Assembly: GCF_025950525.1 (NCBI RefSeq) | Contig: NZ_JAPDGS010000005.1 | Coordinates: forward strand, 1 to 64,000 | DNA: 64,000 nt | Source of the DNA: Stagnihabitans lacustris | GTDB lineage: Bacteria > Pseudomonadota > Alphaproteobacteria > Rhodobacterales > Rhodobacteraceae | Direction: 5' to 3' | Shown here: positions 1 through 64,000 of the stretch, in pieces | Position numbering within the stretch: the first letter of the stretch is position 1 | How the letters are laid out: each line of letters starts with the position of its first letter | Position numbers and translations under genes: made by a program | Notes under the pieces: generated by a model | The model's input: the letters and a program-made list of their open reading frames with translations, nothing else | Databases searched by the model: none | Told to the model about the DNA's origin: nothing

Positions 1-47
1 GTCCTCACGTCTGCCACAAGCGCGTCAGCGCGCAGAGGCAGACGGGA

Positions 48-701
48 TCACACCGGTTCCGCCTCGCGCGCCGCCCACATTGCGGCAAAGGCCGGCCGGG
101 CTTGGCAGCGGGCCAGCCAGGCCTTCACCGCCGGGAACTCGTCCAGCAGCGTCGGATGGGCCGCCGCGTAGCGCACACATTCCGCCACGTTCAGATCGGC
201 CACGGTGAACCGCCCGCCCACCAGCCACGCTCCGGTCAGCGCGCGCGCCAGATGCGCCAGCGGCCGCCGCAGTTTCTCGGCCGAGATCGCGATGAAGGCC
301 TCGGCCTCGGCGCCTTGGACGCCCTTGTCGATCACCATGCGGATATCCAGCGCCGGCCCCTCGACCGCGGTGGCGGCAAAGAGCGACCATTGTTCCATCA
401 GCGCGCTTTCGGCGTCGGACGCCGGACCCAAGGCCCCGCCATGGACCCGCGCCAGATACATCGTGATGGCCAGGCTTTCGGTCAGGGTCAGATCGCCCTC
501 CACCAGCACCGGGATCTGGCCGATCGGGGCCACGGCCAGGAAATCGGGCGAGGCGGTGTTCAAGGGCGCATCCGTCGCCTTGGGCCGGTCCAGGCGGTAG
601 GCCTGGATGACGGGAACATGGGTGAAGGGCGTCCCGGTCTCGGCCAAAAGCCAAAGGGGGCGCGTGGCGCGCGAGCGGTAGCAGCCGTAAAGCGTGATCA
701 T
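48..701 (-). CDS. glutathione S-transferase family protein
   Basis: Likely cytosolic glutathione-dependent transferase of 217 residues. The N-terminal thioredoxin-like half opens MITLYGCYRSRATRPLW, contains the cis-Pro stretch GQIPVLVEG and the glutathione-contact LTESLAI; the C-terminal half is the all-helical domain ending in the usual FTVADLNVAE and PAVKAWLARC segments. The start at 701 is chosen because GGAGG lies 7-8 bases upstream and the protein then begins exactly at the first beta strand; the reading frame is open further upstream but has no family features. It lies divergent to the MATE exporter. Substrate cannot be told from sequence. Confidence 0.9.
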   Translation of the reverse strand: MITLYGCYRSRATRPLWLLAETGTPFTHVPVIQAYRLDRPKATDAPLNTASPDFLAVAPIGQIPVLVEGDLTLTESLAITMYLARVHGGALGPASDAESALMEQWSLFAATAVEGPALDIRMVIDKGVQGAEAEAFIAISAEKLRRPLAHLARALTGAWLVGGRFTVADLNVAECVRYAAAHPTLLDEFPAVKAWLARCQARPAFAAMWAAREAEPV

Positions 702-774
702 GCGAAACCTCCGAATTGCCCTCAAGCTACGGGGCCGCGCGCCCAAGGGGAAGAGGACTGGACGTTGATATTTT

Positions 775-2157
775 GTGCAGATAGACAACGGCATGGCCCA
801 GAAATTCATCCCCCATGCGAAGGCGCTTTTGGCGCTTGGCCTGCCGATCATAGGCTCTCATCTCGCCCAAATGGCGCTGCATGTGACTGATACGATGCTG
901 TTGGGGCGCTATGGCGTCTCGGAGCTTGCGGCGGTGACGCTGGCGGGCTCGGCGTTTTTCGTGCTGTTCATCCTGGGCGCGGGCTTTGGACAGGGGGTCA
1001 TGCCGCTGGTCGCCTCGGCGCTGGGGCGGGGCGAAGAGGTCGAGGTGCGCCGCGATGTCCGCATGGGGCTGTGGCTGTCGCTGGCTTATGGCGTCGCGAT
1101 CTATCCGCTGTTCTGGGTCTCCGAGAGCTGGTTGCGCGGCATGGGGCAGACGCCGGATGTCGCAAGGCTGGGGCAAGAGTTCCTGCGCATCGCGGGCCCC
1201 GGGATGGTGCCCGCGCTGATCGTCATGACGTTGAAAAGCTATCTCTCTGCCATGGGCCGCACCCAGGTCGTGCTGTGGATCACCATCGGCGCGGTCGGGC
1301 TGAACCTTGCTGTGGGCTGGGTGCTGATCTTTGGCAAGTTCGGCCTGCCGGAATGGGGCGTTCAGGGCGCGGCCATTGCCACGCTGACGGTGCAGTGTTT
1401 CAGCGCGGCGGCCCTGGCGCTTTATGCCCATCGCCAACCCAACCTGCGCCAGCACCAGATTTTTCGCCGCTTTTGGCGGATGGACGCGGCGGCGCTGCTG
1501 CGGGTCTTTCGCCTCGGCTGGCCGATTGGGGTGACGGGGCTGGCCGAAAGCGGGCTCTTTTCGGGGGCAAGCCTGATGATGGGCTGGATCTCCGAGGTGG
1601 CTCTGGCCGCCCATGGCATCGCCATGCAGGTCGCGGCCCTCGCCTTTATGGTCCATCTGGGCCTGTCCAATGCCGCCACCGTCCTTGCGGGCCGGGCCGA
1701 GGGGGCGGGCGACGCGCGGGGCCTGCGCGATATTGCCACGACCTCGATCCTGATGTCCTTCGGCTTTGGTGCAGTGATGATCGTGGTCTTCCTGGCCGTG
1801 CCCCTGCCGATCCTTAGCCTGTTCCTGGACACGACCCAGCCCGAGGCGGCTGGCATCCTGCACCTGGGCGTCGTGCTGCTGGCCTTGGCCGCTCTGTTCC
1901 AACTGGGCGATGCGATGCAGGTCATGGCGCTTGGTCTGTGCCGGGCGCTGCATGACACAAAGGTGCCGATGATCATGGCCGCGGTCAGTTATTGGGTCGT
2001 GGGCATCCCCTGCAGCTATGTGCTGGGCTTTCACTTCGGGCTTGGCGCGGTGGGGATCTGGACGGGCCTGGTCGTGGGCCTGGCCTTTGCCTCGGCCAGC
2101 CTGATGGTGCGGTTCTGGCGTGAGGCGCCCCGCCCGGTCCCGGCAACGGCGGGTTGA
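775..2157 (+). CDS. MATE family efflux transporter (NorM-like)
   Basis: About 460-residue inner-membrane multidrug/toxin extruder, normally a Na+- or H+-coupled antiporter. It shows twelve hydrophobic segments in two similar halves. The opening LALGLPIIGSHLAQMALHVTDTMLLGRYGV is typical of the first MatE repeat, and FRLGWPIGVTGLAESGLFSGASLMMGWI opens the second. Start is uncertain: GTG 775 (AGAGGA about 17 bases upstream) or ATG 793 without a clear ribosome site; both leave the family core intact. Its stop lies inside an inverted repeat that may terminate transcription. Substrate unknown. Confidence 0.92.
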   Translation: MQIDNGMAQKFIPHAKALLALGLPIIGSHLAQMALHVTDTMLLGRYGVSELAAVTLAGSAFFVLFILGAGFGQGVMPLVASALGRGEEVEVRRDVRMGLWLSLAYGVAIYPLFWVSESWLRGMGQTPDVARLGQEFLRIAGPGMVPALIVMTLKSYLSAMGRTQVVLWITIGAVGLNLAVGWVLIFGKFGLPEWGVQGAAIATLTVQCFSAAALALYAHRQPNLRQHQIFRRFWRMDAAALLRVFRLGWPIGVTGLAESGLFSGASLMMGWISEVALAAHGIAMQVAALAFMVHLGLSNAATVLAGRAEGAGDARGLRDIATTSILMSFGFGAVMIVVFLAVPLPILSLFLDTTQPEAAGILHLGVVLLALAALFQLGDAMQVMALGLCRALHDTKVPMIMAAVSYWVVGIPCSYVLGFHFGLGAVGIWTGLVVGLAFASASLMVRFWREAPRPVPATAG

Positions 2158-2207
2158 AACCCGCCCTACGGCTACGGCCTCTGGCGTAGGGCGCGGTTCA
2201 CCCCGCC
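2148..2207. terminator. long inverted repeat, convergent terminator; family-B hairpin pair
   Basis: GGCGGGTT-ga-AACCCGCC followed by CTACG at 2148-2170 is repeated in inverse orientation at 2184-2207 (CGTAGGGCGCGGTTCACCCCGCC). The two copies can fold separately or together. It overlaps the MATE stop codon and lies just before the end of the convergent gene at 2215, fitting a bidirectional terminator. Similar hairpins with a CCTACG or GGCTACG tail recur at 23688, 30539, 26008 and 41108. Confidence 0.6.
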
Positions 2208-2214
2208 GCTCCCG

Positions 2215-2628
2215 TCAGCTTCGCGGCGCGCGTTGGTCCAGCTTGTCGGCCCGGCGCCGGATCAGGACGGACCGCAGGTCATGCATCGCCATCAACAGCG
2301 GGTCCAGCACGCGGTCAACCTCTTCATCCGTGGCCCTCGTCTGCACCCATTGCGCCGTCATGTTCAGATGATCGACCGTGCGCAAGATGTCGTCGATGTC
2401 ACGCTCAGCCTGCAGCGCCCGGCGCGATGCCAGCCAAGCCGCGATCTCGGCCCGGTCGCCTTCCGTCAGTTCGGTTTCGCCATGCGGCTTGATATTGCCG
2501 TTCTTGATGTTGACCAGGGCGATTTCCACCAGCTCCAACCGGCGCTGGCGCTGTTCGCTTTCGACGCGGAAAACCACGGCGCCATTGTCACGGATGCGGA
2601 AGTAATACTGGGGAAGCTCGCCCGTCAT
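2215..2628 (-). CDS. conserved hypothetical protein
   Basis: 137 residues, no signal peptide or membrane segment, rich in charged residues. The N-terminus (YYFRIRDNGAVVFRVESE) looks like a small beta-hairpin domain and the rest (about 40-130) looks helical, with heptad-like spacing through DIDDILRTVDHLNMTAQWV. It is encoded two bases downstream of the aspartate aminotransferase on the same strand, so it is probably cotranscribed. I do not recognise a named family; function unknown. Confidence 0.7.
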   Translation of the reverse strand: MTGELPQYYFRIRDNGAVVFRVESEQRQRRLELVEIALVNIKNGNIKPHGETELTEGDRAEIAAWLASRRALQAERDIDDILRTVDHLNMTAQWVQTRATDEEVDRVLDPLLMAMHDLRSVLIRRRADKLDQRAPRS

Positions 2629-2630
2629 CG

Positions 2631-4146
<1,516 letters not shown>

Positions 4147-4240
4147 CGGGTTCTTTGCGGCGAATCTAGGCCAAGTTTACGTTATGTTTGCGTTTCGATC
4201 TCATCTTGTGCTTTGTAACAAGGTGAAACGGAGATGCTGC

Positions 4241-4738
4241 ATGACCATGCATGCCCCCCTTCTGGATGGTTCGCAGAAAGCCCTTCTGGCGGGGTATCTT
4301 GACAGTCTGGCGTTGTTGGAGCGGCTTCATCGCCTGCTTCTGGACGTCATCAAGGATGAGTTCGAACGGCTGGGGATCCTTGAGATCAACTCCGTTCAGG
4401 CGCTGTTGCTGTTCAACATCGGCGAGAACGAAGTGACGGCGGGGGAGTTGAAGACCCGCGGTTACTACCAGGGCTCGAACGTGTCCTATAATCTGAAAAA
4501 GCTGGTGGAACTGGGCTATATGCACCACCAGCGGTCAGAGATCGACCGCCGCTCGGTGCGGGTGCGGTTGACGGAAAAGGGCCGGCGCGTGCGCGGGCTG
4601 ATCTCGGAGCTGTTTCAGCGTCATGCCGAAGTGCTGGGCAAGCGCGGCGTGATCGACAACGAGGTCATGGAGACGATCAACGGATCGCTGAAGCGGATGG
4701 AACGCTTCTGGACCGAACAGATCCGCTATATCTACTAA
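4241..4738 (+). CDS. MarR-family winged-helix regulator, LdtR-like
   Basis: 165-residue dimeric DNA-binding protein. The winged helix spans about residues 45-120: LFNIGENEVTAGELKTRGYY is the helix-turn-helix entry, GSNVSYNLKKLVELGYM the recognition helix, and RRSVRVRLTEKG the wing. The SNVSYNLKKL signature resembles the LdtR group of alphaproteobacterial MarR proteins, which control cell-wall L,D-transpeptidase genes in other genera; that role is inference here. ATG 4241 is preceded by GGAG at 7 bases. The upstream stretch 4171-4225 is unusually AT-rich for this genome and probably carries its promoter. Confidence 0.85.
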   Translation: MTMHAPLLDGSQKALLAGYLDSLALLERLHRLLLDVIKDEFERLGILEINSVQALLLFNIGENEVTAGELKTRGYYQGSNVSYNLKKLVELGYMHHQRSEIDRRSVRVRLTEKGRRVRGLISELFQRHAEVLGKRGVIDNEVMETINGSLKRMERFWTEQIRYIY

Positions 4739-4740
4739 GG

Positions 4741-4901
4741 CCGGGTCCGGTTGTTTGCCAGCGGGCTGACGCCCGAAGGCAAACAACCGGAGGACGCGGG
4801 GGGGCTGCCGCCCCCCCGCACCCCCCCGCCCAAAGAGGCAGCGGCCCCTTTGGAAACCCGCCTCCGGGTGCTTTCCGGTTGGGGTATTCGCGAGATGAAT
4901 T
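4741..4901. repeat. composite intergenic element, form I (three hairpins plus core)
   Basis: No gene is seen between 4739 and 5037. The stretch holds a perfect 14-bp stem (4746-4759 with 4778-4791, outer bases TCCGGT/ACCGGA) with an inner CGGGC/GCCCG stem. Next is GCGGGGGGGC-tgcc-GCCCCCCCGC (4796-4819), then CCAAAG/CTTTGG (4830-4853), then a degenerate copy of the dispersed core (GGGGTATT...GATGAA, 4880-4898). The element at 10217-10352 has the same order of parts with different stem sequences. Probably terminates the MarR transcript. Nothing else is visible to 5037. Confidence 0.65.
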
Positions 4902-5037
4902 GGGGGGAGGACGCCGGCTCACGTGATGGGGCTGTTTCTCATTCCCTGAGTTCGTCGACATGCCAGGATTACATCGGACCGACCTTCGGGATGCGGTCTT
5001 TTTGTCTTTGACTGGTCAGCTGCATGCGGGCCTTGGC

Positions 5038-7023
5038 TTAGCGCCACAAATACGCCTGGCTCGCCAGGGCGCCTTGCAGTTTGGCCAAAAGGCGCAGGGC
5101 AGGGCCTGGCTTGGGCAGGATGCCTTCCGCCAACCGCAGGGCAGCGACTTCGGGCGGGCAGGGGCGGCCTGTCTTCGGGTCCAGGTAGCGCGGATAGGCG
5201 ATCAGCGTCGCATGGATCAGCTGTGCCAAGCCTATGCGGGGCAGGGGATGGCCGTCGGGCGCGCGGCGGCGGCGCTCCGGCACGGCACCCAGATCGGTCG
5301 TCAGGCCCCAACCCGCGTAGAAGGGCGCGCCCAAAGTGGTGACTTTCTTGCCGCGGATCAGCGCCTCGAACCCCAATAGCGACGTCAGTGTCCAGACCTC
5401 GGTGCACGCCTCGATCAGGGCGATGGGATCGGCCCTTGTTGCGATCACATCGGCCAGGGGGCGGCCTTGGGCGTTCAATTGCAGGGCGTCCAGCGTCCCG
5501 GGACGCAGGCCCGCTTCGACATCGGGATGCGGTTTGTAAACCAGGATCGCGTCGGGATTGGCCGCCCGCACCGCCTGCAAAAGCCCAAGGTTGGTGCGAA
5601 TATCGCCGCAGCCCAGCCGGATCGAAGCATCGTCCTCGACCTGGCCGGGGACGAGGATGCGGTGCCCCTCCGGCAGGTCCGCCCGCCCGCCCGTGAGGTT
5701 GTATTTCGACAGCCGCGCTGCGATGACCGCATGGCGCAGACGCTCCGCCCGGGCCGGGCCACCAGGGGGCAGGGCCGCGCGGATCAGCTCCTCCAGGTCA
5801 GACGGCCGCGTCGGGTCGTAATAGATCCCGCTTGCATCGGTCACCAGCGACAGGGGCGGGATCAGCTCTGCCCCCAAGCCCCGAGAGCGCAGAAACCCAT
5901 CCTCCACCGCCACGGCCTGCATCGGTTTTCCGGCCCATATCAGGGGCTTGCGACCCGTTCTTGCCGCGCGTTCCACCGCATCTTCGGCCGTCTTGGCAAA
6001 GACCAAGGCCTTCTCGCGGCCAAAGAAGGCCTGCAGATGACGCCGTTTCCACAGCCGCATCCCCCCCGCGACATAGCCTTGATGGTCGGCGCGCATCGCC
6101 CGCGTTTCGGCCTCCAGCTGGTCGATGACCTCTTCCAGAGTGCAAAGCCGGTCATGGCAGGGCGTCGCCCAAACCGGCGCCAGCACCATGGCGCCCGCGA
6201 AAAGCTGCACCTTGGTCAGGCGGCGCTGGCGTCGATCCACGGGAAAACGGTCGTCGCTTAGCCCCCAGCCGGCATAGAAGGGCTGGCCAAAGACCACCGG
6301 GCGATGACCCGCCAAAATCGCCTCGAAGCCCAGTTGGCTAGAGACGGTATAGACCGCCACCGCCCCCTCCAGGAGCCCCCAGGGCGAGACCGGCGCGCTG
6401 ATCCGGTCGCCCGCGGCAAAGTGCCCCGGACGGTAGCCCGCCTGCGTTTCGGGGTGGGTCTTGATCAGGATGCGGCGCCCCGGATGCTCGGCCTGGGCGG
6501 TCGCCAGCATCTCGGCAAAGCGCGCCTCCGAGGGCACCGAGGCATCGCCGCGAGTCTGGTCCACCACCAGGACATAGCCGGGCTCTGGCAGGCCGCCGGG
6601 CAGGTGCATGTTGTATTTTGACAAGTCCAACAGCCGAAGACGGTCTATCCCGTCCCGCGCCTGCTGCAGAATGTTCGAATTGTCCAAGGGGTCGCGGGCA
6701 AGGATCTCTTCCAGCCGGGACGGCACAGTGGCATCATAATGCACGCCAGCCGGGTCGATCAGCAGCCCCATCGGCGCCTCGCCGCTGCGACCGGGGCGCA
6801 GCGAGCGCAAGAAGGCGTCCTCGACCCGCACCACCGGCACGCCACGCCGCGCGGCCACAGCCTCGCCGCGCCAAGCATAGGCGCCGCGGCCCCAGACCGC
6901 CACGCCATCACCGGGCGCAGGCAAGCCAAGCCGTAGCTCATGCCCCGCAAGCTCCAGAATCCGCCGCAGGCCCGGACGGAAAAACCCCGCCGTATAGGCA
7001 TAAAGCCGGCGCGGCGCCTGCAT
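5038..7023 (-). CDS. kpsC: KpsC-like capsular polysaccharide beta-Kdo transferase, two domains
   Basis: 661 residues, near the family's usual length. KpsC adds Kdo to the lipid terminus on which group-2 capsules are built, acting at the inner-membrane face. Two homologous glycosyltransferase domains are visible: VEDAFLRSL, YDATVPSRLEEIL and FYAGWGLSDDR (about 67-255) are echoed by VEDGFLRSRGLG, YDPTRPSDLEELI and FYAGWGLTTDLG (about 370-590). It starts 3 bases after the export-lipoprotein stop, so the two are probably cotranscribed and translationally coupled. No transporter genes (kpsM/T/E) lie in the window. Confidence 0.92.
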   Translation of the reverse strand: MQAPRRLYAYTAGFFRPGLRRILELAGHELRLGLPAPGDGVAVWGRGAYAWRGEAVAARRGVPVVRVEDAFLRSLRPGRSGEAPMGLLIDPAGVHYDATVPSRLEEILARDPLDNSNILQQARDGIDRLRLLDLSKYNMHLPGGLPEPGYVLVVDQTRGDASVPSEARFAEMLATAQAEHPGRRILIKTHPETQAGYRPGHFAAGDRISAPVSPWGLLEGAVAVYTVSSQLGFEAILAGHRPVVFGQPFYAGWGLSDDRFPVDRRQRRLTKVQLFAGAMVLAPVWATPCHDRLCTLEEVIDQLEAETRAMRADHQGYVAGGMRLWKRRHLQAFFGREKALVFAKTAEDAVERAARTGRKPLIWAGKPMQAVAVEDGFLRSRGLGAELIPPLSLVTDASGIYYDPTRPSDLEELIRAALPPGGPARAERLRHAVIAARLSKYNLTGGRADLPEGHRILVPGQVEDDASIRLGCGDIRTNLGLLQAVRAANPDAILVYKPHPDVEAGLRPGTLDALQLNAQGRPLADVIATRADPIALIEACTEVWTLTSLLGFEALIRGKKVTTLGAPFYAGWGLTTDLGAVPERRRRAPDGHPLPRIGLAQLIHATLIAYPRYLDPKTGRPCPPEVAALRLAEGILPKPGPALRLLAKLQGALASQAYLWR

Positions 7024-7026
7024 GGC

Positions 7027-8154
7027 TCAGCCGCCGGCGGCGGTCGAGATATTGGCCGCCTGGTTGGCCGTCCCGGTGATCGCCCCGATGGTTTTCGACC
7101 ACTGGGTGAAGGGCGCTTCGGTGACGTAAAGCGTGTCGCCGTCGCGAACGAGGAAGTCGCGGGCCTCGAACATGCCGGTCGGTTGGGTCAGGTCCAGCAC
7201 ATAGACAAAGCGTTGATCGCCTTGCAAATCCGCGCGGCCAAGGACGGCGTTGGCGATTTCCTGAGGCTCGTTGCGCAGGATAAAGACGCCGGTCGGATCG
7301 GCGCTGTTGGCGTTCAAGCCCCCCACCGTCGCAATCGCCTCCAGCGCGGACAGCGTCTGGGTCTGAAAGGCCACGCGGTTTTGTGCCCCCGTCGCGCCCA
7401 GAGCCACGAAAGCGCGACTGTCCTGTTCGACGGTCACGATGTCGCCGGGGCGCAGCGCGATATCCAGCCGGGGATTTTCATATAGGTCAGCCAGCCAGAC
7501 CTTTTCGGTCTTGTTGCCGCGCGTGACATGGACCACCGCCACGGCCTGCGGGATCGAAACCCCGCCGGCCCGCGCGATCATCGCGGTCAGCGTCCGGGTC
7601 GGCGCCTCGATCGGATAGTTGCCCTGACCGCCCACCATGCCGTTGACCGTCACGGTCGAGCCCAGACCCGCAGCGCGTTGCACCACGATTTGCGGATCGG
7701 GCGTCTGGGGGTCCAGCTTGCGGGTGATGGCGTCGCGCAGACCCTCGGCCGTCTGGCCCGCGGCCTTGATCCGACCGGCATAGGGCACGAAAACAAAGCC
7801 TTGGCCATCGACCTGCAGCGTCTGCAGCGAGGACACCCGCTGTCCGGTGTTGCCCAAAAGCGGGTCATCCTTGACGTTTTCGAACACAGTCACCGAGACC
7901 GTGTCGCCCGGCGAGATCACATCCTGCGCCATGACCCCGGCCCCCAGAAAGGCCTGGGAAAAGCCGAACGACGGCGCCACAGAGGCCGCCCGCGTCACCG
8001 AGGACGTCACGGTGACAACAAAGGCATCGCCGCCCTTTTGCACCGATCCCGCGAAAATCTCGTTCTTGTTCGGACCGGACCGCGGCAGCCCACAGGCCGC
8101 AACGGTCGCCAGAAGGCCCAGGGCTGTCGCCCGCCTTGTCAAATTCAGTGCCAC
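7027..8154 (-). CDS. KpsD/Wza-type polysaccharide export lipoprotein
   Basis: 375 residues. Signal peptide with lipobox LLATVAAC at the N-terminus, then a Poly_export domain (ISPGDTVSVTVFENV to ILKLDPQ-like region, about 80-170) and repeated SLBB-like segments (VTVNGMVGGQGNYPIEAPTRTL; FVALGATGAQNRVAFQTQTL). Such proteins form the outer-membrane/periplasmic channel through which capsule leaves the cell. GTG start at 8154 with AAGGAG 9 bases upstream; no ATG fits the signal peptide as well. First gene of the kpsD-kpsC pair. Confidence 0.9.
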   Translation of the reverse strand: MALNLTRRATALGLLATVAACGLPRSGPNKNEIFAGSVQKGGDAFVVTVTSSVTRAASVAPSFGFSQAFLGAGVMAQDVISPGDTVSVTVFENVKDDPLLGNTGQRVSSLQTLQVDGQGFVFVPYAGRIKAAGQTAEGLRDAITRKLDPQTPDPQIVVQRAAGLGSTVTVNGMVGGQGNYPIEAPTRTLTAMIARAGGVSIPQAVAVVHVTRGNKTEKVWLADLYENPRLDIALRPGDIVTVEQDSRAFVALGATGAQNRVAFQTQTLSALEAIATVGGLNANSADPTGVFILRNEPQEIANAVLGRADLQGDQRFVYVLDLTQPTGMFEARDFLVRDGDTLYVTEAPFTQWSKTIGAITGTANQAANISTAAGG

Positions 8155-8243
8155 TGCCCGGGCTCCTTTTGCGGAGTTTGCCTCAAGTTTTGCCGCTAAC
8201 CATACAAAACTTCACCGGAAATGCAAACCTTGCCTTTCGGCCC

Positions 8244-9527
8244 TCAGTTCACCAGCCGCAACTGTTGCCGTGGCGCCGCGTTGCCCGATGTCAGCGCGTC
8301 ATAAGGGTCCTGATCCAAAAGCATCATGTCGACGATTTGCCGCATCAGCGCGCGCCGCCCGCGGGTCGAGTAAAACCCGCCGGGGATCTGCGAGGTTTCC
8401 AGCAAATAGTGCCGGTAATCGCGGTAAGCCTTGCTGTCGGGCCGCGTCGGTTTGGCAAAGAACTCAGGCAGGGCCTGAACCGAGACGAACTCGGGCTTGG
8501 CATAGACGGCGGCGCCGAAAACTTTCAAAGGCAGGCCGCGCCACAGGACCTGTTGGGCGGCGGTTGAATTCACGGTGACGGCGGTGCGCGCCGGGTTCAA
8601 CAGCCGCGCAAGTTTGCCGCCGCGCACGAAATGCACGCGTTCCGCCACGCCATGCGCCATGGCCAGGCGGCGGATGGCGGCGGCAACCGGGACCCGCCCA
8701 TCCTCCAATGGATGCGCCTTGAAGACCAAATGGTGGTGACGCGGGGCGCCCTTGGCAAAGCCCTCGATCACCAGTTCCAGGAATTCCGACATGGTGCGGA
8801 AGGGCGAATGCATCTGGAAAGAGCTGTCATGTTCCAGCTGCAACAGCACCAGATGATAGGGAAAGCCGCCATGCTGGATGCGCCAGGTGGCCACGAAACG
8901 TTCCGCCCGGTGCAGTGGCAGAAAGGCCAAACGCTTGAGATACAAGAGAAACTCTTGCCCCACCGTCAGCGCCCGATGCGGGCGAAAGTTGCGGTAATCC
9001 CAAAAGCCGGTCAGCACGAACCAATGATAGAGCGCGCCCCAGAACATGTGCTGCGCCATGTCGCCCCAATGCGAGGGCGCATCGGGCAGGTCCATATCCA
9101 GCCCCGCGATGGCCTCTTGCATCTGTGCCACACTCATCCCCATCAGCCGGGAATTGCCGTTCGACCCCTCGCGTTCGTAAGTCACCCAATAGGGCCGCAG
9201 ATAGCCTTCTTCGAAGACATGGATGCGCAGCCCCATGGCACGGGCGGCCTGCACCGCCTCGGCGTGGATGGGGCGCGTGTCGCCATAAAGCACGATATCG
9301 GTGATGCGCCTTTGGGCGAGGATCAGGCGCAGGGTGGCGGCCCAATCCTCGGGCCGACCCTTGAAGGGGATAAAGCTGTCCGAGGGCCAGAAGGCCCTAT
9401 CGCCCCGGTTGAAGCCCACGCGCCAGACCTCTGCCCCCGCCCGCGAGAGCATGCGCCCCAGCCGGTGAAAGAAGGGACCATGCGGCCCCTGCAGAAACAG
9501 AAAACGGTGACCTTCGGCCGAAGTCAT
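8244..9527 (-). CDS. kpsS: KpsS-like capsular polysaccharide beta-Kdo transferase
   Basis: 427 residues. KpsS adds the first Kdo to phosphatidylglycerol before KpsC extends the linker. Typical segments: FLFLQGPHGPFFHRLGRML at the N-terminus, VFEEGYLRPYWVTYEREGSN mid-protein, LVFKAHPLEDG and VTVNSTAAQQVLWRGLPLKVFG near the C-terminus. ATG 9527 has GGGAG upstream and starts the family domain; a start 7 codons earlier lacks support. About 90 bases separate it from the export gene, so it may be a separate or leading unit of the capsule operon. Confidence 0.9.
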   Translation of the reverse strand: MTSAEGHRFLFLQGPHGPFFHRLGRMLSRAGAEVWRVGFNRGDRAFWPSDSFIPFKGRPEDWAATLRLILAQRRITDIVLYGDTRPIHAEAVQAARAMGLRIHVFEEGYLRPYWVTYEREGSNGNSRLMGMSVAQMQEAIAGLDMDLPDAPSHWGDMAQHMFWGALYHWFVLTGFWDYRNFRPHRALTVGQEFLLYLKRLAFLPLHRAERFVATWRIQHGGFPYHLVLLQLEHDSSFQMHSPFRTMSEFLELVIEGFAKGAPRHHHLVFKAHPLEDGRVPVAAAIRRLAMAHGVAERVHFVRGGKLARLLNPARTAVTVNSTAAQQVLWRGLPLKVFGAAVYAKPEFVSVQALPEFFAKPTRPDSKAYRDYRHYLLETSQIPGGFYSTRGRRALMRQIVDMMLLDQDPYDALTSGNAAPRQQLRLVN

Positions 9528-9716
9528 GGGCACTCCCCTTGCCGCCATCCTGGGGGAGGGCGGTTAACAAGGGTTCATCGTCGCAAAGCTTTCGGGCGTC
9601 AATGCGGCAGGATTTCGCAAAAGACCGCGCTTTGGGGCGGCTGGAAACCATGGCAGGCCTTGCGTCAGGCGTGAACCTGCGGCAAAGGGGCGGCTTATCC
9701 CTGCGATGGTTCCCCG

Positions 9717-10211
9717 ATGACCGAAGATGACAAGACCGCTGCCAAGGCCGCGAAAGCCGCCCTGCGCCGCCAGATGAAATCCACCGCCCGGCTTCATGCC
9801 GTGCAGGCGCTGTTTCAGATGGAAAGCTCGCATCAGACCGTGCAAGCGGTGACGCGCGAGTTCGAGACGCATCGCTTTGGCGAGGTGATCGACGACGAGG
9901 AATTCGCCGAGGGCGATATCGACCTGTTCCGCAAGATCGTGAACGGGGCGGTGAACTGGCAGGCCAAGGTCGACCAGGCAACGGATCGGGCGCTGGTGGC
10001 GAAATGGCCGATCGACCGGATCGATCCGGTCTTGCGCGCGGCCTTCCGCGCCGCGGGGGCCGAGTTCGTCGAACTGGACACGCCTCCCAAGGTGGTGGTC
10101 AACGAATATGTCGACCTGGCCAAGGCCTTTTTCCCGGATGGCAAAGAGGCCAAGTTCGTGAATGCGGTGCTGGATCACATGGGCCACGAACTGCGCCCTG
10201 AAGGCTGGTAA
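9717..10211 (+). CDS. nusB: transcription antitermination factor NusB
   Basis: 164 residues, all-helical RNA-binding protein that with NusE/S10 binds boxA in rRNA leaders. STARLHAVQALFQME (about 22-36) and the C-terminal PPKVVVNEYVDLAKAFFPDGKEAKFVNAVLDHMG match the family strongly. The N-terminal 20 residues are a lysine/alanine-rich extension common in this group. The usual neighbour ribH is not upstream; capsule genes are. No strong SD is visible; another ATG 9 bases upstream is out of frame. Confidence 0.95.
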   Translation: MTEDDKTAAKAAKAALRRQMKSTARLHAVQALFQMESSHQTVQAVTREFETHRFGEVIDDEEFAEGDIDLFRKIVNGAVNWQAKVDQATDRALVAKWPIDRIDPVLRAAFRAAGAEFVELDTPPKVVVNEYVDLAKAFFPDGKEAKFVNAVLDHMGHELRPEGW

Positions 10212-10216
10212 ATGGG

Positions 10217-10352
10217 GTCCGGTCAGGCCTCGCAGCGCCAGGGGCGCAGCAGGCCTGACCGGAGGAAGCGGGGGCTGCCGCCCCCGCCCCCCGCTTCAAG
10301 GGGAGCACGCTCCCCTTGAAAATCCCCGTGAGTATTTGCACCAGTATGAAAG
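10217..10352. repeat. composite intergenic element, form I
   Basis: First part of a 362-base gene-free stretch. Perfect 13-bp stem (10218-10230 with 10251-10263), then GCGGGGGC-tgcc-GCCCCCGC (10268-10287), then TTCAAGGGGAGC-ac-GCTCCCCTTGAA (10295-10320), then the reversed core AGTATTTGCACCAGTATGAAA (10331-10351). Same order as 4741-4901, with inner stem bases changed on both arms. Position just after nusB suits a terminator. Confidence 0.68.
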
Positions 10353-10409
10353 GGGCGAGAGCAAGGCCGGTCTTTTGGCCTTGGTCTTCAACGGCGCCGC
10401 AAGCCCCCC

Positions 10410-10525
10410 TTTCATCTTTTCCCAAATATCCCCGCCGGAGGCACGTTCAAGCCGGTTGGCCGCGGCACGCGGCCAGAGGCGAGGCAAAAATCTTGCGGCG
10501 AAAGCCGCTCCTTTGGGTTGCGGGC
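10410..10525. repeat. composite intergenic element, form II
   Basis: Starts with the core TTTCATCTTTTCCCAAATA (10410-10428), continues CCCCGCCGGAGGC, then hairpin-prone DNA, then GAGGCAAA-N3-CTTGCGGCG and a GGGTTGCG tail. The stretch at 55418-55518 has the same succession (CCCCGCCGGAGGC, GAGGCAAA-N2-CTTGCGCCG, GGGTCA). It lies directly upstream of the Hsp70 gene, so it could carry promoter or leader function there. Confidence 0.55.
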
Positions 10526-10573
10526 CGGGCGCAGGCGTGTCAGGTCCGTCCCCTTCCCCCGGAGGCCCCCACC

Positions 10574-11797
10574 ATGTCCACCCTCGCGCTTGACTTCGGC
10601 ACGTCCAATTCCGCCGCCGCCATCTTGGAGGATGGCCAGATCCGCCGCCTGCCCATCGAGGACGGTTCGGACACATTGCCCACTGCCGTCTTCTTCCCCT
10701 CGGACAAGTCCGAGATGCGGGTGGGCCTGGCCGCCGCCATGGCCCTGTTGCAGGGCGAAGAGGGCCGCTACATGCGGGCTCTGAAATCGGTGCTGGGCTC
10801 GGGCCTTTTCCACGAATCCCGCATGATCGGTGGCAAGCGCCGCACCTTGGCCAATGTTGTCACCGAATTCCTCGCGCTGGTGAAATCCCGGGCCGAGGCG
10901 CAGTCGGGTCATAGCTTCAGCGCCATCCTCTCGGGCCGTCCCGTGCATTTCCATCCCGATCCCGCCCGTGATGCCAAGGCCGAAGCCGATCTGACCGCCT
11001 GTTACAAGGCGGCCGGTTTTGCGCAGGTCGATTACCTTTTCGAACCCGAAGCCGCAGCCCTGGCCGCCCATCAGGGCCGCGAGGGCCTGGGCCTGATCGT
11101 CGACATCGGCGGCGGCACCTCGGATTATTCTGTCTTTGCCAGCGAAGGCGGCAAGATGAAGATCCTCGCCTCGCATGGTATTCGCCTTGGCGGGACCGAT
11201 TTCGACCATTCCGTCTCGATGGCCCATGCCATGCCCTGGCTTGGCCGCGGCTCCAGCCTGCACCGCGAGATGGGGGCCGGCGAGGTTCCCATGCCCAACC
11301 ACCTTTACGTCGATCTCTCGACCTGGGCGCGCATCCCCTTTCTTTACACGCCCGAGACCCGCAACGAGGTCGCCCAGATGCTGCGCCTGGCGATCAAGCC
11401 CCGGCTCTTGCGCCGCCTGGCCCATGTCTTGAAGGCCGAACTTGGCCATGACATCGCCTTTGCCGTCGAGCGGGCCAAGATCAACGCCAATGCCGGGCGC
11501 GAGGGGGCCAAGGTCGATCTCTCTCGGGTCGAGGCCGGTCTTGCCGTGCCGATCACCCCGGAAAGCCTGGAGAAATCCTTGCGCAAATACCGCAGCCCGC
11601 TGCGGGAGGCCGCAAGCCTGTGCTGCGAAAAGGCTGGCATCGCGCCCGAGGCGATCACCGAAGTCGTTCTGGTCGGCGGCTCCTCCCTCATGGCTCTGGT
11701 CGGTCAAGAGGCCCAGGCGCTGTGCCCCAATGCCACCTTGCGCGCCTCAGAGCCCTTTACCGCCGTCGTCGATGGCCTGGCGCTGGCCACCGCCTGA
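10574..11797 (+). CDS. Hsp70-family chaperone, YegD-like
   Basis: 407 residues: an Hsp70/actin-type ATPase lacking the classic DnaK substrate lid. LALDFGTSNSAAAI is the phosphate-1 loop, IVDIGGGTSDYSVF phosphate-2, and VVLVGGSSLMALV the adenosine loop. FEPEAAALAAHQ sits where DnaK has the connect-1 segment. The length and GTSNS motif match the YegD group rather than DnaK. ATG 10574 has GGAGG at 8 bases; the in-frame upstream extension runs through repeat DNA and is not coding. Function in the cell is unknown; cytosolic. Confidence 0.9.
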   Translation: MSTLALDFGTSNSAAAILEDGQIRRLPIEDGSDTLPTAVFFPSDKSEMRVGLAAAMALLQGEEGRYMRALKSVLGSGLFHESRMIGGKRRTLANVVTEFLALVKSRAEAQSGHSFSAILSGRPVHFHPDPARDAKAEADLTACYKAAGFAQVDYLFEPEAAALAAHQGREGLGLIVDIGGGTSDYSVFASEGGKMKILASHGIRLGGTDFDHSVSMAHAMPWLGRGSSLHREMGAGEVPMPNHLYVDLSTWARIPFLYTPETRNEVAQMLRLAIKPRLLRRLAHVLKAELGHDIAFAVERAKINANAGREGAKVDLSRVEAGLAVPITPESLEKSLRKYRSPLREAASLCCEKAGIAPEAITEVVLVGGSSLMALVGQEAQALCPNATLRASEPFTAVVDGLALATA

Positions 11798-11943
11798 CGG
11801 CAGGTCCGCAACCAGAGCGGGCAGCGCCAACCCTGGCGGGCCCCCGACCCGCGGCATAAGCGCAACGCCCCGGGATTGTTGCCGGTTCGGCCCCTTGACG
11901 GAACGCAGAGCCTGGCCAAGGGTCCGCCAAAACGGAGGCGAAC

Positions 11944-12831
11944 ATGAAGGCTTGGGTTCTGGCATTGGCGCTGTTGGCGCATCCGGTTGCGGCCGATCCC
12001 GTGATCCTCGGTTGGGGCCGGATGTTCGACAATGACGCGATTGGCGATGGCCATGACCGCTGGCGCACCGGGGCCTACACCGTCAGCCTGATCCGGGGCG
12101 AGCGGTTCGCCGGCGAGTTGCCCGAGACCTTTGGCGCCCTGACTGAATGGCGCCTGCACACCGAAATCGCAGCCCCGGCCAATCTTTCGGCCCCCAGCCT
12201 CGGGGACCGCCGCTATGCCGGTGTCCTGAGCCTTGGCCTGCATACCCAGGCGCGCTGGCAAGGGCTTGAGGCCGCATTGGGCGCCGACCTTGTGGCGATC
12301 GGTCCCGCAACCGGGGTCAGCCAGGTGCAGAAATGGGTCCATGATGCGCTGGACATCGACAAGCCCAACACCTCGCGCCAGATCACCGACCGGTTGATCC
12401 CCACGGTTTCGGGCGAGCTGGGGCGCAGTTTCGACCTGGGCCTGATGGCGATCCGCCCCTTTGCTGCCGCACAGGCCGGGGTCGAGACCCTGGCGCGGGC
12501 CGGGTTCGACGTGACCCTTGGCGCCTTTGGCCGCGATGCGGTCATGGTGCGTGACGGTGTGACCGGCCAACGCTACCGCGCCGCACCCTCGGCTTTGGTG
12601 CCGGGCTATAGCCTGGTTGCGGGGGCGGATATCGCCCATGTCTGGGCCTCGGTCCTCTTGCCTTCCGACGGTCCCGCGCCCGAGTCCACTCGGACCCGCG
12701 CCCGCATCGGTCTGCATTGGCAGGGCCAGCGCGCCTCGGCCTTTTACGGCGTGACCTGGCTGACGCCAGAGTTCGAAGGCCAGGCCTCGGGCCAGGCCGT
12801 CGGATCGCTGTCTTTCAATCTGCGGTTTTAA
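11944..12831 (+). CDS. LpxR-like (DUF2219) outer-membrane protein
   Basis: 295 residues with a cleavable signal peptide (ends HPVAA). The opening GWGRMFDNDAIGDGHDRWRTGAYTVSL carries the N-D...GDG.DRWRTG signature of the lipid A deacylase LpxR family, followed by alternating amphipathic strands and a C-terminal phenylalanine (SFNLRF) typical of beta barrels. LpxR removes the 3'-acyloxyacyl group of lipid A; whether this relative has that activity is not shown by sequence. The strand count suits a 12-stranded barrel. Confidence 0.75.
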   Translation: MKAWVLALALLAHPVAADPVILGWGRMFDNDAIGDGHDRWRTGAYTVSLIRGERFAGELPETFGALTEWRLHTEIAAPANLSAPSLGDRRYAGVLSLGLHTQARWQGLEAALGADLVAIGPATGVSQVQKWVHDALDIDKPNTSRQITDRLIPTVSGELGRSFDLGLMAIRPFAAAQAGVETLARAGFDVTLGAFGRDAVMVRDGVTGQRYRAAPSALVPGYSLVAGADIAHVWASVLLPSDGPAPESTRTRARIGLHWQGQRASAFYGVTWLTPEFEGQASGQAVGSLSFNLRF

Positions 12832-12902
12832 TCCGCCGCGAAACTCCCGCTTATCATGGCGGTTAAAGCCTGGACTGTTGCCGTTTTGCCATTGGAAAAC
12901 CC

Positions 12903-12918
12903 TTAACGATTCGTTAAC
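12903..12918. promoter_or_regulatory. candidate CtrA binding site TTAA-N7-TTAAC
   Basis: TTAACGATTCGTTAAC fits the CtrA full-site consensus (TTAA, seven bases, TTAAC) without mismatch. It ends 38 bases before the start codon of the Hint-domain gene, a normal place for an activator site overlapping the -35 region. No second full TTAA-N7-TTAA match was noticed in other intergenic regions of the window. Confidence 0.55.
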
Positions 12919-12956
12919 GTTTCCGAACAAAGAACAATAAGACGGGCAGTACAGGC

Positions 12957-14012
12957 ATGAAAACGGGCTCATCGGGCACGTTCGTCATTTCCTGGTCGCA
13001 GACAGAAACAGATGGCGTCAAGGCAGCGCCGCTCGACCTTTTGACCCTCGGCGTCACATGGCGCTGGGTCGGAGAGCCCGTGCGGGTCGATGGCCCCTCT
13101 GATTTCCTGCGACTGGAAGGGGCGGAGGGGGCGGCAGAGATGCGGCGGCGCGCAGCGCGCATGGTGCGGCGCCTGATCGGGGCGGCGGTGGCGCCGAAAG
13201 CCGCCGAACCCGAAGACGAAGACATGGCCGACCAGGGCTTTGCCCTGACCGACGGCCACCGGACCTGGGTCCTGACGCTGGTGACGGTGCCCGACACCGG
13301 CGCGCTGCTGCTGATGGCACTGGCAGAGATGCCCCCGGCCGGGCAGGATCTTTGGGTCACGCAAGTGGCCATCGACCGGGGCAGGGTGGGGGCCTCCAAG
13401 GCCGGGCGCGGGGTGATCTGCTTCACCCCAGACACCCGGATCGAAACCCCGCAAGGCCCGCGCCTGATCCAATCCCTGCGCGCCGGCGACCTGGTGCAGA
13501 CCCGCGACGCGGGCGCTCAGCCGATCCTGTGGACCGGCCACCGCCGGATGTCAGGCGCGCGGCTGCATGCCATGCCGCATCTGCGCCCGATCCGCATCAA
13601 GGCCCAGGCGCTTGGCGCGGATCAACCGCAACCCGACCTGATCGTCTCGCCCCAGCACCGCATCCTGATGCAGGGCGCCGCCGCCCGGGCGCTGTTCAAC
13701 ACGCCCGAGGTCCTGGTGCGGGCCGAGGACCTGGTGAACGACCATTCGATCCTGGTGGACCGGACCCTGCGCGAGGTGACCTATGTCCATGTCCTGCTGG
13801 AGGCCCATCACGTGATCTGGGCCAATGGCCTGCTGACCGAAAGCTTCCACCCCGCCAATGCCGCGCTGGATGCGCTGGACCCGGTGCAGCGCGAAGGCCT
13901 GATGGAGATCTTCCCCAGCCTTGCCGCCGATCCCACGACCTATGGCCCCCATGCGCGGCGTAATCTGACGGGATCAGAGGCCGCCATCCTGCGTCACGAC
14001 CTCGGTGCCTGA
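12957..14012 (+). CDS. Hint-domain (Hedgehog/intein-like) protein
   Basis: 351 residues. Residues about 1-150 form an uncharacterised N-terminal region with little similarity that I recognise. Residues about 157-300 are a Hint domain: the nucleophile-type [38 protein letters not shown] and a C-terminal [24 protein letters not shown]. Hint domains can self-cleave; in these bacterial proteins the region often belongs to secreted or surface proteins, but no signal peptide is visible here. Preceded by a CtrA-type box, suggesting cell-cycle or motility-linked control. The Cys of ICFTP is the expected catalytic residue. Confidence 0.88.
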
Positions 14013-14078
14013 CCCAAAGGGGGCGCCCGCAAGGACGCCCCCTGCTTTCGATCTGGTTCAAAGCCACAGCCCTTTCCC

Positions 14079-14100
14079 TTTCATACTGACCCAAATACTC
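14079..14100 (+). repeat. dispersed core element copy
   Basis: TTTCATACTGACCCAAATAC matches the core found at 23787 and 46377 (TTTCATACTGG-C-AAATA). It lies after the Hint gene and upstream of the rpsD promoter. No strong GC hairpin follows, unlike most copies. Confidence 0.6.
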
Positions 14101-14122
14101 TCTTCTTCTGCCACCTCCCCCG

Positions 14123-14151
14123 TTGACACCCCCCGCCCTCCCGCCTATACG
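14123..14151 (+). promoter_or_regulatory. sigma-70-type promoter of rpsD
   Basis: TTGACA at 14123-14128 and TATACG at 14146-14151 with a 17-base spacer, the best promoter seen in the window. Expected transcript start near 14158, which leaves a leader of about 115 bases before the rpsD start. Confidence 0.7.
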
Positions 14152-14160
14152 CCCCCAACT

Positions 14161-14182
14161 CCCGCAGCCTGCGGGGGTTTTC
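14161..14182 (+). terminator. promoter-proximal hairpin with T run in the rpsD leader
   Basis: CCCGCA-gcc-TGCGGG followed by GG and four T residues begins within a few bases of the predicted start of the rpsD transcript. It looks like an intrinsic terminator placed in the leader, so it may act as an attenuator, or end a transcript that arrives from upstream. Confidence 0.4.
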
Positions 14183-14271
14183 ATTGGTGTTGGTGGCCCC
14201 TGCAAAGGGAAGCCTGTCGCCCGGGAGACCGGGAAAGGACAACGCCCTTCACAGTCAGAAGGAGATCAGCG

Positions 14272-14892
14272 ATGACCAAACGCACCGCTGCCAAATACAA
14301 GATCGACCGCCGCATGGGCGAAAATATCTGGGGTCGTCCCAAGTCGCCGCTGAACAAGCGCGAATACGGCCCCGGTCAGCACGGCCAGCGCCGCAAGGGC
14401 AAACTGTCCGACTTCGGCACGCAGCTGCGCGCCAAGCAAAAGCTGAAGGGTTACTACGGCGACCTGACCGAAAAGCAATTCCGCAAGATCTATGCCGACG
14501 CCGACCGTTCGCGTGGCGATACCGGTGAGGCTCTGGTGGGCTTCCTGGAGCGTCGCCTCGACGCCGTCGTCTACCGCGCCAAGCTGGTGCCGACCGTCTT
14601 TGCCGCGCGCCAGTTCGTCAACCACGGCCACGTGACCGTGAATGGCAAGCCGGTGAACATCGCCTCCTACCGCGTGTCGGAAGGCGACATCATCCAGGTC
14701 CGCGAAAAGTCGCGCCAGATGGCTGCAATCACCGAAGCCCTGGCCCTGACCGAGCGTGACATCCCCGACTATCTGGAAGTCGACCAGTCCAAGCTGACGG
14801 TCAAGTTCGTCCGCACCCCCGGCCTGTCTGACGTGCCCTATCCCGTCGTGATGGAACCGAACCTCGTGGTCGAATACTACGCCAAGAACTAA
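14272..14892 (+). CDS. rpsD: 30S ribosomal protein S4
   Basis: 206 residues, normal for S4, which nucleates 16S rRNA assembly. [19 protein letters not shown] and [25 protein letters not shown] at the N-terminus and the S4 RNA-binding domain [36 protein letters not shown] (about 98-135) are unmistakable. ATG 14272 has GGAG at 8 bases. As in other alphaproteobacteria it is outside the alpha ribosomal operon and has its own promoter and terminator. Confidence 0.99.
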
Positions 14893-14927
14893 GCAAAGAC
14901 CTGATCCTTCGGGCTCATGTCGTCGAA

Positions 14928-14962
14928 AAAGGCCCGCCCCACCCGGCGGGCCTTTGCTTTTC
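14928..14962 (+). terminator. rho-independent terminator of rpsD
   Basis: AAAGGCCCGCC at 14928-14938 pairs with GGCGGGCCTTT at 14945-14955, an 11-bp stem with a 6-base loop, followed by a T-rich tail. It begins 35 bases after the rpsD stop. Confidence 0.85.
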
Positions 14963-15009
14963 TGTCGCCTTTGTCGCAGAACCTGCAGCAGTCATTCCGG
15001 GAGAACCCC

Positions 15010-15543
15010 ATGTCCACACCGAACAAGGCCGAACGCGGTTTCGAAAAGCTGCTCTTTGCCAGCCGCTGGCTGATGGCGCCGATGTATCTGGGCCTTGTCA
15101 TAGCCCTTGGGATGCTTTTGGTCGTCTTCTGCAAAGAGGTCTTCTATTACGCCCCCCAGGTCTTCGAGATGAAAAGCGAAGATGTCATCCTTGTGGTCCT
15201 GACGTTGATCGACCTGACGCTTGCGGCCAATCTTCTGGTGATCGTGCTGTTCTCGGGCTATGAGAATTTCGTGTCGAAGTTCGATTTCGACGCCGGCGCG
15301 GATCGGCCCAGCTGGATGGGGACGGTCGATTTCTCGGGGCTCAAGATGAAGCTCATCGCCTCGATCGTGGCGATTTCCGCCATCGACCTGCTGAAGTGGT
15401 TCATGGGGATCGAAGAATATGTCCCCGGCCCCGAAATGGATCGCAAGCTGTTCTGGCTGGTTGTCATCCACCTGACCTTCGTCTTTTCCGGCGTGATCAT
15501 GGCCTTGATGGACTTCATCGCCAGCAAGTCGGCCAGCCACTAG
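15010..15543 (+). CDS. UPF0114 (YqhA) family membrane protein
   Basis: 177 residues with four predicted membrane segments (about 20-42, 60-80, 110-130, 145-170). The family pattern is seen in FEKLLFASRWLMAPMYLGLVIAL, IDLTLAANLLVIVLFSGYENFVSKFD and KMKLIASIVAISAIDLLKWFM. Start at ATG 15010 behind GGGAGA, downstream of the rpsD terminator. Inner-membrane protein of unknown function. Confidence 0.88.
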   Translation: MSTPNKAERGFEKLLFASRWLMAPMYLGLVIALGMLLVVFCKEVFYYAPQVFEMKSEDVILVVLTLIDLTLAANLLVIVLFSGYENFVSKFDFDAGADRPSWMGTVDFSGLKMKLIASIVAISAIDLLKWFMGIEEYVPGPEMDRKLFWLVVIHLTFVFSGVIMALMDFIASKSASH

Positions 15544-15581
15544 GTCAGGCCACCACGTCAGGCCACCACGTCAGGCCCCTT
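15544..15581. repeat. 13-bp tandem repeat, about 2.8 units
   Basis: GTCAGGCCACCAC occurs at 15544-15556 and 15557-15569, with a third partial unit GTCAGGCC from 15570. It fills the whole gap between the convergent UPF0114 and sulfotransferase-like stop codons and supplies the latter stop. The unit resembles the 14-bp unit on the other side of the sulfotransferase gene. Confidence 0.75.
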
Positions 15582-16311
15582 GGCGGCGCAACACAGTCAG
15601 CACATAGTCATAGGCCACCTGGTCCAGCGGATTTGCGCGGCGGATCAGCGCGCGCAGGTCCTGGGATACATCGGCGGCGGGCGGCGGGTCAAAGGCCGGC
15701 GCCGTCCGCCCCATGGCGCCAAAGATCTGCGCCAACGAGAATTCCGCGCGGTCCACCAGACCCACAAAGGCAAAGCCCCGGCCCAGGTGGTCGATCAGCG
15801 CCTCGGGCGTGGGGCGTGGGCCCTTGCCATAAAGATAGGTCGTCATCGTCTCTTGCGAGGAGGGGTGGTCGATGTAATCCTCCAGCCGCGGAAACTGCGC
15901 CTGAAAGCTTTCATGCGGCGGATGGGCCGCCGAGCATTGATACAGGTAGTCGGCGATCACCCGCTCTTCGGGTTGGCGCAGCATGGTAAAGATGCGCAAG
16001 TCGGGCAGGGCGGCGCGCAGGGCGTCCAGCATATGCCAGGGCGTGTGCCCCGAGGCCGCGCGACAAGGCGCCGCCGTCAGCCCGCCGAGGAACCCATCCA
16101 GCACATCGCCCATCTTGGCCTCGTGGCTGCGGCCGGGGTCGGGGTCCTGGGTGAACAGGTTGCGATAGGGCCGCATCCGCTGCGACAGGGCCGCGGGAAT
16201 GGCGCGCCCGGCGGTCTGGGGGATGTCGATGTAATACCACAGGCCCGGGCGCGCGGCCTCTCGGGTCAGGTAATCGGCCAAAGCCATGGTTTCCAGGTCG
16301 GCAAAGGGCAA
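15571..16311 (-). CDS. sulfotransferase-like protein
   Basis: 246 residues. The N-terminal YYIDIPQTAGRAI corresponds to the PAPS 5'-phosphate loop (IPKTAGT in sulfotransferase family 2), with Gln where Lys is usual. IFTMLRQPEERVIADYLYQ resembles the 3'-phosphate motif (RDPVERVISxY). These identify the fold; loss of the loop lysine makes activity uncertain. A TTG start at 16311 has AGGA at 8 bases; ATG 16287 is the alternative without a clear SD. Flanked on both sides by short tandem repeats and next to unrelated genes, which hints at acquisition. Possible role in modifying capsule or other surface glycan. Confidence 0.7.
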   Translation of the reverse strand: MPFADLETMALADYLTREAARPGLWYYIDIPQTAGRAIPAALSQRMRPYRNLFTQDPDPGRSHEAKMGDVLDGFLGGLTAAPCRAASGHTPWHMLDALRAALPDLRIFTMLRQPEERVIADYLYQCSAAHPPHESFQAQFPRLEDYIDHPSSQETMTTYLYGKGPRPTPEALIDHLGRGFAFVGLVDRAEFSLAQIFGAMGRTAPAFDPPPAADVSQDLRALIRRANPLDQVAYDYVLTVLRRQGA

Positions 16312-16363
16312 GGCATCTGTCCTGCGGCTGATATGGACCCATAGGCGGCAAAGCCCCTGCCCA

Positions 16364-16461
16364 AGTCAAGGCACTCAAGTCGGGCCACCCGAGTCGGGCC
16401 ACACAAGTCGGGCCACCCAAGTCGGGCCACCCAAGTCGGGCCAGTCAAGTCGGGCAACCCC
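16364..16461. repeat. 14-bp tandem repeat (six units plus one degenerate)
   Basis: Units of AGTCGGGCCACCCA start at 16378, 16392, 16406, 16420, 16434 and 16448, with a decayed unit at 16364. It lies in the divergent region between the sulfotransferase-like gene and hisC. Fourteen is not a multiple of three and the stretch has no coding support. Confidence 0.88.
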
Positions 16462-16525
16462 GCAAAAGCCGCTGGCAAAGCCGCGCCCCCAAGGCTAAAA
16501 CCGCCCCAGCATTTCGAGGAAGACG

Positions 16526-17614
16526 ATGAACGACATCCGCCCCCAACCCGGTATCCTGGACATTGCCCTGTATGAGGGCGGCAAGGCCGCGGTCGCGGGG
16601 GTGACGAATGTCGTCAAACTCTCGTCGAACGAAAATCCCTTCGGGCCTTCGGACCGCGCCAAGGACGCCTTTTCGCGCTCGGTCCACCAGATCCACCGCT
16701 ATCCTGCGACCGATCACGCGGGCCTGCGGGCGGCGATTGCCGAGACGCATGGGCTGGACGCCTCCCGCATCATCTGTGGCGTGGGGTCCGATGAGATCAT
16801 CACCTTCCTCTGTCAGGCCTATGCGGGTCCCAAGGACGAGGTCGTCTTTACCGAACACGGGTTCTTGATGTATCGCATCAGTGCCTTGGCCGTCGGTGCG
16901 GTGCCGGTCGAGGTCCCCGAGCGGGAACGCACCACCGATGTCGATGCGATCCTCGCCGCCTGCAACCGGCGCACCAAGCTGGTGTTCATCGCCAATCCGA
17001 ACAACCCGACCGGCACGATGATCCCCTTGTCGGAGATTGAGCGTCTGGCGGCGAAACTGCCGTCGCAAGCCATCCTCGTGCTGGACGGCGCCTATGCCGA
17101 ATATGTCGAGGGCTATGACGGCGGCGCGGAAATCGCCACGCGGCGGGAAAATGTCGTGATGACGCGGACCTTCTCCAAGATCTATGGGCTTGGCGGCTTG
17201 CGGATCGGTTGGGGTTACGGGCCGAAGGCGATCATCGACGTGTTGAACCGCATCCGCGGCCCGTTCAACCTGTCGAACACCCAGCTGGACGCCGCCGAAG
17301 CCGCCGTGCGCGACCAGGATTTCGTGACCAAATGCCGCGGCGAAAATGCCAAGATGCGCCATTGGCTTTCCGAGGCGCTGGCGGGTCTGGGCATCCCTTC
17401 GGATGTGTCGATGGCCAATTTCATCCTGGCCCGGTTCGCCAGCGCCGATGAGGCCCAGGCCTGCGATCTGTTCTTGCAAGGCCAGGGGCTGATCGTGCGC
17501 CGGGTGGCCAGCTATAAACTGCCGCATTGCCTGCGGATCACGGTGGGTGACGAGGCCTCTTGTCGCCGCGTTGCCCATGCCATCGGCCAGTTCAAGGCGC
17601 GGGGCGCGGAATGA
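16526..17614 (+). CDS. hisC: histidinol-phosphate/aromatic aminotransferase
   Basis: 362 residues, class I/II PLP aminotransferase. [31 protein letters not shown] and the PLP-lysine motif [20 protein letters not shown] are clear, and the C-terminal [11 protein letters not shown] carries the substrate arginine. It acts in histidine synthesis and can also transaminate aromatic amino-acid precursors; here it overlaps tyrC by four bases, so a role in tyrosine/phenylalanine synthesis is likely. GAGGA precedes ATG 16526. Confidence 0.93.
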
Positions 17615-18513
17615 TCTATCAAAAGGTCGCCCTGATCGGCCTTGGCCTGATCGCCTCGTCCATGGCCCATGCGATGCGCGGCCATGTGGGGCAGATCGTC
17701 GGCCATGCGAAATCGGCCGAGACGCGGGCGACCGCGCTGGAGATCGGGCTGTGCGACCAGGTTTTCGCCACCGCGGCCGAGGCTGTCGCGGGCGCCGACC
17801 TTGTGGTGCTGGCCGTGCCGGTGGGGGCCATGGGCGCCCTGGCCGCGGAAATCGCGCCGCATCTGGCGCCGGGCTGCACCGTCACCGATGTGGGGTCCGT
17901 CAAGCAGGCGGTGGTGGCGGCGGTGGCGCCTCATCTGCCCGAGGGTGTGCATTTCATCCCCGGTCATCCGATGGCGGGCACCGAATATTCCGGGCCGCGT
18001 TCGGGCTTTGCGACGCTGTTTGTCAACCGCTGGTGGCTTTTGACGCCGGGCGACACGCCGCGCGCTGCGGTTGATCAACTGACCCTGCTGCTGAAGGCCA
18101 TGGGCGCGAAGGTCAACGAGATGACGCCCGAACATCATGACCAGGTGGTCGCCGTGGTGTCTCATGCGCCGCATCTGATCGCTTATACGATGGTGGGGGT
18201 GGCCGATCACCTGGCCCAGGTGTCAAATTCCGAGGTCATCGAATATTCGGCCTCGGGGTTTCGCGACTTTACCCGGATTGCGGCCTCTGATCCGACCATG
18301 TGGCGCGATGTGTTTTTGACCAACAAGGACGCGGTTCTGGACATCCTTGGCCGCTTTGCCGAAGAGCTTTTCGTGCTGCAGCGTGCCATCCGGATGGGGG
18401 ATGGCGACCACCTGTTCGACTATTTCACCCGCACAAGGGCCATCCGCCGCGGCATCATCGAGGCAGGCCAGGACACCGCTGCCCCCGATTTCGGCCGCGC
18501 GGTGAGCAAGTGA
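17611..18513 (+). CDS. tyrC: prephenate/arogenate dehydrogenase
   Basis: 300 residues. The N-terminal Rossmann motif [18 protein letters not shown] binds NAD(P)+; [23 protein letters not shown] and [15 protein letters not shown] are family hallmarks, with the catalytic His in GHPMAGTE; the C-terminal helical domain carries [18 protein letters not shown]. It oxidatively decarboxylates prephenate or arogenate towards tyrosine. ATGA overlap with hisC, and its own stop overlaps the next start. Confidence 0.93.
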
Positions 18514-19307
18514 GGCGGCTGGCGCTGGTTCTGGGGCTCTTGCCGGGCCTCGCGCTGGCCCAAAGCGCCGATCAGCGGCCAATGCCGAAACCTGCGGCCG
18601 TGGTTGTGGCGGCGCCCGTCCAGGTTGGCGCGGCGCCCAGCCTGCGCCCCAAGGCCCGGCCCTTTGCGCAGGCCGCGCCCGTGGGGACCACCTGGACCGT
18701 GCCGCGCCCGCCAAAGCGGCCCAAGGGGCTGGAGTTGCAAGAAGAAATCGTCCTGGCCTCGGCCCCCCAGGCCGAACCAGAGCAGAAACCTGCGCGCCAG
18801 ACGATGAAGGGCGCGGTCTGTGGCCGGGCCGAGATCAAGGGGCAGGCCCTGGCTCCCATGCGGTCGACCACCCGGGGCTGTGGCATTGCCGATCCGGTCG
18901 AGGTCAGCTCGATTGCCGGGGTCACGTTCTCACCGGCGCCGACGATCAATTGCGCCGAGGCCGCGGCCCTGTCGGATTGGATCACCGGGGCGCTGCAACC
19001 GGCCTTCAACAACCAGGTGGCGGCCCTGCGCGTCGCCGACAGCTATTCTTGCCGCCCGCGCAACAACGTGCGGGGCAACCCGGTCTCGGTCCATGGCAAG
19101 GGCGAGGCGATCGACCTGTCCGCCGTGATCCTGACCAATGGCAAGGCGGTCGAGGTCAAGTCACGGCTGGACAGGCGCTGGCAAAAGGCGCGCAAGGCGG
19201 GCTGCGGGACCTTTAACGTGATCCTCGGCCCGGGCTCGGATGGCTATCACGAGACCCATATTCACCTGGATGTCAGCCAGCACGGCGGCGACCCTTACTG
19301 CAGATAG
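18510..19307 (+). CDS. exported extensin-like family protein
   Basis: 265 residues. GTG start overlapping the tyrC stop gives a signal peptide ([18 protein letters not shown]). A proline/alanine-rich linker follows (about 20-95). The C-terminal domain, about 100-265, matches the bacterial extensin-like C-terminal family: GCGIADPVEVSSIAG, LSDWITGALQPAF, SYSCRPRNNV, VHGKGEAIDLSAVI and HETHIHLDVSQ, with conserved Cys pairs and a His/Asp set resembling D-Ala-D-Ala carboxypeptidase-like metal sites. Predicted periplasmic, possibly wall-active; substrate unknown. Confidence 0.8.
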   Translation: MRRLALVLGLLPGLALAQSADQRPMPKPAAVVVAAPVQVGAAPSLRPKARPFAQAAPVGTTWTVPRPPKRPKGLELQEEIVLASAPQAEPEQKPARQTMKGAVCGRAEIKGQALAPMRSTTRGCGIADPVEVSSIAGVTFSPAPTINCAEAAALSDWITGALQPAFNNQVAALRVADSYSCRPRNNVRGNPVSVHGKGEAIDLSAVILTNGKAVEVKSRLDRRWQKARKAGCGTFNVILGPGSDGYHETHIHLDVSQHGGDPYCR

Positions 19308-20251
19308 GGCGCCGGTCCCAGCGGGATGGGCCCAAGGCTCATGCGGCCGTCTTGCAGGACCAGGGGCAAGACCAGCTCGGCCGGGTCCTCGCCGGCCTGT
19401 GACATGCCCTCCAGCGCGCCCATGATGCCGCCGCGCAGGCCCGGTTGGATCAGCCCCAGGTCGATGGCCACATCGGGCAGCGCCTGCCAACCCTTGATCC
19501 GCAGCGTCACCGTCCCCTGGGCCTGGCCATTCGGATCGGCGCTGAGAACCCCCGCCCCCTCCAGGTCCAGTTGGCCCCAGGTCAGATCCAGCGTCTTCAA
19601 CTCCAGCCCCTGCATCACCGGTTCGATGTCCCAGGCCAAGGCGGCGTCCAGCGGAAGGCGCGCATCCAGCCGCAGGTTGGACACCTGCCGCCCCAACCCG
19701 CCGGGGTCGCTGCCCTCTGGCAGGGTCAGGTCATCGACCTGCAGCCACAGCTTCAACGCCTGATCCTCGGTCTGCACCGCCGCCGCCAACAGATGCGCGG
19801 TGGATATCGTCCAGCCCTGCGACGAGGTCACGCCCAGGCTCTCCCATTCCACCCGCGCCTCACGCGGTGGCAGGTCGGCTTGCGGCGCCATGCGCAACGA
19901 GGCCTCGATCTTGGGCGTGTCCAGCGTCAGGACCTGATCCCCCAGCGTCAGCCTTTGCCCCCCCGGAGCCACCGCAATGACATGCCAAGGCTTCCAGGCC
20001 ATCGCAAAGACCTGCGCAAAGGGCGCCTGCCAATCCCAACCTGTGCCCGCCAGATGCGGCTGATCCACCGTCAGATCAAAGCGATAGGCAAAGCCGCGCA
20101 CCGCGATGCCGGCGTTTTCGGCCACCAGGCCCTGCGCCTCTTGCCCCGCGAACCAGTCTTCGGCTCCTTGACGCAAGGCCTGCGCCGCAAAGAACCACGC
20201 CACCGCCCAAAGCCCGGCCAGGGCCAGCCCAATCCGCAAGATCCATTTCAT
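19295..20251 (-). CDS. DUF2125 family protein
   Basis: 318 residues with one N-terminal membrane anchor (WILRIGLALAGLWAVAWFF) and a periplasmic, beta-rich remainder (GFAYRFDLTVDQPHL, LTLDTPKIEASLRM, VSNLRLDARLPL, GTVTLRIKGWQALPDV), the pattern of alphaproteobacterial DUF2125 proteins and reminiscent of AsmA-like folds. Convergent with the extensin-like gene, overlapping it by 13 bases. Start ATG 20251 behind GAAAGGG. Function unknown. Confidence 0.8.
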   Translation of the reverse strand: MKWILRIGLALAGLWAVAWFFAAQALRQGAEDWFAGQEAQGLVAENAGIAVRGFAYRFDLTVDQPHLAGTGWDWQAPFAQVFAMAWKPWHVIAVAPGGQRLTLGDQVLTLDTPKIEASLRMAPQADLPPREARVEWESLGVTSSQGWTISTAHLLAAAVQTEDQALKLWLQVDDLTLPEGSDPGGLGRQVSNLRLDARLPLDAALAWDIEPVMQGLELKTLDLTWGQLDLEGAGVLSADPNGQAQGTVTLRIKGWQALPDVAIDLGLIQPGLRGGIMGALEGMSQAGEDPAELVLPLVLQDGRMSLGPIPLGPAPYLQ

Positions 20252-20305
20252 CGCTGGCCCTTTCTGTTTGGCCCTGTTTACAAGGGGTCCAGCGAAAGGA
20301 CCAGA

Positions 20306-20830
20306 ATGATGGATGCGCTTTGGGTCTTTGGTTACGGCTCTTTGATCTGGAACCCCGGCTTTGTCGTGGCGGAAAGGCGGCTGGCGCGGCTGGACGGCTG
20401 GCACCGCAGTTTCTGCATGAAATCGGTGCAGTATCGCGGCACGCCGGAACGGCATGGCCTGGTCCTGGCGCTGGATGCGCGGGCGGGGGCGGTCTGTCAT
20501 GGCGTGGCGCTGCGGGCCGCCGACCCCGCGACCGCGCTGCCCTATCTGCGCGACCGCGAATTGTCGGGCTCGGGCTATGAGGAACGCTTTGTGCCGCTGC
20601 AGACCGACCAGGGAGAGGTCACGGGCCTGACCTTTGTCATCACCCCGGCGCAGCCCGACTACCTGGCGCTGCCCATGAACCTGCAGGCCCGGGCCATCGC
20701 TCAGGCGGTGGGCGCACGAGGCCCCAACCGCGATTACCTGTTTGCCACCGCCGACCACCTGGCCCAGCTTGGAATTCCCGACCCCGAAATGGAGGCGCTG
20801 GTGGCCATGGTAAAGGCCCAACCTCTCTAG
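20306..20830 (+). CDS. chaC: ChaC-family gamma-glutamylcyclotransferase
   Basis: 174 residues. VFGYGSLIWNPGF at the N-terminus is the substrate loop (YGSL) of the fold; DRELSGSGYEERFV carries the catalytic glutamate. ChaC enzymes cleave glutathione into 5-oxoproline and Cys-Gly. ATG 20306 has AAAGGA upstream; an ATG directly follows at 20309. Divergent to the DUF2125 gene. Confidence 0.92.
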   Translation: MMDALWVFGYGSLIWNPGFVVAERRLARLDGWHRSFCMKSVQYRGTPERHGLVLALDARAGAVCHGVALRAADPATALPYLRDRELSGSGYEERFVPLQTDQGEVTGLTFVITPAQPDYLALPMNLQARAIAQAVGARGPNRDYLFATADHLAQLGIPDPEMEALVAMVKAQPL

Positions 20831-20831
20831 G

Positions 20832-20904
20832 GGCCCAGCTTTTCTGTTGGCCCAACCGTTTCAAACGCTCCAGCCTTTCTAACGGCCCAGCCTTTCTGAT
20901 GGCC
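20832..20904. repeat. 17-bp imperfect tandem repeat, four units
   Basis: Units of roughly GGCCCAGCCTTTCTGAT start at 20832, 20849, 20867 and 20884. The gap between chaC and the MotA-like gene is filled by it. A related stretch (GGCCC-TTTCTGTTT-GGCCC) lies upstream of the DUF2125 gene near 20256-20275. Confidence 0.65.
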
Positions 20905-20962
20905 CCGTAAATGCTTGGCCTTTTGCGCCGTCCTGCTATTGTTAACGAAAACAGGGCGAACA

Positions 20963-22120
20963 ATGACCGATCAGGCGCCAAGACCCATCTCTTTCACCCA
21001 GCCGATCCGGCAGATCACCTCGATGCTTTTGGCCTGCGGGCTGATCGGCTTTGGCCTGTGGATGCTGCGGGCCGAGATCGCGGGGATCATCAACGCCAAC
21101 CCCTTCCTGGATGCGTTCATCATTGGCGTCCTGGCCCTTGGGGTGCTGACCTGTTTCTGGCAGGTGCTGATCCTGATCCAATCCGTCCGCTGGATCGAGA
21201 ATTTCGCCAACGAGGCGCCGGGCGCCGATGACGCCGTCCCGCCGCAATTGCTGGCCCCCTTGGCCGCCCTTCTGCGCGGACAGCGCCGTCAGATCACCTC
21301 GTCGAACGCCAATTCGATCCTGGATTCGGTGGCGACGCGCATCGACGAGGCGCGCGATGTCACGCGCTACCTGACCAACCTGCTGATCTTCCTGGGGCTT
21401 TTGGGCACGTTCTATGGCCTTGCCACCACGATCCCCGCCATTGTCGGCACGATCAAGAACCTGGCCCCCCAAGAGGGCGAAACCGGCGTCGCGATCTTTG
21501 GCAAGCTGATGGCGGGCCTTCAAGAACAGCTGGGCGGCATGTCGACGGCGTTTTCCTCGTCGCTGATGGGGCTTGCGGGGTCGCTGATCGTGGGCCTGCT
21601 GGAGCTGTTCGCCTCGCATGGGCAAAACCGCTTTTACCGCGAGCTTGAGGATTGGCTGTCCACCATCACGCGCCTGGGCTTTGTGGGCGATGGCGAGACC
21701 CAGGGTCAGGAGCTGGTCCCGCAACTTTTGGACCATATGGCGGGCCAGGTCGAGGTCCTGCAGACCCTGTTCGTGCAGGCCGAAGAGGGCCGCCAGGCCA
21801 CCGATCAGCGGCTGGAGGATCTCTCGCTGGCCATCGCCACGATGGGCGCCGACCCGCGTCAGCTGGAAACGCTGAACCGCATCGCCGAAGGCCAAGAGCG
21901 GCTGTTGACGGCGCTTGCCGCGCTGGCCCCGCCCGAGGGGGGGCCCGCCTATTCCGACGCCGAAAGCCGGATGCGCCTGCGGTCGATCGACGTGCAGCTT
22001 TTGCGCATCCTGGAGGAACTTTCCGCCGGTCGCCAAGAGGCGGTGCAGGACCTGCGCGCCGAACTTTCCGTCATGACCAACGCCCTGCGCGGCCTGTCGC
22101 GCGGGCCGGGGATACGCTGA
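20963..22120 (+). CDS. MotA/TolQ/ExbB-like membrane protein
   Basis: 385 residues. Four hydrophobic segments at about 17-35, 51-75, 138-160 and 194-216. The third holds LGLLGTFYGL, the signature of the MotA/TolQ/ExbB channel family, and the fourth GMSTAFSSSLMGLAGSLIVGLLEL. A cytosolic loop (about 80-135) and a long helical tail (about 220-385) distinguish it from short ExbB proteins. Its partner is encoded 1 base downstream. By analogy it forms a pentamer around two partner helices and passes ions. Biological role unassigned. Confidence 0.85.
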   Translation: MTDQAPRPISFTQPIRQITSMLLACGLIGFGLWMLRAEIAGIINANPFLDAFIIGVLALGVLTCFWQVLILIQSVRWIENFANEAPGADDAVPPQLLAPLAALLRGQRRQITSSNANSILDSVATRIDEARDVTRYLTNLLIFLGLLGTFYGLATTIPAIVGTIKNLAPQEGETGVAIFGKLMAGLQEQLGGMSTAFSSSLMGLAGSLIVGLLELFASHGQNRFYRELEDWLSTITRLGFVGDGETQGQELVPQLLDHMAGQVEVLQTLFVQAEEGRQATDQRLEDLSLAIATMGADPRQLETLNRIAEGQERLLTALAALAPPEGGPAYSDAESRMRLRSIDVQLLRILEELSAGRQEAVQDLRAELSVMTNALRGLSRGPGIR

Positions 22121-22121
22121 C

Positions 22122-23687
22122 ATGGCCCTGTCCCGCCGCCGCCGCGAAGAGCCGAACATCTGGGCGGGCTTCGTCGACGCGGTGACGACGCTTTTGATGG
22201 TCATGATGTTCATCCTGACCATCCTGACGGTCGCCCAATCGGTCCTGCGCGACACGATCAACTCGCAATCCTCGGAATTGTCAGAGCTGAACGCCCAGGT
22301 CGCCCAACTGGCCGAGGCGCTGGGGCTGGAGCGCACCAAAGCCGATGCGCTGAAAACCGAAGTGGGCTCGCTTCAGGCCAGCCTGACCGCCGCCGAGACC
22401 AAGGGCGCAGAGCAGGGGGCGCTGATCCTTGATCTGACGGCGCAGCTGACGGGGAAACAACAAGAGCTGGGGGCGGCCCAAAGCCGCATCGCCTCGTTCG
22501 AGGCGCAGGTGGCCAGCCTTCTGGCCGATGCCACCACGCAAAAGACCCAGATCGCCGCGTTGCAGGACGCCCAGGCGCGGACCCTGTCGGAACAAGAGGC
22601 GCTGAACCTGGCGCTGGCCAAGGCGCGCAGCGAGATCGACGCGGGCGCCGAGGCCGCGCGCCTGGCCGCCGCCCGCCGTGAGGCCCTGGAGGCGCTGATC
22701 GCCAGCCTGCGGCAGGAGGGCGCGGCCAAGGCCGCCGAACTGTCAGAGGCCGAAAAACAGCGCCTGGTGGATGCCGCCGCCGCCCAGGCGCTGCAAGACA
22801 AGCTGAAGGGCGCGGATGCCGAACTGACCGCCATGACCCTGGCGCTGGAGGAACAACGCAAAAAGGCCGAAGAGACCCTGACGCTTTTGGCCGCGGCCGA
22901 GGCTGCGCGCGACCAGACCTCGGATCAAAAGGCCGAGGCCCTGGCCATGGCGCAAAAGATCCTGTCCGAAAAAGAGGAACAGATCGCGGCCCAGGCCCGC
23001 AATGTCACGCTGTTGAACCAGCAGATGACCGCGCTGCGCAGCCAATTGGCCGAGCTGCAGGGGCTGTTGGATGCCTCCGCCGCCAAGGATGCCGACAACA
23101 AGGTGCAGATCGCGGCGCTGGGGTCAAAGCTGAACCAGGCGCTGGCCCAGGTCGCCTCCGAGCAAAAGGCCCGCGCCGATCTGGAGGCCGCCGAGGCCGC
23201 ACGCCTGCGCAACGAGAACCTTGACCTTGCGAAATACCGCTCGGAATTCTTTGGCGAACTGTCCAAGCTTCTGGCCGATACCCAAGGTGTGCAGGTCGTG
23301 GGCGACCGCTTTGTCTTTTCCTCCGAGGTGCTGTTCCAGCCGGGTGCGGCCGACCTCTCGCCCGAAGGTCAGGCGCAGATTGCCGAGGTCGTCCAGACCT
23401 TGAACCAGGTCATTCCGCAGATCCCCGCGGGGCTGAACTGGGTGATCCGCGTCGATGGCCATACCGATGCAACGCCGCTTTCGGGGACGGGCGCGTTCAA
23501 AGACAACTGGCAGCTGAGCCAAGCCCGCGCCCTGGCCGTGGTGCGCTATATGACCGAAACCCTGGGCTTTCCGCCCTCGCGCCTGGCTGCCAATGGTTTT
23601 GGCGAGTTCCAACCCGTGGCCGAAGGCGACAGCCCCGAAGCGCTGGCCCAAAACCGCCGCATCGAGCTGAAATTGACCGAAAGATAA
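22122..23687 (+). CDS. MotB-like/OmpA-domain peptidoglycan-binding protein with long coiled coil
   Basis: 521 residues. One membrane helix (about 14-38, IWAGFVDAVTTLLMVMMFIL) carries Asp19, in the position of the ion-binding Asp of MotB/ExbD-like proteins. Residues about 45-375 are an unbroken Ala/Glu/Lys/Gln-rich coiled coil. Residues about 400-518 are an OmpA-like peptidoglycan-binding domain (LFQPGAADLSPEGQAQI, VIRVDGHTDATPL, NWQLSQARALAVVRYM, ALAQNRRIELKL). It could span the periplasm and tie an ion-driven unit to the wall. Confidence 0.87.
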   Translation: MALSRRRREEPNIWAGFVDAVTTLLMVMMFILTILTVAQSVLRDTINSQSSELSELNAQVAQLAEALGLERTKADALKTEVGSLQASLTAAETKGAEQGALILDLTAQLTGKQQELGAAQSRIASFEAQVASLLADATTQKTQIAALQDAQARTLSEQEALNLALAKARSEIDAGAEAARLAAARREALEALIASLRQEGAAKAAELSEAEKQRLVDAAAAQALQDKLKGADAELTAMTLALEEQRKKAEETLTLLAAAEAARDQTSDQKAEALAMAQKILSEKEEQIAAQARNVTLLNQQMTALRSQLAELQGLLDASAAKDADNKVQIAALGSKLNQALAQVASEQKARADLEAAEAARLRNENLDLAKYRSEFFGELSKLLADTQGVQVVGDRFVFSSEVLFQPGAADLSPEGQAQIAEVVQTLNQVIPQIPAGLNWVIRVDGHTDATPLSGTGAFKDNWQLSQARALAVVRYMTETLGFPPSRLAANGFGEFQPVAEGDSPEALAQNRRIELKLTER

Positions 23688-23708
23688 CCCGGGGTAACCC
23701 CGGGCTAC
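23688..23708. terminator. hairpin of the CTACG family after the MotB-like gene
   Basis: CCCGGGG-ta-ACCCCGGG style stem followed by CTACG directly after the stop codon. Same family as 2148 and 30539. Confidence 0.55.
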
Positions 23709-23786
23709 GCAAGCGGAACCAAAGCAACCGGTTCCGCAGCGCCGTCCAACGACAAAGGGCGCAAAGGTCTCCCCCCGCGCCCTTGA

Positions 23787-23908
23787 TTTCATACTGGCTC
23801 AAATATTCCACGGGGGTCCGGGGGTGTGAAACCCCCGGCTTTCCAACGGGTCCGGGGGTGTGAAACCCCCGGCTTTCTAACGGGTCCGGGGGTGAGCCCC
23901 CCGGGGCC
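23787..23908. repeat. core element followed by three 34-bp hairpin repeats
   Basis: Core copy TTTCATACTGGCTCAAATA (23787-23805) is followed by three units starting TCCGGGGGTG at 23817, 23851 and 23885, period 34 bases. Each can form CCGGGGGT-gtgaa-ACCCCCGG, and the third is slightly altered. The block sits between convergent genes and directly abuts the lpd stop, so it probably terminates both transcripts. Confidence 0.8.
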
Positions 23909-23910
23909 TG

Positions 23911-25299
23911 TTACGCGTGGATCGCGCCGTGGCCGCAGGCCAGCGCCGCTTCGCGCACGGCTTCGGAATAGGTCGGATGCGCGTGGCAGGTCAGCGCCAG
24001 GTCCTGAGCCGAGGCGCCGAATTCCATCGCCACGCAGACCTCGTGGATCAGGTCGCCCGCCGCCGGTCCGATGATATGGGCGCCCAGGATGCGGTCGGTC
24101 GCGGCATCTGCCAGGATCTTGACGAAGCCCTCGGCCTGGAACACCGCCTTGGCGCGCGCATTGCCCATGAAGGGGAATTTGCCGACCTTGTAGGCGCGGC
24201 CCGCCTCTTTCAGCGCCTCTTCGGTGGCGCCGACAGAGGCGACCTCGGGCGTCGTATAGATCACGCCGGGAATGACGCCGTAGTTCACATGACCATGTTT
24301 TCCGGCCAGAACCTCGGCCAGCGCCATGCCCTCATCCTCGGCCTTGTGGGCCAGCATCGGGCCCGCCACCGCGTCGCCGATGGCATAAACTCCGGGGACA
24401 TTTGTCGCCCAATGGGCATCGGTCTTGACCGTGCCGCGCGGCCCCATCTCGACGCCCAAAGCCTCCAGCCCCAAGCCGGCCGTATAGGGTTTGCGCCCGG
24501 TGGCGACCAGCACGACATCCGAGGTCAGGGTGGCCAGGCTGTCATCCTTGCGCAGTTTATAGGTCGTGACATTGCCTTCGGCCGAGGCTTCGACGCCCTG
24601 CACCGCCGCACCCATGATGAACTTCAGCCCCTGTTTGGTCAGGATGCGCTGGAAGGTCTTTTGCACCTCGGCGTCCATGCCGGGGGTTATGACGTCCAGG
24701 TATTCGACCACCGTCACCGCGGCACCAAGGCGGGCATAGACCGAGCCAAGTTCCAACCCGATGACGCCCGCGCCGATCACGGTGACGGATTTGGGGATCG
24801 TGGCCAGCTCCAAAGCGCCGGTCGAGGTGACGACGGTTTTTTCATCGACCGTGACGCCGGGCAGGGCGGCGGGTTCCGAGCCCGTGGCGATGACGATATG
24901 CTTGGCTTTGTGGGTGTCGTCACCGACCTTGACCTGACCCGGGGCGGTGATCTGGCCCCAGCCTTTCAGCCATGTGACCTTGTTCTTCTTGAACAGGAAC
25001 TCGATGCCCTTGGTGTTGCCGTTGACCACATCCTGCTTGTAGCCCTGCATCTTGGCCCAGTCGACCGTGGGCGCGCCGCCCATCAGGCCCATCTTTTCGA
25101 AGTTCTCATGAACCTCGTGCAGGTGATGGGTGGCGTTCAGCATCGCCTTCGAAGGGATGCAGCCGACGTTCAGGCAGGTGCCGCCGAGCGTGTCACGGCC
25201 TTCGACCACGGCGACCTTCAGGCCCAGTTGGGCGCAGCGGATGGCGCAAACATAGCCGCCGGGGCCTGCGCCGATGATGATGACGTCGAAGTCGGACAT
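23911..25299 (-). CDS. lpd: dihydrolipoyl dehydrogenase (E3)
   Basis: 462 residues, FAD/NAD-dependent disulfide oxidoreductase that reoxidises lipoamide in the 2-oxoglutarate (and other) dehydrogenase complexes. FAD motif [21 protein letters not shown] at residues 6-26; redox disulfide Cys42/Cys47 in [16 protein letters not shown] motif [20 protein letters not shown]-terminal active-site [14 protein letters not shown] with the His-Glu pair. Start with AGGAG at good spacing. Last gene of the suc-lpd run on this strand, separated from sucB by two small genes. Confidence 0.97.
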
Positions 25300-25321
25300 G
25301 GGGTTCTCCTGTGGCTGGCGG

Positions 25322-25368
25322 CCGGGGGCGCTGCCCCCGGACCCCCGGGATATTTATGAAAAGATGAA
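25322..25368. repeat. core element with GC hairpin
   Basis: CCGGGGGC-gct-GCCCCCGG (25322-25340) followed by the reversed core CCCGGGATATTTATGAAAAG and ATGAA (to 25368). It occupies the gap between MAPEG and lpd, both on the minus strand, and touches the MAPEG stop. The hairpin/core pair is almost identical to 35344-35402 and 55352-55399. Confidence 0.75.
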
Positions 25369-25369
25369 G

Positions 25370-25765
25370 TCAGAAGAGGGCCGCGAGCAGCATGGCGGTG
25401 GTGGCCGCAAAGCCCAGGAACCAGATGGCAGAGCGGCCGGGGCGCAGGCCTATGGCATAGGCGGGGACATAGAGGACGCGGGCGCCGAGATAGACCCAGG
25501 CGCAGGTGGCGGTGAATTGGGTCGACTGGCCGGATGCCGTGATGACGAGGACCGCAATGGTGAAGAGGATCAGGCCCTCGAAGTGGTTGTTCATCGCGCG
25601 CTGCAGGCGGGCGGTGGTTTGTGAGAGCGGCTTGCTGGGCGGCTTGTCGCGGGCGGAAGAGGTATAGCCGGTGCCGAGTTCTAGGTTGGCCGGGACGGCG
25701 AAGAGGGCGAATTGCACGACCTGCAAGAGGGCCGCGAGGGTGAGGGCGGTGAGTTCTGGGGGCAT
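25370..25765 (-). CDS. MAPEG family membrane protein
   Basis: 131 residues, four membrane helices. PPELTALTLAALLQVVQFALFAVPANL, LQRAMNNHFEGLILFTIAVLVI (conserved RAxxNxxE motif) and AWVYLGARVLYVPAYAIGLRPGRS match the MAPEG family of glutathione-linked eicosanoid/membrane proteins; bacterial members have unclear roles. ATG 25765 gives the family N-terminus; an in-frame extension upstream is less likely. Lies between lpd and sucB. Confidence 0.88.
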   Translation of the reverse strand: MPPELTALTLAALLQVVQFALFAVPANLELGTGYTSSARDKPPSKPLSQTTARLQRAMNNHFEGLILFTIAVLVITASGQSTQFTATCAWVYLGARVLYVPAYAIGLRPGRSAIWFLGFAATTAMLLAALF

Positions 25766-25781
25766 GGGTTGATTTCTCGCG

Positions 25782-25994
25782 TCAAAGTTGGAGTATACCG
25801 AATACAATGGCGAGGGTCGTCCCGATCACGAATTGCCAATGTTTGGCCAGAAACTCGACTACGCCGTGAGCGGCGCTTGAAGTCCAATGGCGTCGAGGCG
25901 TTACAGAGAGAAACACGACACCTGACAGCGTTTCGGCTGGTGGGATGATGCCTTCCCACCAGACCCGGACGGCGGACTTCACGCGCGTGAACAT
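25782..25994 (-). CDS. possible small membrane protein, hypothetical
   Basis: 70-residue open frame ending 17 bases before the MAPEG start, which suits an operon. The C-terminal 20 residues (FLAKHWQFVIGTTLAIVFGI) are a convincing membrane helix; the N-terminal part is basic (MFTRVKSAVRVWW). Base composition is less GC-rich than its neighbours and there is no good ribosome site, so it may be a decayed remnant or a recent insertion. Gene-free DNA lies on its upstream side to 26007. Confidence 0.35.
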   Translation of the reverse strand: MFTRVKSAVRVWWEGIIPPAETLSGVVFLSVTPRRHWTSSAAHGVVEFLAKHWQFVIGTTLAIVFGILQL

Positions 25995-26007
25995 TCGGTC
26001 AGACCAT

Positions 26008-26076
26008 GGTGCGTGTGAACACGCACCCTACCGCGGCAGGGTGCGTGAGGGGGTAGGGTGCGTGATCTCACGCACC
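26008..26076. terminator. paired hairpins after sucB (family B)
   Basis: GGTGCGTG-tgaa-CACGCACC (26008-26027) and GGTGCGTGA-tc-TCACGCACC (26057-26076) flank CCTACCGCGG; CACCCT/AGGGTG (26024-26043) can also pair. They end two bases before the sucB stop on the minus strand, fitting termination or 3'-end processing of sucB mRNA. A relative with GGTGCGCT-tc-AGCGCACC lies at 41113. Confidence 0.65.
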
Positions 26077-26078
26077 AT

Positions 26079-27257
26079 TTAGATATCCATCAACAACCGG
26101 CGCGGGTCTTCCAGCGCCTCTTTCACCCGCACCAAGAACGTCACCGCGCCCTTGCCGTCGACGATGCGGTGATCGTAGCTCAGCGCCAGATACATCATCG
26201 GGCGAATCACGATTTGGCCGCCGACGACCACGGGGCGGTCCTGGATCTTGTGCATGCCCAGTATGCCCGATTGCGGGGGGTTCAGGATCGGCGAGCTCAT
26301 CAGCGAGCCATAGACCCCGCCGTTCGAGATGGTGAAGGAGCCGCCCTGCATCTCGGCCATGGTCAGCTTGCCGTCACGGGCGCGCAGGCCCAGTTCGGCG
26401 ATCTTCTTCTCGATGGCGGCAAAGCCCATCTGGTCGGCGTCGCGCAGGACCGGAACCACCAGGCCCGAGGGCGTGCCCACGGCAACCCCCATATGGACGT
26501 AGTTTTTATAGACCACGTCCTGGCCGTCGATCTCGGCGTTGACCTCGGGGATTTCCTTCAGCGCATGGATGCAGGCCTTCACGAAGAAGGACATGAAGCC
26601 CAGCTTGACGCCGTGCTTCTTTTCGAACTGGTCCTTGTAGGTGTTGCGCAGCTCCATGATGCCCGACATGTCGACCTCGTTATAGGTCGTCAGCATGGCG
26701 GCGGTGTTTTGCGCCTCTTTCAGCCGCTTGGCGATGGTGGCGCGCAGGCGGGTCATCTTGACGCGCTCTTCGCGGGCGGCGTCATCGGCGGGGATCGGGG
26801 CGCGGGGAATGGCAGCCGGAGCCGGCGCGGGGACAGCCAGGGCTGCCGCCACGTCTTCCTTCATGATGCGGCCATCGCGGCCGGTGCCAGTGACTTGGGC
26901 GGGGGAAAGACCCGCCTCGGCCATGGCCTTTTTGGCGGCGGGGGCATCCTCGACCGATTTGGCCACCACGGGGGCGGGGGCCGGGGCAGGGGCCGCGACG
27001 GGGGCCGCAACCGGGGCCGAGGCGCCTTCGGTCACGATGGCGAGGCGGGCGCTGGCCGCCACCGTGGCACCCTCGGGCGCCAGGATCTCGGCCAAGATGC
27101 CAGACACCGGCGAGGGGACCTCGACCGAGACCTTGTCGGTCTCCAGCTCACACAGCATTTCGTCCTGTTTCACCACGTCGCCGGGCTTTTTGAACCAGGT
27201 CGAAACGGTGGCTTCGGTCACGCTTTCGCCCAGGGAGGGCACCATCACATCGGTCAT
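26079..27257 (-). CDS. sucB: 2-oxoglutarate dehydrogenase E2, dihydrolipoyl succinyltransferase
   Basis: 392 residues. Single lipoyl domain at 1-76 with the lipoylated Lys42 in [11 protein letters not shown]; an Ala/Pro-rich hinge at about 80-105; the E1/E3-binding domain at about 110-145 ([28 protein letters not shown]); the catalytic CAT domain from about 160 with [15 protein letters not shown], whose His and Asp are catalytic. Carries succinyl from E1 to CoA. Twelve bases downstream of sucA. Confidence 0.97.
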
Positions 27258-27268
27258 TTCTCTTCCTC

Positions 27269-30210
<2,942 letters not shown>

Positions 30211-30214
<4 letters not shown>

Positions 30215-30498
30215 TTGAAGGCCTCCGAAGGGATGGGACCGTAGGGGTTCGGGCCGGGGAAAGAGCGTTGGCGGGCGAAGAAGAAGAGCGGCGTGGCGAA
30301 GATCAGGAAGGTGAGGATCGCGACGGTGCCATGTGTCCAATCCGCGATCGGGGGGCGGGCATAGACCATCAGGGCGCCAGGCAGGAGGACGGGCACCGAG
30401 AGTGCCGCCAACACCACGGCCGAACGCGTGAAAAGGCGCGGACCGCAGCGGTCCTGCCCATTCGATGCATTCTGCCAAAGATAGCGCAATTCTTTCAC
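30211..30498 (-). CDS. small two-helix membrane protein upstream of sucA
   Basis: 95 residues. GTG start at 30498 with GGAGA at 8 bases. Two membrane helices (about 25-45, LFTRSAVVLAALSVPVLLPGALM; about 55-72, TVAILTFLIFATPLFFF) and a short basic/proline-rich tail. Stop overlaps sucA start by four bases, so translation is coupled. Function unknown; sits between sucD and sucA in an otherwise purely enzymatic run. Confidence 0.7.
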
Positions 30499-30538
30499 AC
30501 TTGGTCTCCGCGGCCTTGGCCTAGCAGCCAAAGGGTAA

Positions 30539-30561
30539 GGCGGGGTTAACCCCGCCCTACG
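30539..30561. terminator. GGCGGGGTTAACCCCGCC hairpin with CTACG tail
   Basis: Perfect 9-bp palindromic stem directly before the sucD stop (minus strand) and after the small membrane gene start. Family B repeat. May reduce or process transcription between sucD and the sucA block. Confidence 0.6.
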
Positions 30562-30564
30562 TGG

Positions 30565-31449
30565 TCACTTGCCCATGGCTTTCATGACGGCCTCGCCCAG
30601 CGTGGCCGGGCTGTCGGCCACGACGATGCCGGCGGCCAACATGGCCTCGATCTTGCTTTCCGCGTCGCCCTTGCCACCGGCAACGATGGCGCCGGCATGG
30701 CCCATGCGGCGGCCCTTGGGTGCCGTGCGGCCCGCGATGAAACCGGCGCAGGGCTTTGACCGCCCGCGACGTGCCTCATCGGCCAGGAACTGCGCGGCTT
30801 CCTCTTCGGCGCTCCCGCCGATTTCGCCAATCATGATCAGGGCTTCGGTTTCGGGATCGGCCAGGAACATTTCCAGCACTTCAAGGTGTTCGGTCCCCTT
30901 GATCGGGTCGCCGCCGATGCCCACGGCGGTGGATTGGCCCAGACCCAGGTCGGTGGTCTGCTTGACCGCCTCATAGGTCAACGTGCCCGAACGGGACACA
31001 ACCCCCACCTTGCCGCGACGGTGGATATGGCCCGGCATGATGCCGATCTTGCAGGCGCCGGGGGTGATGACGCCGGGGCAGTTCGGCCCGATCAACCGGG
31101 TCTTCGAATTGATCAGCGCGCGCTTGACCTTCATCATGTCCAGCACCGGGATGCCTTCGGTGATGCAGACGACCAGCGGGATTTCGGCGTCGATGGCCTC
31201 CAGGATGGAATCCGCGGCGAAGGGCGGCGGCACATAGATGACCGAGGCATTGGCCCCGGTGCGCGCCACGGCGTCATGGACCGAATCAAAGACCGGCAGG
31301 CCCAGATGTTCCGTCCCGCCCTTGCCGGGCGTCACGCCGCCGACCATCTGCGTGCCATAGGCAATCGCCTGTTCAGAGTGGAACGTGCCCTGGGACCCGG
31401 TGAAGCCCTGGCAGATCAGCTTGGTATGTTCGTTGACGAGAATGGCCAT
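30565..31449 (-). CDS. sucD: succinate-CoA ligase subunit alpha
   Basis: 294 residues. CoA-binding Rossmann domain at the N-terminus ([24 protein letters not shown]), then [37 protein letters not shown] and the phosphohistidine region [18 protein letters not shown], whose HAG His is phosphorylated. With SucC it makes ATP or GTP from succinyl-CoA. Start behind GGAG. Confidence 0.98.
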
Positions 31450-31585
31450 GATGCGGCTCCGTTCTGTTCAGGTGAAGCCCGCGCGCGGGCCTTAGGGGAA
31501 TGTGACGGTTCGGGGTCAGGGAAGGCGGGGCCTGTGGCGGGCCAGATGCGCTGGCAGTTCACGCAGGCCCTGCCGGGGCAGGATG

Positions 31586-32074
31586 TCAGGGTTCCTCAAG
31601 ATAGACCCCCTGCGACCAGCCGTGTTCGGTCTGGGCGTCGTAATCCTTTTCCGCCCGGGCATGATCGGCAAGGATTGCGTCAGTGTCAGAGGGGCAACCG
31701 GCCGCGGCAACGGCGGCTGCGAAATCAAGGCCGAATTGGACATGACCCAGTTCATGATCCAACAGCGCCTTGGCCATACGGTCGAATTCGGCCACCTGGG
31801 TCTCGTCCAGATCGGCATCGTCCGAGAGTTCGGGCAAAGTGATCGAGGCCGTCACCGCAGTCTGGCACTGACCATCCCAGGAGGCGTTCCAGGTCGTGTA
31901 AGCCCAATAGCCCTGTGGCCCCTGGTCGGACATCGCCGCGCTGACCTCGTCCAGGGACGATCCGCTGACCTGATAGGGGGTCAGCGTGATATCGGCCTGA
32001 TCGAAGATATCGGCCAGGCCAAGGCTGGGCATCAGCGCCAGCCAAAGACCCGACAGAAGCGCGCGGCGTGCCAT
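31586..32074 (-). CDS. DUF922-type exported Zn-protease-like protein
   Basis: 162 residues. Signal peptide ([21 protein letters not shown]) then a compact domain with [10 protein letters not shown], an HExxH-type zinc motif, and [12 protein letters not shown] / [13 protein letters not shown] conserved segments typical of DUF922. Start ATG 32074 begins two bases after the sucC stop, so it is translationally coupled to sucC. Periplasmic; physiological substrate unknown. Confidence 0.82.
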
Positions 32075-32075
32075 G

Positions 32076-33269
<1,194 letters not shown>

Positions 33270-33373
33270 CGAGTGGCTCCCGCAGGGGGTTTCATGAGGA
33301 TTGAGGGCCTCATGCCACAGATTTCGCAGCCTTCAAAACGCGAAATCCCTCAAGGTCTCAGAAAAGCGACATT

Positions 33374-33404
33374 TGTGATCACAGGAAAAAATTTTGTGAT
33401 CACA
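33374..33404. promoter_or_regulatory. paired TGTGATCACA operators upstream of sucC
   Basis: Identical 10-bp palindromes at 33374-33383 and 33395-33404, centres 21 bases apart (two helical turns), each extended by T's on the left and AG on the right. They lie 105-135 bases upstream of the sucC start. The same arrangement precedes sdhC at 43603-43633. A DNA-binding dimer of the GntR or Crp/Fnr type is a fair guess, not proven. Confidence 0.7.
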
Positions 33405-33432
33405 GGTAACGCTTGCGTAAACTTTCAGCCCC

Positions 33433-34593
33433 TCAGTTGAAATAAAGCGCAAAAAGCGGAGCCTGGCCCTGGGTCAGGCTGTCGAAAGCGTCCAGCGCCT
33501 CGGACGAGATCATCGGACCCTGTTTCAAATAGGGCAGGGCCGACCAACCCTGAACCCAGCCGGGGATATCCAGAGGCGCGGGCTTGTCCAGGAAAGCGCC
33601 AAGGTCGATGCCCGCGCCTTCGATCCGCCACCAGGGGATCAGCTTTTCGCCTTTCAGCATGGCTTCCAGATCGGCCAGCACCGCCAACCACTGCGCGCCT
33701 GCACCGGGGGGCACCGTCACCCCCAGCGCCGAGCGCTGCGTGTCATTGGGTATCCACTCGCCCTCGTCATCGGTTTCGGCGGCCAGCTTGGTCCAGAAGT
33801 CGCGGTTCAGCGCCACGACCTGCAACAGATGCGCCTTGGCCGAGGCGGTGCGGGCGGCATCGGGGTCCTGGCGCAGGGTTTCGATCACCACGGCGATCAG
33901 GTCGACGAAATCCAGACCCTCGGGGTTCAGGTCGCCAAAGAACGGATCGGGCGACAGCATGCCCATCTGGGACAGGGCGGCCTTGGTCGTGGCGACTTTG
34001 GTCATCGCCTGGGTCGGGTCATAGGCCAGGATCATGTCACACAGGCCGGACAGCAGATGGGCATAGGCCGCCACCCAATCGGCATCTGCGGTGTCGAATG
34101 TCACCGTGGGCAGGGGGCCCGCAGGCGCTGCGGTAAAGGGAGCGATGAGCGTCGCAAACCCCTCCTCTGGCTCGCGTGTCTGGTTGGCGTTGACGTCAAA
34201 CCACAGGTCGTCCAGCGCGATCCGAAGGGTGAAATCCTCGGGGACGGGGGCGACCTGATCCAGCTCGGCCTGGGCGGTGCGAAACAGGTCGGCAAGGAAG
34301 GCCGGGTCAAAGGGCGCGGGCGCGGCATTGTCGGGCAGCGGCAGATGCAGGAAGGGCAGCATCCCGGTCCGGTCGGTGACACCCGCGGCATAGCGGGCCT
34401 GAAACGAGGTCTCGACCGCGCGCAACAGGTGCAAGCCGTTGATCGCAAAGGCTTCGTCCGGGGCGGGGTCGGACAGGGCCTGCAGGCGGGCCAGTGTCGG
34501 AGCGATGCCCTGTGTCGCGATTTCCGCTGAAATGTCCTGGGCGAGGGCGGGCAGGGGCAGCAAGCCAAGGGTCAGAAGGGCAAGGTGGCGCAT
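33433..34593 (-). CDS. exported protein of unknown function
   Basis: 386 residues. Signal peptide MRHLALLTLGLLPLPALAQ, then a mostly helical body with acidic character (DLWFDVNANQTREPEEGF, FFGDLNPEGLDFVDLIAVV, LIPWWRIEGAGIDLGAFLDKP). It has no motif that I can assign. Start ATG 34593 with AAAGGAG at 9 bases. Expressed towards the sucC region but separated from it by the operator region. Confidence 0.75.
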   Translation of the reverse strand: MRHLALLTLGLLPLPALAQDISAEIATQGIAPTLARLQALSDPAPDEAFAINGLHLLRAVETSFQARYAAGVTDRTGMLPFLHLPLPDNAAPAPFDPAFLADLFRTAQAELDQVAPVPEDFTLRIALDDLWFDVNANQTREPEEGFATLIAPFTAAPAGPLPTVTFDTADADWVAAYAHLLSGLCDMILAYDPTQAMTKVATTKAALSQMGMLSPDPFFGDLNPEGLDFVDLIAVVIETLRQDPDAARTASAKAHLLQVVALNRDFWTKLAAETDDEGEWIPNDTQRSALGVTVPPGAGAQWLAVLADLEAMLKGEKLIPWWRIEGAGIDLGAFLDKPAPLDIPGWVQGWSALPYLKQGPMISSEALDAFDSLTQGQAPLFALYFN

Positions 34594-34652
34594 TGGAAAT
34601 CTCCTTTGCGGCAGGGTGCGACGCGTTTGGGGCTTTGTCTAGGCTTCCGTTG

Positions 34653-35321
34653 TCAGGCCCCGGGCAGGCACAGGCAAAGCCGCTGACCGCGGGGAAGATA
34701 GGGGTCCGACAGCGTCGCCTGAAAGTCCGCGTCGCGAGCGGCCTGCAGGACTTCCGTTTCGCGGTGGTGCCAGGGGAAGCGGTCGGGATGGGTGACGACG
34801 CCATCGGGCTGGCGATGGGGTTTGGCATGGGCCGCGTCGGGGGCCAGAAAGACCGTGAACAGCAGCTTTTGCAGGCGGGGCAGCTTTTGGCGCAGCTTTG
34901 GCAGGGCGGCTTGCAGATGGGACAGCGGCAGATGGGTGAAAACGGCGAAACAGATGGCGACGTCGATGTCCTCCGGCACGCCGGGGAGGTCGAAATCGGT
35001 GTCCTCGATCAGTTGAGCGGGGTTCAGGCGGGATTTGTCGACGATTTCCCGGTCGTAACCGCGCCGCAACAGCGCGCCCGACAGGTCGGTGGCCCAATAG
35101 TTGCCGGGGTTCAGATAGGGCACCACGCGGCAACCAAGCCGCATGGAGCCCGCACCGATATCAAGCAGTTTGTGATGCCGATCAAGACCTTGGGAGAGCA
35201 GAAGTTGCATCTGCACAAGGCCGGTTTCCTCCCAGCGCCCGCCGACGATGTCGCGGTGGCGGTCCTTCGTCAGGGCTGCGTCGTAGAAGCCGGGGGCGTG
35301 ATAGGGCGAGATCGGTTTCAT
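34653..35321 (-). CDS. class I SAM-dependent methyltransferase
   Basis: 222 residues. LLDIGAGSMRLGCRVVPYL is the SAM-binding motif I, YWATDLSGALLRRGYDREIVD the acidic loop, and IDVAICFAVFTHLPLSHLQAAL motif IV/post region. Substrate unknown. The upstream gap to pepT is filled by a core/hairpin element. Confidence 0.82.
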   Translation of the reverse strand: MKPISPYHAPGFYDAALTKDRHRDIVGGRWEETGLVQMQLLLSQGLDRHHKLLDIGAGSMRLGCRVVPYLNPGNYWATDLSGALLRRGYDREIVDKSRLNPAQLIEDTDFDLPGVPEDIDVAICFAVFTHLPLSHLQAALPKLRQKLPRLQKLLFTVFLAPDAAHAKPHRQPDGVVTHPDRFPWHHRETEVLQAARDADFQATLSDPYLPRGQRLCLCLPGA

Positions 35322-35343
35322 GCGAGGGCTCTGGTGGCAAGCC

Positions 35344-35402
35344 CCGGGAGGGTTTCACACCCTCCCGGACCCACCCGTGGGATATTTATGAAAAGATGAA
35401 AT
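35344..35402. repeat. core element with GC hairpin
   Basis: CCGGGAGGGT-ttcac-ACCCTCCCGG (35344-35368) followed by the reversed core GGGATATTTATGAAAAG and ATGAAAT, which ends at the pepT stop codon. A near twin of 25322-25368, with a different stem sequence but the same layout. It probably ends the pepT transcript. Confidence 0.78.
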
Positions 35403-36616
35403 CAGGGGGTGACGATTTTCAGCAGGAGGTTTGTCGCCGTTTCCATGTCCTGGACCGAGATCCATTCGAGGGGGCCGTGAATCTCGGCCATGCCGGTGAA
35501 AAGATTGGGGCAGGGCAGGCCCATTTCCGTCAGCCGCGAGCCATCGGTGCCGCCGCGGATCGGCGTCGTCGTGGGCGTCAGGCCAAGCGCGCGGGCGGCG
35601 TCCAGCGCGCGGGTCACGGGGGTCATGTCGGTTTCCAGCCAATAGCGCATGTTGCGGTATTGGGGCCGGATGTCGCAGGTGATCCGGGCGCGGGGCTCTT
35701 CGGCCTGCAGGCGGGCGCAGGCCTCTTGTAAAAGCGCGCCCTTGGCGGCCAGGCCCTCGCGTTCGAAATCACGCAGGATCAGGCGGATGGTCATCTCCGA
35801 TGAGCCGCCGGCCATGTCGGTGACATGGATAAAGCCCTCGCGGTCATGGGTGTTTTCCGGCGTCTGGGTCTGGGGCAGGGCCTGGAGGAGCTTTGCGGCC
35901 AGGGTTGTCGCATTCACCATTTTGCCCTTGGCATAGCCGGGATGGACACTGACGCCGGTGATCGTGACCTGGGCGCCATCGGCCGAGAAGCTTTCGTATT
36001 CGACCTCGCCCACTTTGCCGCCGTCGAATGTATAGGCGAAGTCTGCGCCGATATCGGCGGGCAGGCGCGGGTTCACGCCGCGGCCGATTTCCTCGTCGGG
36101 GGTGAAGGCCAGGCGGATCTTGCCATGGGGGGCGGGATGGGCCAGCAACTGGCGCGCGGCCGTCATCAGGATCGCCACGCCCGCCTTGTCATCGGCGCCC
36201 AACAGCGTATCGCCCGAGGCCGTGATGATCGTGTGGCCAATCTTCTTGGCAAGTTCGGGCGAGGTTTCGGGCGACAGGACCAGGTCGGGGTTCAAGGGAA
36301 AGCTGATCGCGCCACCGTTATAGCCGCGGTGGACGCGGGGTTTCACGCCCGAGGCATGATACTGCGGCGCGGTGTCGACATGGGCCAGAAAGGCGATGGT
36401 CGGCCCCGGAGCCGTTGCGGGAATCGTCGCCAGAACCGCGCCGTAATCGGTCAGGCGGACATCTGCAGCGCCGATCTCGGTCAGCTCGGCCACCAATAGG
36501 TTCAGCATGTCGAACTGCTGTTCCGTCGACGGAGAGCCCTTGCGGTCCGGGTCGGACTGGCTGTCGATGGCGGCGTAACGGGTCAGGCGGGCTTCCAGCT
36601 CGGACGCAAAGGACAT
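35402..36616 (-). CDS. pepT: peptidase T (tripeptide aminopeptidase)
   Basis: 404 residues, M20 zinc peptidase releasing N-terminal residues from tripeptides. Metal-site motifs AFLAHVDTAPQYHA, LLGADDKAGVAIL and FTPDEEIGRGV, and the C-terminal IRGGTDGSRLTEMGLPCPNLFTG, are complete; the dimerisation lid lies at about 210-310. Length matches PepT. No obvious SD; the upstream gap holds only a small gene on the same strand. Confidence 0.95.
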   Translation of the reverse strand: MSFASELEARLTRYAAIDSQSDPDRKGSPSTEQQFDMLNLLVAELTEIGAADVRLTDYGAVLATIPATAPGPTIAFLAHVDTAPQYHASGVKPRVHRGYNGGAISFPLNPDLVLSPETSPELAKKIGHTIITASGDTLLGADDKAGVAILMTAARQLLAHPAPHGKIRLAFTPDEEIGRGVNPRLPADIGADFAYTFDGGKVGEVEYESFSADGAQVTITGVSVHPGYAKGKMVNATTLAAKLLQALPQTQTPENTHDREGFIHVTDMAGGSSEMTIRLILRDFEREGLAAKGALLQEACARLQAEEPRARITCDIRPQYRNMRYWLETDMTPVTRALDAARALGLTPTTTPIRGGTDGSRLTEMGLPCPNLFTGMAEIHGPLEWISVQDMETATNLLLKIVTP

Positions 36617-36698
36617 TGGGGGCTCTTGTCGGATAAGTGCAAGCCCGGGCGGACATCGTGTCCGCCTCGGGCATGGGATGTTCGAAAAGGGAAAGGCC

Positions 36699-36863
36699 TT
36701 AGGCCTCTTTCTTCTTTTCGGCGGCGGCTTTCAGGCGGGCCAGCAGCTCTTCTTTCGAAGGCGTATTGCCATGGGCCTGCTTGGGGGCGCCGAAACGGTT
36801 CTGGCCGTCGAAGGCGGGGCGGGCCTTGGCGCCCTTGGGGTTGCCGGATTTCGAATAGTCCAT
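36699..36863 (-). CDS. small conserved hypothetical protein
   Basis: 54 residues, basic, probably disordered N-terminus (MDYSKSGNPKGAKARPAF) and a helical, lysine-rich C-terminus (SKEELLARLKAAAEKKKEA). AAGGAG precedes ATG 36863 at good spacing, which supports translation despite its size. The style is that of small Rhodobacterales proteins; function unknown. Confidence 0.7.
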   Translation of the reverse strand: MDYSKSGNPKGAKARPAFDGQNRFGAPKQAHGNTPSKEELLARLKAAAEKKKEA

Positions 36864-36945
36864 GGGGGCTCCTTTGCGCGAATGGGGGTCTTTGCCCCAA
36901 GATCGTCTCCGGCGCAAGGTTAGGGCTGCGCGCGGCCTTGGAAAA

Positions 36946-36976
36946 GCAAAAAGCGCGCCGGGACGGGCGCGCTTTT
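36946..36976 (-). terminator. rho-independent terminator of mdh
   Basis: AAAGCGCGCC (36950-36959) pairs with GGGCGCGCTTT (36965-36975); A's on the plus strand at 36946-36950 give the T tract when read on the minus strand. It lies 20 bases after the mdh stop. Confidence 0.82.
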
Positions 36977-36993
36977 CACGGGATTGGATCGGA

Positions 36994-38073
<1,080 letters not shown>

Positions 38074-38088
38074 CTAACGGAACCCGGA

Positions 38089-38161
38089 CAGGGGCGCTGC
38101 CCCCTGGGCCTGCGGCCTTTGCCTTGGAATGATCGGGCGGGATATTTGGGCCAATTTGAAA
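38089..38161. repeat. GC hairpin and degenerate core element upstream of tauE-like gene
   Basis: CAGGGGC-gct-GCCCCCTG-type hairpin near 38089-38106, then the reversed core GGGATATTTGGGCCAATTTG and AAA ending at 38161. The final GAAAGAG serves as the ribosome site of the next gene, so the element supplies the translation start region. The rest of 37957-38088 shows nothing recognisable. Confidence 0.55.
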
Positions 38162-38170
38162 GAGATTGTG

Positions 38171-38947
38171 ATGGACGGCTGGCAATTCTGGGTCGTGGCG
38201 ATCATCGGCGCCGTGGTGACGGGGGCGGGCAAGGGGGGGCTGCCCATCGTGGGCGCGCTGACCGTGCCCATCATGTCGCTGGCCATGCCCGCGGGACTTG
38301 CGGCGGGGTTGATGCTGCCGGTCTATGTCGTTTCGGACATGTTCGGGCTTTACGCCTATCGCAAGGATTTTGATCGGCGGGTGCTTTGGATCGCCTGCCT
38401 GGGGATGAGCCTTGGCGTCTGCCTGGGCTGGCTGACAGACAAGCAGATCCCCGAGAATTGGGTGACGGTCCTGGTCGGCGGCATCGCCGTGGCCTTCAGC
38501 TTGAACCAGTTGATCCGCAAGGCGGTGGTGGCGGCGGCGCGCCGGGCCGAAGTGGCGCCGGGCGTCTTCTGGTGCACGATCGCGGGCTTTACCAGCTACG
38601 TCAGCCACACCGGCGGGCCGCCCTATCAGGTCTGGACCCTGCCACTGGGGATGAAGAAGGCGGTCTTTGCCGGGACCTCGACCATCGCCTTCGCCTATAT
38701 CAACGCCTTGAAACTGATCCCCTATTGGTTCGTCGGCCGCATCACGCTGCAAAGCCTGGAGACCGCGCTTTACCTGATGCCTGTGGCGGCGGTTTCGGTC
38801 TTTGCCGGGGTCTGGGCGGTCAAACGCCTGCCGGAGAAGGCGTTCTTCACCTTTGTGACTTGGTCCTTGCTGTTGATCGGCATCGACCTGGTGATCAAGG
38901 GCGTGACCGGGGTCGAGCCTTTGATCGCCTTCTTTGCTTTGTTCTAG
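38171..38947 (+). CDS. TauE/SafE family anion exporter
   Basis: 258 residues, seven or eight membrane helices. FWVVAIIGAVVTGAGKGGLPIVGAL at the N-terminus, VSHTGGPPYQVWTLPLGMKKAVFAGTSTIAFAYIN in the second half: the paired G-G-x-P repeats typical of TauE/SafE. Probably exports sulfite, sulfonates or other anions; substrate not deducible. ATG 38171 chosen for SD spacing and family fit. Confidence 0.9.
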   Translation: MDGWQFWVVAIIGAVVTGAGKGGLPIVGALTVPIMSLAMPAGLAAGLMLPVYVVSDMFGLYAYRKDFDRRVLWIACLGMSLGVCLGWLTDKQIPENWVTVLVGGIAVAFSLNQLIRKAVVAAARRAEVAPGVFWCTIAGFTSYVSHTGGPPYQVWTLPLGMKKAVFAGTSTIAFAYINALKLIPYWFVGRITLQSLETALYLMPVAAVSVFAGVWAVKRLPEKAFFTFVTWSLLLIGIDLVIKGVTGVEPLIAFFALF

Positions 38948-38979
38948 GCCGGGGCCCAGTTCCGGGTAAGGGCCCTGTT

Positions 38980-39276
38980 CTAAGCCGGGTCGCCCTTGAC
39001 CTGGGTCGGTTGGATCGTCTCGAAATTCTTGCCGGTGGCGACCAGGCAGGTCACGCCGTTCGGCATGGTCACGGTCAGCGTCCAGGTCCCGGTCTGGGGC
39101 GCGGCATAAAGCTCCATCACCGTGGAGTCTTCGGCCAGGCCCATGGCATGGGCGCTTTCGCCATATTGGTCGGACAGGGCGCCTGCAATCGTGTCATGCG
39201 GCGCGCAGGGGCGCGGTTCGGCCATGACTGCGCCAGGCAGAAGGGCCAAAGTGAAAGCGAAGAGAGTCCTTTCCAT
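38980..39276 (-). CDS. small exported protein of unknown function
   Basis: 98 residues. Signal peptide MERTLFAFTLALLPGAVMA, then PRPCAPHDTIAGALSDQYGESAHAMGL and a C-terminal beta-rich part (TGTWTLTVTMPNGVTCLVATGKNFE). Two cysteines could form a disulfide. Convergent with the tauE-like gene, 32 bases apart. Resembles small periplasmic proteins common in this family; no function known. Confidence 0.78.
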   Translation of the reverse strand: MERTLFAFTLALLPGAVMAEPRPCAPHDTIAGALSDQYGESAHAMGLAEDSTVMELYAAPQTGTWTLTVTMPNGVTCLVATGKNFETIQPTQVKGDPA

Positions 39277-39498
39277 GGGTCAAGCCCCCGAACGGATACG
39301 GCCGCCCGCCGTCTGCCATTTTGGCACCTGACAAGGCTGCGCCCGGGGTGCTGAGATTCGGTTAACGGCGCGGGCGGCGTTGGATCACGCAAGCCGGCGA
39401 TCCGCTTGCGTCGCCGAATTCTGCGCTGCGGCAAAATCGCGCTTGCGGAAAGTGGCGAGGTCGTGCCATCTGGCGCAAGATTGTTGCGCGGAGGAATC

Positions 39499-40329
39499 AT
39501 GAACCTGGTCCGGTCGGCCCTGTATATCCCTGGCTCCAAGGCGCGCGCGTTGGAAAAGGCCGCGACCCTGCCTTGCGATGCCATCCTCTTTGACCTGGAG
39601 GACGCCGTGGCGCCGCAGGAAAAGGCCGCCGCCCGCAGCCTTTTGGCGCAGATGCTGGACGAGGTCGACTATGGGCCTCGGCTGCGGTTGGTGCGGGTCA
39701 ATGGGGCCGCGACGGACTGGGGCGCCGCCGACCTTGACGCCTTTGCCGATCATCCCGGCGTCGATGGGATCTTGCTGCCCAAGGTCGATGGCGCCGGCGA
39801 CCTGCAGGCCCCGGGGACCAAGCCGCTTTGGGCCATGATGGAGACGCCTTTGGCCCTGCTGAACGCCCCCGCCATCGCCGCCCATCCTCGGCTGAGGGGC
39901 CTTGTGATGGGGACCAATGACCTGCTGAAGGACCTTGGCGCCCGCTTTCGCCCGGACCGCGCCGGGTTGGCCGCGGGGCTTGGCCTGTGCCTTCTGGCCG
40001 CCCGCGCCCATGGGAAACTGGCGCTGGATGGGGTCTATAACGCCTTCAAGGATCAGCCGGGGCTGGAGGCCGAGTGTCTCCAGGGCCGCGACCTGGGCTT
40101 TGATGGCAAGACGCTGATCCATCCCGACCAACTGGACACCGCCAACCGCATCTTTGCCCCCTCGGAGGGGGAAATCGACCTGGCCCGCCGCCAGATCGCG
40201 GCCTTTGACGCGGCCAAGGCGCGCGGCGAGGGGGTCGCAGTTCTGGATGGCAAGATCGTCGAAAACCTGCATATCGTGACGGCGCGGGCCACGCTGGACA
40301 AGGCCCGAGCCATTGCGGGAATGACATGA
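39499..40329 (+). CDS. mcl2: CitE/HpcH-type malyl-CoA lyase or malyl-CoA thioesterase
   Basis: 276 residues. RSALYIPGSKARALEKA, ILFDLEDAVAP (Mg-binding Asp/Glu), LRLVRVNGAATDWG, GILLPKVD, MMETPLALLNA and GFDGKTLIHPDQL define the CitE-like fold. In the ethylmalonyl-CoA pathway a protein of this kind (Mcl2) hydrolyses (S)-malyl-CoA to malate; the nearby mch gene supports that assignment, but a related lyase cannot be excluded. GAGGAA precedes ATG 39499. ATGA overlap with nnrU. Confidence 0.82.
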   Translation: MNLVRSALYIPGSKARALEKAATLPCDAILFDLEDAVAPQEKAAARSLLAQMLDEVDYGPRLRLVRVNGAATDWGAADLDAFADHPGVDGILLPKVDGAGDLQAPGTKPLWAMMETPLALLNAPAIAAHPRLRGLVMGTNDLLKDLGARFRPDRAGLAAGLGLCLLAARAHGKLALDGVYNAFKDQPGLEAECLQGRDLGFDGKTLIHPDQLDTANRIFAPSEGEIDLARRQIAAFDAAKARGEGVAVLDGKIVENLHIVTARATLDKARAIAGMT

Positions 40330-40874
40330 CACTTCTGATCCTTGGGGTCCTTTTGTGGGCCGCGGCCCATCTGTTGAAACGCCTTGCACCGGGCCTTCGG
40401 GCGCGGCTGGGAGAGAACGCGGGCAAGGGGCTTGTGACGCTGGCGCTTTTGCTCTCGGTCTGGCTGATGGTTGCGGGCTTTCATGAAGACTATATCCCCC
40501 TGTGGGAGCCGCCGCTTTTCCTGCGCCATATCAACAACCTGCTGATGGTTTTCGCGGTGATCCTGGTGACGATGCAGGCCAATCGCGGGCGGATGCGGAC
40601 CTGGCTGCGCCATCCGATGCTGACCGGGGTCAAGACCTGGGCGCTGGCACATTTGCTGGTGAATGGCGATCTGGCCTCGGTCGTGCTGTTTGGCGGCATG
40701 ATGGCCTGGGCGGTGGTCGAGGTCATCGTGATCAACCGCGCCAACCGCGCTTGGGTCCGCCCGGCGCCGGGGCCCGTGGTGGCCGATATCGCCCATGTCG
40801 CAGGCGCCCTCGTGCTGATGGGCGGCATCATCTGGCTGCATGGCTGGTTGGGTTATCCGGCGGTGGGGGGATAG
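40326..40874 (+). CDS. NnrU family membrane protein
   Basis: 182 residues with about five hydrophobic helices. LILGVLLWAAAHLLKRLAPGLRARLGENAGKGLVTLALL and RTWLRHPMLTGVKTWALAHLLVNGDLASVVLFGG match NnrU, a family first seen next to denitrification genes and related to isoprenoid/NnrU methyltransferase-like membrane proteins. No nitrogen-oxide genes lie here. Four-base overlap with the lyase gene indicates cotranscription. Confidence 0.88.
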   Translation: MTLLILGVLLWAAAHLLKRLAPGLRARLGENAGKGLVTLALLLSVWLMVAGFHEDYIPLWEPPLFLRHINNLLMVFAVILVTMQANRGRMRTWLRHPMLTGVKTWALAHLLVNGDLASVVLFGGMMAWAVVEVIVINRANRAWVRPAPGPVVADIAHVAGALVLMGGIIWLHGWLGYPAVGG

Positions 40875-40875
40875 G

Positions 40876-41079
40876 ATGCGGCTTTACCGGTTCCTGTCCG
40901 ACGACGACACTTCGGCCTTTTGCCACAAGGTGACGTCCGCGCTGAACAAGGGGTGGGAGCTGCACGGCGCCCCCACCTATGCCTTTGACGCTTCCCGCGG
41001 CGTGATGCGCTGCGGTCAGGCCGTCACCAAAGAGGCGCCCGGGACCTATACGCCCGAGGTGAAGCTGGGCGAGCAATAA
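40876..41079 (+). CDS. DUF1737 small protein
   Basis: 67 residues. RLYRFLSDDDTSAFCHKVTSALNKGWELHGAPTYAFD is the DUF1737 pattern (a short alpha/beta domain with the GWELHG signature). Starts one base after the nnrU stop. Function unknown. Confidence 0.82.
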   Translation: MRLYRFLSDDDTSAFCHKVTSALNKGWELHGAPTYAFDASRGVMRCGQAVTKEAPGTYTPEVKLGEQ

Positions 41080-41107
41080 AGGCGCTGAACCCCACCCTGT
41101 CACAAAG

Positions 41108-41130
41108 CGTAGGGTGCGCTTCAGCGCACC
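41108..41130. repeat. family-B hairpin upstream of mch
   Basis: CGTAG then GGTGCGCT-tc-AGCGCACC at 41113-41130. Lies in the 78-base gap between DUF1737 and mch in the same direction. Confidence 0.55.
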
Positions 41131-41157
41131 ACTTGGAACAAGATCACGGGGGACAAG

Positions 41158-42180
41158 ATGAAGACCAATCCGGGCCGTTTCTTCGAGGATTACCGCCTGG
41201 GCGAGGTCATTGCCCATGCCGTCCCGCGCACGCTGTCGGGGGGGGAACGCGCGCTTTACCACGCGCTTTACCCGGCCCGCGGCGCGCTGCACGCGTCGGA
41301 CGACTTCGCCCGCGCCTGTGGCTTGGCCGCCAGCCCGCTGGACGACCTGATCACCTTCCATACCGTCTTTGGCAAGACCGTGCCCGATATCTCGTTGAAC
41401 GCCGTGGCGAACCTTGGCTATGCCGAGGGCCGCTTTCTGGCGCCGGTCTGGCCAGGGGATACCTTGACGGCCCAATCCGAAGTCATTGGGTTGAAAGAGA
41501 ATTCCAACGGCGCCTCGGGGGTGGTCTGGGTGCGCACGACGGGGCAGAACCAACATGGCACCCCGGTCCTGACCTATGTCCGCTGGGTCATGGTCAAGAA
41601 ACGCGGCACCGCTCCCACCAGCCCTGCACATGTGCCGCAACTGGCCGCCGTGGTTCCGCCCGAGACGCTGACCCTGCCGCAGGGCCTTGATTTCTCGCGC
41701 TATGACTTTGCCTTGGCCGGAGAGCGTCACCGCTGGGGCGACTACACCCGGGGCGAAAAGATCGACCATGTCGACGGCGTGACGATCGAAGAGGCCGAAC
41801 ATATGCTGGCGACCCGGCTGTGGCAAAACACCGCCAAGGTGCATTTCGACCGCTCCCAGCGCCCCGACGGCCGCCGTCTGATCTATGGCGGCCATGTCAT
41901 CAGCCTGGCCCGCGCCCTGTCTTTCAACGGCCTGGCCAATGCGCAGCTGATCGCGGGCCTGAACGGCGGCGCCCATGCCAACCCCTGTTTTGCCGGCGAC
42001 ACGGTCCGCGCCTGGACCGAGGTTCTGGACCGCGCCGAAACCCCCGCTCCGGGCGTCGGCGCCCTGCGTCTGCGGCTGGTGGCCCATCGCGGGTCCGGCA
42101 TGCCCTACCGCGACGATCAGGGCAAATACGATGCAGATGTGCTGCTGGACCTGGATTACTGGGCGTTGATCCCGACCTGA
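41158..42180 (+). CDS. mch: mesaconyl-CoA hydratase (MaoC fold)
   Basis: 340 residues, two tandem hot-dog domains. NPGRFFEDYRLGEVIAHAVPRTLSGGERALYHALYPAR and ISLNAVANLGYAEGRFLAPVWPGDTL are close to the mesaconyl-CoA hydratases of Rhodobacter as I know them. KIDHVDGVTIEEAEHMLATRLWQNTAKVHFD and RLIYGGHVISLARALSFNGLANA belong to the second half. It hydrates mesaconyl-C1-CoA to beta-methylmalyl-CoA in the ethylmalonyl-CoA pathway of acetate assimilation. Confidence 0.92.
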   Translation: MKTNPGRFFEDYRLGEVIAHAVPRTLSGGERALYHALYPARGALHASDDFARACGLAASPLDDLITFHTVFGKTVPDISLNAVANLGYAEGRFLAPVWPGDTLTAQSEVIGLKENSNGASGVVWVRTTGQNQHGTPVLTYVRWVMVKKRGTAPTSPAHVPQLAAVVPPETLTLPQGLDFSRYDFALAGERHRWGDYTRGEKIDHVDGVTIEEAEHMLATRLWQNTAKVHFDRSQRPDGRRLIYGGHVISLARALSFNGLANAQLIAGLNGGAHANPCFAGDTVRAWTEVLDRAETPAPGVGALRLRLVAHRGSGMPYRDDQGKYDADVLLDLDYWALIPT

Positions 42181-42214
42181 CCCCGTGGCATCTTGCCCGA
42201 AAAGGGAGCCCGCC

Positions 42215-42973
42215 ATGCTGCGTCCGTTCATCACCGCCTGCCTTCTGACCCTGGCCGCTCCGGCCTTTGCCGACAGCACCTTTGTCTTTCCCGAAGACCA
42301 GGCCGAGACCGATTTCATCGCCAACGAGGTCATTGCCACCTTTTACCACGAGGTCGGCCACGGCCTGATCGACGTGCTGAAGATCCCGGTGCTGGGCAAG
42401 GAAGAAGACGCCGCCGACACGCTTTCGGTCATCCTGATGGACCGCATCTGGAAAGAAGAGGCCGCGGCCGAAATCCTGCGGTCGGATGCCATGACCTATG
42501 CGGCCAACGCCGATTATTCGTTGGACGACACCGATCCGGCCGATTTCGCTGATGAACATTCGCTGGACATCCAGCGCTATTACGCGGTCGTCTGCCTGTT
42601 TTACGGCGCCAATCCCGACGCGCGCCGCGATCTGGCCGTCGAGCTGGAATTGCCCGAAGCCAAGCTGGAAAGCTGCCCCGACGAATGGGCCTATGCCTCG
42701 GGCGCCTGGGACAAGGTGCTGGAGGGCACAGAGCCCGGCCCCAAGAAAAAGGGCCTTGTGATGGGCGAAGGGCAAGAGGATCTGGAACTGGCGCAGCTTT
42801 TGGCCGACGAGGTCGCCTCGTTGAACCAGATGATCGGCCTGCCCGAGGACATCACCGTCTGGGTCGCCGATTGCGGCGAGGCCAACGCCTATTATTCCCC
42901 CGATGACAAGGCGATCACCATTTGCAACGAATATGCGCAGTATCTTCAGGAGATCTGGGCGGCCAGCGAATGA
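42215..42973 (+). CDS. exported DUF4344-type putative metallopeptidase
   Basis: 252 residues. Signal peptide MLRPFITACLLTLAAPAFA; FYHEVGHGLIDVLKIPVLGKEEDAADTLSVILM carries an HExxH zinc motif with a downstream Glu, as in DUF4344; ICNEYAQYLQEIW lies at the C-terminus. ATG 42215 behind GGGAG. Periplasmic; substrate unknown. Seven bases separate it from the next exported gene. Confidence 0.85.
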   Translation: MLRPFITACLLTLAAPAFADSTFVFPEDQAETDFIANEVIATFYHEVGHGLIDVLKIPVLGKEEDAADTLSVILMDRIWKEEAAAEILRSDAMTYAANADYSLDDTDPADFADEHSLDIQRYYAVVCLFYGANPDARRDLAVELELPEAKLESCPDEWAYASGAWDKVLEGTEPGPKKKGLVMGEGQEDLELAQLLADEVASLNQMIGLPEDITVWVADCGEANAYYSPDDKAITICNEYAQYLQEIWAASE

Positions 42974-42980
42974 GGTTTTT

Positions 42981-43607
42981 GTGATCACAGCCCTGCTCCG
43001 AATCGCATCGCTGGTGGTCCTGGCCACTCCGGGCCTGGCGCAAGACCTTGCTGTGACCGGCGGTCTTGGCCTTGGCCTCACGACCGAGGCCGATCCGGGC
43101 GCGCGGCACAGGGCAGGGGGCTGGATCGAGGCGGGCTTTGGCGGCGGCTATGTCGGGCTGTCTTATGACGCCTATCAGGACAGCGATCTGAACGACTCCG
43201 AGGCCTATCTCGGCTATGCCGCAACCCTGGGCCTGGTCGAGGTGAACGGCGGCGTCACCCGCGACCTGATGGCGGATCGGACCAGCCTGGACCTGTCCCT
43301 GGCCTGGCCCCTTGGCGATTTTTCGACCGAACTGGCCTTGGCCCATGACCCCAAGGCCGGAAGCACCGATCAAAGCCTGACCCTCGCCTATGCCCGCCCG
43401 GTCTCCGAGGCGCTGACCCTGACCGCCAGCCTGACCCTGGACCGCGAGGATGGCGCCTTTTCGCAAGACTGGGCAATCGGCGCCAATCGGACCTTGGGCG
43501 ATAGTTCTGCCCTGGCCGGATATCTCGCCTGGGGCAGCGACGAAGACCCCTGGTTGGGTGTCGATCTGTCCTGGGAGGTCACTTTGCTGGGTGGCGGGGA
43601 TTTGTGA
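42981..43607 (+). CDS. exported beta-rich protein, probably outer membrane
   Basis: 208 residues with a GTG start inside a TGTGATCACA palindrome. Signal peptide ITALLRIASLVVLATPGLAQ, then alternating strands with repeated L-T/L-S patterns (VTGGLGLGLTTEADPG, SLDLSLAWPLGDFSTELALAHDP, LTLTASLTLDREDG, WLGVDLSWEVTLLG). Looks like a small beta-barrel; no family recognised. Its end overlaps the first sdhC operator. Confidence 0.7.
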   Translation: MITALLRIASLVVLATPGLAQDLAVTGGLGLGLTTEADPGARHRAGGWIEAGFGGGYVGLSYDAYQDSDLNDSEAYLGYAATLGLVEVNGGVTRDLMADRTSLDLSLAWPLGDFSTELALAHDPKAGSTDQSLTLAYARPVSEALTLTASLTLDREDGAFSQDWAIGANRTLGDSSALAGYLAWGSDEDPWLGVDLSWEVTLLGGGDL

Positions 43608-43633
43608 TCACGATTTTTCAGACTGTGATCACA
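43603..43633. promoter_or_regulatory. paired TGTGATCAC(A/G) operators upstream of sdhC
   Basis: TGTGATCACG at 43603-43612 and TGTGATCACA at 43624-43633, centres exactly 21 bases apart as at sucC. They lie 145-175 bases upstream of the sdhC start; the first overlaps the end of the preceding gene. An AAGTTTTTC-like inverted GCTAAG/CTTAGC pair is present at 43711-43727, nearer the gene. Confidence 0.7.
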
Positions 43634-43777
43634 AACGGAAGATTCTCATCCCGATCCCCTCGTCGCCCGGAAATTCACGCCATATCCTGCGTGACAGATG
43701 AATTTTTGACGCTAAGAAAAACTTAGCTTCTGCAGCGCAGCATCTGCGCGCAGGCGGACCAGAGCGAGAGGGCAGCC

Positions 43778-44179
43778 ATGTCCAGTAAAACCACTTCGGG
43801 CAAGCGCGTCGAACGGCCGCTTTCGCCCTTCATGATCGGGCCTTACTATCGGCCGCAGATCACCTCGATTTCCTCGATCCTGATCCGGATCACAGGGCTT
43901 GGCCTGATGGCAGGGGTGATCCTGGCCGTCTGGTGGCTTTTGGCCGCGGCGATTTCGGACGAGTATTTCGCAATTGCCAATGCCGTCGTCACCTCGTGGT
44001 TCGGCAAGCTGGTCTTCACCGGATCGCTTTGGGCGGTCTGGTATCACTACCTGGGCGGGCTACGTCACCTGTATTACGACGCTGGCCACGGGCTAGAGAT
44101 CAAGACGGCCGAGCGTCTGGGCTGGGCCATGGTGATCGGGTCGGTCGTGTTGACCGTCCTGACGATCCTGATCGTATGA
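43778..44179 (+). CDS. sdhC: succinate dehydrogenase cytochrome b556 subunit
   Basis: 133 residues, three membrane helices. RPLSPFMIGPYYRPQITSISSILIRITGLGL (quinone-site S and R) and WYHYLGGLRHLYYDAGHGLEI with the haem-region histidines are typical. Anchors the complex with SdhD. First gene of the sdh operon, behind the paired palindromes; GAGAGGG ribosome site. Confidence 0.95.
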   Translation: MSSKTTSGKRVERPLSPFMIGPYYRPQITSISSILIRITGLGLMAGVILAVWWLLAAAISDEYFAIANAVVTSWFGKLVFTGSLWAVWYHYLGGLRHLYYDAGHGLEIKTAERLGWAMVIGSVVLTVLTILIV

Positions 44180-44187
44180 GGGGCGAG

Positions 44188-44562
44188 ATGCGCTATCTGA
44201 CCGACCGCAAACGCGCCGAGGGCAAGGGCGCCGCCCATGCCGGGACCGAACATCATTGGTCGATGACCGTGACCGCGGTGATCCTGGCCTTCCTTGTGCC
44301 GACCTGGATCTATGTCTTCGGCCATGCCCTTGGCGGCACCCGCGCCGAGGTTCTGGCCACCTTTGCCCGCCCCTTTCCCGCCATCCTGACCGCCCTGGTC
44401 CTGCTGGTGTCCATGCGCCACTTCGCCAAAGGCGCCACCACCACGATCGAGGATTATCTGCGCGGCTCGGCCCGCAAATCCGCCCTGATCGCCGTCTATT
44501 CCCTTGCCGCGTTGATTGCAGCCGTAGGCCTCTGGGCCTTGCTGCGCATCATGATCTCCTGA
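44188..44562 (+). CDS. sdhD: succinate dehydrogenase membrane anchor subunit
   Basis: 124 residues. [24 protein letters not shown] at the N-terminus and three helices (about 28-50, 60-80, 98-120) with [24 protein letters not shown] 44188 has GAGG upstream at normal spacing; ATG 44176, overlapping the sdhC stop, would add four residues. Confidence 0.9.
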
Positions 44563-44569
44563 GGCCAAA

Positions 44570-46372
44570 ATGACCGCTTATCCCTATGAAGTGCATGAAT
44601 ACGACGTGGTCGTCGTGGGCGCGGGCGGCGCGGGTCTGCGCGCGACGCTGGGCATGGCCGAACAGGGCCTGCGCACGGCCTGCGTGACCAAGGTTTTCCC
44701 GACGCGGTCGCACACCGTCGCGGCACAGGGCGGCATCGCGGCCTCCTTGGGCAACATGGGGCCGGACTCGTGGCAGTGGCATATGTATGACACCGTCAAA
44801 GGGTCCGACTGGCTGGGCGACACCGACGCGATGGAATACCTGGCCCGTGAGGCCCCCAAGGCCGTTTACGAGCTGGAACATTACGGCGTGCCGTTTTCCC
44901 GCACCGAAGAGGGCAAGATCTATCAGCGCCCCTTTGGCGGCCATACGACCGAGTTCGGTGAGGGCCCGCCCGTGCAGCGCACCTGCGCCGCCGCCGACCG
45001 CACCGGCCACGCCATCCTGCACACGCTGTATGGCCAGAGCCTGAAGAACAATGCCGAGTTCTTCATCGAATATTTCGCCATCGACCTGATCATCACCGAA
45101 GGCCGCTGCACCGGCGTCGTCGCCTGGAAGCTGGACGACGGCACGATGCATGTCTTCAACGCCAAGATGGTGGTCCTTGCGACCGGCGGCTATGGCCGGG
45201 CCTACTTCTCCGCGACAAGCGCCCATACCTGCACCGGCGACGGCGGCGGCATGGTGGCGCGCGCGGGCCTGCCGCTGCAGGATATGGAGTTCGTGCAGTT
45301 CCACCCGACCGGGATCTATGGCTCGGGCTGCCTGATCACCGAAGGCGCGCGGGGCGAGGGCGGCTATCTGACCAACGCGAACGGCGAACGCTTCATGGAG
45401 CGTTATGCGCCCCATTACAAAGACCTGGCGCCGCGCGACTATGTCAGCCGCTGCATGACGCTGGAAATCCGCGAGGGCCGCGGGGTTGGCGCCCATGGCG
45501 ACCATATCCACCTGAACCTGTCGCACCTGCCCAAGGAAACGCTGGACCTGCGCCTTCCCGGCATCAGCGAAAGCGCCCGCATCTTTGCTGGCGTCGACCT
45601 GACCAAAGAGCCGATCCCGGTCCTGCCCACCGTGCATTACAACATGGGCGGCGTGCCCACGAACTATTGGGGCGAGGTGTTGAACCCGACCCATGACAAT
45701 CCCGATGCCACTTTCCCGGGGCTTATGGCCGTGGGCGAGGCGGGCTGTGCCAGCGTCCATGGCGCCAACCGCCTTGGATCGAACTCGCTCATCGACCTCG
45801 TGGTCTTTGGTCGGGCGGCGGCCATCCGTGCCGGCCAGATCGTCAACCCGAAAGAGGCGGCCGCGCCGATCAACAAGCCCGAGATCGACCGCGCCCTGTC
45901 GCGCTTTGACGGGCTGCGCCACGCCAATGGCCAAACCCCCACCGCCGATCTGCGGCTTGAAATGCAGCGCGCGATGCAGTCCGACGCCGCCGTCTTCCGC
46001 GCCTCTGCGACCTTGGCGCAGGGCGAGGCCAAGATGACGGAAATCGCGGGCAAGGTCCCCGACCTGAAAGTCACAGACCGCTCGCTGGTCTGGAACTCCG
46101 ACCTGATGGAGACGCTGGAGCTGACCAACCTGATGCCCAACGCTCTGGCCACGATCTACGGCGCCCATGCCCGCACCGAAAGCCGCGGCGCCCATGCGCA
46201 TGAGGATTTCCCCCACCGCGACGACGCCCAGTGGCGCAAACACTCGCTGGCCTGGGTCGATGGGGCCAAGGTGCGGCTGGATTACCGCGCCGTCCACACC
46301 GCCCCCCTGACCACCGAGGCCGAGGGCGGCATCAGCCTGAAGAAAATCGCCCCGGCGGAGCGCAAGTTCTGA
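44570..46372 (+). CDS. sdhA: succinate dehydrogenase flavoprotein subunit
   Basis: 600 residues. FAD-binding [38 protein letters not shown] with the His (about residue 48) that carries covalent [24 protein letters not shown] and [26 protein letters not shown] are catalytic/FAD regions. Its flavinylation is served by SdhE (3886). A repeat element with a strong hairpin follows immediately, before the next gene of the unit. Confidence 0.99.
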
Positions 46373-46376
46373 TGGC

Positions 46377-46430
46377 TTTCATACTGGCCCAAATATCTCT
46401 CGGGGGGGCAGGGGGGCAGACAGCCCCCCT
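46377..46430. repeat. core element with GC hairpin inside the sdh operon
   Basis: Core TTTCATACTGGCCCAAATA (46377-46395), then AGGGGGGC-agaca-GCCCCCCT (46410-46430). It begins four bases after the sdhA stop and ends just before the DUF3052 start, dividing sdhCDA from sdhB. May weaken or process the transcript at this point. Confidence 0.75.
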
Positions 46431-46442
46431 GGGCGTCCGCCC

Positions 46443-46904
46443 ATGACCACGGCAGGCTATTCCGGCACGCCCCTGGCAAAAAAGCTTGGCCTGAAGGATG
46501 GTCAGGCCGCGGCCTTTGTGTGCCTGCCTGACAGCCTGCAAAGCCTGACCGAGGCGGCCCTTTTCCGCCGTTTGGAACTGGCGCCCGATTGGCGTGCGCT
46601 GCCCGAAGGCGCCCGCGATGTCATCCACCTGTTCACCACCGACAAGGCCGACCTCGTGGGGCTTCCCGTGCTGCGTGACCTTATCGCGGCGGATGGCATG
46701 ATCTGGGTGTCCTGGCCGAAAAAGGCCTCCAAGGTGCCGACAACCCTTACCGAAGACCTGATCCGCAGCGCCGCGCTTGACGATGTGCTTGTCGACGTCA
46801 AAGTCTGCGCCGTCGATGCCATCTGGTCCGGCCTGAAGCTTGTGGTCCGCAAGGACCACCGCGCGCGTCATATCCATGCCGGTCCGAAGGGGGGGCTGCA
46901 ATGA
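46443..46904 (+). CDS. DUF3052-like protein
   Basis: 153 residues. TAGYSGTPLAKKLGLKDGQAAAFVCLP, WVSWPKKASKVPTTLTEDLIRSAAL and LVDVKVCAVDAIWSGLKLVVRK match the DUF3052 family; small soluble alpha/beta protein. Lies between sdhA and sdhB with its stop overlapping the next start. No link to SDH assembly is known to me. Confidence 0.8.
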   Translation: MTTAGYSGTPLAKKLGLKDGQAAAFVCLPDSLQSLTEAALFRRLELAPDWRALPEGARDVIHLFTTDKADLVGLPVLRDLIAADGMIWVSWPKKASKVPTTLTEDLIRSAALDDVLVDVKVCAVDAIWSGLKLVVRKDHRARHIHAGPKGGLQ

Positions 46905-47185
46905 TGCGCCTTGCCCTCCTGCTGTCCCTCGCCGCCTGTGGCCCGCTGCCCCTGGCAGAGGCCGAAAGCCAATGCCTGCCCCAAGCCCGCCTGGCGCAAA
47001 GCCCGCGCGGAACGGTGGGCATCGGCGCAGGCTCCAACGGGGCGGCCGGGGCTTTCGACGTCACGATCTCCAGTGACTACCTTCTGGGGCGCAATCCCGA
47101 CGCGGTCTATGGCGACTGCGTCCGCGCCCGCTCGGGGCAATCGCCCTCCCGCCCGTTTTCCTCCTTGCCGCAATCCCGGATGTAA
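46901..47185 (+). CDS. putative small lipoprotein
   Basis: 94 residues. [10 protein letters not shown] at the N-terminus is a short lipobox-type signal, then [24 protein letters not shown] and [23 protein letters not shown]; three Cys after the lipid Cys-type residue. ATGATG start overlapping the DUF3052 stop. Between sdhA and sdhB; function unknown. Confidence 0.7.
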
Positions 47186-47195
47186 AGGCTGTCCC

Positions 47196-47972
47196 ATGGT
47201 CCAGTTTTCGCTCCCCAAGAATTCCAAGATCCGCACTGGAAAAACTTGGCCCAAGCCGGATGGCAAAAACATCCGCAAATTCCTTGTCTACCGCTGGTCG
47301 CCCGATGATGGCGAAAACCCGCGGGTGGACAGCTATTTCATCGACCTCGACAGATGCGGGCCGATGGTTCTGGACGCGCTGATCAAGATCAAGAACGAGA
47401 TCGACCCGACCCTGACCTTCCGCCGCTCGTGCCGCGAGGGGATCTGTGGGTCCTGCGCGATGAACATCGACGGCATCAACACCCTGGCCTGTATCTATGG
47501 CCTGGACGAGGTGAAGGGCGATGTCCGCATCTATCCCTTGCCCCATATGCCGGTCATCAAGGACCTGATCCCGGACCTGACGCATTTTTATGCGCAACAT
47601 GCCTCGATCATGCCCTGGCTGGAAACCAAGACCAACCGCCCCGCCAAGGAATGGCGCCAGTCGATCGAGGATCGGTCGAAACTGGACGGGCTTTATGAAT
47701 GTGTGATGTGCGCCTCATGCAGCACCTCTTGCCCGTCTTACTGGTGGAATTCGGACAAATACCTGGGGCCGGCGGCGCTGCTTCATGCCTATCGCTGGAT
47801 CATCGATTCGCGCGACGAGGCGACGGGCGCGCGTCTGGACGACCTGGAAGACCCGTTCAAACTCTATCGCTGCCACACGATCATGAATTGCACCAAGACC
47901 TGCCCCAAGGGGCTGAACCCGGCCAAGGCGATTGCCGAGATCAAGAAGATGATGGTCGAGCGCGCGGTTTAA
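47196..47972 (+). CDS. sdhB: succinate dehydrogenase iron-sulfur subunit
   Basis: 258 residues. [2Fe-2S] ligands in [24 protein letters not shown]; [4Fe-4S] and [3Fe-4S] ligands in [12 protein letters not shown] and [17 protein letters not shown]. Transfers electrons from FADH2 to quinone. ATG 47196 with AAGG at 9 bases. Ends in a strong terminator. Confidence 0.98.
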
Positions 47973-47975
47973 ACG

Positions 47976-48000
47976 AAAGGCCCCCGAAAGGGGGCCTTTT
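47976..48000 (+). terminator. rho-independent terminator of sdhB
   Basis: AAAGGCCCC/GGGGCCTTT stem with a short loop and a final T run, 3 bases after the sdhB stop. Its end coincides with the stop of the convergent LuxR-like gene, so it may serve both. Confidence 0.85.
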
Positions 48001-48482
48001 CACAACAAGAGGCGGCGCGCCTGCTCTTGCAATGCGGGGGGCCAGGTCACGAAATCCGCGGTCATCGCGTGAATCTCGGCCACGATCTCCTGGATTTCCA
48101 CCTGTTCCTCGGCCGTATGGGCCCGGTCCGACCGCGTCATCCCGGCGATGGTCTTGTCGAATCGGTCGCCCCGCGCAATCGTCCAGCCGTGATGCAACCC
48201 ATGGGCCGCAGCCGATTTCAACACGCCCTCGGGGTCCTTGTCGGCCAGATCCGCCCAGAACACCGTTCCGGCGTTCTCCAGCCCCCAATGCACCACCGGA
48301 TCGCTGAGCATATAGCCGTTTTCCGAGTAGTGGTCGCTCCAGGCGGCATCATAGGTCTGATACAGCAGCGTTGGCCGCGTCAGACGGATGTGGATGGCCA
48401 GCGCATAGCCCGTATCGCAAAGCGCCTGAAGCCTGCCCAAAAGGGATGCGAGCCTGTCGCTCTTGCTGTCCGCAATCGTCAA
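48000..48482 (-). CDS. LuxR-type autoinducer-binding protein lacking the HTH domain
   Basis: 160 residues covering only the autoinducer-binding domain: GYALAIHIRLTRPTLLYQTYDAAWSDHYSENGYMLSDPVVHWGLENAGTVFWADL has the conserved W, Y, D, P and W of LuxR N-terminal domains. There is no GerE-type HTH after ARRLLL. It is divergent from a complete LuxR gene. It could bind acyl-homoserine lactone or form inactive heterodimers, as truncated TraR-like proteins do in Agrobacterium; alternatively the gene has lost its 3' part. Confidence 0.85.
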   Translation of the reverse strand: MTIADSKSDRLASLLGRLQALCDTGYALAIHIRLTRPTLLYQTYDAAWSDHYSENGYMLSDPVVHWGLENAGTVFWADLADKDPEGVLKSAAAHGLHHGWTIARGDRFDKTIAGMTRSDRAHTAEEQVEIQEIVAEIHAMTADFVTWPPALQEQARRLLL

Positions 48483-48591
48483 AGATTCACCTCAAGGCTG
48501 TCAGGAGTTGCGTTACTCACCTAAAGCGGGCAAGTGTTAACGCCAAGAGGCTATGAGCAGTCCTCGCCCCCGGCAACCTGTTTAAAAGTAG

Positions 48592-49203
48592 ATGGCAACA
48601 TTACAGGAGATGAAGGAACGGTTCGACAAGATCGCGGATGCAGGCTTTTATTTGGCCCTCCGCGTCGGTTTTTCCTTTCCTGAAGAGGAGTTGAACGCTT
48701 TGCCCAGCAATTGGGTCGAGTTTTACACGGCCAATGGGCTGGTGGTTCACGACCCCTCGTTGAAATGGGTTTACGGCAACAATGGCGCGGTGCGCAGCAG
48801 CGACATCGGCCTTCCCGATCCGCAACAGATTCTCGGCCGGGCGCGGGTCTTTGGCCTGCAGCATGGGGCGGTGGTTTCTGTCGTGACCCCGGCCGACCGG
48901 GGACGGCGCAGCTACGGCCTGTTCTACCGCGCCCAAAGTCCCTTCACAGACGAGCATCTGACCGCGCTGCATGGCTATCTGCGCGAGCTTCATTCCGGCA
49001 ACACGGCCGAACCCGGCCTGACCGCCGCCGAGGTCGAGGCGCTGCAGATGCAGGCCGGCGGGCTACGGCTGAAACAGATCGCCGGCGACCTTGGGATTTC
49101 GGAAAGCGCGGTCAAGGCGCGGCTGAACAATGCCAAGCGCAAACTGGGGGCGCGCACCCTCGCCCATGCCGCCTCTTTGGCCGCGGGCCGTCGCATCATC
49201 TGA
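48592..49203 (+). CDS. LuxR-family quorum-sensing regulator
   Basis: 203 residues. Autoinducer-binding domain about 10-135 (FSFPEEELNALPSNWVEFYTANGLVVHDPSLKWVYGNNGAV) and GerE HTH about 142-203 (LTAAEVEALQMQAGGLRLKQIAGDLGISESAVKARLNNAKRKLGARTLAHAA). ATG directly precedes a normal domain start; SD weak. Followed by luxI in the same direction. Confidence 0.93.
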   Translation: MATLQEMKERFDKIADAGFYLALRVGFSFPEEELNALPSNWVEFYTANGLVVHDPSLKWVYGNNGAVRSSDIGLPDPQQILGRARVFGLQHGAVVSVVTPADRGRRSYGLFYRAQSPFTDEHLTALHGYLRELHSGNTAEPGLTAAEVEALQMQAGGLRLKQIAGDLGISESAVKARLNNAKRKLGARTLAHAASLAAGRRII

Positions 49204-49216
49204 TTCCCGCACGTTT

Positions 49217-49248
49217 AAGTGGAAATGACCTGCCGTCGCTCCACTTTT
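49217..49248 (+). terminator. hairpin between luxR and luxI
   Basis: AAGTGGA (49217-49223) and TCCACTT (49240-49246) form a 7-bp stem with a 16-base loop, followed by TTTT. It may terminate luxR, attenuate luxI, or be an operator half-site pair. Confidence 0.4.
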
Positions 49249-49326
49249 GGTGTCTTTTTGACTTCTGCATACAACCTGAGGCGGTCTAAAATCCCTTTAC
49301 TGCAACTTAACGTCTTGGGGACTCAC

Positions 49327-49974
49327 ATGGAAAATATCCGCTTCGACTTTTCGGGCCTGCATCAGCATGGCCGCGCGTTTTACGAGTTTCTGGGCCTGCG
49401 CAAACAGGTCTTTGTCGACGAGCTTGGATGGGACGTGCCGCATAATGACAAGGTCGAGATGGACCAATACGACACGCCGCTGGCGCAATATTCGTTGGTG
49501 ATCCGGAATGGCAAGGTCGTGGGGGGCGCGCGGGCGATGGCCACGACGGTGGCCTGGGGCGACCACACCTATATGCTGCGCGACGCCTTCACCGGCAAGC
49601 TGCGCCATATCCCGGGCCATATCATGACCACCGATATCGCGGCGCCCGATGTTTGGGAATCGACGCGGCTTGTCGTGTCCGATGATCTGAAGACCCAGGC
49701 CGAGCGGTCGGAATGTCTGCGCCTGATCGTCGATGGCCTGGTCGAGACCGCGCGGGGGCAGGGGGCGCGGCAGATGATCTGTCTGTCCTCGATGCTGTTG
49801 ATGCGCGCGCTGCGGCAGTTGGGATATGGCGTCGAAAAGGCGGGGCCGACCTATGTCAACGACGAGGATGGGCGGGTCTACGGCGTCTTGCGGATGCCGG
49901 CCGATTACTCGAACGCCCGCAAGGCGGCCTCTGTGGTTCGGTTGCGGCCCTATGATCTGGCCGAGGCCGTCTGA
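49327..49974 (+). CDS. luxI: acyl-homoserine-lactone synthase
   Basis: 215 residues. FYEFLGLRKQVFVDELGWDVP carries the conserved R, F and W; MDQYDTPLAQYSLVIRNGKVVGGARAM the D and R; WESTRLVVSDDLK the E-x-R motif. Makes the signal from SAM and acyl-ACP; acyl chain length not deducible. Start ATG 49327 behind GGGGA. Confidence 0.94.
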   Translation: MENIRFDFSGLHQHGRAFYEFLGLRKQVFVDELGWDVPHNDKVEMDQYDTPLAQYSLVIRNGKVVGGARAMATTVAWGDHTYMLRDAFTGKLRHIPGHIMTTDIAAPDVWESTRLVVSDDLKTQAERSECLRLIVDGLVETARGQGARQMICLSSMLLMRALRQLGYGVEKAGPTYVNDEDGRVYGVLRMPADYSNARKAASVVRLRPYDLAEAV

Positions 49975-50025
49975 CCGCTTGGCCTCTGCCCGCGGATCGG
50001 GCAAAATCCTCGAAAGGAGACCGCG

Positions 50026-50886
50026 ATGAAGCCCGACCATCCCACGCACCGCGCGCCCACGGACGCCGCCGCCCGCAAGGCGGTGGCGCCCGTGATCTGC
50101 TATCCCACGGACAGCCTGCCCCGTCGCGACCTTGCGCCCTTTCACGCCGCGCGCGCGGGCTGGACGCTGCTGCACGAAACCCTGATCCCCGCCCGTGACG
50201 CCCGCTGTTTCGACGTGCCCGCCGGTCACTTCTTTCGCATCCTGTCGGTCGAGGGGCCGCAGGTCGGCGACCTGAACCTGTGGAACGCGCAGGATCTGGG
50301 CGAGCGGTTTTTCTCGGGCAAGACCCGCGCGTTGCATGGCACGCATCTGTCTGCGGGCGACCGGATGTGGTCGAACCTGCCCCATCTGCGCCCGCTTGCG
50401 CTGATCACCGATGACACGTTGGATTGGTATGGCTTCGACGCCTTTGGCGGGTCGGTCCATGACGTGATCGGCACGCGTTGCGATCCCTATACGCATAATC
50501 TTTTGGCGGGCGGGCAGTATCACCACTGCTGCCATTCCAACCTGACGCGGGCGCTGGCCGCCCGCACCGGCATGCCTGTGGGCCAAGCCGAACTTCATGT
50601 CCATGACGTGCTGAATGTCTTCATGTGTACGGGCTTTACCCGCGACACCGGCCAGTATTTCATGAAGGCCAGCCCCGTGCGCCCGGGCGACTACCTTGAA
50701 TTCTTTGCCGAAACCGACCTGATCGGCGCGCTTTCGGCCTGTCCGGGCGGCGATTGCTCGTCCGAACATTCCTCGGATCAGGCCGCCTGCCATCCGCTGT
50801 TGGTCCAGGTCTTCAAACCGCAAAAGGCCCCGGACGGCTGGACGCCCCCGGGACCCAATGGCTATGACCGCAGCCACGGTCTTTGA
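50026..50886 (+). CDS. DUF1989 urea carboxylase-associated family protein
   Basis: 286 residues. LHETLIPARDARCFDVPAGHFFRILSVEGPQVGDLNLWNA, GTHLSAGDRMWSNLPHLRPLALITDDTLDW, GTRCDPYTHNLLAGGQYHHCCHSNLTRAL and FFAETDLIGALSACPGGDC belong to DUF1989, encoded next to urea carboxylase or choline genes in other bacteria. The His/Cys-rich centre suggests metal binding. No urea-carboxylase gene here. AAGGAG ribosome site. Confidence 0.9.
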   Translation: MKPDHPTHRAPTDAAARKAVAPVICYPTDSLPRRDLAPFHAARAGWTLLHETLIPARDARCFDVPAGHFFRILSVEGPQVGDLNLWNAQDLGERFFSGKTRALHGTHLSAGDRMWSNLPHLRPLALITDDTLDWYGFDAFGGSVHDVIGTRCDPYTHNLLAGGQYHHCCHSNLTRALAARTGMPVGQAELHVHDVLNVFMCTGFTRDTGQYFMKASPVRPGDYLEFFAETDLIGALSACPGGDCSSEHSSDQAACHPLLVQVFKPQKAPDGWTPPGPNGYDRSHGL

Positions 50887-50937
50887 TTTCATCTTTTCTC
50901 ATATATCCCGGGGGGTGAAGGGGGGCTGGCCCCCCTT
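50887..50937. repeat. core element with GC hairpin between convergent genes
   Basis: Core TTTCATCTTTTCTCATATA (50887-50905), CCCGGGGGG, then AAGGGGGGC-tg-GCCCCCCTT (50918-50937), abutting both stop codons. Position fits a bidirectional terminator. Confidence 0.8.
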
Positions 50938-50938
50938 C

Positions 50939-51766
50939 TTACGCCAGCGCCGCTGCAACCACCTCGGCCATCGGCGTCGTTGCCCGCCCGATCAGCCGCG
51001 ACAAGGTCCGGCTGTCATCGAACAAGGCCCCGCGTGAGGCCTGGTCGTCCGAATCCGCCAGAATGGCCGCGAAACCGGCGGGCAGGCCAAAGCCCTCCAG
51101 CGCCTTGGCGTAATCGGCCGGCGGCAAAGAGACATAGCCCACCGGCTTGCCCGCCTTGGCCGACACCACCGCCGCCATCTCGGCCAGCGTAAAGGCCACA
51201 TCGCCCGCAAGCTCGTAGACCTGGCCCTGCAAGGCCTTGTCCAGCGCCACCGCGGCAATCGCCTCGGCATAATCGGCCCGCGCCGCAGCCGAAACCTTGC
51301 CCTCGCCGACCGAGCCGATCATCGCGCCGTGTTCGATCGAGGCACCCAGAGCCCCGGTGTAATTCTCGATATACCAGCCGTTGCGCAGCAGGGTGAAACC
51401 CAGGCCCGAGGCCTTCAGCGCGGCTTCGGTGCCGATATGGTCGGCCGCCAGGATCATGGGCGAGGCCTCGCCCTTCAGGATCGAGGTATAGATGACATGG
51501 CCGACCCCATGGGCCTTGGCCGCCGCGATCACTGCCTTGTGCTGGCCCACCCGGTCGTTGAAATCGTTGGACGAAATCAGCACCAGCACCGAAACGCCAG
51601 CCAGGGCGTCATGGGTCTCGGGCTTGGTATAGTCAAAGGCGCGGGCCTCGCCCTGAACCTTGGACGGGTCGCGGGCCAGGGCGATGGCTTGGCCACCCCG
51701 GGCCTTGATGGCGGCAAGGGCAAGTTGGCCAAGTTGGCCTGTGGCTCCGGTGATGGCGATGGTCAT
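50939..51766 (-). CDS. QorB/NmrA-like NAD(P)H quinone oxidoreductase
   Basis: 275 residues, atypical SDR. TIAITGATGQLGQLALAAIKARG binds NAD(P); VLVLISSNDFNDRVGQHKAVIAAAKAHGVGHVIYTSIL and TEAALKASGLGFTLLRNGWYIENY are NmrA/QorB motifs (no Tyr-Lys catalytic pair, as usual). Start ATG 51766 behind AGGAG. Divergent from an HxlR regulator, as in qorB/ytfH pairs. Confidence 0.88.
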   Translation of the reverse strand: MTIAITGATGQLGQLALAAIKARGGQAIALARDPSKVQGEARAFDYTKPETHDALAGVSVLVLISSNDFNDRVGQHKAVIAAAKAHGVGHVIYTSILKGEASPMILAADHIGTEAALKASGLGFTLLRNGWYIENYTGALGASIEHGAMIGSVGEGKVSAAARADYAEAIAAVALDKALQGQVYELAGDVAFTLAEMAAVVSAKAGKPVGYVSLPPADYAKALEGFGLPAGFAAILADSDDQASRGALFDDSRTLSRLIGRATTPMAEVVAAALA

Positions 51767-51804
51767 GATGTGCTCCTGTGCTTGACGCCCCATACCTACC
51801 TTGA

Positions 51805-51823
51805 TACTTACGAAACGGAAGTA
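51805..51823. promoter_or_regulatory. palindromic operator between qorB-like gene and HxlR gene
   Basis: TACTTACGAAACGGAAGTA is a 19-bp near-perfect palindrome (TACTTnCG-AAA-CGnAAGTA) in the 85-base divergent region. A further GTAAGTGTA lies at 51835-51843. A likely site for the HxlR protein controlling both genes. Confidence 0.65.
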
Positions 51824-51851
51824 CCCACATAAATGTAAGTGTAGCGCATAA

Positions 51852-52232
51852 ATGCACAAGCAAACCTTCGCAGATGCACAGCATTGGCCCGCCAACGTCT
51901 TGGCCCAGGATTGCCCCTCGCGGGTCATCCTGCAGCATGTCACCTCGCGCTGGGGGACGCTGATCCTGATTGCCCTGGCCGAGGACACCTTGCGCTTTGC
52001 GAACCTGCGCCGCCGCGTGCAGGGGATTTCGGAACGGATGCTGGCCCAGACGCTGCAGGTGCTGGAATCCGATGGCCTGGTCCATCGCCACGCGCATGAC
52101 GTGGTTCCGCCCCATGTCGATTACCGCCTGACGCCCCTGGGGTTCGAGGTCGCGGCCCGGGTCATCGACCTGGCCCGCTGGATCGAAGGCAACCTGGACC
52201 GGCTTAAGCAGGAGGGCCAAACCGCGCCGTGA
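51852..52232 (+). CDS. HxlR-family transcriptional regulator
   Basis: 126 residues. CPSRVILQHVTSRWGTLILIALAEDTLRFANLRRRVQGISERMLAQTLQVLESDGLVHRHAHDVVPPHVDYRLTPLGFEV is the complete HxlR winged helix, with the conserved Cys as in redox-sensing YtfH/QorR relatives. No SD; the transcript may be leaderless. Its end overlaps the convergent phosphatase gene by 29 bases. Confidence 0.92.
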   Translation: MHKQTFADAQHWPANVLAQDCPSRVILQHVTSRWGTLILIALAEDTLRFANLRRRVQGISERMLAQTLQVLESDGLVHRHAHDVVPPHVDYRLTPLGFEVAARVIDLARWIEGNLDRLKQEGQTAP

Positions 52233-52653
52233 TCCGGTCGCGGATCTGGTCGCGGGCCTGTCGATAGGCCGACAGTTTGGCGTCCCGCGTTTCGCCCAAG
52301 CCCGTCGGGTCCAGGATCGGCCAATATTCGACCTCGACATGATGGGTCCGCGTCAGTTCCAACGCCATGCGCTGACTGGCCGGAGACAGTGCGACGATCA
52401 GGTCATATTGCCCCAGATCGTCGCCCCATTGCTGCATTTCCTCGAAAGAGCGCGAGCGGTGGCGGGCAAGTTCCACCCCGATCTCGGCACAGACCGCGAT
52501 GGAAAAACCGTCGATCTCCATGTCATTCTTGACGCCCGCGGATTGGACATAGACGTCCTGGCCGTAGAATTGCTTCATCATCCCTTCGGCCATGGGCGAT
52601 CTGACCGCGTTGTGGTCACAGCAAAACAGCACAGCCGAGGGGAGTTTGCCCAT
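52204..52653 (-). CDS. low-molecular-weight protein-tyrosine-phosphatase family protein
   Basis: 149 residues. VLFCCDHNAVRSPMAEGMM contains the C-X5-R phosphate loop (Cys-Asp-His-Asn-Ala-Val-Arg) and the C-terminal YWPILDPTGLGE the general-acid Asp. The loop differs from the usual CxGNxCRS. Families of this kind include arsenate reductases. Cotranscribed with the UPF0262 gene, a pairing typical of Rhodobacterales. Confidence 0.88.
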   Translation of the reverse strand: MGKLPSAVLFCCDHNAVRSPMAEGMMKQFYGQDVYVQSAGVKNDMEIDGFSIAVCAEIGVELARHRSRSFEEMQQWGDDLGQYDLIVALSPASQRMALELTRTHHVEVEYWPILDPTGLGETRDAKLSAYRQARDQIRDRITARFGPPA

Positions 52654-52656
52654 GCC

Positions 52657-53124
52657 TCAGCCCCAATGCATGACGCAAATCAGGGTGAAAAGCCGGCGCG
52701 CGGTGGCGGTATCGACGACCGCCTTGCCCTCCAGCCGCTCTTGCAGCACCCGGGCGCCCTCGTTGTGGATGCCGCGGCGCGCCATGTCGATGGCCTCGAT
52801 CTGGCTGGGGGGCAGGCGCTTGACCGCCTCGAAATAGCTTTCGCAAATCTGGAAATAGTCCTTCACGACCTGACGGAAAGGCCCCATCGACAGGTGGAAT
52901 TCGGCCACCTGCGCGCCGTCTTCGGTGGCCACGCCGAACACCAGCCGCCCCTCGCGGACGGCAAGCGCCAGCCGGTAAGGCCCGGGAAACTCTGCCGCAC
53001 GCGGGATCGAAAAGGCGTTGTCCTCCAGCAGGTCAAAGACCGCAACCTTGCGCTCCTGGTCCACTTCGGGCGAGGGGGCGGCAAGTCCCCGGTCGTCGAT
53101 GTCGATGGCGATAAGGCGGCTCAT
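52657..53124 (-). CDS. UPF0262 family protein
   Basis: 155 residues. PSPEVDQERKVAVFDLLEDNAFSIP, LAEFHLSMGPFRQVVKDYFQICESYFEAVKRLPPSQIEAIDMARRGIHNEGARVLQERL and ARRLFTLICVMHWG match UPF0262 closely. Start ATG 53124 (AAGGAA) overlaps the stop of the upstream GIY-YIG gene by four bases. Function unknown. Confidence 0.95.
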   Translation of the reverse strand: MSRLIAIDIDDRGLAAPSPEVDQERKVAVFDLLEDNAFSIPRAAEFPGPYRLALAVREGRLVFGVATEDGAQVAEFHLSMGPFRQVVKDYFQICESYFEAVKRLPPSQIEAIDMARRGIHNEGARVLQERLEGKAVVDTATARRLFTLICVMHWG

Positions 53125-53999
53125 GACGCGGTTTCCTTCACTTCCCAAGCGGCATAGGTCAAGCCGCTTGCATCGTGTTTCCAGTCCAGTCTTCCGTTGG
53201 CCGTGCGACCATGGCAAACGGCTGCCGCTGCCGAAGGGCTGTCGAATTTGTAGTCCTTGGCAAAGGTCGCTGAGGCCCCAGCGGGTTGCAAGACACCATC
53301 CGACACCCGTTTCTCGCGCAGCGCCTCATAGGCGCCGGGCGCCGCCGTCTTTGCCTCCCAACTGCCCCGGGCCTGACTTCCGTGCAGCACAACAAACGCC
53401 CCTTCCAGCAACCGGGCATGCGCCTCGATGCCGTGCTTTCGGTTGACCAGGGTCAAGGCCGGGGCCGCTGCCGATTGCTGCGGCGGAAGGGCGGCGGCCT
53501 TGTCGGTCAGAACATCGACGCCCAGGGCCGGAAGCACGACGTCCAGGGTATCAAGGAATTCCATCATGCTTGCGACAGCTGCCTCGGACAGTTTGGTCGT
53601 CGTGCCGCCCGTGCCGTTTTCCAAAACCACGGCCTTGGCCGTTCTGGCTTTTTCGATCAGCAAACTCTCCAGAAAGGTGACGTGAGCCCGGTGAAAATCA
53701 TTGGCCACGGTCGTGATCAAAATGGCGGTCTCCCACCAATCCTTTGCCGCGACATGATCCCCGATCCGTTTTGCCAACGTCTCGGCTTGCCCAATATAAG
53801 CCGTGCGGATCTGGTCTTTGTGCCCCAACAAGATATACAGCCCGACATGTTGCGCTTCCGCCCTTTGCAAGGCCGCAACGATCTGCGTTCTTGGGGCCTT
53901 CAACACATGGCCGGTCCAGCCGAACATGCGCGCCGTCACAATCTGATCCGGCTTGCCGTTGACAAAGAACAGCTCCAGCGACTTACCGAAGCCCATCAT
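53121..53999 (-). CDS. GIY-YIG nuclease with C-terminal DUF4357
   Basis: 292 residues. HVGLYILLGHKDQIRTAYIGQAETLAKRIGDH (about 50-80) is a GIY-YIG core with Arg and a following Glu, FLESLLIEKA. Residues about 200-285 fit DUF4357 (VVLHGSQARGSWEAK ... WKHDASGLTYAAWEV). The start overlaps the end of hisD by 17 bases and its own stop overlaps UPF0262. It sits inside a run that in related genomes goes directly from hisD to UPF0262, so it looks inserted. Nuclease role and substrate not known. Confidence 0.85.
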   Translation of the reverse strand: MMGFGKSLELFFVNGKPDQIVTARMFGWTGHVLKAPRTQIVAALQRAEAQHVGLYILLGHKDQIRTAYIGQAETLAKRIGDHVAAKDWWETAILITTVANDFHRAHVTFLESLLIEKARTAKAVVLENGTGGTTTKLSEAAVASMMEFLDTLDVVLPALGVDVLTDKAAALPPQQSAAAPALTLVNRKHGIEAHARLLEGAFVVLHGSQARGSWEAKTAAPGAYEALREKRVSDGVLQPAGASATFAKDYKFDSPSAAAAVCHGRTANGRLDWKHDASGLTYAAWEVKETAS

Positions 54000-55296
54000 C
54001 GCCCCCGTTCAACCGGTCCAGCCTTGCCCGCACCGACAGCCCATGGGCCTGCAGGCTTTCGGAAATCGCCAGCCTTTCGGCGTTGGGCCCGATGGCCGCC
54101 AGCGCGCCGGGCGTCATCTTGGCCAAGGTTGTGCGTTTAAGGAAATCCATCACCGAAAGCCCCGAAGAGAACCGCGCAGACCGTGCCGTGGGCAGCACAT
54201 GGTTCGGCCCGCCGATGTAATCACCGATCGCCTCGGGCGTATAGGCCCCCAGAAAGATCGCGCCCGCATGGGTGATCTGCGCCGACAAGGCCTCCGGGTC
54301 GGCCACGCACAGCTCCAGATGTTCGGGCGCCACGCGGTTGGACAGGGCCGCGGCCTCGGCCAAATCGCGCACCACGATGACCGCGCCGTTCTGCGCCCAA
54401 GAGGCCCCCGCAATGGCGCGCCGCTCCAGCGTCTCCAGCCTTTTGGCCACGGCCGCGGCCACCGCGCGACCAAAAGCGGCATCGGTCGTCACAAGGATCG
54501 ACTGCGCGCTTTCGTCATGTTCGGCCTGGGACAACAGGTCCAAGGCGATCCAGTCCGGGTCGTTGTCGGCGTCCGCAATCACCAGGATTTCCGACGGCCC
54601 CGCGATCATGTCGATGCCCACGCGGCCAAAGACCCGCCGCTTGGCCGCCGCCACATAGGCATTGCCCGGCCCGGTGATCTTGTCGACAGGGGCGATGCTT
54701 TCGGTGCCATAGGCCAGGGCCGCAATCGCCTGAGCGCCGCCGATCCGGTAGATCTCGTCCACCCCGGCGATCTGGGCGGCCAACAAAACCAGCGGGTTCA
54801 CCACGCCGCCGGGCGTCGGACACACCACCGCCAACCGTTTGACGCCTGCCACCTTGGCCGGAATGGCGTTCATCAAGACCGAGGAGGGATAGCTTGCCTG
54901 CCCCCCCGGCACGTAAAGCCCGGCAGCCGTTACCGGCGTCCAGCGCCAGCCCAAGGTGGCGCCGATCTCGTCGGTCCACAGCGCATCTTCGGGCATCTGA
55001 CGCGCGTGATAGGCGCGGATGCGGTCGGCCGCCATCTCCAGCGCCGCGCGGTCCTCATGGCTGACCTTGGCCACTTCTGCCGCGATTTCGGCCTTGGAGA
55101 ACGTCAGCGCCCCCAACTCCAACCGGTCAAAGCGCGCTGTCAATTCGCGCAAGGCCTTGTCGCCGCGCGCCCGGACATCGGCGATGATGACCGCGACCGC
55201 CTGGTCGACATCCTCGGCCTCTTCGCGCTTCATGCCCAAAAGAGCCGTAAACTTGGCGTCGAAATCTGCGTCAAAGGTCGAAAGGAACATGGGCAT
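53983..55296 (-). CDS. hisD: histidinol dehydrogenase
   Basis: 437 residues. TAAGLYVPGGQASYPSSVLMNAIPAKVAGVKR, KITGPGNAYVAAAKRRVFGRVGIDMIAGPSEILVIAD and LSQAEHDESAQSILVT are the signature regions; the zinc/base His residues occur in QAEHDE and APEHLEL. Catalyses the last two steps of histidine synthesis with NAD+. GGAGG upstream of ATG 55296. hisC is about 37 kb away. Confidence 0.97.
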   Translation of the reverse strand: MPMFLSTFDADFDAKFTALLGMKREEAEDVDQAVAVIIADVRARGDKALRELTARFDRLELGALTFSKAEIAAEVAKVSHEDRAALEMAADRIRAYHARQMPEDALWTDEIGATLGWRWTPVTAAGLYVPGGQASYPSSVLMNAIPAKVAGVKRLAVVCPTPGGVVNPLVLLAAQIAGVDEIYRIGGAQAIAALAYGTESIAPVDKITGPGNAYVAAAKRRVFGRVGIDMIAGPSEILVIADADNDPDWIALDLLSQAEHDESAQSILVTTDAAFGRAVAAAVAKRLETLERRAIAGASWAQNGAVIVVRDLAEAAALSNRVAPEHLELCVADPEALSAQITHAGAIFLGAYTPEAIGDYIGGPNHVLPTARSARFSSGLSVMDFLKRTTLAKMTPGALAAIGPNAERLAISESLQAHGLSVRARLDRLNGGDDGLR

Positions 55297-55349
55297 GGGG
55301 CAAACCTCCGCTTTGTGCCTGCATAACGCTGCACCTGCGGCATCGCAAG

Positions 55350-55399
55350 CCGGGGGGCCAGCCCCCCAACCCCCCCGGGATATTTATGAAAAGATGAAA
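55350..55399. repeat. core element with GC hairpin
   Basis: GGGGGGC-ca-GCCCCCC (55352-55367), then CCCGGGATATTTATGAAAAG and ATGAAA to 55399. Follows the upstream side of hisD and is the mirror of the copy that starts 19 bases later. Confidence 0.75.
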
Positions 55400-55417
55400 G
55401 ACGACAGGCGCGCGCGG

Positions 55418-55518
55418 TTTCATCTGTTCCTAAATACCCCCGCCGGAGGCTCTTTGAGCGCAAGGGCTTCAGCCCGCCAAGCGAGGCAAAGGCTTGCGCC
55501 GCAGGCGCGCTATTGGGT
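55418..55518. repeat. composite intergenic element, form II
   Basis: Core TTTCATCTGTTCCTAAATA, CCCCGCCGGAGGC, hairpin-prone part, GAGGCAAA-N2-CTTGCGCCG and GGGTCA. It matches the order of 10410-10525. Its end supplies the final codons and stop of the GlxA-type regulator (stop at 55510). Confidence 0.6.
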
Positions 55519-56535
55519 CAGGGGCTCTGCGCCGCCGAAATGCGAGAAGCGATAGGGGGAAAGCCCGTATTTCTTGCGGAACGACTTGGAGAAATGCGAG
55601 GCCGAGGCGAAACCGCAGGCCACGGCGACCTCTGTCACCTTCATGTCGGTTTCCGACAAAAGCGCGCGCCCCCGCGCCAGACGCAGGTCGTTCATATAGC
55701 GCACCGGGGTCACGTTCAGGTGGGTGGCAAACAGCCGTTCGATCTGGCGGCGCGACAGGTTCAGATGGGCGGCGCAGGCGTCCAGGTCAAAGGGCTCTTC
55801 GATGCGGGCCTCAAGGAAGGCCGCTGCTTGCAACAGCTTTTCATGCCTTGTGCCCAGACGCGCGGCCAGTGAGGTCGTCTGTTGATCGGCCTCGTCCCGG
55901 CGCTGGGTCAGAAGGCACATGTTCATGACACCTTGCGCCAGTTCCGCGCCATAACGGTCGGCGATGATCTTCAGCATCAGGTCGGCGGCGGCCACCCCGC
56001 CTGCGCAAGACATCACCCGGTCGTCGATGCAAAACACCTGACGCGCCGGGGGAAGGTCGGGGTGCAGCTCGGCAAAGGCCGGGATATTGTCCCAATGCAG
56101 CGTGAAGCGCCGCCCCTTCAGGATGCCCGCCGTGGCCAAAGCATAGGCCCCGGTGCAAAGCCCGCCCACAATCCGCCCCCGCCGCCAGAGGCCACGCAGC
56201 CAATCCCCCAAGGCGCCCGTGGCCTTGCCCTCGGGCTCCACCCCCGAGATCACCAGCACCAGCCCCTCGGGTTGCGCCTCTACCCAAGGCCCGTCCACCA
56301 TGATCGGCACGCCGTTCGAACAGGCGACGGGCGCGCCATCATCGGACAGGACCTGCCAGCGAAACAGCATCTGCCCGGTCAGCTGATTGGCCATCCGCAA
56401 AGGCTCGATCGCCGAGGAAAAGGCCAGCATGGTGAACTTGGGCAGCAGCACAAAGCTGACCATCAGCGCCCGGCCCTGGGCCTGCAGCGTCACATGGGCC
56501 GCCCCTTTGGAGACGAATTTCGCGGTGTCATTCAT
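55510..56535 (-). CDS. GlxA-type AraC-family transcriptional regulator
   Basis: 341 residues. N-terminal DJ-1/PfpI-like domain (FVLLPKFTMLAFSSAIEPLRMAN; GGLCTGAYALATAGILKGRRFTLHW) and C-terminal AraC HTH pair (LDACAAHLNLSRRQIERLFATHLNVTPVRYMNDLRLARGRALL; VTEVAVACGFASASHFSKSFRKKYGLSPYRFSHF). Members sense amino-acid or carnitine/choline-related compounds (ArgR, CdhR, GbdR); ligand not deducible. DUF1989 4.6 kb away is sometimes part of such circuits. Confidence 0.9.
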   Translation of the reverse strand: MNDTAKFVSKGAAHVTLQAQGRALMVSFVLLPKFTMLAFSSAIEPLRMANQLTGQMLFRWQVLSDDGAPVACSNGVPIMVDGPWVEAQPEGLVLVISGVEPEGKATGALGDWLRGLWRRGRIVGGLCTGAYALATAGILKGRRFTLHWDNIPAFAELHPDLPPARQVFCIDDRVMSCAGGVAAADLMLKIIADRYGAELAQGVMNMCLLTQRRDEADQQTTSLAARLGTRHEKLLQAAAFLEARIEEPFDLDACAAHLNLSRRQIERLFATHLNVTPVRYMNDLRLARGRALLSETDMKVTEVAVACGFASASHFSKSFRKKYGLSPYRFSHFGGAEPLTQ

Positions 56536-56629
56536 GATGGCAGATTACCACAGTCCCGGGTGACTGCCACCTGCCCAAAGGGGCAGATGCGTCATTTTCC
56601 GGTGACTGCGTCGTTTTTGGGCGGGTATC

Positions 56630-58348
56630 TCAGTCCCGCTTGCCCGCAAAGCGCGTTTGCCAGTCGGTGCGCTCCTCATCCGTGATCTTGCGGAAGAGGT
56701 TCTCGGGCACCGTGAAGCCATGACCCGCAGGCAGGACCCGCATCGCATGGGCCATATCCTCGGGCCAGGACCAGTCGTCGCAATTCAGCGCGGTCATCAT
56801 GGTTTGCGCCGCGTCCGGGATGAAAGGCGCCGACAGGACCGCATAAAGCCGGATCAGGTTGAACGAGAGCCGGATCATCGCCTGCGCCCGCTCGGGGTCG
56901 GTTTTGACGACCGTCCAGGGGGCGGCGGATTGCAGATATTCGTTGCCCGCAACCCAGATGGCGCGGAGTTCAGCGGCGGCCTTGCGGACCTCCATCTGGG
57001 CCATCAGCGCCTCGTAATCCCGCACGCGCGCGCCGAGGTCTGCGATCAGCGCGGTTTCCTGCGGGCCAAAGGCGCCGCCCGCCGGGATATCATCGCCGAA
57101 TTTCGACTTGGCAAATTTGGTCACGCGAGAGACGAGGTTGCCCAGCACATCGGCCAAGTCCTTGTTCACGCTCGCCTGGAAATTCTCCCAGGTGAATTCG
57201 GCGTCAGAGGTCTCCGGCGCGTGCGAAAGCAACCACCAGCGCCAGTAATCCGCCGGCAGGATCGACAAAGCCTGATCCATGAAGACCCCCCGCCCCCGCG
57301 AGGTCGAGAATTGGCCGCCGTCATAGTTCAGATAGTTGAAGCTTTTCAGGTAGTCGACCAGCTTCCAGGGCTCGCCTGACCCAAGGATCGTGGCCGGGAA
57401 GGACAGGGTATGGAAGGGGACGTTGTCCTTGCCCATGAACTGGTAATAGGTCACGTCGCTTGCGCCCTTGTCAGTCCGCCACCAACGCTCCCAGGCGGTA
57501 TCGTCCAGCCCGTTCGCATCGGCCCATTCGGCGGTGCCGGCGATATATTCGATGGGCGCGTCGAACCAGACGTAAAAGACCTTGCCTTCCATCCCCGGCC
57601 AGGGCTGATCGCCCTTCTTGACCGGGATGCCCCAATGCAGGTCACGCGTGATGCCGCGGTCTTGCAGCCCGTCGCCGTCGTTCAGCCACTTTTTCGCAAT
57701 CGAGGTCGTCAGGATCGGCCAGTCGGTCTTGCTATCAATCCAGGCCTCCAGCTTGTCCTTCAAGGCGCGCTGCATCAGATACAGGTGCTTGGTTTCCCGC
57801 AGCTCCAGGTTGGTCGAGCCCGAAACGGTCGAGCGCGGGTTGATCAGGTCGGTCGGGTCCAGCTGCTTGGTGCAATTGTCGCATTGGTCGCCGCGCGCCG
57901 AGTCAAAGCCGCAATTCGGGCAGGTGCCCTCGATATAGCGGTCGGGCAGGAAGCGGTTGTCATCGACCGAAAAGATCATCTTTTCCGTGACTTCGCGGAT
58001 CAGGCCCTGATCGGCCAGACGGCCCGCGAAGGCCTGCGTCAGCTTGTGATTGCGCTGTGAGGAGCTGCGGCCGAAGTGGTCAAACGACAGCCGAAAGCCG
58101 CGGGCGATCTCGGCCTGGACCTCATGCATTTCGGCGCAATATTCGGCCACGGGCTTGCCCGCCTTGGCCGCCGCAAGCTCGGCCGGGGTGCCGTGTTCGT
58201 CGGTGGCACAGATGAACATGACCTCGTGCCCACGCGCCCGGTTATAGCGGGCGAACAGGTCGGCCGGCAGCTGGCTGCCCACCAGATTGCCCAGATGCTT
58301 GATCCCGTTGATATAGGGAATGGCGGAAGTGATCAGAACCCGAGCCAT
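56630..58348 (-). CDS. metG: methionyl-tRNA synthetase
   Basis: 572 residues. [20 protein letters not shown] includes the HIGH-type motif [21 protein letters not shown] is a four-Cys zinc knuckle; [15 protein letters not shown] is the KMSKS loop in its STSRG form; the helical anticodon-binding domain lies in [20 protein letters not shown] onwards. ATG 58348 with AGAGG; an in-frame upstream extension is not coding in style. Confidence 0.97.
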
Positions 58349-58462
58349 GATGCGCCTCTTTCGATGGATGGTTTCCCATAGCGCAACGCTTTGCCCCGCG
58401 CCAGACGCTTGCACCAAGACCTGCGCGGGCGTAGCCTTTGGGGATGCAACCCGGGGGATGTC

Positions 58463-59020
58463 ATGGCCAGCGCCAAGGAAGACAGCCTGCTTCTGGACGT
58501 CAGCGATCTGGCCTCGGGCCTGTCGCAGCTGATCAAACTGTGCAAACCTCTGGTCGCCGCGAAAGGCGCCTCGATTGATGCGGCCAAGCTGCGGTCGGTG
58601 GGGATGAAGTCGCGCAAGCTGATTGCGGGCAGCCTGGACCTGGTCGAACTTTATGACGACGGGGTCAATGACAAGACCAAGGCGCGGGCGCTTTGGGCGC
58701 AGGGCGCGATGGAGGAGCTGATCGTGCTGGATGACGCGCTGGCGGCGGGCCTGCGCGCCGCCCGGTTCGACCCGCTGCGCGAGCCGGCCCGGGTGGTCAA
58801 GGCGCTGAAGGCGGCCAATACGGCGGCGGGCCGCCCCTCTTGGGCAAAGCCCAAGGTGGCGGCCCTGGCCAAGGCCCTGCCGCAGGGCGGCGACCTGGAA
58901 GCCGAGACGCTGTATTGCGGGATAGACGCCCGCAATATTGCCTCTTTTCCGCTGTTGATCGTGGTCTTCTCGCTGCACAAATGGATGAAGACCGAACTGA
59001 CCCGCCTGCCGAACCTTTAG
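58463..59020 (+). CDS. hypothetical helical protein
   Basis: 185 residues, no signal peptide. [45 protein letters not shown] and [54 protein letters not shown] are helix-rich; [16 protein letters not shown] near the C-terminus is hydrophobic. GGGGG upstream of ATG 58463. No family recognised. Convergent with the SDR gene, 2 bases apart. Confidence 0.65.
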
Positions 59021-59022
59021 GC

Positions 59023-59754
59023 CTATTGCGCGGTATAACCGCCATCGACCAGGTGATAACTGCCCGAAATGAACGAGGCCTGATCCGACAAAAGGAACAG
59101 CGTCAGCGCCGAAACCTCGGATGGCAGGCCAAGGCGGCCGATGGGATGGGCCGCGACCAGACCCGCCTTGGCCTCCGGGGGCAGGGCCTGCAGCAAGGGC
59201 GTCTCGATGAAGGCGGGGCCGACGGCGTTCACCCGGATGCCCTTGGCCGAATATTCTATGGCGGCCACCTTGGTCAGACCCAAAAGCGCATGTTTGGCCG
59301 CCGTATAGGCGCAGGCCCCGGCAAACCCGACCGACCCCAGGATCGAGGCCATGTTGACGATGGCGCCGCCCTTGGTCATCGCCGGAATGGCAAAGCGCAT
59401 CCCGTAAAAGACGCCGTTCAGGTTGACGTCGATCACCTTGCGCCAGCCGTCCAGCGGATAGTCCCCGACCGAGGCGAGGGGGCCGCCGATCCCCGCATTG
59501 TTCACCAGAAGGTCCAGCCTGCCGCCCCAGGCGACCGTATCGGCCACCAGCTTTTCGACCGTGTCCGCATCGCTGACATCGCCGCCCATGGCCTTGCCGC
59601 CGCACTCTGCAGCCACCGCCTCTGCGCGGGCCAGGTCCATGTCCTGCACCACGACCTTCGCGCCCGAAGCCGCCAGGTCGCGCGCAATCGCCGCTCCGAT
59701 GCCCGATCCCGCCCCTGTCACGATTGCCACTTTACCGTCGAATCTCAGGTCCAT
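59023..59754 (-). CDS. short-chain dehydrogenase/reductase
   Basis: 243 residues. TGAGSGIG cofactor motif, [11 protein letters not shown], the catalytic SILGSVGF Ser, and YTAAKHAL (Tyr-x-x-x-Lys). Acid [11 protein letters not shown] after strand 2 suggests NAD rather than NADP. C-terminal [21 protein letters not shown] upstream. Substrate not deducible. Confidence 0.93.
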
Positions 59755-59812
59755 TCTGGCCTCCTTGGGTTACGGGTCAGTCTTGGACCCTTTTGCAGGC
59801 CTTCGCCTTGAT

Positions 59813-60442
59813 CTAGGGCAAGTTTTCCAGGGTTAGCCGCCCCTCATACCCGCTCACCCGCCATTGTGCCACCGGCGCCATCCGCGCCCGCAGCCGGCGC
59901 AGCGCCCAGGCCTCGCGCCGTTCATAGAGCGTCGACCCCGAGGGCGTGGCGGTGAACTGCCAGCGGCTTTCGACGCCTTGCGCCCCACCCTCGCCCGGGG
60001 TCATCAGGATGCCCAGGGGGGCGATGCGGTCGGCGTGGGCCGCGGCCTCGGCCCCCGCCTCGGCCGCCAGATGCAGGCGGCGAACCGGGGTCAGGCCGGG
60101 CGGCGCCAGGATCTCGCCGATCACCAGCGGCACCGCGCCGGAGCGCAAGCTCTCCTCCATCGTCCAAAGGATATCCTCGGGGCGGCGCGCGCGGGCAAAG
60201 ATCACCCGGCCGGGATCGGCCAGTTCGGCCAGGCCGCCGGGATAAAGCCGTTCGGGCTGCCAGCCGGGCAGGACCCAGACCACCGGCCCCCGGGAGTGAT
60301 GCATCAAGATCGCCCCCAAAGTCACCCGGGCCTGTCCGCAGAATTCATGCAACCGCCCGCGCGCCAAGGACAGGGGACCGATCAATTGCTGATCGGGCCA
60401 GCCCCTGCGGCTGTCAGGCAGATGAAGAATCGGTGAAACCAT
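59813..60442 (-). CDS. imuA: ImuA-type SOS mutagenesis protein
   Basis: 209 residues. SPILHLPDSRRGWPDQQLIGPLSLARGRLHEFCGQARVTLGAI, GPVVWVLPGWQPERLYPGGLAELADPGRVIFARARRPEDILWTMEESLRSGAVPLVIGEIL and LTPVRRLHLAAEAG match the ImuA group, RecA-like accessory proteins of the ImuA-ImuB-DnaE2 translesion cassette. ImuB and DnaE2 are absent on both sides, so this is an orphan. ATG 60442 is chosen because a LexA box ends 16 bases upstream; a TTG at 60466 would overlap the box. Confidence 0.78.
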   Translation of the reverse strand: MVSPILHLPDSRRGWPDQQLIGPLSLARGRLHEFCGQARVTLGAILMHHSRGPVVWVLPGWQPERLYPGGLAELADPGRVIFARARRPEDILWTMEESLRSGAVPLVIGEILAPPGLTPVRRLHLAAEAGAEAAAHADRIAPLGILMTPGEGGAQGVESRWQFTATPSGSTLYERREAWALRRLRARMAPVAQWRVSGYEGRLTLENLP

Positions 60443-60457
60443 GCGGCCAGTGTAAAT

Positions 60458-60472
60458 GTTCTGCAAATGTTC
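60458..60472. promoter_or_regulatory. LexA (SOS) box GTTC-N7-GTTC
   Basis: GTTCTGCAAATGTTC matches the alphaproteobacterial LexA consensus exactly. It ends 16-30 bases from the imuA start and about 67 bases from the divergent aldo/keto reductase gene. Confidence 0.82.
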
Positions 60473-60538
60473 TCAAGCCCCGGTGCTTCCCTTTGGCCCG
60501 CGAACCCCCTAGCCTGCGGCAAAATTCAGGAGCGCAGT

Positions 60539-61573
60539 ATGAAGCTGGTCGATTTGGGTCGGACGGGGATGAAGGTCTCCGAGATTTGCTTGGGCACGAT
60601 GACCTGGGGGTCGCAGAACTCTGAGGCCGAGGGCCATGCGCAGATGGATTGCGCGCTGGGGCAGGGCGTGAACTTCTGGGACACGGCCGAGATGTATCCG
60701 GTGCCGCCGGATGCGAAATATGCGGGCCGCACCGAGGAAATCATCGGCACCTGGTTTGCCGCGCGCGGTGGGCGCGACAGGGTGGTTCTGGCGACGAAAC
60801 TTGCGGGCGGCGGTCAGCCTGCGGTGCGGGCGGGGGCCTGGCCGGATGCGGCATCCATGCGGGCGGCGGTCGAAGGCAGCTTGCGGCGGCTGCAGACCGA
60901 TTACATCGACCTGTATCAGTTGCACTGGCCCGCGCGGGCGCATTACCACTTCCGCCAGTCCTGGACCTTTGATCCGCGCAAGACCGATCCCGTGGCCGTG
61001 CGGGCGCGGATGCTGGAGCTGTTGCAAGAGGCGGGCCGTCTGGTGGCCGAAGGCAAGATCCGCGCCTTTGGCCTGTCGAACGAAAGCACTTGGGGCACGA
61101 TGGAATGGCTGCGGCTGGCGGCGGAACATGGCCTGCCGCGCGTCGCCTCGGTGCAGAACGAATATTCGCTGATGTGCCGGCAGTTCGACACCGATTGGGC
61201 CGAGGTCGCGCAGATGGAGGATGTCCCGCTTCTGGCCTTTTCGCCTTTGGCCACCGGGCTTCTGTCGGGGAAATATCAGGGGGATGTGATCCCGGAAGGC
61301 ACGCGGCGGGTGCTGAACCCGGCGCTTGGCGGGCGGATGGGGCCAAGGACCCTGCCCACGGTGCAGGTCTATCTGGACATTGCCGCCAAACATGGGCTGG
61401 ACCCCTGCCAGATGGCGATTGCCTTCACGCTGTCGCGGCCCTTCCCCTGTATCCCGATCATCGGCGCGTCGTCGATGGATCAGCTGCGGGTGAACCTGGG
61501 GCAGGTGGTGCTTTCGCCAGAGGTCCTGCGCGACATCGAGGCCGCGCACCGCGCTCATCCGATGCCCTATTGA
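60539..61573 (+). CDS. aldo/keto reductase, Tas-like
   Basis: 344 residues, TIM-barrel oxidoreductase. LGRTGMKVSEICLGTMTWGSQN, NFWDTAEMYPVPP (catalytic Asp/Tyr), LATKLAG (Lys) and DYIDLYQLHWPAR (His) give the tetrad; IIGASSMDQL binds NADP. AGGAG precedes ATG 60539. Overlaps the next gene by one base. Confidence 0.93.
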   Translation: MKLVDLGRTGMKVSEICLGTMTWGSQNSEAEGHAQMDCALGQGVNFWDTAEMYPVPPDAKYAGRTEEIIGTWFAARGGRDRVVLATKLAGGGQPAVRAGAWPDAASMRAAVEGSLRRLQTDYIDLYQLHWPARAHYHFRQSWTFDPRKTDPVAVRARMLELLQEAGRLVAEGKIRAFGLSNESTWGTMEWLRLAAEHGLPRVASVQNEYSLMCRQFDTDWAEVAQMEDVPLLAFSPLATGLLSGKYQGDVIPEGTRRVLNPALGGRMGPRTLPTVQVYLDIAAKHGLDPCQMAIAFTLSRPFPCIPIIGASSMDQLRVNLGQVVLSPEVLRDIEAAHRAHPMPY

Positions 61574-62052
61574 TGCGCCGGCTCTTGGTCCTGATGCTGC
61601 TTGCGGGCTGCCAGATGCAGGCAGGCGATGCGCCCACGGGATTGCAGGGGCTCACAGACGAGGTGATCGAGGTGACGGCTTTGCCCTCCGGGGGGGCTCT
61701 GCCGGCTGCGACGGCGGCCCTGCCGACAGATGCGGCCCCTCCCGCGCCGGAAGTGGTCCTGCCGACGGAAGAGCCGGCCCCGCCGACGGAGAGGGCGGAA
61801 GAGGTCCTGCCGGTGATCTCGGCCGAGCAAGCGACCTGTCAGCGCGGCGGCGGGACTTGGGCCAAGGTCGGCGCCCTGGGACGAATCTGTGTGAAACAGA
61901 CCGGGCAGGGGGCGAAATCCTGCGACCAGAAAAGCGATTGCAAGGGGGAGTGCCTTGCGCAATCAAAGACTTGCGCGCCGATTGCGCCCTTGATGGGCTG
62001 CAATGAGGTGCTGGATGGAACGGGGCGAAGGATGACGCAATGCCTGCAATGA
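61573..62052 (+). CDS. cysteine-rich lipoprotein
   Basis: 159 residues. Short lipobox signal LVLMLLAGC, then a Pro/Ala/Thr-rich linker (about 30-80), then a Cys-rich domain with about nine Cys (TCQRGGGTWAKVGALGRICVKQ, SCDQKSDCKGECLAQSKTCAP, GCNEVLDGTGRRMTQCLQ) that is probably disulfide-knotted. Start overlaps the aldo/keto reductase stop (TGATG). No family recognised; the layout resembles small secreted disulfide-rich proteins. Confidence 0.75.
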   Translation: MRRLLVLMLLAGCQMQAGDAPTGLQGLTDEVIEVTALPSGGALPAATAALPTDAAPPAPEVVLPTEEPAPPTERAEEVLPVISAEQATCQRGGGTWAKVGALGRICVKQTGQGAKSCDQKSDCKGECLAQSKTCAPIAPLMGCNEVLDGTGRRMTQCLQ

Positions 62053-62522
62053 AATGGCTTTTTCCGGCGGTTCTGGTGCTGGTTGCGGCCTGTGCGGCGC
62101 CGCCGGAGCCGGTCTCGGTGCCGGCGGTGCGCGACCTCTCGCGGCCGGTTTATTCCATCGCGGGCTTTGATCCGGCGCGCCTTTCAGGCGACTGGGAGCA
62201 GGTTGCGGGCTTTGGCCGCGCCTGCGGGCCGGGGCGGCTGCAGATGGGGGCGGAGTTGATCTATGACCTTTGCCTTCCGACTGGGCGGGCTGCGGGGGCT
62301 GCGCGCGCCACAGAGGTTCCGGGGCGGTTCGACAGCAAGGACGGCGCGCTTTGGGTGCTTTGGGCCGATGCCGATGACAGGACGCTGGTGATTGGCGGGC
62401 CGGATGGGCGGGTGGCCGCGGTCTTGAACCGGGCGGGCGGGATTTCGTCGGACCGGATGCAAGCGGCGCGCGATATCCTGGGATTCAATGGCTATGATGT
62501 CAGCCGGTTGGTCGTCTATTGA
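62049..62522 (+). CDS. lipocalin-like lipoprotein
   Basis: 157 residues. Signal with lipobox VLVAAC, then YSIAGFDPARLSGDWEQVAGFGR (the G-x-W motif of lipocalins), strands MGAELIYDLCLP, ALWVLWADADDRTLVIGGPDGRVAAVLNRAG and a C-terminal helix. Four-base ATGA overlap with the previous gene. Probably outer- or inner-membrane anchored; ligand unknown. Confidence 0.8.
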   Translation: MKWLFPAVLVLVAACAAPPEPVSVPAVRDLSRPVYSIAGFDPARLSGDWEQVAGFGRACGPGRLQMGAELIYDLCLPTGRAAGAARATEVPGRFDSKDGALWVLWADADDRTLVIGGPDGRVAAVLNRAGGISSDRMQAARDILGFNGYDVSRLVVY

Positions 62523-62529
62523 ACCCCCA

Positions 62530-62650
62530 GACCCCGGATCAGGTCCGGGGTGGCCCCGGGCGTGTTATTAAACCGCGAGACCCCGGATCAAGTCCGGGGT
62601 GGCCCCGGGCGGATATCAAACCGCGAGACCCCGGATCAGGTCCGGGGTGG
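62530..62650. repeat. three 48-49-bp repeats with CCCCGGATC(A)GGTCCGGGG palindromes
   Basis: Units starting GACCCCGGATC at 62530, 62579 and 62627, separated by 49 and 48 bases. Each palindrome (CCCCGGA-tcarg-TCCGGGG) is followed by TGGCCCCGGGC (TGGCGCGGGC in the third). The third unit runs into the 3' end of the XRE regulator gene and encodes its last residues. Confidence 0.82.
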
Positions 62651-63443
62651 CGCGGGCTGGGTGGCTGGCCTCGCGGACCAGATGGTCGAAGTGGCGGGCG
62701 ACCTCGGCCACCTTGGCGGGGTCTGAAAAGACCAGGTATTGTTGGCCCAGGTAGACCACAGCCCGGGTGGCGCCAAAGACCGTCACGGGGGCGGAAAACA
62801 CCCGGTGCGCGTCAAAAAGATAAAGCCTGACAGCGGGATAGCGGGTTTCGAGCCGCTGCGCCATATGGTCCAGTTGCGCCCGGCGCAGCGCGGCGGGCAG
62901 GCCGGACCAATAGCCGGTGCCGGCCGCGAAACTGACCAGTTCATGCCGGGGAAGGGCGATTTCGAAATCGGGAAAACCGGTTTCCAGCACCTGACGCTGG
63001 GCCTCGAAGGCCTCGATCGCGGCGTCGGGCAGACGGTATTCGAACGCCAGAACCTCTGGCGTTTTCAACAGGTCGGGCAGGGTGGCGGGGACATGGCGGA
63101 TCTTGGCGCCCTGCGCCTCGCGGTGCCAGGCCAGGATCGTGTCGTCAAACAGCGCGCGGGCGGCGGGGACCAGGGTCACGGCGCGCTCGGCCAGATGGTC
63201 GGGCGGATCGCGCCGGTCGGTCAGACCCAAAAGCCAGTCGCAAGACACCCCCAGCGCCGCGGCGCAATCGGCGGCGGCCTGGGCATTGGGCAAACGCTCG
63301 CCGGGGGCCAAAAGCGCAGAGATCGTCGACCGGTCCAGCCCCGTGGCGCGTGCGAGGTCAGATTGTGACCGCCCCTCAAGCGCCTGGGCAAGCCGGGCGC
63401 GGAACAGGGCGGCGCGGGTGCGTTTGTCGATCATATCCAGCAT
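62616..63443 (-). CDS. XRE-family transcriptional regulator
   Basis: 275 residues. N-terminal HTH about 12-70 (RARLAQALEGRSQSDLARATGLDRSTISALLAPGERLPNAQAAADCAAALG), then a larger helical/beta C-terminal domain (VLAFEYRLPDAAIEAFEAQ, FEIALPRHELVSFAAGTGYW, AVVYLGQQYLVFSDPAKVAEVARHFDHLV) as in acyl-responsive or methylcitrate-type XRE proteins. The end (ATPDLIRGLAV) is encoded by a repeat unit. Start ATG 63443 or 63434; SD weak. Divergent from a desaturase gene. Confidence 0.83.
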   Translation of the reverse strand: MLDMIDKRTRAALFRARLAQALEGRSQSDLARATGLDRSTISALLAPGERLPNAQAAADCAAALGVSCDWLLGLTDRRDPPDHLAERAVTLVPAARALFDDTILAWHREAQGAKIRHVPATLPDLLKTPEVLAFEYRLPDAAIEAFEAQRQVLETGFPDFEIALPRHELVSFAAGTGYWSGLPAALRRAQLDHMAQRLETRYPAVRLYLFDAHRVFSAPVTVFGATRAVVYLGQQYLVFSDPAKVAEVARHFDHLVREASHPARATPDLIRGLAV

Positions 63444-63552
63444 CTGGTGACTATCCGCAACATTGGTGACGAAAGCTTGCGTATTCTCGGAATTTTCATG
63501 CGGCTGCGCAAGTGCTATCCCAAGGGCACCGCGCCCCAACCGGACCCTTGCC

Positions 63553-64000
63553 GTGACGCATAAAGACATCGAATGGCCGACCCTGGCCCTCTTGGCCGCA
63601 ACCTACCTGCTTTGGGGGCTGGGAACCTGGGCTTGGGCCTTCAGTCCGATCCTGTCGCTGATGCTGACGGGCTGGGCCATCGCGCAATTCTGTTCGCTGC
63701 AGCACGAGGCCTTGCACGGCCATCCGTTCCGCAATGCCGCCCTGAACGAGGCGCTGGTTTTCCCGGCTTTCGCGGTCTTTGTGCCCTATCGCCGCTTTGT
63801 CACGACCCATCTGCAGCACCACTACGACCCGGCGTTGACCGATCCCCATGATGACCCGGAATCCAATTTCATGGAGCCCACGACCTGGGCGAGCCTTTCA
63901 AAACCTGTGCAAATCCTGTTCCGCATCAACAACACGCTCTTGGGCCGGATGCTGATCGGGCCGGTGCTTGGCACCTTTCTGTGGGTCCGGGGCGACGTGC
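63553..64000 (+). CDS. fatty acid desaturase family protein, cut by the right edge
   Basis: About 149 codons present, open at the window end. LQHEALHGHPFRNA and HLQHHYDPALTDPHDDPESNF hold the first two His boxes of membrane desaturases/hydroxylases; hydrophobic helices flank them (LALLAATYLLWGLGTWAW, LMLTGWAIAQF). GTG 63553 is the likely start but no good SD was found. The third His box would lie outside the window. Likely controlled with, or by, the XRE gene. Confidence 0.8.
   Translation, partial: MTHKDIEWPTLALLAATYLLWGLGTWAWAFSPILSLMLTGWAIAQFCSLQHEALHGHPFRNAALNEALVFPAFAVFVPYRRFVTTHLQHHYDPALTDPHDDPESNFMEPTTWASLSKPVQILFRINNTLLGRMLIGPVLGTFLWVRGDV

Follow-up and report, generated by a model that had tools for sequence, protein, structure and literature searches.

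Palindromic modules at the 3' ends of genes in Stagnihabitans lacustris: conserved sites and differing hairpins in a family of intergenic repeats

Two intergenic regions within a stretch of 64,000 nucleotides from the Rhodobacteraceae (Paracoccaceae) genome of Stagnihabitans lacustris (G000:C17:1-64000; hereafter, the window) carry the same series of hairpins, although the bases that form the stems are not the same. Covariation of this kind normally serves as proof that an RNA structure is functional, and an earlier note on this DNA had taken the paired change as pointing to selection on RNA (or cruciform) structure. Do the paired changes reflect such selection, or can another process account for them?

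Direct reading of the sequence bears out the description on which that proposal was based: stems A, B and C and a core motif follow in the same order at 4741-4901 and 10217-10352, and inner stem bases differ jointly on both arms. The stem B quoted in the earlier note is exact for copy 2, but in copy 1 the stem has 2 bp more than the note gives. Stem A of copy 1 starts 7 nt past the stop codon of a MarR-family gene (4241-4738) and is composed of a 14-bp outer stem, TCCGGTTGTTTGCC/GGCAAACAACCGGA, with an inner GCGGGC-TGAC-GCCCGA; in copy 2 it begins 6 nt 3' of the nusB stop codon. The folding energy of both copies lies far past that of dinucleotide shuffles (RNA z -5.5 and -7.1; DNA z -6.7). BLAST searches with each copy returned 43 and 46 genome matches, or about 45 for this composite arrangement, hereafter form I. 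Its layout comprises the stop codon, 4-7 nt (often GCGGGG), a TCC..GGA-capped stem A of about 45-48 nt, GGA[A/C/G], stem B, ACCCCC(C)GC, stem C, AAACCCCGTGG and the core. The features of the window are summarized in Table 1.

Table 1. Coordinates of the composite copies and further cores in the window
Feature	Position	Strand	Description
Stem A, copy 1	4746..4791	+	TCC..GGA-capped hairpin; placed from sequence, R1 match 4742-4801 (E 2.7e-10) and spacing
Stem B, copy 1	4796..4819	+	GCGGGGGGGC-TGCC-GCCCCCCCGC
Stem C, copy 1	4830..4853	+	imperfect/interrupted, CCAAAG..CTTTGG
Decayed core, copy 1	4884..4901	+	GTATTC-GCGAG-ATGAATT, 18 nt; below PWM threshold
Stem A, copy 2	10218..10263	+	13-bp outer stem; R1 match 10214-10273 (E 2.7e-8)
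Stem B, copy 2	10268..10287	+	GCGGGGGC-TGCC-GCCCCCGC
Stem C, copy 2	10295..10320	+	11-12 bp, TTCAAGGGGAGC-AC-GCTCCCCTTGAA
Core, copy 2	10332..10351	+	GTATTTGCACCAGTATGAAA; PWM score 36.6
Second core, nusB intergenic region	10410..10429	-	head to head with the first; missing from the nusB region of the sister species
Core without composite	14079..14098	-	G207 has three different cores in tandem here
Form II core	23787..23806	-	hairpins GGGGGTTTCACACCCCC, then core
Form II core	25350..25369	+	ends at stop codon of next gene
Form II core	35382..35401	+	ends at stop codon of next gene
Form II core	46377..46396	-	4 nt past stop codon
Core	50887..50906	-	directly behind stop codon
Core, first of head-to-head pair 18 bp apart	55380..55399	+	PWM
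Core, second of head-to-head pair	55418..55437	-	PWM

A covariance model of stem A, built from 16 copies, recovered about 24 full-length copies from this genome and 28 from a second one, G207, which appears to be that of the sequenced sister species Stagnihabitans tardus (nusB locus L112/L192). The same model gave no matches in 14 other members of the genus or in 79 other genomes of the family (one of which, G191, is also in the genus set). The covariance search of family genomes suggested in the earlier note uncovered further copies, but for the composite stem A its matches came only from two closely related genomes.

In this genome, 17 of the 21 R1 sites (nusB being placed from sequence) have stem A in sense with its start 0-7 nt past the stop codon, and form I lies in sense behind a gene in 19 cases versus 2 clear exceptions; gene calls were made with a simple codon-usage script, and counts that rest on them are approximate. 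This placement is partly a genome habit, since stop-proximal first hairpins are common here (the first hairpin lies within 10 nt of the stop codon in 26/121 cases). The genes upstream of stem A include those for a MarR regulator, NusB, an aminotransferase, a K+ transporter, a dehydratase, a phosphoribosyltransferase and a terminase, among others; they are unrelated, and a regulon was rejected on this ground. The copy at L270 lies 3' of a phage-type terminase large-subunit gene, possibly from a gene transfer agent. On a chromid of Paracoccus versutus, stems B and C occur without a core in an apparent operon, from 13 nt past the stop codon, and a pure terminator role is therefore unlikely there.

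The core has the consensus [AG]TATTT-N9-TGAA[AG]. The exact pattern occurs 145 times in the genome versus 0 for the reversed control, and a position matrix (PWM) finds 64 cores in 464 kb versus none in second-order Markov sequence; should this density hold, there would be about 560 cores per genome. Sixty-three of the 64 are intergenic. Cores are densest in convergent regions (21/46) and sparsest in divergent ones (9/67), with co-directional regions in between (33/157); in the latter, 13 are directed toward and 20 away, which amounts to no strand preference. Close pairs of cores are head to head in 10 of 12 cases. An orientation-biased chromosome motif (Chi/KOPS-like) was rejected, as core strands are mixed along contig C11.

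In a simpler arrangement, form II, the core is joined to a single hairpin (often GGGGG-TTTCACA-CCCCC) and occurs in both orientations. The form II hairpin GGGTCCGGGGGTGTGAAACCCCCGGC is present at 23814-23907 in three copies at 34-bp steps, adjoining one core. At 25370, 35402 and 50886 the stop codon of the neighbouring gene abuts the outer end of the core exactly (TGA-TTTCAT), as if the element had fixed the gene ends. Two arrays of other kinds were seen in the window. Between divergent genes at 16362-16473 the 14-bp repeat CAAGTCGGGCCACC is present about seven times, head to tail, in an array absent from the corresponding G207 region, and at a gene end (62517-62659) a unit of 46-49 bp containing ACCCCGGATCAGGTCCGGGGT is present in three tandem copies.

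A TATTT-N9-TGAA core with genus-specific centres is found in dozens of Rhodobacteraceae genomes, and the exact core pattern is absent outside the Rhodobacteraceae. In the family scan single genera have centres of their own (for example CCAGA, GACAG, CCAAG, GCAAG and GAAAA), and two genus members show several at once. The genus-specific centres could possibly be dialects of a putative recognition system.

Comparison with the sister species separates what is kept from what has changed. The flanks of stem A sites are 79-90% identical between the two genomes (86% overall), and 16 aligned site pairs show that a hairpin is kept at orthologous sites. Of the core-bearing regions, 22 could be mapped to G207, and every one of these has a core in that genome, which led us to reject neutral mobile insertion of cores, and the orientation always agrees where there is one core per side. 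Within 16 unambiguous core pairs, TATTT and TGAA are ~100% identical versus 56% for the 9-nt centre, a value barely above random pairing (permutation p 0.02; the 16 pairs were picked by hand). Sites, order and orientation are conserved between the sister species, while hairpins and core centre differ at most sites.

Further changes of content are apparent at individual loci. The MarR site carries composites with different module content in G000, G207 and G203; an IS-related insertion interrupts it in G200 and G201, and it is lacking in G191 and G197. The G201 element at this site, 3' of the MarR gene (L208/L209 in G200 and G201), contains the palindrome GACTCATTGGTTCATGGAACCAATGAGTC, and in G200 the same end runs into a transposase-like reading frame, so that the two look like an IS and its footprint. 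At two G207 sites (the L272 and L267 orthologues; C4:164163-164478 and C4:57492-57911) the stem B loop holds the same structured insert of ~80 nt, TGATGAGCGCCCGGAAAACCTTCCAG...CGCGGC, and a different insert, ATGCCACTTGTTTC...GTGGCAT, is present in stem B or C loops at L267, L274 and L042 of this genome. The loops of the hairpins seem to accept insertions of other small repeats.

The paired change itself is pronounced. Both partners change in 16 of the 20 base pairs of stem A, where 74 cells show a double change versus 2 with a one-sided one, and 96.9% of cells are paired, a proportion matched by none of 500 shuffles; for stem C the corresponding figure is 7 of 11 pairs. The earlier note had named a lack of further copies, or arms that decay independently, as outcomes that would refute its proposal; instead, copies were found and pairing is kept.

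The question is what maintains it. The hairpins could be functional mRNA structures selected base pair by base pair, with compensatory paired changes, and besides the pairing beyond all shuffles this accords with the sense orientation of stem A at a fixed distance from the stop codon and with the apical loops, which keep one orientation relative to the core (no reverse-complement loop occurs among core-adjacent hairpins). Such selection should tolerate G-U, but not A-C, on the transcribed strand. Non-Watson-Crick pairs on the sense strand of all stem A copies comprise 13 G-U versus 10 A-C (6 versus 9 in the first set), and intergenic stems of both genomes contain 57 versus 46. G-U makes up 1.2% of stem A pairs versus 8% in tRNAs (ARAGORN lists accepted pairs only, and the tRNA A-C count is thus no control). 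At the 16 orthologous stem A sites, 58 changes are double, 8 are wobble and 21 are broken. Only 12 of the 58 double changes are transitions that could pass through G-U, and the other 46 could not. Transitions account for 38% of changes in the flanking DNA, and 61% of instantaneous compensatory changes in rRNA are of the transition type (PMC8794818). The proposal of RNA (or cruciform) selection is partly supported, by the further copies, the kept pairing and the kept orthologous hairpins, but the G-U and transition tests, and near-identical hairpins at non-orthologous sites, do not support the step from paired change to selection on RNA. Point-by-point RNA compensation alone does not fit these sequence comparisons, and we regard it as an unlikely explanation of the family.

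The changes appear to come in larger units. A G207 hairpin resembles another copy of this genome more closely than its positional counterpart at 12 of 16 sites, in a test that gives other sites 21 chances versus 1 for the counterpart. The flank divergence of 14% predicts a hairpin distance of about 6, and most observed distances are 7-18. Hairpins at non-orthologous sites can be almost the same: L312 is 1 edit from L259 of this genome and L313 is 2 edits from L270, both of the latter with an otherwise unseen TTTCA loop. The own hairpin is kept at 4 of 16 sites, at one of them identically. Whole-module exchange between sites appears to fit these data best, and template-switch correction can add to it. 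Palindromic modules would be swapped whole between dispersed copies, through gene conversion or insertion-replacement as forms of ectopic exchange, and correction of one arm by the other would add smaller paired changes. No clean conversion tract was delimited, and to our knowledge there is no known enzyme for the exchange. The same covariation arises when ready-made palindromes are exchanged or when template switching corrects one arm, and by itself it is no proof of RNA selection.

Template switching during replication, which copies one arm of a hairpin onto the other, could conceivably maintain the stems in full with no structural selection. It is known to make and repair hairpin stems with multi-base paired changes (PMC8794818), and the runs of 2-6 adjacent changed pairs and the strand symmetry of the mismatches both agree with it. 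However, it leaves unexplained the fixed position after the stop codon, the conservation at orthologous sites and the near-identical hairpins elsewhere; loop inversion, one of its predicted outcomes, was not seen in core-proximal hairpins, and the single TTTCA loop common to two sites in two species was probably copied. We consider it quite improbable as the sole process. Little better placed, and likewise improbable, is a DNA-level site, where a nucleoid or recombination protein would bind the core as well as cruciforms or single-strand hairpins. Palindromes that are strand-symmetric and have short loops would suit such a site, as would the asymmetric, bipartite core in both orientations and often head to head, and the genus-specific centres in other family members; but stem A composites lie strictly in sense at a position set by the stop codon, neither of which a pure DNA site requires, and there is no candidate protein.

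The family can be compared with known intergenic repeats. The REP/BIME elements of enterobacteria are likewise many short intergenic palindromes in mosaics, often just past stop codons and in alternating orientations, and both the high copy number between genes (63/64 cores, 24 stem A sites, about 45 form I matches) and the alternation within clusters (10/12 neighbouring cores) are seen here. They differ in that the present family combines three different hairpins with a non-palindromic core and that hairpin sequence is replaced while the site stays. No GTAG/CGTC tag was seen by inspection at the foot of the palindromes, where GGGG precedes the stems and GGAGG follows. REP/RAYT mobility was rejected, as a search for the Y1 transposase (PF01797) gave 0 matches both for G000 and for the strong core-bearing genera, with positive controls. 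The REPINs of Pseudomonas, REP pairs with a linker, resemble the close core pairs in having two units head to head; here, in contrast, the unit is a hairpin with a 20-nt core, without RAYT, and the two species share their sites in the 22 regions that were mapped. The RIME/ABC elements of rhizobia and the Bru-RS palindromes of Brucella are alphaproteobacterial intergenic mosaic palindromes and offer a possible lead by their kind. Integron attC sites were also considered, given the constant structure with variable sequence, but inspection by eye showed no R-box motif. There were no matches above the gathering score to curated RNA families (Rfam 15) in the window, the best weak hits being at chance level, and no description of the family for Rhodobacteraceae was found in open-access papers.

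Like intrinsic terminators, form I places a GC-rich hairpin just 3' of the stop codon at the ends of transcription units. Unlike them, it has no U-tract behind stems A, B or C, and GGAGGA follows stem A. Intrinsic termination was rejected, a hairpin with U-tract being found downstream of 1 of 64 cores and upstream of 1; such terminators show no clear depletion or enrichment at gene ends that bear a core. The sense orientation, the fixed stop distance and the enrichment between convergent genes suggest an mRNA-end role for form I. Co-transcribed with the upstream gene, the element would supply the mRNA end with a chain of GC-rich hairpins, which most likely hold back 3'-5' exonucleases and read-through where transcription units end. 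The absent strand preference of cores in co-directional regions counts against an mRNA-end signal, which should show one. In E. coli, according to the account of Liang 2015 given in PMC12306157, ribosomes stall at REPs that lie no more than 15 nt from a stop codon. Stem A lies within this distance at the 17 stop-proximal sites described above, and by analogy it may also reduce the output of the upstream gene through the terminating ribosome, which makes this effect a fair second hypothesis.

Taken together, we favour, with modest confidence, the view that these are modular intergenic palindromic repeats, REP/BIME-like without RAYT, fixed at gene 3' ends and exchanging their modules, with a probable role as a barrier at the mRNA 3' end and a possible action on terminating ribosomes. 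A more far-reaching version, which we hold to be doubtful, is a RAYT-free system in which hundreds of intergenic sites are fixed in place and orientation while palindromes and 9-nt centres are continually swapped in from other sites to give genome-specific dialects; the conserved core ends would then be the recognition sequence of a putative recombinase or nucleoid protein.

Movement of whole palindromes from one fixed site to another is the better explanation of the very strong bacterial covariation seen here, and palindrome families of this kind can mislead searches for RNA motifs. Sites at which the same gene 3' end carries different hairpins in two species are natural replicates that allow a test of stop-adjacent hairpins, and the core motif, with its genome-specific centres, is spread over much of the Rhodobacteraceae.

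Follow-up and report, generated by a model that had tools for sequence, protein, structure and literature searches.

The window considered here, namely the whole stretch of 64,000 nucleotides from Stagnihabitans lacustris, raises the question of whether two TCA-cycle operons lying on opposite strands are served by a single regulator through operator sites of the same sequence and spacing. On the plus strand, the sdh operon begins with sdhC (43778-44179, Pfam Sdh_cyt) and includes sdhA (44570-46372, Pfam FAD_binding_2 and Succ_DH_flav_C) and sdhB, the ORF of which spans 46911-47972 when read from its first TTG (Pfam Fer2_3 and Fer4) and probably has its true start further downstream. On the minus strand, the suc operon begins with sucC (32076-33269, assigned with Pfam) and includes sucD (30565-31449, NCBIfam PRK05678) and sucA, encoding 2-oxoglutarate dehydrogenase E1 (27269-30259, start approximate; NCBIfam PRK09404). 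The sdh pair precedes sdhC and consists of the distal site TGTGATCACG at 43603-43612, which extends over the stop codon (43605-43607) of the ORF lying upstream, and the proximal site TGTGATCACA at 43624-43633, which is conserved across Rhodobacteraceae. The suc pair consists of two TGTGATCACA sites recognized by sequence match, the proximal at 33374-33383 and the distal at 33395-33404, and lies 105 bp from the start codon of sucC. The four sites carry no strand assignment, and the spacing is 21 bp in both pairs, which are located 10 kb apart. Sequence and coordinates hence agree with the earlier note, which had described a pair before sdhC with a spacing identical to that of the suc pair, as well as two TCA operons on opposite strands, 10 kb apart, that share site and spacing. 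The note was also right that mdh, located in between (ORF at 36994-38064 on the minus strand, Pfam Ldh_1), has no such pair, for its upstream region contains no operator site and the closest match there has mismatches at 4 of 10 positions.

A lone TGTGATCACA at 42980-42989, without partner, extends over what is probably the GTG start codon of the ORF at 42981-43607. The product of this ORF has a signal peptide and is weakly porin-like, and its stop codon is the one overlapped by the sdh distal operator.

Within the 4.05-Mb assembly, the sdh and suc places are the only 21-bp pairs found with up to three mismatches allowed, and reversed-pattern controls give none. Pairs had to be nearly exact in this search, so that weaker or single sites of AkgR, the candidate regulator discussed below, would be missed elsewhere in the genome. 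A broad regulon in which paired sites would serve carbon or respiratory genes at large was rejected, there being no third pair at this tolerance, and the expectation that other respiratory or carbon genes should be included fails in the species' own genome, where the two TCA operons alone are paired. Single copies of TGTGATCACA number eight in the genome, three of which belong to the two pairs. The four located outside the window were examined as further regulon members and rejected: two lie within coding ORFs, one straddles the edge of an ORF and one is found ahead of a further GntR gene. The last of these (G000:C4:6053-6062, equivalent to L003:1501-1510) is followed about 15 bp on by a second TTTGATCACA and lies opposite an ABC transporter gene, and the gene just after it is of the GntR/FCD type; it possibly reflects an FCD paralogue with a related operator and autoregulation.

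Of 198 Rhodobacteraceae genomes, sampled at almost one per genus, 164 contain the exact pair when gaps of 11-13 bases are allowed (a spacing of 20-22), and reversed-pattern controls yield no match. With larger gaps (N14-44) the same pair appears in six of the 198 genomes only, and in one of them, G191, the match is the outer span of a triple array spaced at 21+21. A separate draw of genomes at the class level gave the exact pair in all four family members and in none of the 285 genomes outside the family; in one of the latter, G271, the reversed control pattern matched twice on each strand. The spacing was compared in 73 upstream regions, of which 64 have 21 bp and nine have 20 bp (41 and 5 of 46 regions for suc, 23 and 4 of 27 for sdh). 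The pair lies mostly 105-113 bp from the start codon of sucC (range 96-154) and 103-179 bp from that of sdhC. Arrays of three or four GTGATCAC sites, with successive spacings of 21, 21 and 26 bp, precede sucC in five loci (L154, L155, L157, L160 and L164), which come from records under the names Pseudotabrizicola and Gemmobacter nectariphilus and from one Rhodobacteraceae bin.

The genes behind these pairs were assigned in the own genome and in 38 of the 163 other matching family genomes, using the window, 20 regions and 19 further short loci from the family search (11 of the 30 short loci duplicated places in the 20 regions and were counted once). All 61 distinct places obtained in this way are at TCA-cycle genes, 59 before sucC or sdhC, one before sucA (L067, where the pair sits between mdh and sucA) and one before fumC. 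With the class-level draw, in which six of six places are at sucC or sdhC, the assigned places amount to 67 of 67 at TCA-cycle promoters. The fumC place (L064:1501-1531) is the third pair of genome G042 and precedes a class II fumarate hydratase scoring above the NCBIfam cut-off. The notion of a wider regulon consequently receives no further pair from the own genome and one additional gene, fumC, from one other genome examined.

A GntR regulator called AkgR, RSP_0981 in Rhodobacter sphaeroides, reportedly activates TCA genes according to Imam et al. in mBio, 2015. Alongside the observed sites, their exclusivity and conservation, their co-occurrence with a regulator and their phasing to a promoter-like element, we consider it very probable that the sdh and suc pairs are AkgR operators, at which two dimers on one DNA face would activate both operons from upstream. 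Each 10-bp palindrome would take one AkgR dimer and, since palindromes 21 bp apart are separated by two helical turns, the two dimers would be placed on the same face of the DNA, where they probably bind cooperatively. At sdh the sites would lie upstream of the core promoter, at predicted positions of approximately -97 and -118. From there AkgR could jointly increase the transcription of sucCD-sucA and the sdh operon, presumably at times of demand for the oxidative steps leading from 2-oxoglutarate to fumarate.

The promoters in this scheme are predictions, made on sets of regions that excluded L064. That of sdh in the window spans 43691-43718 on the plus strand (GTGACA at 43691-43696, 16 bp, TAAGAA at 43713-43718), its -35-like element beginning 62 bp from the centre of the proximal operator. 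An inverted repeat, GCTAAG-AAAAA-CTTAGC at 43711-43727, overlaps the predicted -10 region. Among the 27 sdh regions, a GTGAC-N-TA promoter-like element is found 62-64 bp from the centre of the proximal site in 17 and at 82 or 84 bp in two, eight regions lacking a full element; 500 shuffles placed at most two regions in one 3-bp bin. For suc, the first promoter pattern matched one of 46 regions, and a looser TTTA-N-TA element lies 50-51 bp from the site in eight of the 46, a number that leaves the suc promoter weakly supported; no convincing element was found for the window's own suc promoter. These promoter distances differ from one another by approximately 11 and 20 bp, values near an integral number of helical turns.

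This geometry bears on the alternative that AkgR binds the pairs and represses, instead of activating, the operons. Paired palindromes are often used in repression. Against this, the predicted -35 element of sdh follows downstream of the sites at a phase-locked distance of 62-64 bp and PMC6365646 describes AkgR as an activator, so that we regard repression as unlikely. Staying with activation, a more specific reading is that AkgR is a phase-locked array regulator, with dimers placed at helical-repeat multiples from each other and from the promoter to form a one-face, two-dimer activating unit that nearly the whole family has kept for just two operons. We offer this reading tentatively and would give it somewhat less than an even chance; it draws on the 21-bp spacing, the arrays of three or four sites in some genera and the -35-like elements located approximately 51, 62-64 and 82-84 bp away.

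The protein most likely acting at the pairs, judging from comparative evidence, is P0001, a GntR/FCD protein in which both the GntR and FCD domains were found. It is encoded at G000:C11:208260-208946 on the minus strand, unlinked to the sdh and suc operons, and the 13 FCD-domain regulators of the genome are all located on contigs other than that of the window. No NCBIfam model scores above its cut-off for P0001, and a search of solved structures retrieved distant GntR relatives only, the best being McbR (4p9f). Its orthologues form a clear class, with E values of 1e-77 or better against approximately 1e-55 for the next best, and were called with a threshold of E<=1e-60. On this basis, 160 of the 198 family genomes have both regulator and exact pair, 15 the regulator only, four the pair only and 19 neither (Fisher p=8e-14, uncorrected for phylogeny and thus overstating the evidence, because related genomes are not independent).

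The 34 genomes without exact pair were searched for a degenerate one (up to three mismatches), which is present in 12 of the 15 that have the regulator vs none of the 19 that lack it, and 16 of the 18 degenerate places are at sucC or sdhC; the other two, both in the regulator-bearing G155, are not at these genes and may be due to chance. Another regulator-bearing genome, G061, has a pair at a spacing of 22 bp or one base more, which makes it the thirteenth of the 15 with a pair of any kind. Of the 23 regulator-negative genomes, 21 retain the sucC gene. Four of these bear the pair still before sucC without a strong regulator hit, namely G096 (77% complete), G033 (74%), G019 (91%) and G114 (100%). 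In the 17 with sucC and no exact pair, the best upstream pair has at least 5 of 20 mismatches, compared with 6-11 in letter shuffles. One of them, G157, has five mismatches with place and spacing unchanged, and G109 and G017 have single sites with one and two mismatches, respectively; such sites look like decayed remnants.

Regulator and pair lie within 20 kb on one contig in at least 15 genomes among the matches listed (G001, G010, G013, G042, G051, G063, G090, G091, G093, G120, G121, G124, G154, G175 and G197); in G051, the sdh pair and a close relative of P0001 are 5 kb apart. Elsewhere regulator and pair are separated by 57 kb to 2.4 Mb or, as is the case in the own genome, are on separate contigs. 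The 10-kb flank contains sucC in 18 of 54 named loci that have a P0001 orthologue, not counting L131. In the latter locus, from Stagnihabitans tardus, a sucC paralogue at L131:3081-4202 lies near the AkgR orthologue; it shares 52% identity with the sucC of the window and is not part of the TCA operon. Linkage, family and co-occurrence are the basis on which we presume P0001 to be the orthologue of R. sphaeroides AkgR (RSP_0981), the genome scan with P0001 having returned no R. sphaeroides locus among its matches. Autoregulation of akgR was considered and rejected, for the best match upstream of the own akgR has mismatches at 4 of 10 positions; at 13 other loci, the best upstream match has four mismatches in 12 and three in one.

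A different GntR/FCD paralogue could be envisaged to bind the pair in place of the AkgR orthologue, for example P0002 (G000:C11:612870-613523), which is 37% identical to P0001 in the own genome and belongs to a family that is also widespread; helix-turn-helix features are common to FCD regulators. However, genomes such as G006, G016 and G051 carry two exact pairs although they lack a strong P0002-type protein, their best hits (1e-33 to 1e-39) being comparable to cross-hits to the AkgR orthologue, and the target list published in PMC4344238 names RSP_0981; this alternative is therefore very improbable. That the matches arise from chance or a general repeat, as the shortness of the palindrome and its eight single copies could suggest, can be practically dismissed in view of the two pairs alone at up to three mismatches, their presence in 164 of 198 family genomes and their absence from all 285 genomes outside the family.

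Returning to AkgR, the proposal of the earlier note that one regulator governs the oxidative cycle is strongly supported for both oxidative TCA operons, because the pair is confined to these two operons in the own genome, is conserved there across the family and coincides with the published predicted targets of RSP_0981/AkgR. An operator of fixed two-site geometry is tied to a single regulator in almost the entire family, with a very narrow regulon dedicated to the oxidative branch of the TCA cycle, and this geometry makes it possible to test directly whether an FCD-type GntR protein activates cooperatively from one face of the helix. Since regulator and targets were already known, the biological surprise is small. 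The details that we did not trace in the literature are the conserved 21-bp pairing, the promoter phasing and the arrays of three or four sites. In the partial texts available on AkgR, RSP_0981 and the motif, the 21-bp pairing is not described, and the primary AkgR paper may describe it. Titles and abstract openings retrieved with the exact ten-letter motif hold nothing evidently about this kind of regulation, and among the records on GTGATCAC and GntR only PMC6365646 bears on AkgR sites.

The closest known system is the AkgR regulon itself. According to PMC4344238, the predicted targets of the GntR protein RSP_0981 in R. sphaeroides are sucCD, sdh and 2-oxoglutarate dehydrogenase, and PMC6365646 reports GTGATCAC as an AkgR site. 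The window matches this system in its targets and in the presence of the GTGATCAC operator, and the genome has a GntR-family regulator, P0001, with GntR and FCD domains. A difference is that the regulator lies here on another contig, away from the operons, whereas the order of locus tags in R. sphaeroides (RSP_0962-0968 for 2-oxoglutarate dehydrogenase, succinyl-CoA synthetase and mdh, RSP_0974-6 for sdh and RSP_0981 for the GntR protein, as given in PMC4344238) suggests the regulator-sucC-sdh neighbourhood seen in the linked genomes. CceR (RSP_1663), of the LacI family, is also predicted there to regulate sdh and mdh, but its motif, [AGT]GTTN6-8AAC, is another inverted repeat and has no match in the scanned upstream stretches of sdh, suc and mdh in the window. 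A GntR-like protein of deoxyribonate oxidation in Pseudomonas simiae, PS417_07240, is stated to be 32% identical to AkgR and resembles the present system in its conserved GTGATCAC palindrome, yet it differs in having one site described, with another catabolic cluster as target (PMC6365646). The present finding extends a known regulon to another genome and is marked by an unusually conserved paired geometry.
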